A stretch of DNA of 27,900 bases from a virus. The notes beneath the pieces are model-generated. The model was given only the letters and a program-made list of their open reading frames with translations, made no database searches and was not told the DNA's origin. The stretch covers positions 1 through 27,900 of the IMG/VR virus record IMGVR_UViG_3300008119_000511; one strand, 5' to 3'. A program made the translations under genes and the position numbers. This document shows, piece by piece, positions 1-27,900 of the stretch (positions are counted from its first letter, which is position 1; every line of letters begins with the position of its first letter).

Positions 1-357
1 TACCTACAGTTGATGTCTCCAAACCAGAAGTCAGATAATGAGACTGTTCGTATGAAGAACCTTTCTCGTGAACTAAAGTTGATGGCTATCTCTGAAGAAA
101 TGCCTATCATCTCTATCTCATCTGCTACACCAGACGATGTTACCAAGTTGGACACAGTTCCTACTTTGGGACAAACTGCTTGGTCTCGTCAGATTGCCTA
201 CGATGCTGACTGGGTTCTTGCACTTGGTCGTGCCACCAACTCGGACATCCTAGAGTGTGTTTTCCGTAAAAACCGTAATGGTTTTATGGGCGAGTTCTTA
301 GTGCAGGTAGACTTTGACAAGGGTTACTATCGTTATAAGGATTTTGAAGATAACTAG
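1..357 (+). CDS. DnaB-like replicative helicase, C-terminal part (partial)
   Basis: The reading frame is open from base 1, so the gene begins upstream of the window. The first codons give YLQLM, which matches the Walker-B region of DnaB-type RecA-fold helicases. The next segment, with NLSRELKLMA, resembles the DnaB stretch in which a helix is followed by a strand leading to a sensor residue. A later segment (QIAYDADWVLAL) matches the DnaB region where the inactive state is released and a further strand follows. DnaB unwinds DNA ahead of the polymerase and recruits primase; the primase and polymerase genes lie just downstream, which supports the call. Only about 118 residues are visible, so the N-terminal domain and Walker A motif cannot be checked. 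A RadA or KaiC-like ATPase is a less likely alternative. Confidence 0.8.
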   Translation, partial: YLQLMSPNQKSDNETVRMKNLSRELKLMAISEEMPIISISSATPDDVTKLDTVPTLGQTAWSRQIAYDADWVLALGRATNSDILECVFRKNRNGFMGEFLVQVDFDKGYYRYKDFEDN

Positions 358-358
358 T

Positions 359-364
359 TATAAT
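359..364 (+). promoter_or_regulatory. TATAAT -10 box, possible leaderless promoter
   Basis: A perfect TATAAT lies two bases after the helicase stop codon. The predicted +1, seven bases after the last T, is 371, essentially on the GTG start at 370. No good -35 is visible 17 bases upstream. The same -10-to-start spacing recurs at several other genes in this window. Confidence 0.45.
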
Positions 365-369
365 AGAAT

Positions 370-714
370 GTGGACAATATATATCACAGACCTATTAAGA
401 ACTTTACCTTTGACGGTATCATCAAGAATGATGCCGCTATTGGCAGACTTCGCCTAGAACTTGTGAGACTCAAGACACTTGAGATGTGTGAATTGGGGTA
501 TGTGCCAAGGCTTGACATAGACCCACAATTTACGATAAAATATAATAGCGAAAAAGATTATTACGAGTTTACATTAACCGTATACGGAACATACATAGGA
601 AAGAATAAAGCATTATGGATAAAGGGAATAGACGGAACACAAATAGTTCCTACTCAAAAGAACAAATTAAAAGAGTTATCACAGGCTCAGGAATCACAAT
701 CGAATCAGAAGTAG
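370..714 (+). CDS. Conserved phage hypothetical protein between helicase and primase
   Basis: A 114-residue protein starting at GTG 370. An ATG at 368 lies in another frame that closes early, so GTG is the reasonable start. No ribosome binding site is visible and the -10 box is only a few bases upstream, so the message is probably leaderless. The sequence is mixed alpha/beta: a basic N-terminus, a helical LRLELVRLKTLEM segment, then strands around residues 50-95 and a Lys/Gln/Ser-rich tail. No catalytic motif is visible. Its place between DnaB-like helicase and primase suggests a replication-associated role, such as helicase loading, but that is only positional inference. The last 100 bases overlap the primase gene in a different frame. 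Confidence 0.7.
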   Translation: MDNIYHRPIKNFTFDGIIKNDAAIGRLRLELVRLKTLEMCELGYVPRLDIDPQFTIKYNSEKDYYEFTLTVYGTYIGKNKALWIKGIDGTQIVPTQKNKLKELSQAQESQSNQK

Positions 715-1559
715 ATTCTGACTACATTATCTTCTGTCCTTTTCATAACAACTACCGCTCACCTGCTGGTGAAGTAGATAAAAGTTCTGGTCTATTCTTT
801 TGCTTTTCCTGCCACCATGTCTGCGACCTGCCATCTTTGATTATGCATACATCTGCTAGAACCTATTTTGAATCTGTTCGCTACATCAAGTCTAAGGAAA
901 CTGAGACTGACCTTTCCTATCAGATTAACCAGACACTTGTCCAGAAGCCAGACTATGTTCCGTATGACGAGTTGCAGATTAAGAGATTAAACCAGCAAGC
1001 ATTAGAATCTCCAAGAGCAACCAGATACTACGATGGTAGATTAATCAATGAGACATCTATCAAAAAGTTCCAACTTGGTTTCTCAGAGAAACAAGATATG
1101 GTAACTATACCTGTACACTCCCCAGACGGAATTCCTGTGGGCTTCGTTGGTCGTTCTATCGAGGGTAAAGAATTTAAGAACACTCCAGGACTTCCAAAGT
1201 CAAAAACTTTATTCAACATACATCGTGTAAAGACTGCTGGCAAAGTCTATGTAGTTGAATCATCATTTGATGCTATCCGCTTAGACCAGTGTGGTTTTCC
1301 AGCGGTAGCAACTCTGGGTGCAAATGTATCCAGTTTTCAAACAGACCTACTCATTAAGTATTTTAATAACGTTATTGTTATTGCAGATAACGATGAGGCT
1401 GGCGGTAATATGAAAGATAAGATTGTCGAACGTCTTGGCTCTCGTGTTACTGTTATTAAAATAGATAAACAATATAAGGATATTGGCGACATGTCTGATG
1501 AAGCAATTAAAAATATTGACGAATCGTTTGACAAAACTATTGCCAGTATGCTAAACTAG
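615..1559 (+). CDS. DNA primase (CHC2 zinc finger plus TOPRIM)
   Basis: A 314-residue DnaG-type primase, which makes RNA primers for replication. The N-terminal zinc finger is visible as C41-x2-H44 and C63-x2-C66, the CHC2 pattern. The TOPRIM centre is visible as E215 in VVESSFDA and D258-x-D260 in IADNDEAGG. The protein is about half the length of bacterial DnaG because the C-terminal helicase-binding domain is missing, which is common in phages. The start at ATG 615 gives a 100-base overlap with the preceding gene. There is no later ATG, GTG or TTG before the zinc finger, and AGGAAAG lies about 11 bases upstream, so the overlap seems real. Confidence 0.9.
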   Translation: MDKGNRRNTNSSYSKEQIKRVITGSGITIESEVDSDYIIFCPFHNNYRSPAGEVDKSSGLFFCFSCHHVCDLPSLIMHTSARTYFESVRYIKSKETETDLSYQINQTLVQKPDYVPYDELQIKRLNQQALESPRATRYYDGRLINETSIKKFQLGFSEKQDMVTIPVHSPDGIPVGFVGRSIEGKEFKNTPGLPKSKTLFNIHRVKTAGKVYVVESSFDAIRLDQCGFPAVATLGANVSSFQTDLLIKYFNNVIVIADNDEAGGNMKDKIVERLGSRVTVIKIDKQYKDIGDMSDEAIKNIDESFDKTIASMLN

Positions 1560-1590
1560 TATACCGCTAAGAAAACATAAGGAGAATATT

Positions 1591-2244
1591 ATGAGCGTAA
1601 TTAAAGGGCTAAAAGATATCGGTGCAATTATGGATAAGCCAAAATATGAAAACAATGGTCAGAAAGTTCGTTGGGTCAAGTTGGCTGATGGACAATCTGC
1701 AAAGGTTCGTTTCGTTGAAGAACTAGATACAGAATCAGCAAACTACAACGAGGGTCGTGGACTATCTGTGGTAATCGCAGAACACACTAACCCAAAGGAC
1801 TACAAGCGTAAAGCAGTCTGTACAATTGACTCTGAGGGTCGTTGCTATGGTTGTGAAATGGGTCGTAAAGAACCTAAGAGCGGATGGCGTTCACGTCTTC
1901 GCTGGTATGGTAACGTCATCATCGATGATGGTACTGAAGCACCTTATGTGGCTGTATGGTCACAGGGTATCTCAAAGCAGTCTGCTTTCGGAAATCTCCG
2001 TGAGTATGCAATTGAGACTGGTTCAATCTCGAACCTAGAGTGGAAGATTAAGCGTAATGGTCAGGGAACTGAAACCAATTACACATTGCTTCCAACTAAG
2101 CCAGACACAGAGCCTTTCAACTTTGATGGCATTGAGCCATTCAATCTTGAAAAGGTTGTTCGTGAAGTGGCTTATGCAGAGCAGGAGAATTTCTACTTCG
2201 GTTTTGATGCTCCATCTCTAACATCCAGTAATCAAGACTGGTAA
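1591..2244 (+). CDS. Probable single-stranded DNA-binding protein
   Basis: A 217-residue protein with a strong AAGGAGAA site six bases before its ATG. It has an N-terminal segment with GQKVRWVKLADGQSAKVRF, a Cys cluster (CTIDSEGRCYGCEMG) around residues 72-86, and an acidic C-terminus ending near residues FGFDAPSL. The arrangement of a small Cys element inside an OB-like fold, an acidic tail and a position between primase and polymerase resembles gp32-like phage ssDNA-binding proteins. This is a family-level inference; there is no single diagnostic motif. It would coat unwound DNA and organise the replisome. Confidence 0.6.
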   Translation: MSVIKGLKDIGAIMDKPKYENNGQKVRWVKLADGQSAKVRFVEELDTESANYNEGRGLSVVIAEHTNPKDYKRKAVCTIDSEGRCYGCEMGRKEPKSGWRSRLRWYGNVIIDDGTEAPYVAVWSQGISKQSAFGNLREYAIETGSISNLEWKIKRNGQGTETNYTLLPTKPDTEPFNFDGIEPFNLEKVVREVAYAEQENFYFGFDAPSLTSSNQDW

Positions 2245-2257
2245 TCAATTAATTGTG

Positions 2258-2289
2258 ATGGGGGTAGATGATTAGTTCTCTGCCCCCAT
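2258..2289 (+). other. Intergenic hairpin between ssb-like gene and dnaE
   Basis: Arms ATGGGGGTAGA (2258-2268) and TCTGCCCCCAT (2279-2289) pair over 11 positions, one of them G-U, around a 10-base loop. No T-run follows, so it is not a classic intrinsic terminator. It could be a processing site or an mRNA stability element. The dnaE ribosome binding site (AAGGA, about 2302) lies beyond it and stays free. Confidence 0.6.
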
Positions 2290-2315
2290 TGCCTAAACTT
2301 TAAGGAAAATTTTAT

Positions 2316-5300
2316 ATGAGTTATGCTGGACTGCACGTTCACACTCACTACTCGCTATTTGATGGCATAGCAACACCACAAGAATATGTGGACAGAGCAA
2401 TCGAAATTGGAATGCCAGCCATCGCTATCACAGACCACGGTTCACTATCTGGACATCGTGAGATGTATCGTGTCGCTATTGAAAAGGGTATCAAACCAAT
2501 TCTTGGTGTCGAAGGATACATTGCACAAGACCGCTTTGACCAGAGAGATAAAGAAGAGCGTGAAGAAACTCCGCTAGACCTTGTGTACAATCACTTAATC
2601 ATTCTTGCCAAAAACGAAAAAGGTCTTGAGAACCTTAACAAACTAAACGAGATTGCTTGGACTGAGGGTTTTTATAAGAAGCCTCGTATGGACTGGACTT
2701 CGTTAGAGAAGTATAAAGAAGGTCTCATTATTACTTCTGGCTGTCTGTCTGGCTTCCTTGCTAAAGCAATTGAAGCAGATGACTTTGCTGCTGCAAAAGA
2801 ACATCTACAATGGGCTAAGGCAACATTTGGCGATGACTACTACATTGAAGTTATGCCACACAATCCACCAGAGATTAACAAGACTATTCTTGCTCTTGCA
2901 GATGAGTTTGGTATCAAGCCTATCGTCACTCCTGACTGTCACCACGCTGGACCAGACCAGAGAGAGATTCAAGAACTTAAACTAATCCTAAACACTTATT
3001 CAAATAAGGTTCAGAAAGATGCTACCTTTGCTGGTACTCAGGACTACGACAACCTTATGGATAAGTTGGACTACCTGTATGGTGCAGACCGCCAGATTAC
3101 TTTTAGAGACTACGAAATTCACTTGCTATCTGATGAAGAGATGCATAAGTCTATGGAAGCCCAGGGTATCGTAAGACAAGATATGTATGACAATACTATT
3201 GAGATTATGAATAAGGTTGAAGATTACAACATCAAAGACCACCTAGACCTACTACCAGCACAGTATCAGAATCCAGACCAAGAACTTTACGAACTTGCTA
3301 TGGAAGGACTTACTGCTCGTGGTGTAGGTGCTGACCCTGCATATCACACAAGGGCTGAAGAAGAACTCCAAATCATCAAGGATAAAAACTTTGCTCCTTA
3401 CTTCCTAGTTGTTCGTAACATGATTAACTGGGCTAAGAAAGAAGGCATTATGGTTGGTCCAGGTCGTGGTTCATCTGCTGGTTCTCTAGTTTGTTATGCC
3501 TTGGGCATTACTGACATTGACCCTATTGAGCATGGTCTTTTGTTCTTCCGTTTCATTAATCCAGAACGTAATGACTTCCCAGATATCGATACTGACATCC
3601 AAGATTCAAGACGTGAAGATGTCAAAGATTATCTAGTTAGACAGTATAGACACGTTGCTTCTATCGCCACATTCCTTGAGTTCAAGGGTAAAGGTATGAT
3701 TAGAGATATTGCTCGTGTACTAAACATTCCACTAGCGGATGTGAACAAGGTTCTTAAACTCGTTGATGACTGGGATGACTACTTAAGGGCTAAGTCTACT
3801 CAAGAGTTCCGTGAGAAGTATCCAGAGATTGAACTTTATGGTGAGCAACTTCGTGGTCGTATTCGTGGTACTGGTATTCACGCTGCTGGTGTGGTCACTG
3901 CTAAAGAACCTATCTTTAAGTATGCACCACTTGAGACCAGAACAACTCCAGGTAGCAAGGAACGTATTCCAGTAGTAGCAGTAGATATGGAAGAAGCAGA
4001 ACGCATTGGTTTGATTAAGATTGATGCTTTGGGTCTAAAGACCTTATCTGTTATTCAGGATACGCTTGCTATCATCAAGGAGCGTTCTGGAGATGTCGTT
4101 GACCTGTACAAACTTAACATGGAAGATGCAAATGTATATCGTATGCTTTCAGATGGTTTTACTAAGGGTGTGTTCCAATGTGAAGCAACACCATACACAA
4201 ATCTTCTAGTGAAGATGGGTATCAAAAACTTTAGTGAGTTGGCTGCTTCTAACGCTTTGGTTCGTCCAGGTGCTATGAACACAATCGGTAAAGATTATGT
4301 TGCTCGTAAACACGGTAAACAAAACATTGACTATAAGCACCAAGTGTTAAAAGCATTCACACAAGAAACCTATGGATGTATTCTGTATCAGGAACAAGTT
4401 ATGCTTGCCTGTGTGGAACTTGGCGGTATGACAATGGCAGAAGCGGACAAGGTTCGTAAGATTATTGGTAAGAAGAAAGATGCTAAAGAGTTCGATGTCT
4501 TCAAGGACAAGTTCGTAAAGGGTGCTTCTAGATTCCTAACACCTAACGCTTCCGAAGACCTGTGGACAGACTTTGAAGCACACGCTGGATATTCGTTCAA
4601 TAAGTCTCACGCTGTGGCTTACTCAACAGTTTCTTACTGGACAGCATGGCTGAAGTATTACTACCCTATTGAGTTCATGTATTCATTGCTCAAGAATGAA
4701 AGTGATAAAGATGCTCGTACTGAATACCTAATTGAAGCAAAGCGTATGGGTATCCCTGTTCGTCTACCACACATCAACGATTCAGATGTTGACTTTAAAA
4801 TCGAAGGTAAAGGTATTCGCTTTGGACTATCATCTATTAAGTTTATTAGTGATAACATTGCTAATAAGTATATTGCTGCTAGACCTTTTGCTTCCTATAA
4901 AGAACTAGAAGAGTTTACATTTGGTAAAGGCAATGGCGTTAACAGTCGTGCACTACAGGCTCTTCGCCTTGTAGGAGCGGCTACGTTTGCTGACCAACCT
5001 AGAAACGATGAAGAAGTTCGTGAGAATCTTTATGAGTATCTTAACCTACCAGAGTTCAATACTTCTATTCCGCAACACTACCACGCATTCATCAACGATG
5101 TTGAAGAGTATGAAGAAAAGGGTGCATATATTTTGATGGGTATGATTAAGAGCATTAAGCGTGGTAAAGGCTGGTCTAGGGTAGAACTTCTAGATAGGAC
5201 TGGTAGTACTGGAATCTTTGATGATGAGAATACAACAATCGAAGCAGGTAGGACTTACATAGTTCTAGCAAGCGATAATAGAATCGTTACAGCAATTCCA

Positions 5301-5597
5301 GCAGATGAAATTAAAGGCAATCCATCTGGATTGATTAAGATTCTAAACTTCCGTCAGTTGCCCTACAAAGAAGATGAACTTTTTGTAGTATCATTTAAGC
5401 CTAGGGTAACTAAGGCTGGTAAAAAGATGGCTTCTCTAGTTCTAGCAGATGCTAGTCGTGAGATGCATAGCGTTACAGTATTTCCTACATCTTTCTCTAA
5501 AGCGTATATGAAGATTGATGAAGGAAATGTATATAAATTCTCTTTGGGTAAAACTAAAGATGGAACAATAATTATGGAGGATGTGTTCAATGTTTGA
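2316..5597 (+). CDS. dnaE: DNA polymerase III alpha subunit (DnaE type)
   Basis: A 1093-residue C-family polymerase, close to the size of bacterial DnaE. The N-terminal PHP domain keeps its metal-site residues: H7, H9, D16, D40, H41, E66 and a later PDCHH motif. This fits a domain with its own 3'-5' proofreading. The polymerase core has D423 and D425 in FPDIDTDI, with the third acidic residue D570 in GLIKIDALGLKT. P-loop-like GPGRGSSAGS lies at about 385. The finger and thumb region with KSHAVAYS follows, and the last 180 residues look like an OB-fold. Start at ATG 2316 is set by AAGGA upstream. Most phages carry A- or B-family enzymes, so a C-family polymerase is less usual. It would be the main replicase and overlaps the next gene by eight bases. 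Confidence 0.95.
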   Translation: MSYAGLHVHTHYSLFDGIATPQEYVDRAIEIGMPAIAITDHGSLSGHREMYRVAIEKGIKPILGVEGYIAQDRFDQRDKEEREETPLDLVYNHLIILAKNEKGLENLNKLNEIAWTEGFYKKPRMDWTSLEKYKEGLIITSGCLSGFLAKAIEADDFAAAKEHLQWAKATFGDDYYIEVMPHNPPEINKTILALADEFGIKPIVTPDCHHAGPDQREIQELKLILNTYSNKVQKDATFAGTQDYDNLMDKLDYLYGADRQITFRDYEIHLLSDEEMHKSMEAQGIVRQDMYDNTIEIMNKVEDYNIKDHLDLLPAQYQNPDQELYELAMEGLTARGVGADPAYHTRAEEELQIIKDKNFAPYFLVVRNMINWAKKEGIMVGPGRGSSAGSLVCYALGITDIDPIEHGLLFFRFINPERNDFPDIDTDIQDSRREDVKDYLVRQYRHVASIATFLEFKGKGMIRDIARVLNIPLADVNKVLKLVDDWDDYLRAKSTQEFREKYPEIELYGEQLRGRIRGTGIHAAGVVTAKEPIFKYAPLETRTTPGSKERIPVVAVDMEEAERIGLIKIDALGLKTLSVIQDTLAIIKERSGDVVDLYKLNMEDANVYRMLSDGFTKGVFQCEATPYTNLLVKMGIKNFSELAASNALVRPGAMNTIGKDYVARKHGKQNIDYKHQVLKAFTQETYGCILYQEQVMLACVELGGMTMAEADKVRKIIGKKKDAKEFDVFKDKFVKGASRFLTPNASEDLWTDFEAHAGYSFNKSHAVAYSTVSYWTAWLKYYYPIEFMYSLLKNESDKDARTEYLIEAKRMGIPVRLPHINDSDVDFKIEGKGIRFGLSSIKFISDNIANKYIAARPFASYKELEEFTFGKGNGVNSRALQALRLVGAATFADQPRNDEEVRENLYEYLNLPEFNTSIPQHYHAFINDVEEYEEKGAYILMGMIKSIKRGKGWSRVELLDRTGSTGIFDDENTTIEAGRTYIVLASDNRIVTAIPADEIKGNPSGLIKILNFRQLPYKEDELFVVSFKPRVTKAGKKMASLVLADASREMHSVTVFPTSFSKAYMKIDEGNVYKFSLGKTKDGTIIMEDVFNV

Positions 5598-5928
5598 TGA
5601 AGTAGCAAAAGACCTGCACGAAACCGCAGTAGAAAAAGGTTTCTGGGGCATTGCCTATAACAATGAAGATAAAGAATCTTTGGATATCTTTATGACTAAG
5701 CAACTGATGATGATTGTATCTGAAGCAGTTGAGGTCATGGAAGCAATTCGTAAGTCCAAAGGTCCAGAAGAAGTAGCAGATGAGATGGCTGACATCATCA
5801 TTCGCACACTTGACCTCTACGCAGGTCTGCGTGAGTTTGAGTATGTCAATGGCAGTCTTGACGATGCTTTTGAAAAGAAGACTGGTTACAATAAGTCTAG
5901 ACCAGAAAGACATGGGGTTCGTTTCTAA
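5590..5928 (+). CDS. MazG-like nucleotide pyrophosphohydrolase
   Basis: A 112-residue all-alpha protein. It has the paired acidic motifs of the MazG/dUTPase-like superfamily: SEAVEVMEAIR followed by EVADEMADIIIRTLD, that is ExxxE and ExxD helices that bind magnesium. Such enzymes hydrolyse NTPs or dNTPs to monophosphates, and phage versions are thought to adjust nucleotide pools or alarmone levels. I place the start at ATG 5590 because GGAGG (5576-5580) is nine bases upstream; an in-frame ATG at 5581 touches that site and is less likely. It overlaps the end of dnaE, and its stop overlaps the recA start in TAATG, indicating translational coupling. Confidence 0.85.
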   Translation: MFDEVAKDLHETAVEKGFWGIAYNNEDKESLDIFMTKQLMMIVSEAVEVMEAIRKSKGPEEVADEMADIIIRTLDLYAGLREFEYVNGSLDDAFEKKTGYNKSRPERHGVRF

Positions 5929-6932
5929 TGACTACTATCGAAGAAGCAATGGCAGCATTAGACCCACGCATCCGTAAGCGTTTGACTAACGGTGTTGGGT
6001 TCAAGACTGAGTATCAGGGAACTCCTAGTTTCGGTCTTAATCGTGCACTTAATGGTGGACTACCGCTGGGTAGACAGGTATTGATTTGGGGAAGCAAGTC
6101 TTCTGCTAAGTCTTCTCTATGCTTGCAGATGATTGCTCAGGCACAGGAAGAGGGCAAGTTGTGTGCTTGGATTGATGCTGAGATGTCTTACTCAGAAGAT
6201 TGGGCTAAGAGACTTGGGGTAGACACAGACAACCTAATCGTCTCACAGGCTCGTACAATTAACGAGATGGTTGATGTAGGAACAAACCTAATGAATGCTG
6301 GAGTAGATATTATTGTGGTTGATTCAATTACATCGCTACTACCTGCTATCTATTTTGAAAAGGATACTGATGAACTTAAACAGTTGGAAAACACTAAACA
6401 GATTGGTGCGGAGTCTAGAGACTTTAGCAACGCTTGGAAGATGCTTAACTATGCTAATAACAAAGTTAAGCCAACCCTTTTGGTTCTTATCTCGCAATCT
6501 CGTAACAATATTTCTGCTATGTATACTAGTCAACAGCCTTCTGGTGGTCAGGCTACTAAGTTTTATTCATCAACGGTTATCAAGTTATTCTCTTCCGAAT
6601 CAGACAATCAAGCAATTAAAGGCAAGATTGCAATTGGCGATAAACTCATTGAGGAAAAGATTGGTAGGAAGATTCGTTGGGAAGTCCAATTTAGCAAGAC
6701 ATCGCCAGCCTTCCAATCTGGAGAGTACGATTTTTATTTCCGAGGTGATGTTGGTATTGATAGCATTGGTGATTTGGTTGATACTGCAGAGATGATGGGT
6801 ATTGTAGAGCGTACAGGGGCTTGGTATATCCTACCAGACGGAACTAAACTACAGGGTAGAGATAAGTTTGTGGCTCGTGTTCGTGAAGACCTAGACCTAC
6901 AAGACGATATCAAGGCTAAGGTAAATGGGTAA
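5928..6932 (+). CDS. recA: RecA-like recombinase
   Basis: A 334-residue strand-exchange ATPase. The core begins at about residue 30. Walker A is GSKSSAKS with Lys61; the usual glycine before the lysine is alanine. CAWIDAEMSYSEDWAKRLGVD gives the RecA-type signature after Walker A, and DIIVVDSITSLLP is Walker B. The region LLVLISQSRNNI corresponds to the strand before loop L2, where RecA has NQ; here the residues are SQ. A C-terminal beta-rich segment follows. RecA forms filaments on single-stranded DNA and pairs homologous duplexes. It shares a TAATG junction with the MazG-like gene and overlaps the next gene by eight bases. It lies with resolvase and exonuclease genes in one recombination block. 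Confidence 0.9.
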   Translation: MTTIEEAMAALDPRIRKRLTNGVGFKTEYQGTPSFGLNRALNGGLPLGRQVLIWGSKSSAKSSLCLQMIAQAQEEGKLCAWIDAEMSYSEDWAKRLGVDTDNLIVSQARTINEMVDVGTNLMNAGVDIIVVDSITSLLPAIYFEKDTDELKQLENTKQIGAESRDFSNAWKMLNYANNKVKPTLLVLISQSRNNISAMYTSQQPSGGQATKFYSSTVIKLFSSESDNQAIKGKIAIGDKLIEEKIGRKIRWEVQFSKTSPAFQSGEYDFYFRGDVGIDSIGDLVDTAEMMGIVERTGAWYILPDGTKLQGRDKFVARVREDLDLQDDIKAKVNG

Positions 6933-7107
6933 GTACACAGTATATCCAGGAATCTTTCCTTGCCACACATGCAGGGTAGAAGTAAAGTCTGTAAGAGTAT
7001 ATCCATCAGATAAACTTATAACTTGGATGTGTCCAGAGAAACATCTCAGCGAGGTAAGTCTTGAGACTAAGAAGAAGAAAGATTATGAGCGAGAGAAGCG
7101 AGAGTAA
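6925..7107 (+). CDS. Small zinc-ribbon-like protein
   Basis: A 60-residue basic protein starting at an ATG that overlaps the end of recA. It has CHTC at about residues 13-16 and CPEKH near residues 36-40, a treble-clef or ribbon-like pair of metal ligands, followed by a Lys/Glu-rich tail. The function is unknown. Zinc binding and a nucleic-acid or protein-contact role are inferred only from the ligand spacing and from its place in the recombination block. Confidence 0.6.
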   Translation: MGKYTVYPGIFPCHTCRVEVKSVRVYPSDKLITWMCPEKHLSEVSLETKKKKDYEREKRE

Positions 7108-7384
7108 GCGTATTGGTGCTAAACAGCACAAGAACTCTGGCAGGGGTACTCATAAGGGGGATGCTTCTTGGGAAGGCTTCACTGTTGACTTTAAAGAGGT
7201 TGGCAAGTCCTTTACCCTGAATAAAGATGTCTGGGCTAAGGCAACTACAGATGCTATTCGTAATAACGATAATCCAGCAATTGTAGTTGTCCTTGGCGAG
7301 GACGGTATTAAAACAAGACTAGCAGTGATTGAGTTGTCCCTACTAGAGATGATACTTGACCAACTACCGCCTAATAGTGTATAA
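7085..7384 (+). CDS. PD-(D/E)XK resolvase-like nuclease
   Basis: A 99-residue protein from ATG 7085, preceded by a purine-rich AAGAAGAAGAAAG tract; a TTG 24 bases upstream is in frame but less likely. Residues near 12-40 carry the pattern of small archaeal Hjc-type and phage resolvases: a basic stretch with SGRGTHKGDAS, then FTVDFKEVGKS, where the Asp of KGDA and the DxK of VDFKEV would form the PD-(D/E)XK metal site. A helix and hydrophobic strand (PAIVVVLGEDG) follow as expected. It would cut branched DNA. The call is by motif order, not by an overall match, and a RuvC-like enzyme lies 1.4 kb downstream. Confidence 0.6.
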   Translation: MSERSESKRIGAKQHKNSGRGTHKGDASWEGFTVDFKEVGKSFTLNKDVWAKATTDAIRNNDNPAIVVVLGEDGIKTRLAVIELSLLEMILDQLPPNSV

Positions 7385-7385
7385 T
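7356..7385 (+). promoter_or_regulatory. Sigma70-type promoter
   Basis: TTGACC (7356-7361) and TATAAT (7380-7385) are separated by 18 bases; the -10 box overlaps the stop codon of the resolvase-like gene. Predicted +1 is about 7392, with AAGGA and the ATG at 7411 downstream. It would start a second transcript within the recombination block. Confidence 0.75.
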
Positions 7386-7410
7386 AGAATTACAACATTA
7401 AGGATACTAA

Positions 7411-7710
7411 ATGGAACAAACAACAATTGAACAGGTCAATGGTCTCACAGAGATTGCTGACTTTATGAATGATGAAGAACTGACTACCGCTCTTACCTTT
7501 ATTGCTAAGGTAATTCTTAAGCCAGATATTCCTCTTAACGTTGCACAAGTAGAAATCGTTCGCTTGCAAGCAATTGCTGCGAAGATGTCTTTCAAAGCCA
7601 CATGGCTAACTAACGTAGATAAAGGAGACAGAGCGAAAAAGAATATTTATTACACCGCTGCTGAGGCTATTAACAACCTCGTTTCGGCTCTTAAATATAT
7701 TACTCGCTAG
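7411..7710 (+). CDS. Hypothetical protein, helical
   Basis: A 99-residue protein with AAGGA about seven bases before ATG 7411 and its own sigma70-type promoter. The sequence looks mostly alpha-helical, with no Cys or His cluster and no recognisable active site. The second half (residues 44-99) contains alternating hydrophobic positions that could form a small helical bundle. I do not recognise a family. It is the first gene after the promoter and precedes the Cas4-like exonuclease, so it may belong to recombination or replication, but that rests on position only. Confidence 0.7.
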   Translation: MEQTTIEQVNGLTEIADFMNDEELTTALTFIAKVILKPDIPLNVAQVEIVRLQAIAAKMSFKATWLTNVDKGDRAKKNIYYTAAEAINNLVSALKYITR

Positions 7711-7717
7711 TGTTATT

Positions 7718-8527
7718 ATGGCAAAAAATTTATTAAGTCAGGTAATGATTAAAAAGGTTGAGAGCAATCCCAATTCTAAGCCATCATTCCTAGACAAGCA
7801 AGCATTGATTGATAAGATTAATTCTGGTTACACTGTCAATCGTGTAGACAAGTTTCAAACAAAGAAAACCTTTGCACCTAGTACGATTGCGTTCTCACAT
7901 GGAGAATGTCCTCGTTACTGGTATCTAGCCTTTGATGGTGCTAACTTTGTCGATAATGCTGATGCTTATGGCGGTGCAAACATGACTGCTGGTACAAAGG
8001 CACACGAAAGAATTCAGGAGGCTATGGGCAATGTTCCTGGACTTCTTGTAGATTCTGAGTTTAAGGTAACATATAATGACCCACCAATCTTTGGTTATGG
8101 TGACGTTATTCTTAACTGGGAAGACAAAGAACTGCTTGGCGAAATTAAGACAATGCCTAACGAGGGCTTTGAGTATCGTAAAAGTGCAGGAAAGCCTAAA
8201 CTGGGTCACATGATTCAGTTGCTTATCTATATGAAGATTCTTAATAAGAGCAAAGCAGTATTGATTTATGAGAACAAGAACAATCACGAACTGTTGATTT
8301 TTCCTGTAGAATTAAATCAGTACATGTACGAGTGGGTAGAGAACACTTTTGAGTGGATGAGGAATGTTCGAAAGGCATGGGAAGATAAAACCCTGCCAGA
8401 GAAAAATTATCGTTCTAATTCAAAGATATGCAAGACATGCCCTATACAAGCGGCTTGTGCTTCTGCAGGTTCTGGAGAGATAAAAATCAAATCTCTGGAG
8501 CCTTTAAATGAAGAACAAACATTGTAG
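7718..8527 (+). CDS. Cas4/RecB-like Fe-S exonuclease (PD-(D/E)XK)
   Basis: A 269-residue nuclease. C64 in GECPRYWYL and a C-terminal triad C238, C241, C247 (CKTCPIQAAC) give the four-cysteine arrangement that binds a 4Fe-4S cluster in Cas4, AddB and related proteins. Between them are H96 in GTKAHERIQ, D129 in GYGDVIL and E142-x-K144 in GEIKT, the nuclease site. QLLIYMKIL is the usual motif-IV-like helix. The enzyme would resect DNA ends for RecA-dependent recombination or replication. There is no CRISPR array or other cas gene here, so this is a phage recombination exonuclease. It follows the previous gene by seven bases and overlaps the next by 20. Confidence 0.85.
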   Translation: MAKNLLSQVMIKKVESNPNSKPSFLDKQALIDKINSGYTVNRVDKFQTKKTFAPSTIAFSHGECPRYWYLAFDGANFVDNADAYGGANMTAGTKAHERIQEAMGNVPGLLVDSEFKVTYNDPPIFGYGDVILNWEDKELLGEIKTMPNEGFEYRKSAGKPKLGHMIQLLIYMKILNKSKAVLIYENKNNHELLIFPVELNQYMYEWVENTFEWMRNVRKAWEDKTLPEKNYRSNSKICKTCPIQAACASAGSGEIKIKSLEPLNEEQTL

Positions 8528-8807
8528 TTGGTGCGATAAGCAATTCCAAACTAAACTATCCTATCAGATATACTGCTCTCCAGAATGTAGAGAGCAAGCA
8601 ACTAGAGAAAAGATTGCTGAAAAATATCTGAGGGACAAGGTTAAGAAACGTGCTGGCAAGGTTCGATTGTGTAAGACTTGTAACAAGCAACTCTCAATGT
8701 ATACAGAAGAAACTATCTGTCAATCTTGCGAGATAAATCCAGATGATGTTAGAGACACTCTTAAAGAGATTAAGGATATCCTAAATGGTAAAACTAAACT
8801 TGACTAA
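8508..8807 (+). CDS. Double zinc-finger protein, hypothetical
   Basis: A 99-residue basic protein with CTGGAG seven bases before ATG 8508. The first half has CSWC then CSPEC (ligands near residues 6, 9, 23 and 27). The second half has CKTC then CQSC (near residues 55, 58, 71 and 74). They are joined by a Lys/Arg-rich helix and followed by an acidic helical tail. Two separate zinc-binding modules and a basic linker suggest nucleic-acid binding, but no specific family is recognised. Both ends overlap neighbouring genes (exonuclease and RuvC-like), so expression is probably coupled. Confidence 0.75.
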   Translation: MKNKHCSWCDKQFQTKLSYQIYCSPECREQATREKIAEKYLRDKVKKRAGKVRLCKTCNKQLSMYTEETICQSCEINPDDVRDTLKEIKDILNGKTKLD

Positions 8808-9360
8808 AAAGCCTAAAAGATTCTGTGCTATTGATGCAAGCACTAATAGCCTAGCCTTTGCTATTTTTGAAGATAGTAAAATTATTGCTTGCGGAAAGAT
8901 TAAGTTTGAAGGTCTGCAAACATATGACAAGGTTATGGATGCTGCTAAGAAGACCAAGGCTTTCTTCGATAAGTTTGACTTTGATACAATCATAATTGAA
9001 CATACAGTATTTATGAACAGCCCTAAGACTGCTGCTCAACTGGCTATGGTCCAGGGAGCCTTGCTTGGGGCTGCTTCTATGTCTGGGGTAAAAAAGATTG
9101 GTTCTGTATCGCCTATCACATGGCAAAACTTTATTGGCAATAAAAAACTAACTAAAGAAGAAAAGCATGAGATTCAAAAAAAGAATCCAGGCAAGTCTGT
9201 GTCTTGGTTTAAAACTGAAGAACGAAATATTCGAAAGCAAAGAACAATTAACTTTATTAATATAAACTATGATAAGCACTTAGAGGATGACGATGTTGCA
9301 GATGCTTGTGCTATTGGTCACTGGGCTTTGAAGAACTGGGATAAGGCGTTTGGATACTAA
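8785..9360 (+). CDS. ruvC: RuvC-like Holliday junction resolvase
   Basis: A 191-residue RNase H-fold endonuclease that cuts four-way junctions. Catalytic acids are visible: D17 in CAIDASTNS, E72 in TIIIEHT, and the cluster D168-D170 plus D173 in LEDDDVADACAIGHW. The segment PKTAAQLAMVQGALLGAA matches the helix that follows the second acidic strand in RuvC proteins. AAGGA lies eight bases before ATG 8785. It overlaps the zinc-finger gene by 23 bases. It sits beside terminase, where phage resolvases clear branched DNA before packaging. It is probably the second resolvase in this block, since a PD-(D/E)XK candidate is encoded at 7085. Confidence 0.85.
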   Translation: MVKLNLTKKPKRFCAIDASTNSLAFAIFEDSKIIACGKIKFEGLQTYDKVMDAAKKTKAFFDKFDFDTIIIEHTVFMNSPKTAAQLAMVQGALLGAASMSGVKKIGSVSPITWQNFIGNKKLTKEEKHEIQKKNPGKSVSWFKTEERNIRKQRTINFININYDKHLEDDDVADACAIGHWALKNWDKAFGY

Positions 9361-9637
9361 TGGCTAATAAGTTTTATACAAAACAAAGTTTAGCAGAGAG
9401 AACGAGTTACAACTTGGTAATTTTACTATTGCTAAAGGTGATATCATTAAAATAGAGGGAGAACATGGTCTCAAATTTAAGTTTGATGCTGTTGTAACTA
9501 ATACCGAAAATGGTAAGGTCTGGGTAGATTGCTTTGAGATGCAGAAGTCAACCGCTACTGCATGGCGTTCGTTTGACCCTGAAAGAGTTAAGCGTATTCC
9601 AACAAAACGAGGAAGACGAAAGAAAAATGTCGATTGA
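9360..9637 (+). pseudogene. Small conserved gene split by an apparent -1 frameshift
   Basis: ATG 9360 overlaps the ruvC stop (TAATG) and encodes MANKFYTK, then closes in that frame after about 24 more codons. In the -1 frame an open stretch from 9371 to 9637 reads as a compact beta-rich protein: FTIAKGDIIKIEGEHG, then VTNTENGKVWVDCFEM, then a basic tail. This resembles DUF7246-like actinophage proteins, by memory of the pattern. The long frame has no ATG, GTG or TTG before its conserved part. One extra A in the run at 9380-9383 would join both parts into about 92 residues. It could be a sequencing or assembly error, a true loss, or ribosomal slippage on AAAA. It overlaps the terminase start by 11 bases. 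Confidence 0.7.
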
Positions 9638-11741
9638 AGATTTAACAGTTGAACATCTCGATGAGATGAACAAAGTTGTGGAGAAGTATCTCCAGGGTGA
9701 AGAGCCTACCCAGATTTCTAAGGAACTAGCCTTGCCAAGACAAAAAGTTGTTGCTCACATTAACCAGTGGCGTGTGATGGCTTCTGACAATGCTGCTATC
9801 CGTGCTAGGGCTAAGGAAGCCTTGGTTGGTGCAGACACACACTACAATAAACTAATTAGTAAAGCATATGAAGTAATTGATGATGCAACTACCACAGCCA
9901 ATCTAGGGGCTAAGACCGCAGGTATTAAACTTGTGATGGACCTAGAAAAGACTCGTATCGACATGCTACAAAAGGCTGGCTTACTTGAGAACAAAGAACT
10001 CGCAGAAGAGATGCTAGAGATTGAACGTAAGCAGGATATTCTTCAGCAACCACCACTGTCACAAATTCAGTACGACATCGTAGAGGCTATGAGCCAAATC
10101 TACAAACTAGAAGAAGTCATTGAAATCCTGGGGGAGACAGAGGGTCGTAGATACTATAATAAGTATACAAAGAACGAAGTAATCCTACAACTAGGAAAAG
10201 GTTCTGGTAAGGACTTCGTATCTACAGTTGCTTGTTGCTACATCGTTTATAAGTTACTTTGTCTTAAAGACCCTGCTCGTTACTTTGGTAAGCCTACTGG
10301 CGATGCTATTGATATTATTAACATTGCGATTAACGCACAACAGGCTAAGAACGTTTTCTTTAAAGGCTTCAAGAATAAGATTGAACGCTCTCCATGGTTT
10401 GCTGGAAAATACTACGCAAAGGCAGACAGCATTGAGTTTGATAATGCTATTACTGTTTATTCTGGTCACTCTGAGCGTGAGTCTCACGAAGGTCTAAACC
10501 TTATCCTTGCAGTACTGGACGAGATTTCTGGTTTTGCTAATGAGGTTGGAACTGGTAATGACCAAGGAAAGACTGCTGACAACATCTACAAAGCCTTCCG
10601 TGCTTCCGTAGACTCTCGCTTTCCTGACCTTGGAAAGGTAGCCCTACTATCTTTCCCTCGCTATCCAGGAGACTTTATCTCTACCAGATACGATGCAGTT
10701 ATTGCAGACAAAGAGGTTGTAACAAAGAAACACAAGTTTGTTATGAATCCAGACCTACCAGAAGATACAGAAGGAAATACTCTTGATATTGAGTGGGATG
10801 AAGACAATATTTTAGCATACAAGTTTCCTGGAATGTTTGCCATTAAAAGACCTACATGGGTAGTAAACCCTACTCGTAAAATTGATGACTTCAAGTTAGC
10901 ATTCTATACAGACCTTGGAGATGCTATGATGCGTTTTGCTTGTGTCCCTACCTACGCTTCCGATGCCTTCTTTAAGCAGCAAGAAAAAGTTCGTGCTTGC
11001 ATGACAATCGTAAACCCTATTGATTCTAATAAAAGTTTTATGGAGTCTTTTAAACCAGACCCAGACAAAAAATATTTTGTCCATGCTGACCTTGCACAGA
11101 AACATGACAAGTGTGCTGTGGCTATTGCCCACGTTGAGAAGTGGGTAAATGTGCAGGTAGTTAAAGACTATGCTCAAGTAATGCCTATTGTAGTCGTAGA
11201 TGCAGTAGTATATTGGGAGCCAAAGATTGAAGGTCCTGTCAATCTTTCAGAGGTAAAGCAGTGGATTCAAAATCTACGAAGGCTAGGATTTGATATAGGC
11301 ATGGTTTCATTTGACCGATGGCAATCATTTGATATTCAAAATGAATTAAAGGCTGTTGGTATAAAGACTGAGACTGTATCTGTTGCCAAGAAACACTATG
11401 AGGATATGGCTATGCTTGTTTACGAAGAGCGTCTGGCTATGCCAGCCATAGAGTTGCTGTTTGAAGAACTAACAGAGTTAAAAATTATGAGGGGTAATCG
11501 TGTAGACCACCCTAGAAAGTCCTCTAAGGACCTTGCAGACGCTGTTTGTGGTGCTATCTTTGGTGCTATCTCCCACACTGTCAAAGACAACAATCAAATG
11601 ATAGAGATACATACATTCCGTGATAGAAAACCAACGGAAGAACTGCATGAGTTTGACAAACGTAGTATCATTGAACGCAATAGACCAGAGCAAAAAGACC
11701 TAGACTCATACTTTAAACAGTTTAACATAAATATAATGTAG
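9627..11741 (+). CDS. terL: Terminase large subunit with N-terminal helix-turn-helix region
   Basis: A 704-residue packaging motor. Residues 27-47 (ISKELALPRQKVVAHINQW) look like a helix-turn-helix, followed by a helical region to about 150. The ATPase begins near 150: Walker A is GKGSGKD at 190-196 and Walker B is LAVLDE with D298 and E299. The C-terminal RNase H-like nuclease has D488 in FVHADLAQK, D563 in SFDRWQ, and D635/D638 in KDLADAV. ATG 9627 is chosen because the frame upstream is taken up by the preceding gene, and AGGAAG lies upstream. No separate small terminase gene is next to it, so the N-terminal region may do part of that DNA-recognition job; that is inference. Confidence 0.93.
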   Translation: MSIEDLTVEHLDEMNKVVEKYLQGEEPTQISKELALPRQKVVAHINQWRVMASDNAAIRARAKEALVGADTHYNKLISKAYEVIDDATTTANLGAKTAGIKLVMDLEKTRIDMLQKAGLLENKELAEEMLEIERKQDILQQPPLSQIQYDIVEAMSQIYKLEEVIEILGETEGRRYYNKYTKNEVILQLGKGSGKDFVSTVACCYIVYKLLCLKDPARYFGKPTGDAIDIINIAINAQQAKNVFFKGFKNKIERSPWFAGKYYAKADSIEFDNAITVYSGHSERESHEGLNLILAVLDEISGFANEVGTGNDQGKTADNIYKAFRASVDSRFPDLGKVALLSFPRYPGDFISTRYDAVIADKEVVTKKHKFVMNPDLPEDTEGNTLDIEWDEDNILAYKFPGMFAIKRPTWVVNPTRKIDDFKLAFYTDLGDAMMRFACVPTYASDAFFKQQEKVRACMTIVNPIDSNKSFMESFKPDPDKKYFVHADLAQKHDKCAVAIAHVEKWVNVQVVKDYAQVMPIVVVDAVVYWEPKIEGPVNLSEVKQWIQNLRRLGFDIGMVSFDRWQSFDIQNELKAVGIKTETVSVAKKHYEDMAMLVYEERLAMPAIELLFEELTELKIMRGNRVDHPRKSSKDLADAVCGAIFGAISHTVKDNNQMIEIHTFRDRKPTEELHEFDKRSIIERNRPEQKDLDSYFKQFNINIM

Positions 11742-11772
11742 TGGTATAATAGTTTTGTTGGGCACTTCCAAC
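11742..11772 (+). promoter_or_regulatory. Extended -10 promoter with a 5'-end hairpin
   Basis: TGG plus TATAAT (11745-11750) forms an extended -10 box directly after the terminase stop. Predicted +1 is 11757. The first 16 transcribed bases form a small hairpin, GTTGG (11757-11761) with CCAAC (11768-11772) around a six-base loop, just before the AGGAG site at 11774. A hairpin at the 5' end could protect the mRNA. Confidence 0.7.
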
Positions 11773-11785
11773 TAGGAGATTACAA

Positions 11786-13726
11786 ATTAAAAAACCCCAA
11801 ATTATTTTAGCAGTTATAACCCTAGCACTTTCCCCTATTTTTTTAGCACAGTCAGCATTTGGAGAAACAAAAGCAGAGTATAGTGCAAAAGTAGAAGAGG
11901 CAAAGGCTGTCGTTAACGCTATCCAGGATGCCCTAACTCTTGCTCAAGAAGCCTACCAGATAGCGGTAAATGAAAAGGCTGCCATAGATGCTACGGTAGA
12001 GTCAAACAAAACAATCCTAGATAACAAAATTCTAGATGTACAAAGCAAACAATTGCTTGTAGACAAAGCACAAGCAAGTCTAGACTTGGCTAAAGAAAAC
12101 TACAACATAAAATTAATTTCAGACCCTGACTGGATTAGACCAGACAAAGAAGTTACACAGACTATTGATGTGGCATATACAGTTCAGGTTCCTTATACTG
12201 AGTTAGTCCCAAGAGTAGAACTTGTGCCAAGAACAGTTTTAATACCTTACACAGAGATGGTTCCTTATTTAGATTATGAGCCAGTTGAGGTTACAAGGGT
12301 AGTCCCAGGTGGACTTACAGCAACATCTTACAACAGACAGGGCTACAATAATGCACCACCACTACCAACAGAAACAGAAACACCACTGGCAACTGAAAAT
12401 GTACCTAACATTAATTTTCAGTGGGGCGGTGGATTGGTCCTGAACTCTGGAAAGGGTGAAGATGTTCTTGTTAAGTTTGAGGGAAATCTAATGGTTCCAG
12501 AAGATAACTGGTACAGTTTCTATGCACCAGCAGATGATGGAGTAAAACTAACTATTGCTGGAATGAATCTAATCAATGACTGGAGAGATAAGGGTGGTGG
12601 TGGCTCTATATCAGAACCTATGTGGATTAGAGCAGGTATCTTTTACCCAACCACATTGTATTACTATGAAAATGGTGGTGGAGCCTTTGTAGAATTTTAC
12701 TCACAAGTTTCTGGAGGTAACATGGAAATAGTTCCTGCAACTTGGTTTGGAGAAACAACAGTAACAGAAACAATTTATCAGCCAGTTGTAAAGTATCAAG
12801 AAGTAACTTATTATAGAGAAGAGATTGTTTACGATGAGGTTACAGTATATGACGAGATTACTTTATTTAGAGAAGAAACTAGATACAGAAAAGAAGACAT
12901 AATTGTAATTGTTCCAGACGAGGATGCTACTGCACCACTAATTAATGACCCAGCCTTGGCTATAGTTGTTGGATTGGTACAAATTGAGTTAGATGAAAAA
13001 CAATCTATTTTATTATCTGCAACGACAGATAGAAACAGGCTACAGCAAGACTACGAGTCTTCCCTGATTACTCAAGCAGAAAAAGCAGGTATAATTGAAG
13101 TAGCATCGCAAGATGTAATAACTAAACAGGAGGAACTACTTGTCGCTCAACAAAAACTTGACTCCATTCCACCTTACGAAGAGCCAACACCTACACCTAC
13201 GGAGACCGAGGAACCTACTGAAGAGCCAGAGGAAGTTGAGCCAGAACCGATACCAGAGCCAGAGCCGCCAGTGTCCCCCGAACCCAGTGAACCTGAGTTA
13301 CCAGTAAATATTGAAACGGTAGACCCACAAACACTTTCAGAAGAGCAGGTTGCAGAACTAGTATCTGTTGCAAACGAAATCCTAGACAACTCGGAGCAGG
13401 GTTCTCCAGAGTATGAAGAAGCCCTAGATGCATTGTTCGTTGCTGCACAGGCAGACGATATTGAGGTATCTGAGGAACTTGCAGCCATTCCTGGTTTGTT
13501 AGCCGCAGTAGACGCAATTAACTTTATTGGTAACGTTGGAGCAGACATGTCTCCAAAGGTTCGTGAAGAATCAGAGAAGATTGTTGTAACAGCAGTTGTT
13601 GCAGTTGGTGCAGCAGTTAACGCAGCAACAGGAGCGGCACTCACAGCCGCAGCCCCATCAGCACCAGCATCATCTGCATCAGCAGGTGGCTCAGGTGGAA
13701 CGTCAGGCACAAGGAGGAGAGATTAA
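11786..13726 (+). CDS. Exported PA14-domain protein with hexapeptide repeats, probable ATT start
   Basis: A 646-residue protein. AGGAG (11774-11778) is seven bases before ATT at 11786, which opens directly into a Sec signal peptide: KK, a hydrophobic core IILAVITLALSPIFLA, and a likely cut after G26. No ATG, GTG or TTG lies in frame until TTG 12053, which would drop the signal peptide and the first 89 residues. Order: signal peptide; Ala/Glu-rich coiled coil (30-110); hexapeptide repeats (135-170); PA14-like domain (about 206-321, with YSFYAPADDGVKLTI and WIRAGIFYPTTLYYYE); further hexapeptide repeats (331-372); coiled coil; Pro/Glu-rich linker; Ala/Ser/Gly-rich tail ending RRRD. PA14 domains bind carbohydrate or protein. 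It is probably a secreted or virion surface protein. No anchor is seen. Confidence 0.8.
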   Translation: MKKPQIILAVITLALSPIFLAQSAFGETKAEYSAKVEEAKAVVNAIQDALTLAQEAYQIAVNEKAAIDATVESNKTILDNKILDVQSKQLLVDKAQASLDLAKENYNIKLISDPDWIRPDKEVTQTIDVAYTVQVPYTELVPRVELVPRTVLIPYTEMVPYLDYEPVEVTRVVPGGLTATSYNRQGYNNAPPLPTETETPLATENVPNINFQWGGGLVLNSGKGEDVLVKFEGNLMVPEDNWYSFYAPADDGVKLTIAGMNLINDWRDKGGGGSISEPMWIRAGIFYPTTLYYYENGGGAFVEFYSQVSGGNMEIVPATWFGETTVTETIYQPVVKYQEVTYYREEIVYDEVTVYDEITLFREETRYRKEDIIVIVPDEDATAPLINDPALAIVVGLVQIELDEKQSILLSATTDRNRLQQDYESSLITQAEKAGIIEVASQDVITKQEELLVAQQKLDSIPPYEEPTPTPTETEEPTEEPEEVEPEPIPEPEPPVSPEPSEPELPVNIETVDPQTLSEEQVAELVSVANEILDNSEQGSPEYEEALDALFVAAQADDIEVSEELAAIPGLLAAVDAINFIGNVGADMSPKVREESEKIVVTAVVAVGAAVNAATGAALTAAAPSAPASSASAGGSGGTSGTRRRD

Positions 13727-13905
13727 TGAAGAAATTTTTAAATGACCTAATTGGTCAGGCATGGACACTTCTTGGTATGTTTGTAGCCTGGCTAGTCCTA
13801 GAAGGCTCTGCCAAAGAGGTAGTTGGATATGCAATTGTTGGAACAAGCATTCTTTGGGTGCTATCTTATCCATTAAGAAACACAAAAGATAAGGAGGAAG
13901 ATTAA
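13726..13905 (+). CDS. Small membrane protein
   Basis: A 59-residue protein whose ATG overlaps the stop of the PA14 gene in TAATG, with AGGAGG a few bases upstream. Two hydrophobic helices are visible (about residues 11-24 and 32-47), separated by a short polar loop with Lys and Glu, followed by a charged tail ending KDKEED. Its size, two-helix form and place between an exported protein and another small membrane protein fit a holin or a holin partner; there is no family motif, so this is inference. Confidence 0.7.
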   Translation: MKKFLNDLIGQAWTLLGMFVAWLVLEGSAKEVVGYAIVGTSILWVLSYPLRNTKDKEED

Positions 13906-14192
13906 TGAGAACATTTGGTAATGTATTTATGCGTATCGTTGCAACTTTCGTAGCGTCTGCACTTGGTGTGGTTGGTGCTGGTACAGTTGCAAGCGGTGTT
14001 AGCGGAGTTGATATCCCAGTATGGTTTAGTGCTGTTATGGGTGGTATTTTGGCAGTAGCCAAGGTGGTAGAACTCCTATCCCTAGCATTCCTTGAAGATG
14101 GTAGACTCTCTCGTGCAGAGATTGACGCTGCTTTCCGTCAGACCGTTGCTTTGAAAGATGTAAAAGAAGATACACACACATCTAAGAAATAA
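13905..14192 (+). CDS. Small membrane protein, holin candidate
   Basis: A 95-residue protein with AAGGAGG upstream and an ATG overlapping the previous stop. Two hydrophobic helices run at about residues 8-32 and 40-64, rich in Ala, Gly and Val, then a polar C-terminal segment with EDGRLSRAEIDAAF and a Lys-rich end. This layout matches actinophage membrane proteins often proposed as holins, which make pores that release endolysin. The likely endolysin (M23 peptidase) lies 0.8 kb downstream, past the tRNA cluster. Which of the two small membrane proteins is the holin cannot be decided from the sequence. Confidence 0.65.
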   Translation: MRTFGNVFMRIVATFVASALGVVGAGTVASGVSGVDIPVWFSAVMGGILAVAKVVELLSLAFLEDGRLSRAEIDAAFRQTVALKDVKEDTHTSKK

Positions 14193-14193
14193 C

Positions 14194-14247
14194 TTGACAA
14201 ACCCCTTTCGGTGCCCTATAATTGATATAGACCTGAAAGGGGTTTTT
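14194..14247 (+). promoter_or_regulatory. Promoter nested in a terminator-like hairpin
   Basis: TTGACA (14194-14199) and TATAAT (14217-14222) are 17 bases apart, a consensus promoter with +1 near 14229. An 11-bp perfect inverted repeat encloses it: AAACCCCTTTC (14199-14209) and GAAAGGGGTTT (14235-14245), with more Ts to 14247. Transcripts arriving from upstream can form the hairpin, ending transcription or hiding the AAAGGGG ribosome binding site. Transcripts from the internal promoter lack the left arm and keep that site free. Confidence 0.85.
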
Positions 14248-14249
14248 CT

Positions 14250-14489
14250 ATGTCAATGACTTTTGACGAATGGCTACAACATGGCTTAACACAAGGCTGG
14301 GTTGGTCCTGCTGTATGCAGTACACACGATGGCATCCCTACTACTAGAGACGAAGACCTAGAGTGGGAAACTGGAGACCCATGCATTCATGTATTAAGAT
14401 TGTATGAAGATGAAGCAACCAAGTTGGCTGTGGAAGAAAATCATGCTCCGTCTGTATGGCGAGCAACCAACAGTGGTTACACTGTATAA
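14250..14489 (+). CDS. Conserved small actinophage-type protein
   Basis: A 79-residue acidic protein. The ribosome binding site AAAGGGG (14236-14242) is the right arm of the hairpin described upstream; an in-frame ATG at 14256 is the alternative start. The pattern includes EWLQHGLTQGWVGPAVCSTHD, then a GDPCIHVLRLYED segment and VEENHAPSVWRATN, which I associate with a recurring protein of actinobacteriophages of unknown role. The two cysteines and several histidines could bind metal, but the spacing is not a known motif. It is read from its own consensus promoter and lies just before the tRNA cluster. Confidence 0.8.
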   Translation: MSMTFDEWLQHGLTQGWVGPAVCSTHDGIPTTRDEDLEWETGDPCIHVLRLYEDEATKLAVEENHAPSVWRATNSGYTV

Positions 14490-14490
14490 T
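14485..14490 (+). promoter_or_regulatory. Possible tRNA-cluster promoter (-10 box)
   Basis: A perfect TATAAT at the end of the preceding gene puts +1 near 14497, only four bases before the mature 5' end of tRNA-Asn. The -35 region at 17 bases is poor, so the call is tentative. Confidence 0.45.
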
Positions 14491-14500
14491 TAAATAGTGA

Positions 14501-14573
14501 TGGGCATTAACTCAGTTGGCAGAGTGTTCGACTGTTAATCGAAATGTCCCTGGTTCGAACCCAGGATGCCCAG
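14501..14573 (+). tRNA. tRNA-Asn (GTT)
   Basis: Acceptor arms TGGGCAT (14501-14507) and ATGCCCA (14566-14572) pair over seven bases with discriminator G. The D-arm (ACTC/GAGT), anticodon arm TTCGA/TCGAA with anticodon GTT at 14534-14536, and T-arm CCTGG-TTCGAAC-CCAGG are all intact. CCA is not encoded. It reads AAC and AAT codons, which are frequent in this window. Confidence 0.95.
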
Positions 14574-14682
14574 CAGAGACCAGACACGCAGACTAAGATT
14601 CGGTGGCTTAACAGAAATACTAGTAAAGACTGTTACAGATGTTGTTCCTATTTGGGTTGTTAAGGAACATTTGATTTCGTAG
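14566..14682 (+). CDS. Candidate 38-residue ORF in the tRNA cluster
   Basis: An ATG inside the acceptor end of tRNA-Asn opens a 38-codon frame that ends inside the first bases of tRNA-Asp, filling the only large gap in the cluster. The peptide starts MPSRDQTRRLRFGG and continues with an amphipathic, beta- or helix-like stretch TEILVKTVTDVVPIWVVKEH. The composition looks protein-like, but a frame this short arises by chance often, and no good ribosome binding site precedes it. The same stretch contains a 7-bp hairpin TGTTCCT/AGGAACA (14643-14669). It could be a real small gene or plain spacer. Confidence 0.35.
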   Translation: MPSRDQTRRLRFGGLTEILVKTVTDVVPIWVVKEHLIS

Positions 14683-14746
14683 TTCAGTTGGTCAGAACGC
14701 TACCCTGTCACGGTAGAGGTCGTGGGTTCAAGTCCCATCGGAATCG
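14673..14746 (+). tRNA. tRNA-Asp (GTC)
   Basis: Acceptor arms GATTTCG (14673-14679) and CGGAATC (14739-14745) pair with one G-U. The anticodon arm has TACCC, loop TGTCACG and GTAGA-type pairing, with anticodon GTC at 14707-14709. The T-arm is TGGG-TTCAAGT-CCCA. CCA is not encoded; only one base separates it from the next tRNA. Confidence 0.93.
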
Positions 14747-14747
14747 C

Positions 14748-14819
14748 AGCGATATAACTCAATGGAAGAGTGCTTGCCTACGAAGCAAGATGTTGTAGGT
14801 TCGAGTCCTGCTATCGCTA
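14748..14819 (+). tRNA. tRNA-Arg (ACG)
   Basis: Acceptor arms AGCGATA (14748-14754) and TATCGCT (14812-14818) are fully paired. The anticodon stem is CTTGC/GCAAG, with loop CTACGAA and anticodon ACG at 14780-14782. The T-arm is GTAGG-TTCGAGT-CCTGC. An ACG anticodon needs conversion of A34 to inosine to read CGT and CGC well; CGT is the main Arg codon in the phage genes here. Confidence 0.93.
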
Positions 14820-14820
14820 C

Positions 14821-14892
14821 GCCACCTTAACTCAGCGGTAGAGTGCCATACTTGTAATATGGAGGTCAACAGTTCAAATCTGTTAGGTGGCT
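14821..14892 (+). tRNA. tRNA-Thr (TGT)
   Basis: Acceptor arms GCCACCT (14821-14827) and AGGTGGC (14885-14891) pair perfectly. The anticodon arm is CCATA/TATGG with loop CTTGTAA and anticodon TGT at 14853-14855. The T-arm is AACAG-TTCAAAT-CTGTT. CCA is not encoded. It reads ACA, a very common Thr codon in the neighbouring genes. Confidence 0.95.
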
Positions 14893-14903
14893 CCGATTAC
14901 GAA

Positions 14904-14912
14904 TGCTATAAT
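14904..14912 (+). promoter_or_regulatory. Extended -10 promoter for the endolysin gene
   Basis: TGC plus TATAAT (14907-14912) is an extended -10 box just after tRNA-Thr, with +1 near 14919. A 12-codon ORF (14922-14960, MSNRRIHLERKY) lies in the leader and spans the ribosome binding site of the next gene. It could act as a leader peptide or be chance. Confidence 0.65.
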
Positions 14913-14961
14913 AGTATTACTATGAGTAATCGTAGAATACATCTTGAAAGGAAGTATTAAT

Positions 14962-15453
14962 ATGCCAGAAGCAATTTATGTAGAGCCATTCCCGAAGAAT
15001 AAGCGTGGAGATGGATTTAAGAACATGGCTTCATACCGAACAAATCCACACCGTGGAGTTGACTGGTCTGTAGCAGGTGGTAGCAAGATTAAGGCTATCA
15101 CAGGAGGAACAGTAATGGAAGTAGGAGAGACAAAGGTGTTGGGTAACTACCTAATTCAGTCAACATATGACGGACACTTTATTCTTTACGCACACTTCCA
15201 GGTTCCATCAACACTAAAGCAGGGTGACAAGGTAGAAGCAGGTAAGACAATCGTTGGTCTAGTTGGAACAACAGGTACCGCATCAACTGGAAATCATTTG
15301 CACGTCACTTACGGTGTTAAGCAGAATCTAATCACTGCTGGTATGCCTGACCTTCGTGACTTGTTTGCAGTTCTTGACGCAGCACCTAAGAAGACTGTTG
15401 CAGCCAAGGTTGTTACAGCAGTAAAGAAAGTCGTTCCTACCAAAAAGGCGTAG
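14962..15453 (+). CDS. M23-family peptidase, probable endolysin
   Basis: A 163-residue LytM/M23 zinc endopeptidase that would cut peptide cross-links in cell-wall murein at lysis. Zinc ligands are visible as H30 and D34 in NPHRGVDW and H114 in NHLHV; H78 in YAHF and H112 complete the active site. The core is followed by a Lys/Val/Ala-rich tail (residues 143-163), which could bind the anionic wall or nucleic acid. I chose ATG 14962 because AAAGGAAG is about nine bases upstream; an in-frame TTG 18 bases earlier overlaps that site. No signal peptide is present, so release would depend on a holin. A tail-associated lysin is a possible alternative. Confidence 0.85.
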   Translation: MPEAIYVEPFPKNKRGDGFKNMASYRTNPHRGVDWSVAGGSKIKAITGGTVMEVGETKVLGNYLIQSTYDGHFILYAHFQVPSTLKQGDKVEAGKTIVGLVGTTGTASTGNHLHVTYGVKQNLITAGMPDLRDLFAVLDAAPKKTVAAKVVTAVKKVVPTKKA

Positions 15454-15470
15454 GCAACAAGAGGAAAAAT

Positions 15471-15647
15471 ATGCCAACATATAATTTTAAATGCCCAGAC
15501 TGTGAAAAAACATCACAAGAGGTGAGAGCCTTTGACGATGCTGATAAAGAATTACTTTGTGATACTTGCAATATAGCGATGCATAAGGTATACTCAGTAG
15601 GAGCAATTAAATTTAATGGTGGAGGGTTTTATTCAAATGACAAATAA
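15471..15647 (+). CDS. FmdB-type zinc-ribbon protein
   Basis: A 58-residue protein with AGAGGAAAAA upstream of ATG 15471. It shows the FmdB/CxxC_CXXC_SSSS plan: YNFKCPDCEKT at the start, then CDTC at about residues 35-38, then a hydrophobic strand and the typical ending with FNGGGFYSND. Four cysteines would hold one zinc. These small proteins occur widely in bacteria and phages, and their role is not established. It overlaps the next gene by 11 bases. Confidence 0.85.
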   Translation: MPTYNFKCPDCEKTSQEVRAFDDADKELLCDTCNIAMHKVYSVGAIKFNGGGFYSNDK

Positions 15648-15882
15648 CCTAATAGAACAAATAGACAAAAAGTGGACATTAGATACATCGCATCGTTGTG
15701 ATGTATGTGGTTCACAGGCTTATGTTCAAACTTTGGGGGTAACAGGGGACTTGCTTTTCTGTGCCCATCACTACGATAAGATAATTCGTAATGAGAAAGC
15801 ACAGGAAGCAATGACCCAGTTTGCTTATCAAATTATTGATGAGCGTGAACATTTGCAGGAAGAACTAATTAGACATGAATAA
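15637..15882 (+). CDS. DUF7455-like zinc-binding protein
   Basis: An 81-residue protein. The start is ATG 15637 with GGAGG (15621-15625) about 11 bases upstream; an in-frame ATG at 15616 would put that site inside the gene. Residues 21-48 contain HRCDVCGSQAYVQTL, then GDLLFCAHHYDKI, a CxxC and CxHH ligand set that matches DUF7455 proteins of Actinobacteria. A helical acidic tail follows. The function is unknown. The similarity to an actinobacterial family supports the host assignment. It overlaps the glycosyltransferase gene by eight bases. Confidence 0.75.
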   Translation: MTNNLIEQIDKKWTLDTSHRCDVCGSQAYVQTLGVTGDLLFCAHHYDKIIRNEKAQEAMTQFAYQIIDEREHLQEELIRHE

Positions 15883-16798
15883 TTTACCTACATTTGAATA
15901 TAACCAAGCAGAGTTTGGTGGAACAGAAACTATGGCAAGAGGTTTTATTAAAAATATTTTGCCAGAGATGACCAACATAAAAAAATATCATTCAATTATT
16001 ATTCCTGGAGCAATTCCAAATGCAAGAGTAATTGGAACTACTGGAGACAGGTATATCTTTTGGCTTCATAATAATGTTAGTCAGTTTGTTCCTTTTGTTG
16101 GAGAAGTTTTAAAAAATAGTGCTGTAAGAAAACATACGGAAAGAATTATTGCTGTATCAGAATATGAGCGTAGAGTTATAGCAGATGAAATAAACATCGA
16201 ACTAGATAGGATTACTGTTATTCCTAATGCTATTATTCCAGTAGTGCCAAATCCAAATAAGTTTAATAATATTAACAAGGTTAAAATTGTTCATGCTTCT
16301 ACTGCAGAACGAGGAATGAGAGTTCTTTTAGATGCAATCCCACTGATAGAAGAAGACTTTGAACTAAATGTTTTTAATGACTTCTATCCAGACTTGCCTC
16401 ATTCATATAACCTAGATGCTGTCAATGACCCAAGGGTAAACTTCTATGGTAAGACACCACGCAAGACTCTGTACAAATTCTTTGCAGATGCACACATTCA
16501 CGCTTACCCATCTACATATCCAGAGACATCCTGCCTGACACAGATGGAAGCCTTGTCTGCTGGATGCTACGCAGTATACACAAACTTGGGGGCATTGCCA
16601 GAAACATCCCTAGGCTATGGAACCATGATTCCAATTGAAGAACTAACGCCAGAACGTTATGCCGAAGAGTTAACTAAGGTTATTAGAATGATTAAACAAG
16701 AAGGATATGACTACACCAATCAGGTTCAGGATATTCATAGTAATTTTACTTGGGAAGTAGCCAAGAAGAATTGGCTTGCTTTTGATGCAACAATCTAG
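15875..16798 (+). CDS. GT-B glycosyltransferase (GT4-like)
   Basis: A 307-residue protein. It has EFGGTETMARG near the N-terminus, the glycine-rich loop of GT-B enzymes, and an RIIAVSEYERR segment typical of GT4. The interdomain region has VIPNAI, and the C-terminal donor site has YPSTYPETSCLTQMEALSAG, the E-x7-E-type nucleotide-sugar pattern, followed by LGALPET. It would transfer a sugar from a nucleotide donor; the acceptor could be a virion protein, phage DNA or a host surface glycan. Compared with bacterial GT4 enzymes it is short, mainly in the N-terminal domain. The gene is AT-rich like its neighbours and overlaps the DUF7455-like gene. Confidence 0.85.
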   Translation: MNNLPTFEYNQAEFGGTETMARGFIKNILPEMTNIKKYHSIIIPGAIPNARVIGTTGDRYIFWLHNNVSQFVPFVGEVLKNSAVRKHTERIIAVSEYERRVIADEINIELDRITVIPNAIIPVVPNPNKFNNINKVKIVHASTAERGMRVLLDAIPLIEEDFELNVFNDFYPDLPHSYNLDAVNDPRVNFYGKTPRKTLYKFFADAHIHAYPSTYPETSCLTQMEALSAGCYAVYTNLGALPETSLGYGTMIPIEELTPERYAEELTKVIRMIKQEGYDYTNQVQDIHSNFTWEVAKKNWLAFDATI

Positions 16799-16804
16799 TA
16801 TAAT
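16776..16804 (+). promoter_or_regulatory. Sigma70-type promoter
   Basis: TTGCTT (16776-16781) and TATAAT (16799-16804) are 17 bases apart. The -10 box starts right after the glycosyltransferase stop codon. Predicted +1 is 16811, leaving a 10-base leader that is itself AGGTGA plus spacer before ATG 16821. Confidence 0.7.
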
Positions 16805-16820
16805 TGTTTTAGGTGATTAA

Positions 16821-17204
16821 ATGGAATATCTTGCTGGCTCTATTCTTACCCTAGTTACAATGGTAATTGTTTCTAGGCTTGTAAAGAAAACCCAAAAAGA
16901 AACCGTTCCTGTAAAGGTTAACTTTAGTCAGTCTCGAAACCACGAACTGCTAAAAGATTATATTTTTACTAAACAAGAAGCATCAAATACCCAGTCTTCA
17001 AACCACTATGGTAAGCAGTGGTCAAAAGTTGTTCTATCTGGAGACATGGCATACTGGATTGAAAACAATGCTGTTTATTCTGCAAAGCATGATGGTGCAG
17101 GAATTGTTATGGAAACAAAGAAAATAGTTGACATGATGGGCATTGATAAGGTAGAATTAGATAAGATGATTCTTATCGTAGATAGACTAACAGAAGGAAA
17201 TTAG
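16821..17204 (+). CDS. Membrane-anchored hypothetical protein
   Basis: A 127-residue protein with one N-terminal hydrophobic helix (about residues 3-19) followed by a Lys-rich stop, so the bulk probably lies in the cytoplasm. The soluble part has SRNHELLKDYIFTKQ, a WSKVVLSGDMAYWIENNAVYSA strand-rich region and a helical end with DKMILIVDRL. I do not recognise a family. The promoter just upstream and AGGTGA site support expression. The next gene starts two bases after the stop. Confidence 0.7.
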   Translation: MEYLAGSILTLVTMVIVSRLVKKTQKETVPVKVNFSQSRNHELLKDYIFTKQEASNTQSSNHYGKQWSKVVLSGDMAYWIENNAVYSAKHDGAGIVMETKKIVDMMGIDKVELDKMILIVDRLTEGN

Positions 17205-17205
17205 A

Positions 17206-17556
17206 ATGATAGTGGCAATACAGGGTAGTAAGAATTTTAATGACTACAACGTATTTCTGAGAGCAATGGGGGTGGCTTTGTCTAGCCTACCCGAAGGCGA
17301 TACAGAGTTCACTATTGCATCCGCAGGACCTTTGCACATCAACCAGATGGGGCTAGAGTTCTCTAATGTTTCTGAGCGTAGCCTAAAGGCTCGTGGAATT
17401 AGAATTAAACTAATTAAAGTTCCACCAATCTGGATTAAGAACAACATCAATAGTATTTCATACTTTGCTTATTTTAGCAAACCAAAAGAAGCGGTGTCCG
17501 AACTTGTTGACTTGGCAGAAGCCAAGGACATACAGGTTGGGGTATACCGCTACTAA
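17206..17556 (+). CDS. Hypothetical protein, possible SLOG/Rossmann-like fold
   Basis: A 116-residue protein with AAGGAA before ATG 17206. It begins with a strand and a GSKNFNDY loop, a helix, then TEFTIASAGPLHINQMGLEF. That order resembles the SLOG (YspA/DprA-like) nucleotide-binding fold, where an N-terminal GSR-type loop and a later GGA loop contact a ligand. Here the second loop reads SAGP, so the match is partial. A strand, KLIKVPP, and a helical C-terminus follow. The role is unknown; a nucleotide-sensing function would be speculative. Confidence 0.6.
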   Translation: MIVAIQGSKNFNDYNVFLRAMGVALSSLPEGDTEFTIASAGPLHINQMGLEFSNVSERSLKARGIRIKLIKVPPIWIKNNINSISYFAYFSKPKEAVSELVDLAEAKDIQVGVYRY

Positions 17557-17569
17557 TAGAAAGGTGATT

Positions 17570-17791
17570 ATGTTAATTAAATCACTAGAGAAAATGGAAA
17601 CAATTGTAGAAAACAATAAGTTTCTATCGTGGGATGGCTGGACAGTTTTAGAACTGAAGAAGTCTGATATGGCTTGGATGAAACCAAATGCCAAGTTCAT
17701 CAACAACGAATGGTATATTGCCAATCGTTTTGATGCCAATGCTGATGGCTGGAATATACCTGCTAGTTTGGTAAAGAAGAATGTCAAATGA
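17570..17791 (+). CDS. Hypothetical protein
   Basis: A 73-residue protein starting at ATG 17570 with AAAGGTGA upstream. It has three tryptophan-containing blocks: FLSWDGWTVLEL, DMAWMKPNAKF and EWYIANRFDANADGWNIP. It would be a small alpha/beta protein; no family is recognised. An open frame extends further upstream through the preceding gene, but the ribosome binding site points to 17570. It overlaps whiB by 11 bases. Confidence 0.7.
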   Translation: MLIKSLEKMETIVENNKFLSWDGWTVLELKKSDMAWMKPNAKFINNEWYIANRFDANADGWNIPASLVKKNVK

Positions 17792-18071
17792 TAAAGACTG
17801 GAAAAGTCAAGCCAAGTGTGCTGGTTGGGATGTTAATTTATTCTTTGATAAGTATGAAGAAGATGTCGAACTAAGAAAAGATATAGATGATTTTTGCTCT
17901 GACTGTCCTGTAATGAGACAATGCTTTGCAGTTGGAGTGTCAACAAAACAGGTTGGAGTTTGGGGTGGCGTTTACCTAGACAAGGGTAAAATATCCAGGG
18001 AATTCAACAGGCATAAAACAAAAGATGATTGGGCTAAAACTTGGTCCGATTTAACAATAGATAAGGAATAA
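17781..18071 (+). CDS. WhiB-family Fe-S transcription regulator
   Basis: A 96-residue protein. The four cysteines of the 4Fe-4S site are C13, C39, C42 and C48, with the CxxCxxxxxC spacing of the family. Residues 59-63 form GVWGG, the turn that follows the cluster in Wbl proteins, and a basic AT-hook-like end is only partly kept. WhiB proteins bind the primary sigma factor and redirect RNA polymerase. The family is confined to Actinobacteria and their phages, so this gene is a strong host marker. It could control late phage transcription or interfere with host WhiB functions. It overlaps the preceding small gene. Confidence 0.93.
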   Translation: MSNDKDWKSQAKCAGWDVNLFFDKYEEDVELRKDIDDFCSDCPVMRQCFAVGVSTKQVGVWGGVYLDKGKISREFNRHKTKDDWAKTWSDLTIDKE

Positions 18072-18074
18072 AAT

Positions 18075-18308
18075 ATGTATACATTAGAGATGGCAACTGC
18101 CTTTAAATCAATCGTACCACCAGAAAACTTTAAGGTAGTCATTCTAGAAAATAATGATTTCTTAACTATTCTGATAGACCCAGAAGATATCGAAGCATTG
18201 TCTGATGAACAGGCAGAACCTGCTGTAAAGTATATCAACGATGTTAAGAAGGCTCTTGAAAATGAAGGTGCTATCGTGTTTGTTGTAAGGGATGTGCTGA
18301 AAGACTGA
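18075..18308 (+). CDS. Hypothetical protein
   Basis: A 77-residue acidic protein with AAGGAA before ATG 18075, three bases after whiB. It has a strand-rich first part (FKVVILENNDFLTILID) and helix (EDIEALSDEQAEPAVKYI) and ends with a strand AIVFVVRDV, so an alpha/beta fold is likely. No motif is recognised. The stop overlaps the next start in TGATG, so the two are probably co-translated. Confidence 0.7.
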   Translation: MYTLEMATAFKSIVPPENFKVVILENNDFLTILIDPEDIEALSDEQAEPAVKYINDVKKALENEGAIVFVVRDVLKD

Positions 18309-18742
18309 TGCAGATATTAGAATCTATAGTTGCAGGAACTCTTGTAACCTTAATTATTTTTTTAGTCTATAGACTGTTCAAGATAAAACAGTTTGCAAAC
18401 ACTCTGTCGGAAGCATATATGCAACAGTTAGCAGATAATTTTCTTCTACAAAAAGAGGTAGAAAGACTTTACCAAGAAGCGGAAAACAAAAAGTTACAAG
18501 AGACAGATGGATTTGTTAAGTTTATCTCACAATCTCGTGACTGGGCTTTTCAGTACATAGAAGAAGTACAAAAAGCACTTGCTGAGTTTGATGATGAGGT
18601 AGCGGCACAATTACAGTGGGCAACCACTTATGGAAGACTTTCTGGTGACACAGTTCACACAAACACAGTAAATATAGTTTCCGAGGCATACAAGAAATTA
18701 AAAGCAGTATTGCCAGAGAATACAGAAACGCCTAATAATTAG
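18308..18742 (+). CDS. Membrane-anchored coiled-coil hypothetical protein
   Basis: A 144-residue protein starting at the ATG of a TGATG junction. One hydrophobic helix (about residues 6-22) is followed by a long charged helical region with KEVERLYQEAENKKLQE and DWAFQYIEEVQKALAEF, likely coiled coil. The C-terminus is short and polar. A type II anchored cytoplasmic protein, for example a spanin-like or membrane scaffold part, could be imagined, but nothing identifies it. It precedes another small membrane gene by 22 bases. Confidence 0.7.
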   Translation: MQILESIVAGTLVTLIIFLVYRLFKIKQFANTLSEAYMQQLADNFLLQKEVERLYQEAENKKLQETDGFVKFISQSRDWAFQYIEEVQKALAEFDDEVAAQLQWATTYGRLSGDTVHTNTVNIVSEAYKKLKAVLPENTETPNN

Positions 18743-18764
18743 GCATTAAACAAGGAGAAATAAA

Positions 18765-19046
18765 ATGGATGCAAAACTAAAGGCACTACTTGCCTCATAT
18801 GGAAGAAGCGTACTTGGTGCGGCTTCTGCACTATATCTAGCAGGTGTAACTGACCCACTAGACCTAGCGTGGTCATTGGTTGCTGCAGTTCTGCCAGTTG
18901 CTCTAAGATACATCAACCCGAAGGACCCTGCTTTTGGCATCGTTCCAAAGGAAGCAGATATCAAGGAAGCACTTGCAAAGGCAACACCAAAGAAGGCACC
19001 AGTTAAGAAGACTGTAACAGTTAAGAAGACCGTTACAAAGAAGTAA
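18765..19046 (+). CDS. Membrane protein with Lys/Thr/Val-rich tail, holin-like
   Basis: A 93-residue protein with AAGGAG before ATG 18765. It opens with LLASYGRSVLGAASALYLAG and continues through a hydrophobic segment to ALRYINPKDPAFG, a pattern I associate with small actinophage membrane proteins sometimes annotated as holins. Residues 70-93 are a Lys/Thr/Val/Pro-rich tail made of near-repeats of KKTVT. The tail resembles the tail of the M23 peptidase at 14962. It is the last gene before an intrinsic terminator, so it ends a transcript. Confidence 0.7.
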   Translation: MDAKLKALLASYGRSVLGAASALYLAGVTDPLDLAWSLVAAVLPVALRYINPKDPAFGIVPKEADIKEALAKATPKKAPVKKTVTVKKTVTKK

Positions 19047-19060
19047 TCTTAACAAGCATT

Positions 19061-19091
19061 AAGGGACAAGTTGCAAGACTTGTCCTTTTTT
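19061..19091 (+). terminator. Intrinsic terminator
   Basis: GGACAAG (19064-19070) and CTTGTCC (19079-19085) form the core stem, extended by three further pairs including a G-U, around an eight-base loop. TTTTTT (19086-19091) follows. It ends the operon closing with the membrane protein gene. Confidence 0.9.
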
Positions 19092-19099
19092 GCTATAAT
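19071..19099 (+). promoter_or_regulatory. Promoter interleaved with the terminator
   Basis: TTGCAA (19071-19076), which lies in the loop of the terminator hairpin, is 17 bases before TATAAT (19094-19099); TGC just upstream makes the -10 extended. Predicted +1 is about 19106. The same bases thus stop one transcript and start the hsp20 transcript. Confidence 0.7.
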
Positions 19100-19104
19100 A
19101 AATA

Positions 19105-19127
19105 TGTACCTGCCAATTGGGGGTACA
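19105..19127 (+). other. Palindrome at the 5' end of the hsp20 leader
   Basis: A 23-base near-palindrome: outer arms TGTACC (19105-19110) and GGTACA (19122-19127), with inner CCAATTGG (19113-19120). It starts at the predicted +1. It could be an operator for a dimeric repressor or a 5' RNA hairpin. The ribosome binding site AAGGAG (about 19144-19149) lies outside it. Confidence 0.65.
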
Positions 19128-19158
19128 AAAATAACTCGCTTAAAAGGAGATGATACAA

Positions 19159-19575
19159 ATGGTAATCTATACAGACCCATTCGCAGCACTTAGTCAGGAA
19201 TTTGATAAGATGCTTGCAACACCAGGAATCAACAGAGTTGGCTCCACATACCCACCATACAACGTAATTCACTCAAAGGAAAAGAACGAATGGTATCTTG
19301 AATTCGCTCTTGCAGGATTTGAGAAGGATGACGTTACAATCACAACAGACAAGAACATTCTAACTGTTGCTGGTGAAACTAAAGAAGACAAAGAACTACC
19401 AGAGGATATCCGTTATGTTTATAAGGGTATTGCTGGTCGTAAGTTCACTCGTTCTTTCACTCTACCAGAATATGCTGAGGTCGCTAAGGCTGAACTGAAG
19501 CACGGTATTCTGACTATTGATTTAGTTATCAATGTTCCAGAGGAAAAGAAGCCTAAGACTATTACTATTAAGTAG
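19159..19575 (+). CDS. hsp20: Hsp20-family small heat shock protein
   Basis: A 138-residue alpha-crystallin protein, an ATP-independent chaperone that holds unfolding proteins. The N-terminal segment carries DPFAALSQEFDKML; the crystallin domain starts with YNVIHSKEKNEWYLEFALAG and continues through LTVAGETK and the strand RKFTRSFTLPE, the conserved core. The C-terminal end has KPKTITIK, an IxI-like motif for oligomer assembly. ATG 19159 is chosen because GGAG (19146-19149) is nine bases upstream; ATG 19150 touches that site. Phage Hsp20 genes are known from aquatic phages and are thought to aid virion protein folding. It has its own promoter. Confidence 0.93.
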   Translation: MVIYTDPFAALSQEFDKMLATPGINRVGSTYPPYNVIHSKEKNEWYLEFALAGFEKDDVTITTDKNILTVAGETKEDKELPEDIRYVYKGIAGRKFTRSFTLPEYAEVAKAELKHGILTIDLVINVPEEKKPKTITIK

Positions 19576-19619
19576 GTCGGAAGTCCTGGGTATGACGGTA
19601 AACTGCCCACTAATAGATA

Positions 19620-19628
19620 TGGTATAAT
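19620..19628 (+). promoter_or_regulatory. Extended -10 promoter, leaderless mRNA
   Basis: TGG plus TATAAT (19623-19628) gives +1 at 19635, exactly the A of the next ATG. No ribosome binding site lies between. Confidence 0.75.
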
Positions 19629-19634
19629 AATCAG

Positions 19635-20762
19635 ATGGAACAATTCTTTTTTAAATCAACTTATGGGGCAAACCCATCATCAACACCAAACCCTAATTAT
19701 CCTAACAGTGGTGTAAAAACACCAGACTCCATGCGTGGAGGAAAGAAAGTAAAACTTCGTAAGCCAAAGTTGCAGGGTGGCAACGGTGGCGATGCTTCTG
19801 GTGCAGTCTCTAGCGGTGGAACATCAATCAGTGCTATGTATAAGCAAGGCGGAGAAATCATGGAGGGTTGCTATGTAATGGGTATGACCACAGAGGGCAT
19901 GGTTCATGGCATGGTAGAGCACATTATGACTGAGGGTGGAGTGTATGGTGTTCCTGGAACAGAGTATGCTATTCAATCAATGCCACCAGAAAATCCAGCA
20001 ATGGCTGTTAGAATTTATGAAGAAGACGAAGACGAACCAGGAACTTGGGAGCCAACTGCATACAGCATTGGCATGATGTACAAGGATGCAATATACCTAG
20101 AGACTTTAGATGGTCACACAATGGATGGAGAGGACGAAGACGAGATGGAATACGAAGGCGTAGAAAAAGCAGAAGGCTACACTCCAACTGCTGGCATGAA
20201 ATCTGCTGCTGCTCGTGCTATCCGTTGGAAAGAAGAGGGTAAAGCCACTGGTGCAGGAACTCCTGTAGGCTGGGGTAGAGCAAGAGACATCGTAGCAGGA
20301 CGCTCAATGTCTCTTAGCGTAGTAAAAAGAATGTATTCATTCTTCTCACGCCACGAGGTAGACAAGAAGGGCAAGGACTTTAATAACACAAGCAATCCAA
20401 GCAACGGAAGAATTATGTGGGACGCTTGGGGCGGTGACGCTGGATACAGTTGGTCTCGTGCTATTGCAACTAGAGAAGCAGATAAAGCATTGTTTGCTGA
20501 TTTTGGTAAAGATTATTCAGAACAGGGACAAATGTCTAAGGCTGGTAGTGTTGGTAGCATGGTTTCCTGGAATTCTTCTGGGGGCACAGCAACAGGAAAG
20601 ATTGTTAGAATTATTAGAAATGGCAAATACAATGTTCCCAACTCAGACTTTACAGTAACAGGAACACCAGAAGACCCAGCCGCAGTCATTAGAGTTTATC
20701 GTGATGGCAAGCCTACAGACACATTGGTTGGTCACAAACTTAAGACTCTTAGAGCCAAGTAG
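19635..20762 (+). CDS. Probable virion protein with phage-specific and TUDOR-like domains
   Basis: A 375-residue protein, probably translated from a leaderless mRNA. The N-terminal 60 residues are Gly/Ser/Lys-rich. Residues 75-125 form a first beta module with VMGMTTEGMVHGMVEHI. An acidic linker (YEEDEDEPG and EDEDEMEYE) follows. Residues 183-285 (SAAARAIRWKEEGK, SLSVVKRMYSFFSRHEVDKK and WDAWGGDAGYSW) match a domain recurring in phage head-associated proteins. The C-terminus has VGSMVSWNSSGGTATGKIVRI, then ending GHKLKTLR, typical of HVA1-TUDOR (DUF2945). The two beta modules look related and may be duplicated. The likely role is structural or maturation-related, but this is inference. Confidence 0.65.
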   Translation: MEQFFFKSTYGANPSSTPNPNYPNSGVKTPDSMRGGKKVKLRKPKLQGGNGGDASGAVSSGGTSISAMYKQGGEIMEGCYVMGMTTEGMVHGMVEHIMTEGGVYGVPGTEYAIQSMPPENPAMAVRIYEEDEDEPGTWEPTAYSIGMMYKDAIYLETLDGHTMDGEDEDEMEYEGVEKAEGYTPTAGMKSAAARAIRWKEEGKATGAGTPVGWGRARDIVAGRSMSLSVVKRMYSFFSRHEVDKKGKDFNNTSNPSNGRIMWDAWGGDAGYSWSRAIATREADKALFADFGKDYSEQGQMSKAGSVGSMVSWNSSGGTATGKIVRIIRNGKYNVPNSDFTVTGTPEDPAAVIRVYRDGKPTDTLVGHKLKTLRAK

Positions 20763-20765
20763 CCC

Positions 20766-20794
20766 TTGACAAACACCGTCACATACGGTAAAAT
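20766..20794 (+). promoter_or_regulatory. Consensus promoter with spacer inverted repeat, leaderless
   Basis: TTGACA (20766-20771) and TAAAAT (20789-20794) are 17 bases apart and +1 falls on 20801, the A of the next ATG. The spacer contains ACCGT (20775-20779) and ACGGT (20785-20789), a five-base inverted repeat that could be an operator. Confidence 0.8.
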
Positions 20795-20800
20795 ATATAT

Positions 20801-21052
20801 ATGAGTAAACCAGATTGGGCTACACGCCTACAAAACACATTTAAACGTAAGTATGATAAGGGCTATGAAGATGGCTATAACAAGGGTTGGGGCGAAGGCT
20901 TTGAGACTGGCAGAAAGAAAGCAATCGCAGAACAGCGTAAAGTAATCATTGCTGCCATTGAGAAAGACCTTAAGAACAATGGTCAACATTACAACCCAGG
21001 AATTATTGCTGGAGTTCATTCCGCTATCAGTATGATTAGAAAGATTAGATAA
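20801..21052 (+). CDS. Small GX3-repeat protein
   Basis: An 83-residue basic protein whose ATG coincides with the predicted +1 of a consensus promoter, so the message is leaderless. Residues 17-40 carry YDKGYEDGYNKGWGEGFETG, a run of glycines every fourth residue with aromatic residues, as in the deca-GX3 motif of Yae1-like proteins. In that family the motif forms a glycine-faced helix for packing. A helical basic part with EQRKVIIAAIEKDLK follows. The function is unknown. A related motif is present in the gene at 26952. The stop overlaps the next start in TAATG. Confidence 0.7.
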   Translation: MSKPDWATRLQNTFKRKYDKGYEDGYNKGWGEGFETGRKKAIAEQRKVIIAAIEKDLKNNGQHYNPGIIAGVHSAISMIRKIR

Positions 21053-21402
21053 TGATTAAGTCAGTTAAGATTGGTCCACAAGTATTTAGTGTTATTCAAC
21101 GTGACCCAGATGAAGACGGTATGCTAAACGATGGTGCCTATGGTTATACCATTGATGGCAAAAACCTGATTGTAATTGCTGCTGGATTAAATCGTAGCAA
21201 GCAACAGATAACACTACTGCACGAAATACTACATGCAGTCCGCATGAGTAATGACGGTATGCCACGTCCAACCAAAGAAGATGACTTTGAATCCTGGGAG
21301 CATTACTTTATTGCGATGTATGAAACTGGATTGTTAGCAGTGCTAAAAGATAATCCAAAACTAAGAGAATGGCTGGTTAATGACCAAACAACAAATAAGT
21401 GA
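21052..21402 (+). CDS. Zinc metallopeptidase-like protein (HExxH)
   Basis: A 116-residue protein. HEILH (H57, E58, H61) within TLLHEILHAVRM is a zincin motif. ESWEHYFIAM at about residues 80-89 supplies a downstream Glu as a third ligand, as in gluzincins and in short ImmA/IrrE-like phage peptidases. The first 50 residues form a small beta sheet with IGPQVFSVIQRD. A role in cleaving a host repressor, or in virion protein maturation, is possible; the substrate cannot be read from the sequence. It overlaps the previous gene in TAATG and the next by 23 bases. Confidence 0.7.
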   Translation: MIKSVKIGPQVFSVIQRDPDEDGMLNDGAYGYTIDGKNLIVIAAGLNRSKQQITLLHEILHAVRMSNDGMPRPTKEDDFESWEHYFIAMYETGLLAVLKDNPKLREWLVNDQTTNK

Positions 21403-21559
21403 TGATGGCATGACATGGCTAATATTCATATCTGGCTTTTTTATTATTGGAATAGTATTAGGAATGATTATTACCGCAAATTTACCAGAAGAAAACTGTT
21501 GGGATAAGTATCCTAATAATGAAGTTCAAGCAATAACAAACTGCGAAGGAAAAAACTAA
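21380..21559 (+). CDS. Small single-pass membrane protein
   Basis: A 59-residue protein starting at an ATG inside the end of the metallopeptidase gene. One long hydrophobic helix (about residues 13-34, WLIFISGFFIIGIVLGMIIT) is followed by a polar end with two cysteines (ENCWDKYPNN and TNCEGK), which could form a disulphide outside the membrane. The function is unknown. The stop shares TAATG with the next gene. Confidence 0.65.
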   Translation: MTKQQISDDGMTWLIFISGFFIIGIVLGMIITANLPEENCWDKYPNNEVQAITNCEGKN

Positions 21560-21852
21560 TGGAGCATGAACACGAAGAACATGGACACGAGCAACACGAA
21601 GAGCATGGAGAAGTGGCTAACACTCTCACTGAAAAGTTAGAAGAAGTTTCACACGCTGGTCACGACCACGCTGGAGAGACTGTATGGGACACAATCCTAG
21701 AAATTACGTTTGGCATTGAGCATATGTTTGCTGAATTCTTTTGGAATGCTGTATTTGCACTTGGAGTATATGCATTTGCAAAGGCTAGAACGCTTCGCAA
21801 GATTCACAAGTATGTGGACAGCAAGCACGGAGTAGAACACGAGGAGTATTAA
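21559..21852 (+). CDS. His-rich membrane protein
   Basis: A 97-residue protein. The first 40 residues hold about nine histidines and many Glu residues (EHEHEEHGHEQHEEHG, then HAGHDHAGE), a composition that binds divalent metals. A hydrophobic segment follows (about residues 60-76, FFWNAVFALGVYAFAKA), then a Lys/Arg/His-rich tail. The N-terminal part would face one side of the membrane and the tail the cytoplasm. Histidine runs like this occur in some actinophage membrane proteins. The function, and whether metal is bound, cannot be shown here. It follows in TAATG and precedes the next gene by one base. Confidence 0.7.
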   Translation: MEHEHEEHGHEQHEEHGEVANTLTEKLEEVSHAGHDHAGETVWDTILEITFGIEHMFAEFFWNAVFALGVYAFAKARTLRKIHKYVDSKHGVEHEEY

Positions 21853-21853
21853 A

Positions 21854-22144
21854 ATGGATTTGAATGCAGATTTTGTAAAGGCAGTAGGCATTACATATGA
21901 CGAAGCAGAGAAACTGCTTCTCAAGAAGCACAAAGATTATGGACCTAAGAACATTTCTGGTAGTCCAGGGGGAGCGATAAATGGACTTAGGGTTAGAATG
22001 CACGACAAGTTGGCTCGCATTAACCATCTTTATGATACTGGTGCTACCCCTGAAAATGAAAGTCTTAGGGATTCTTTTATTGATATGGCAAACTACGCAA
22101 TTATCGCAATGTTGGTATTAGATGGGAAGTGGGACCGTGATTAA
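21854..22144 (+). CDS. DUF1599-like nucleotide-modification-associated protein
   Basis: A 96-residue protein with the DUF1599 pattern, also called nucleotide modification associated domain 1: KHKDYGPKNI, then GLRVRMHDKLARINHLY, then ESLRDSFIDMANYAIIAML. The conserved Lys, Asp, Arg and Glu/Asp residues lie on helices resembling the MazG/all-alpha NTP-PPase superfamily. It could act on modified or unusual nucleotides, so there may be a link to the MazG-like gene at 5590, but that is inference. It overlaps the groES gene by eight bases. Confidence 0.8.
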   Translation: MDLNADFVKAVGITYDEAEKLLLKKHKDYGPKNISGSPGGAINGLRVRMHDKLARINHLYDTGATPENESLRDSFIDMANYAIIAMLVLDGKWDRD

Positions 22145-22448
22145 AGCACCAGAAGATATTATCATTATTAAGTTAGATAAGAAAAGTACTGAGCCAGAGA
22201 AGAAGGCTAGTGGTCTTCTTATCATTCAAAGCGAGACAGACCAGCCAAAGAATATTGGAACAGTCTACGCTGTGGGAGAAGGCAGACAACTAAAGAGTGG
22301 CGTTCGTGCACCAATGGATGTAAAGGTTGGAGACAAAATTATGTTCAATCCTGGTGGCACCATGAAGTTCAAGCATGAGGAAGAAGATTATTTGTCATTG
22401 TTCAGTGCCAGTGTTCTAGCCATCCTTGGCGATGAAGATGAGGTATAA
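22137..22448 (+). CDS. groES: GroES co-chaperonin
   Basis: A 103-residue protein from GTG 22137; an in-frame ATG at 22122 would add five residues but the GTG gives the usual GroES N-terminus MIKAPEDIIIIKL. Visible family features are the N-terminal strand, a mobile loop at about residues 17-32 with KKASGLLIIQSE, GTVYAVGEG, and the C-terminal region VKVGDKIMFNPGG then YLSLFSASVLAIL. It would cap the host GroEL ring to fold phage proteins; no GroEL is encoded in the window. The gene is shared with aquatic and other large phages. Confidence 0.92.
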   Translation: MIKAPEDIIIIKLDKKSTEPEKKASGLLIIQSETDQPKNIGTVYAVGEGRQLKSGVRAPMDVKVGDKIMFNPGGTMKFKHEEEDYLSLFSASVLAILGDEDEV

Positions 22449-22449
22449 T
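22444..22449 (+). promoter_or_regulatory. TATAAT -10 box, leaderless mRNA
   Basis: TATAAT overlaps the groES stop; +1 would be 22456, exactly the A of the next ATG, and no ribosome binding site separates them. The -35 region is poor. Confidence 0.6.
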
Positions 22450-22455
22450 TAAACT

Positions 22456-23124
22456 ATGAATAAAGTATTGATAATTGTACCTTCGAGGTCAAGACCAGAA
22501 GTAAGCCTAGAATTCTATGAAGAGTTCAAAAAGAATTCCGTAATCTCAGACCTGATGTTTGGTCTAGATGACGATGATGTAGAGTATCCACGCATTCCAG
22601 GGGTACTGTATGAAGTTAATCCACGCAAAGGAATGAACGGAACTCTTAATCAACTTGCTGTTAAGTATGCAGACCAGTATGACTATATTGGTTTTCTTGG
22701 CGATGACCACCGTCCAAGAACTTATGGCTGGGATGAAATCTTAGTTAATGCTGTTAAAGATATAAAGAATGGTATCACCTATGGTAGAGATATGACACAA
22801 GATGGTCAGCCTTCTCCTATCTGTACATTCGTAATTCTTGATACAAACATTATTCGTAAACTTGGATACATGGCACCAACAGAACTAAAGCATCTTTATC
22901 TAGATAATTTCTGGAGAGACCTTGGTGCTTCTATGGGGACATTGAGATATAACCACGATGTAGTTGTTGAGCATATGCATCCTGCTTTTCACAAGGGGCA
23001 ATGGGATGAGCAGTATCGTGAAGTAAATGCACCAGACGTTTATAACCATGACCAGACTGTATATAACCAATACCACTTTAGTGGAGAGTTTGCTAGGGCA
23101 ATAGATATTTTACAAAATGATTAA
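22456..23124 (+). CDS. GT-A-like glycosyltransferase
   Basis: A 222-residue protein beginning with the strand VLIIVPSRSRPE, a start shared by GT2-type nucleotide-sugar transferases. GLDDDDVEYP at about residues 36-45 and GFLGDDHRPR at about 79-88 carry acidic groups expected of a metal-binding DxD site. A helical region and a His-rich stretch (VVVEHMHPAFHKGQWD) follow. Its donor and acceptor are unknown. The gene begins a tight cassette with a methyltransferase, an epimerase/dehydratase and another GT-A-like protein, all overlapping by 4-8 bases, and probably transcribed from the promoter on its own start codon. Confidence 0.7.
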   Translation: MNKVLIIVPSRSRPEVSLEFYEEFKKNSVISDLMFGLDDDDVEYPRIPGVLYEVNPRKGMNGTLNQLAVKYADQYDYIGFLGDDHRPRTYGWDEILVNAVKDIKNGITYGRDMTQDGQPSPICTFVILDTNIIRKLGYMAPTELKHLYLDNFWRDLGASMGTLRYNHDVVVEHMHPAFHKGQWDEQYREVNAPDVYNHDQTVYNQYHFSGEFARAIDILQND

Positions 23125-23662
23125 AAGACTAAAACCCAAGTGGTCAGACAAAGAGTTAGAAAAGGTCTATGACCATCAGTATGACCACACATCTTTTGAT
23201 GACCACGTTCTTCGTGTAAAGCACACTATTCAATTTGTTAGAGATAACCTGCCTATGAATAAGAATATGCTAACTGTTGCAGACTTGTCTGCTGGCGATG
23301 GGGCTATTGCAAATGGTCTTCCTTTTCCAAATAAAATCCTTGGAGACTACTACCCTGGATTTGAATATACAGGAAAGATTGAAGATACCATTGAGCAAAT
23401 TCCAAATGTAGATTTATTTGTGCTGTCTGAAACACTGGAGCATGTGGACAATCCATTAGAAGTTCTAAAGCAAATAAGAAACAAAACAAATTATCTTTTG
23501 GTATCAACTCCACAAGATAACTGGGAAGATGATAATCCAGAACATTACTGGGCTTGGGACAAAGATGGTGTAGAAGGATTGTTAAAAGATGCAGGATTTG
23601 AGCCAATAGCATTCCTATCAGAGACATTGTGGTACACACATCAGTATTGGATTTGTAAATGA
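23117..23662 (+). CDS. SAM-dependent methyltransferase
   Basis: A 181-residue class I methyltransferase. VADLSAGDGAIA at about residues 55-66 is motif I for S-adenosylmethionine; LFVLSETLEHVDNP at about 95-108 is the motif-IV region, and YLLVSTPQD follows as in the Methyltransf_11/23 group. The substrate is unknown; the neighbours suggest O- or N-methylation of a sugar. The N-terminal 40 residues with YDHQYDHTSFDDHV may bind the substrate. It overlaps both neighbours (eight and four bases). Confidence 0.8.
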   Translation: MIKRLKPKWSDKELEKVYDHQYDHTSFDDHVLRVKHTIQFVRDNLPMNKNMLTVADLSAGDGAIANGLPFPNKILGDYYPGFEYTGKIEDTIEQIPNVDLFVLSETLEHVDNPLEVLKQIRNKTNYLLVSTPQDNWEDDNPEHYWAWDKDGVEGLLKDAGFEPIAFLSETLWYTHQYWICK

Positions 23663-24525
23663 AAATTTTGATTACAGGACACCGTGGCTTTGTTGGCAAG
23701 TACTTTGTAGAAAAGTATAAAGACCATGACATCACAGGCGTAGACATTGTTGACGGACTAGATGTTCGTGACTTCTTTAAGACTAATAGAGAGAGTTATG
23801 ATTTAGTTATTCACCTTGCTGCTATTGTTGGCGGTAGAGCAACTATTGAGGGCAATCCTCTATCAGTAGCAACAGACCTAGCGATAGACTCAGACTTCTT
23901 TAACTGGGCATTGATAACAAGACCAGGACGCATTGTGTACTTTAGTTCTAGTGCTGCCTATCCTACAAAGTTCCAAGGCAACGAAGACTGGGTAAGGCTA
24001 GAAGAATCAATGATTGATTTAGATAACATTAGCAACCCAGACCTGACATATGGTTGGAGCAAACTGACTGGTGAGTATCTTGCCAAGTTTGTACAAGAGG
24101 CTGGCATTCCTGTTCACATCTTTAGACCGTTCTCTGGCTATGGCACAGACCAGTCGTTAGATTATCCGTTCCCTAGTTACATTAAGAGGGCTGTAGACCG
24201 CATGGACCCATTTGAGATTTGGGGAGATGGAGAGCAGACCAGAGACTTTATCCACATGTCTGATGTCGTTAATGCAGTTGATGAAGCAATTAGACAAGAC
24301 ATCCAGGGACCAATCAATCTAGGCTGGGGTCGTAGAACTACGTTCAATGAGTTAGCCAAGATAGTTACTGAAATCGAAGGGTATTCACCAGATTTCAAAC
24401 ATCTACCAGCAGCACCAGTAGGAGTTCTAAATCGTATAGCAAATCCAACTAAGATGCTGTCATTCTATACACCAAAGATTACTTTGGAAGAAGGTATTGA
24501 AAGGGCATTAAAAGGAATTGTCTAA
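23659..24525 (+). CDS. NAD-dependent epimerase/dehydratase (extended SDR)
   Basis: A 288-residue nucleotide-sugar enzyme. GHRGFVG near the N-terminus is the GxxGxxG dinucleotide loop, with a downstream Asp for the adenosine ribose. VIHLAAIVGG is the conserved strand, and YFSSSAAYP and YGWSK supply the Ser and the Tyr-x3-Lys catalytic pair. RPFSGYG and DFIHMSDVV fit the extended SDR family (GalE, RmlB and GDP-fucose-synthase types). It would epimerise, dehydrate or reduce an NDP-sugar for the neighbouring transferases. A four-base overlap with the methyltransferase indicates coupling. Confidence 0.9.
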   Translation: MKILITGHRGFVGKYFVEKYKDHDITGVDIVDGLDVRDFFKTNRESYDLVIHLAAIVGGRATIEGNPLSVATDLAIDSDFFNWALITRPGRIVYFSSSAAYPTKFQGNEDWVRLEESMIDLDNISNPDLTYGWSKLTGEYLAKFVQEAGIPVHIFRPFSGYGTDQSLDYPFPSYIKRAVDRMDPFEIWGDGEQTRDFIHMSDVVNAVDEAIRQDIQGPINLGWGRRTTFNELAKIVTEIEGYSPDFKHLPAAPVGVLNRIANPTKMLSFYTPKITLEEGIERALKGIV

Positions 24526-25204
24526 GATAGGACTCGTAATACCATGGAGACCAACTCCAAGTAGATTAAAACCATTAGATGCAGTTCTAAAATGGTATCA
24601 AACTAATTTACCAGACATTGAGGTATTTTATAGCGACAGACCAGGGGATAGATGGAATGCTGCAGCCAGTCGTAATGATGGTGTAAAAAGGGCACAGGAG
24701 GCTCACTGTGACGTTATTATTCTTAATGACGCAGATACACTACCCGAAATTGAACCTTTATTAGAAGCAATAGAACAATGCAAAACTGATGGACTTGTTC
24801 ACAGCCCCTATGACAAATGTAAGTATATAGATATTGAAATGAGTGAACTCTACTATGCTGGCAAGGATATTAAATTACTTAAACATACATTATATTCACC
24901 AGCAACAGGTGGTATATGGGTTTGCACACCAGAAACATGGTGGAGTTTGTATGGAATGGATGAAAAGTTTCAGCAGTGGGGACCAGAGGATGCCGCCTTT
25001 GATATCTCTCATAGAATAATTAAAGGTGTTCCCCTAGTGCCACATGAAGGATATATATACTGCTTAGGACACGTTCCCCAAATTCACGATGAGGGATTTA
25101 ATCCAAGTCATAGATTTAATATGGAACTATATAATTTCTATCTTACTGCAAAAACAGCAGGAAGAATTAAATGGATAGTCAATACAAAAAACATTTATGA
25201 ATAA
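24518..25204 (+). CDS. GT-A-like glycosyltransferase, TTG start
   Basis: A 228-residue protein. IGLVIPWRPTPSR opens it, followed by RWNAAASRNDGVKRA and VIILNDADTLPE, where DAD is the metal-binding DxD of GT-A enzymes. GGIWVCTPETWWSLYGMDEKF and WGPEDAAFDISHR match the acceptor-side segment of GT2/GT27-type transferases. There is no ATG or GTG near the start; the frame is closed just upstream at 24509, so TTG 24518 is the best start. The AAAGGA site is very close, so translation is probably coupled to the upstream gene. It ends the four-gene glycan cassette. Confidence 0.75.
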   Translation: MSKIGLVIPWRPTPSRLKPLDAVLKWYQTNLPDIEVFYSDRPGDRWNAAASRNDGVKRAQEAHCDVIILNDADTLPEIEPLLEAIEQCKTDGLVHSPYDKCKYIDIEMSELYYAGKDIKLLKHTLYSPATGGIWVCTPETWWSLYGMDEKFQQWGPEDAAFDISHRIIKGVPLVPHEGYIYCLGHVPQIHDEGFNPSHRFNMELYNFYLTAKTAGRIKWIVNTKNIYE

Positions 25205-25430
25205 AGGTAGTTATACTTATATTATGAACTGTTCATTGTGTCAGGAACTTTTGGTTCCAATTGTTTACGGATTCCCAACTTACGAGCAGATAATGACTGC
25301 TAAAGAAGACAAGATTGTTTTAGGCGGATTGCCTAGACCTCTTGCTCCAACTCACTTTTGTATTCCTTGTCAGGAAGAGTATCGTCTGGATGGGGACATT
25401 CACACACCCAAGTTTTCTCATAATAACTAA
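25197..25430 (+). CDS. Zinc-ribbon hypothetical protein
   Basis: A 77-residue protein if started at ATG 25197, which overlaps the end of the preceding gene; an ATG at 25224 (67 residues) fits the usual MNCxxC opening of similar proteins and is an equal candidate. NCSLCQELL and HFCIPCQEEY supply two CxxC pairs for one zinc, separated by VYGFPTYEQIMTAKEDKIVLGG. The function is unknown. Its last 98 bases overlap, on the opposite strand, a second zinc-finger-like ORF (25333-25485). Confidence 0.65.
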   Translation: MNKGSYTYIMNCSLCQELLVPIVYGFPTYEQIMTAKEDKIVLGGLPRPLAPTHFCIPCQEEYRLDGDIHTPKFSHNN

Positions 25431-25485
25431 TAATCTTTTTACAGTTCCAGTGATGCCCTGTCATACAGAAGCCACATTTACGCAC
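25333..25485 (-). CDS. Candidate small zinc-finger protein, convergent overlap
   Basis: A 50-codon frame starting at GTG 25485, eight bases inside the end of the preceding minus-strand gene. It reads RKCGFCMTGHHWNCKKIISYY then TWVCECPHP, a CxxC, His and CxC pattern similar to small zinc-finger proteins of actinophages. Its place, last in a tightly overlapping minus-strand operon, supports it. It overlaps the plus-strand zinc-ribbon gene tail to tail by 98 bases. A chance open frame opposite a real gene remains possible. Confidence 0.45.
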   Translation of the reverse strand: MRKCGFCMTGHHWNCKKIISYYEKTWVCECPHPDDTLPDKEYKSELEQEV

Positions 25486-25585
25486 GAACTAATTTCCTTT
25501 TGATTGGGTCAAATTTTAGTGGATGCTTCTTAGAAGCCTTACCGTTTTGTCTGTTGCTGTTTCTTGCACCTTTTGCTTTAGCCAT
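25478..25585 (-). CDS. Small basic protein
   Basis: A 35-residue protein with a strong GGAGG just before its ATG at 25585, which overlaps the preceding stop in TAATG. It is strongly basic (AKAKGARNSNRQNGKASKKH, then IKRKL) and could bind nucleic acid. No family is recognised. The ribosome binding site and operon position are the main support. Confidence 0.6.
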   Translation of the reverse strand: MAKAKGARNSNRQNGKASKKHPLKFDPIKRKLVRA

Positions 25586-25770
25586 TAAATGTCCTCCTTA
25601 ACCATTAGTATGCCTGTCATCATAGCAGTAAATACTCCTGCAATTGTCTGGCTAATAGCCACAATGGTTGGGTCGAAGCCTATTGCACTGAATAAAATAA
25701 GCAACGGTAGTTGGGCACTAAGCCATAGCAGTCCCCATGTAATAATAAATGTTAGTCTCTGTCTAGCCAT
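25585..25770 (-). CDS. Small two-helix membrane protein
   Basis: A 61-residue protein from ATG 25770, with GGAG about nine bases upstream; an in-frame ATG at 25785 is less well placed. Two hydrophobic helices (about residues 6-29 and 35-55) are separated by a short GFDPT turn. The TAATG overlaps at both ends put it in the minus-strand operon. The function is unknown. Confidence 0.7.
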   Translation of the reverse strand: MARQRLTFIITWGLLWLSAQLPLLILFSAIGFDPTIVAISQTIAGVFTAMMTGILMVKEDI

Positions 25771-25961
25771 TACCACCAACTCCACTCATTCTCTTCGTTT
25801 TCTTCTAAATCTCTAAGAGCCTTAATAATCATTTGAGTCTTTCTAACATGATATCCCATCTGGATAATGTCAAGACCAGTGACCTCTACCTCATCGCCAT
25901 CGTCTAGCGTAACCACATAGGTGCGGTCAGGGATAATTACAAAGCGTGTTTTATTTGGCAT
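25770..25961 (-). CDS. Hypothetical protein
   Basis: A 63-residue acidic protein. The -10 box is only five bases before its ATG, so it is probably translated from a leaderless mRNA. The first half is strand-rich (RFVIIPDRTYVVTLDDGDEVEVTG); the second half is helical and ends with Glu/Asn and Trp residues (ENEWSWW). No family is recognised. Confidence 0.65.
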   Translation of the reverse strand: MPNKTRFVIIPDRTYVVTLDDGDEVEVTGLDIIQMGYHVRKTQMIIKALRDLEENEENEWSWW

Positions 25962-25966
25962 AATTT

Positions 25967-25975
25967 ATTATACCA
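25967..25975 (-). promoter_or_regulatory. Extended -10 promoter, leaderless mRNA
   Basis: On the minus strand TGG plus TATAAT (25972-25967) precedes the ATG at 25961 by five bases, so +1 falls within one base of the start codon. It overlaps the stop codon of the HAD gene. Confidence 0.65.
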
Positions 25976-26323
25976 TCAATCAATCGGAATATCGTTAGGA
26001 TGGATAGAGTTTATGCCAGCCTTTGTATAAATGTTTCTGGCTCCAGTGTTATCGTCAATGGCAAGGGTAGCATCTGAAAGTTTCTCAGCACACTCAGCCT
26101 TCCACTTGTTAGTAAATTTATAGTTATATGGATTAAGAAGAAGACTATTATACTTAAGTCCAGCATCTTTGAGAGCCTTTTCTGTTTCTGCTCTCATGCT
26201 TCGGCTTCTTCCACTAATCACAACCACCTTGGTATTAAGTGAGTTAATATAATCAATGGTCTTTTGAATGGGTGTAGAACTCATGTGTTCTAGGACGGTA
26301 TCGTCAATATCTGTAATAATCAT
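25976..26323 (-). CDS. HAD-family phosphatase
   Basis: A 115-residue hydrolase of the haloacid dehalogenase fold. Motif I is TDIDDT with nucleophile D5 and acid D7, motif II is VISGRS with S37, a Lys in TNKWK (73 or 75) serves as motif III, and motif IV is LAIDDN (D90, D91). The short length and small cap suggest a type III or capless HAD. Substrates could be nucleotide or sugar phosphates. It leads the minus-strand operon, has a consensus promoter, and its ATG is at the predicted +1. Confidence 0.85.
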   Translation of the reverse strand: MIITDIDDTVLEHMSSTPIQKTIDYINSLNTKVVVISGRSRSMRAETEKALKDAGLKYNSLLLNPYNYKFTNKWKAECAEKLSDATLAIDDNTGARNIYTKAGINSIHPNDIPID

Positions 26324-26329
26324 ATATCC

Positions 26330-26358
26330 AGTATACCAGCAAAAGTTCGGTTTGTAAA
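26330..26358 (-). promoter_or_regulatory. Consensus promoter, leaderless mRNA (minus strand)
   Basis: On the minus strand TTTACA (26358-26353) and TATACT (26335-26330) are 17 bases apart, with TGG making the -10 extended. +1 falls on 26323, the A of the HAD gene's ATG. Confidence 0.8.
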
Positions 26359-26390
26359 GAGTAAAATCGGGCGGAAATATGAGGTTTTAA

Positions 26391-26422
26391 CGCTTGACAA
26401 GCAAGCGATTATCCTGTACAAT
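26391..26422 (+). promoter_or_regulatory. Promoter with a -35 inverted repeat
   Basis: TTGACA (26394-26399) and TACAAT (26417-26422) are 17 bases apart; +1 is about 26429. CGCTTG (26391-26396) and CAAGCG (26402-26407) form an inverted repeat across the -35 box, a plausible operator. It faces away from the minus-strand promoter at 26358-26330. Confidence 0.8.
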
Positions 26423-26455
26423 TGATGTATAAGGTCCATTAAACGATAGGAACGT

Positions 26456-26986
26456 ATGCAAACCTTTTTACCATTTAAGCAGTTCGATAAGTCTGCACAA
26501 GCCCTAGATAATAAGAGATTAAATAAACAAGTATTAGAGTCTTATCAGATTCTTAAGGTGTTGTCTAGTGATGACCCACAGGCTGCTTGGCGTAATCATC
26601 CTGCTGTTAAGATGTGGCGTAACCACGAAGGTCAATTGTGGCTATACACTATGGCTATGGTTAAGGAAGCAGATAAGCGTGGCATTAAGACTGATAAGAA
26701 CATGGAGAATCTTACTAACCTTAAGGCTGTGGCTGGCGATAACTGGGGGTATTCAATTCCTAGGTGGTATAAGAATCCATTTGCATTAAGTAGACTTACT
26801 ACTAGCCATAAGGCTAACCTATATACTAAGGACCCTATCTATTACTTCGAGTTCTTCAGTTCACTAGAAGATAGCAACCCTTGTTGTCCTGAGCGTAAAG
26901 AACCTTGTAAGTATTATTGGGTTGCACATGACCCACTATTTAAGGAGGACCATGAAGTTACCAAAGTTTTTCAGATGGCGAGTTAG
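26456..26986 (+). CDS. Pyr_excise / MSMEG_6728-like protein
   Basis: A 176-residue protein with AGGAAC before ATG 26456. MQTFLPF, RLNKQVLESYQIL, AWRNHPAVKMWRNHEGQLWLYTM and TTSHKANLYTKDPIYY match the conserved pattern of the pyrimidine-dimer DNA glycosylase family and its actinobacterial branch MSMEG_6728. T4 endonuclease V is the founding enzyme, but the active residue is not obvious here. A role in repairing UV damage in phage DNA is likely if active. A Cys pair (NPCCPERKEPCKYYW) near the C-terminus is an addition. It overlaps the next gene. Confidence 0.8.
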   Translation: MQTFLPFKQFDKSAQALDNKRLNKQVLESYQILKVLSSDDPQAAWRNHPAVKMWRNHEGQLWLYTMAMVKEADKRGIKTDKNMENLTNLKAVAGDNWGYSIPRWYKNPFALSRLTTSHKANLYTKDPIYYFEFFSSLEDSNPCCPERKEPCKYYWVAHDPLFKEDHEVTKVFQMAS

Positions 26987-27191
26987 ACTAGTTCAGCAAG
27001 GATATGATAAAGGCTGGGAGCATGGCTATGAAGCAGGTATGGTTGAGCAGAAGAATCAGATTATAGACTTGTTGTCTAGTCATATTGAGAAGATTGACTG
27101 GCTACAGGAAACACCGATAGAAGTAAAAGATATTTTGCCTATCGTAAAGAACCACGAAGAAGATAAGGAGTTAGTGGGATGGGAAGACTAA
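26952..27191 (+). CDS. Small GX3-repeat protein
   Basis: A 79-residue protein from ATG 26952 with AAGGAGG upstream. A basic start (KLPKFFRWRVRL) is followed by QQGYDKGWEHGYEAGM, glycines every fourth residue with aromatics as in the deca-GX3 motif, then a polar helical end. It resembles the gene at 20801 in motif and size. The function is unknown. It overlaps both neighbours by 13-35 bases. Confidence 0.7.
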   Translation: MKLPKFFRWRVRLVQQGYDKGWEHGYEAGMVEQKNQIIDLLSSHIEKIDWLQETPIEVKDILPIVKNHEEDKELVGWED

Positions 27192-27385
27192 AAGATATAG
27201 ATGCAGAGATGCATGAGTTATCTGATTTTGAGAAGGGCGTTCAGTTCGAGAGAGAACGTATCCTAAACATTCTCTCTAACAAAGGCTTAGAGTTAGAGAA
27301 AGATGTCTCCTGTGATGATGAAGCATCACACATAAGATATGTATTTATGATAGATATCCTAGAACTTCTTAGGGGATACAGATGA
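27179..27385 (+). CDS. Small hypothetical protein
   Basis: A 68-residue acidic protein, overlapping the previous gene. It has FEKGVQFERERILNILSNKG near the middle and a hydrophobic C-terminal helix. The same FxxG...RERxxxxL theme is seen in the next gene, so the two may be distant paralogues. No family or function is recognised. Confidence 0.65.
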   Translation: MGRLKDIDAEMHELSDFEKGVQFERERILNILSNKGLELEKDVSCDDEASHIRYVFMIDILELLRGYR

Positions 27386-27588
27386 TTAAAATAGAAAACA
27401 ATATGCTTGTCCTAGATAGTACATTCAGTAAAGAAGATGTCCAGGCTATTGATGAGTTTGTTAAGATTAATGTTGATAGAGAACGTCAAAGACTTATAGC
27501 ATTACTACATGACTATGGCACAATGAACTACATTTCAGAGTCTACCTATCACGAACTTGTTGCTCTGATAACAGACTCAGTTTACTGA
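27382..27588 (+). CDS. Small hypothetical protein
   Basis: A 68-residue protein starting in an ATGA overlap with the preceding gene. It is strand-rich at the start (KIENNMLVLDST) and then has FVKINVDRERQRLIALLHDYG, similar to the RERILNIL motif of the previous gene. No Cys, no catalytic pattern. The function is unknown. Confidence 0.65.
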   Translation: MIKIENNMLVLDSTFSKEDVQAIDEFVKINVDRERQRLIALLHDYGTMNYISESTYHELVALITDSVY

Positions 27589-27660
27589 TAAAAATTTCGG
27601 GGAATAGAAGAAGTCTTCGTAATCCCTAGTATAAGTTAAACCTAGTAGAAAGAATAACAC

Positions 27661-27867
27661 ATGAGCAGATATGTCCACACATTCAAATATAACAAACTAA
27701 CTAATGGAACAAGAAAGCATAGCCCTATCAGAATAAAGTTCTGGCTATGGGGCTTCGGATTTACCTATGAAACAAAGAAAACTCTAGGTGGATTTGCTAT
27801 TGCAGACAAACGAAATGTTCCTGATGTCAAGTCAGATGCATTCAAAAGAAAATATCCTAAAGCATAG
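27661..27867 (+). CDS. Small basic hypothetical protein
   Basis: A 68-residue basic protein with AGAAAG about eight bases before ATG 27661. It is rich in aromatics and Lys/Arg (YNKLTNGTRKHSPIRIKFWL, then FGFTYETKKTLGG). A weak TATAAG (27630-27635) upstream could be a -10 box. An imperfect hairpin with GAAGA/TCTTC lies in the 72-base gap before it. No family is recognised. Confidence 0.6.
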   Translation: MSRYVHTFKYNKLTNGTRKHSPIRIKFWLWGFGFTYETKKTLGGFAIADKRNVPDVKSDAFKRKYPKA

Positions 27868-27900
27868 TTTTACACAGGAAATACCCTGAAAAAATAGGCA

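Follow-up and report, generated by a model that had tools for sequence, protein, structure and literature searches.

The window, by which we mean the whole 27,900-nucleotide stretch analysed here (positions 1 to 27,900 of IMG/VR record IMGVR_UViG_3300008119_000511), carries the gene for the terminase large subunit (terL) and, behind it on the same strand, a long reading frame whose product contains a PA14 domain (Table 1). Terminase and DnaE were 51-55% identical to those of Stanwilliamsviridae phages of Streptomyces; the host would be actinobacterial and probably lives in freshwater. Two cultured phages of Nanopelagicales have been described (PMC10202952). In many of the terminase relatives (L097-L113 and others), terL is followed by the gene of another, distinct exported protein (MTSFKKPLIAIA...), which begins with an ordinary ATG.

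Farther downstream in the window (14195-14250), a sigma-70 promoter matching the consensus at 12 of 12 positions (TTGACA-17-TATAAT) lies inside a terminator-like inverted repeat (arms 14196-14209 and 14235-14248), which is followed by a T run directly before ATG 14250, i.e., a promoter nested within a terminator hairpin. Positions 14501-14894 hold a tRNA cluster, largely kept in relatives, for Asn(GTT), Asp(GTC), Arg(ACG) and Thr(TGT). An unusual phage initiator tRNA was considered and rejected, as the anticodons in the window and 23 loci were those of ordinary elongator tRNAs; none with CAU or AAU was seen in this set, the loci of which are partial genomes.

Table 1. Features of the terL-PA14 gene region of the window.
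Feature	Position	Strand	Basis or remark
Terminase large subunit (terL), upstream gene	9534..11741	+	51-52% identical to terminases of Stanwilliamsviridae Streptomyces phages
Sigma-70-type promoter, TTAACA-17 nt-TATAAT, extended TG	11722..11750	+	11/12 consensus positions
RNA hairpin GUUGG-GCACUU-CCAAC	11757..11772	+	covariation; begins at predicted +1 (~11757)
Shine-Dalgarno AGGAG	11774..11778	+	sequence; SD-start spacing 5-9 nt in 75/75 leaders
ATT start codon	11786..11788	+	SD-led; conserved as ATT/ATA/ATC
CDS, 646 aa	11786..13726	+	signal peptide to C-terminal hydrophobic helix and RRRD tail
Sec-type signal peptide, residues 1-28	11786..11869	+	KK, hydrophobic core, small residues
PA14 domain, residues 187-275	12344..12610	+	Pfam PF07691, 26.4 bits (cut-off 24)
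C-terminal hydrophobic helix, residues 590-621	13553..13648	+	within the family's most conserved domain; model

The reading frame and its leader

Upstream of the gene, its frame is closed by TAG 11750-11752 and open from 11753 on; inspection of the window placed seven nucleotides (ATTACAA) between the AGGAG Shine-Dalgarno (SD) motif and ATT 11786, from which 646 codons follow. The earliest in-frame ATG, GTG or TTG is TTG 12053, which lies 89 codons past the ATT and has no SD motif. ATT 11786 is the sole start-like codon with an SD match in the first ~140 codons of the frame, and no other ORF in the window combines a sole SD-led start at AUH (AUU, AUA or AUC throughout) with a lack of canonical starts over 100 codons; with a well-spaced SD and no canonical alternative, the codon belongs to the AUH-start class. 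Between ATT 11786 and TTG 12053, the counts of differences per codon position, by which alone coding bias upstream of the TTG was judged, matched the expectation for a fast-evolving coding region. Because ATT 11786 is the only SD-led start-like codon that preserves the signal peptide, it is, judging from the sequences, almost certainly used as the start codon, presumably with fMet, and start sites elsewhere are implausible for the PA14 gene.

The promoter overlaps the 3′ end of terL, and a −35 element matching at at least 4/6 positions was present at the same spacing in 93 of 104 GTTGG-type modules (not de-duplicated) of the collected loci. The transcription start was predicted from the −10 hexamer only; the hairpin begins 5-6 nt past this hexamer, i.e., at the predicted start, in 56 of 73 leaders. 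Across 36 distinct leaders, whose rows were picked for an alignable hairpin, 94.4% of the cells of the six-pair stem were paired. Compensatory changes on both sides occurred in five of the six stem pairs (e.g., GC to AU, UA to CG and GC to CG), and cells changed on both sides numbered 35 against a mean of 9.8 after shuffling, with slid controls dropping off; the alignment was made on sequence only, but the structure was derived from the same sequences, and two rows (L033 and L036) are offset by one column. Pairing was thus kept while stem and loop sequences varied (GTTGG, GTTAG, GTCAG, GTTGAAC, GTCAAC and GTTAAGCT; loops of 3-11 nt), and in most leaders the stem ended 0-2 nt short of AGGAG. 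The first 84 nt of the mRNA as a whole folded no better than shuffled sequences; the folding signal resides in the hairpin and its covariation. With its covariation and its position within a few nucleotides of the predicted 5′ end, the element has the makings of a 5′-terminal stem-loop. Among the collected loci, the combination of −10, hairpin and SD was nearly confined to the PA14-family gene.

Start codons across the family

Searching viral contigs at the protein level gave 48 loci, and the relatives that could be aligned at the N-terminus retained the signal peptide. The start was AUH in 17 of the 19 loci inspected, the two most distant having ATG and GTG. Two IMG/VR contigs from different metagenome sets (L002 and L003) had identical bases at the start, and ATT was retained in contigs from many further metagenomes. 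A preliminary description of the window had proposed that the gene starts at ATT together with a signal peptide, seven bases behind AGGAG and with no canonical start between the stop at 11750 and TTG 12053. These coordinates and counts proved right, and the proposal itself is strongly supported, as near homologues retain both the signal peptide and AUH; a search among homologues for starts elsewhere that lack the signal peptide did not refute it. The promoter, the covarying hairpin and the lineage-wide conservation go beyond that description.

A DNA pattern composed of promoter, hairpin and SD, which ended at the SD and left the start codon unspecified, matched 38 stretches. Together with the earlier loci, these made up 24 distinct leaders, all of which enter the signal-peptide frame: 23 at ATT, one at ATA (L010) and none at ATG, GTG or TTG. 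In L012, L013 and L016, TAA stands immediately 5′ of ATT, which excludes in-frame translation from upstream there. Relaxing the pattern brought in ten further contigs (nine with ATT and one, L167, with ATC), including gene copies elsewhere in the genome and very different proteins, and a search for hairpin and SD without the −10 added three more family members, all with ATT, amid chance matches. A wider set was assembled by a profile search and by scanning the collected loci for a −10, a leader, an SD, an ATN, GTG, TTG or CTG codon and a signal-peptide-like start; after six spurious matches had been removed by hand, 75 leaders remained. Their starts were 55 ATT, 4 ATA, 3 ATC, 7 ATG, 4 TTG and 2 CTG, in a pool drawn from several, mostly family- or leader-directed searches, so that percentages hold for this sample and not for phages in general. 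Whatever the distance between SD and start (Table 1), it always led to a start in the signal-peptide frame, and the set covered proteins down to 31% identity, swapped middle domains (L162 and L141) and other genomic sites (L158, L160 and L164).

A sample not directed at the PA14 gene consisted of 80 loci chosen by terminase similarity alone, in which AGGAG-led ORFs of at least 120 codons were considered. Their starts were ATG (39), GTG (6), TTG (3) and AUH (25), and all 25 AUH starts belonged to signal-peptide proteins of the PA14-gene family, which means that, in this sample, AUH belongs to this gene and not to these phages generally. The idea that these phages use AUU as a start in general was accordingly rejected, the other AGGAG-led ORFs in the 80 loci starting at ATG, GTG or TTG.

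Other starts were found in further lineages of the family: ATG (L274, L313 and L322), GTG (L275, L316 and L319), TTG (L276, L318, L326, L327 and L024) and ATA (L314 and L324). The last two (L314:3683-6526 and L324:3680-6736) form a separate lineage that lacks the 5′ hairpin and has an apparent ATA start behind GGGGGAG. A seven-row subclade, L086-L096, has a like 5′ hairpin (GTCAG/CTGAC) followed by an ATG start, from which it follows that hairpin and AUH are separable and not strictly tied. These loci and L328, which share that hairpin and the ATG start, lack the conserved C-terminal anchor domain; they are natural counterparts against which to gauge what the AUH codon contributes. In-frame codons upstream, in the hairpin region, were present in a few members (TTG in L004, L017 and L299; ATG in L297 and L307) and were rejected as starts, being neither SD-led nor conserved.

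ATT made up 55 of the 62 AUH start codons (89%) and 56% of the 1866 internal isoleucine codons of the same genes, an excess at the start with a binomial probability of 2.5e-8 when kinship is ignored. When 76 family proteins were arranged in a tree (a quick one, with long branches flagged), the AUH label required eight changes, seven of them forced by supported branches, and the AUG label three; AUH persisted across the whole of a 26-row clade and over the greater part of a bigger one. Several third-base changes to A or C were seen inside AUH clades, and none to G. Taken alone, the absence of a change from AUH to AUG is not significant, the changes being too few; the persistence of AUH across proteins only 31-50% identical, with ATG a single substitution away, is the stronger argument for selection. 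The ATT start thus looks as if it were held by selection within a fixed leader module in dozens of related lake phages.

The exported product

The order of domains is signal peptide, coiled-coil arm, PA14, second coiled-coil arm, Pro-rich linker and C-terminal helical domain. The N-terminus, IKKPQIILAVITLALSPIFLAQSAFGET, resembles a Sec signal peptide: by inspection it has a positive n-region, a hydrophobic core and small residues at the cut site, and the relatives have a clean cut (...ASA/ET or ...AFA/QT). An AlphaFold2 model built on a 26-row alignment (mean pLDDT 70.7, pTM 0.32) is informative for local elements only and not for their overall arrangement. It has a signal helix (residues 4-19), long helices at 29-108 and 389-459, long strands, the PA14 domain, a disordered Pro-rich linker and the C-terminal helix; the two long helices may pair as a rod in this model. 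Foldseek related the PA14 part to sugar-binding domains from adhesins of bacteria and flocculins of yeast (e.g., 6x7z and 6m8m), and also to PA14 proteins of uncultured phages. Since it opens with a signal peptide and closes with a hydrophobic helix and a basic tail, the product is probably an exported, membrane-anchored surface rod with a PA14 domain of the sugar-binding type.

The most conserved region of the family is the C-terminal domain around NFxGNVGADMSPKVREESKK and the next hydrophobic helix, which is recognisable despite an exchanged middle in L141, L156, L157 and L162. In L162 (5519-7555), the PA14 middle is replaced by unrelated sequence between conserved ends, and, together with L141 and L156, this suggests that the exposed portion of the surface protein is swapped as a module. 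Searched with the window protein, the collection of cultured phages yielded no close member of the family, its only PA14 match being a weak one in Pelagibacter phage HTVC008M; the C-terminal domain had no significant match among cultured phages. Bacterial genomes gave a single PA14 match, in a Paludibacter MAG. Fold and sequence neighbours occur among PA14 proteins of uncultured Caudovirales (BFVD A0A6J7WSJ6, 34% identity), a likeness assessed at the level of the proteins.

Readings of the ATT start

Because dozens of relatives share the odd start behind a conserved hairpin, the ATT gives the impression of a purposeful brake on output and not of a sequencing error. Errors do occur in single contigs, and the codon could be a misread ATG at 11786; with the same codon recurring in dozens of contigs from different metagenomes and in divergent sequence, an error was rejected for the family, and its probability at this position is negligible. 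It is also highly improbable that the frame is entered from elsewhere, by an upstream start followed by frameshifting or bypass or by read-through from terL, with the ATT as an internal isoleucine codon. TTG TTG at the 5′ end of the hairpin, in a different frame, and a run of AAAAAA after the ATT in some members could be taken to point that way. In-frame stops, however, lie 12 codons upstream in the window and one codon upstream in L012, L013 and L016, and the spacing from SD to ATT stays at 5-9 nt while the frame shifts relative to the hairpin. The TTG has no SD and sits at the predicted 5′ end of the transcript; a short ORF from it with a subsequent frameshift was rejected, as its frame runs into a stop (TAG) before the SD in the window and in other haplotypes (L006 and L008). 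A conserved open upstream frame, as expected for programmed frameshifting or bypass, was not found; the upstream stops differ among relatives.

We consider it probable that the leader is a selected module, in which a sigma-70 promoter, a 5′ hairpin, AGGAG and an AUH start jointly set a low, metered output of the surface rod protein. The strong promoter would supply abundant transcript, and the hairpin would shield it from decay that depends on the 5′ end, 5′ structure being known to stabilise mRNA (PMC3997798). The strong SD would keep 30S subunits docked, and the third-position mismatch of AUH with the initiator anticodon would make initiation slow and sensitive to IF3, a factor that favours strong third-position pairs (PMC10158994) and represses non-canonical starts such as that of Streptomyces sigR (PMC5472188). 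The surface protein would then be made slowly and at low, metered output despite strong transcription, and a Sec substrate metered in this way might respond to IF3 levels. A wider proposal, that a large group of uncultured freshwater phages evolved the module to slow one variable surface protein, reading the state of IF3 and ribosomes as a timing signal, is conceivable but doubtful.

Two other readings keep the ATT as start. That the hairpin is a translational operator, bound by a phage or host protein that blocks the SD, with the weak start tightening the switch, is rather unlikely. The short distance from stem to AGGAG resembles that of known operator hairpins, and the near restriction of the module to a single gene would suit a dedicated switch; the divergence of stem and loop sequences under constant pairing, however, fits a requirement for structure and not recognition of sequence. 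Quite unlikely, too, is an inherited poor codon that is tolerated without any regulation. AUU does initiate, at a reduced rate (PMC13009471), and the strong SD and the A-rich downstream codons could compensate for it. A single T-to-G change would nevertheless give ATG, and within AUH clades the third base has moved only to A or C; ATT is in excess over its share of internal isoleucine codons, and the other genes of the same phages use ATG, GTG and TTG.

The principle of initiation limited by an unusual start codon is already known from infC, pcnB, cvfC1 and sigR, and the phage AUU gene would work like known AUU-limited genes; what is new is the lineage-wide setting in phages and the gene's own RNA leader. 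To our knowledge, conserved AUU starts have been described for no more than a few bacterial genes, and a phage family using them systematically was not found in the open-access full-text papers searched. Like infC, the phage gene has a conserved AUH codon after a strong SD, and the feature common to both would be discrimination by IF3 against AUU. They differ in that infC encodes IF3 itself and is autoregulated, whereas the phage gene encodes an exported protein behind its own promoter and 5′ hairpin. The infC-type autoregulation that the preliminary description brought up found no specific support, the product being a PA14 protein and not IF3; an IF3 encoded by the phages was likewise rejected, as the IF3 C-domain (PF00707) had no match across 12 records of related phages, some of which are incomplete.

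With pcnB of E. coli (AUU) and with cvfC1 (AUU) and ccpN (AUA) of S. aureus, the phage gene shares an AUU or AUA start and, presumably, its limiting effect on translation. We know of no 5′-terminal hairpin module at these three genes, which are cellular and do not encode a phage surface protein; the phage family, in contrast to them, switched repeatedly among AUH, UUG, GUG and CUG. In S. aureus, AUU and AUA starts give ~10% of the output of AUG and are conserved at cvfC1 and ccpN together with strong or extended SDs (PMC13009471). For sigR, an actinobacterial precedent of regulation via an IF3-disfavoured start (PMC5472188), the codon is GTC and not AUH, and the gene encodes a sigma factor and is a member of a translationally coupled pair. 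The leader also recalls stabilisers of the ompA, papA and aprE type. Those genes start at ordinary codons, whereas the phage hairpin, a putative stabiliser, precedes a weak start. What they have in common is a short hairpin at the transcript's 5′ end (a predicted end in the phage), ahead of the ribosome binding site (see the references of PMC3997798).

The odd codon persists over deep divergence, beside a covarying hairpin and before exported proteins with exchangeable middles, and dozens of natural AUU, AUA, AUC, CUG, UUG, GUG and AUG variants of one gene make start-codon strength comparable. Gene callers that admit only ATG, GTG and TTG would start such genes 4 to 174 codons late; the late start often drops the signal peptide, so that exported phage proteins may be misannotated.
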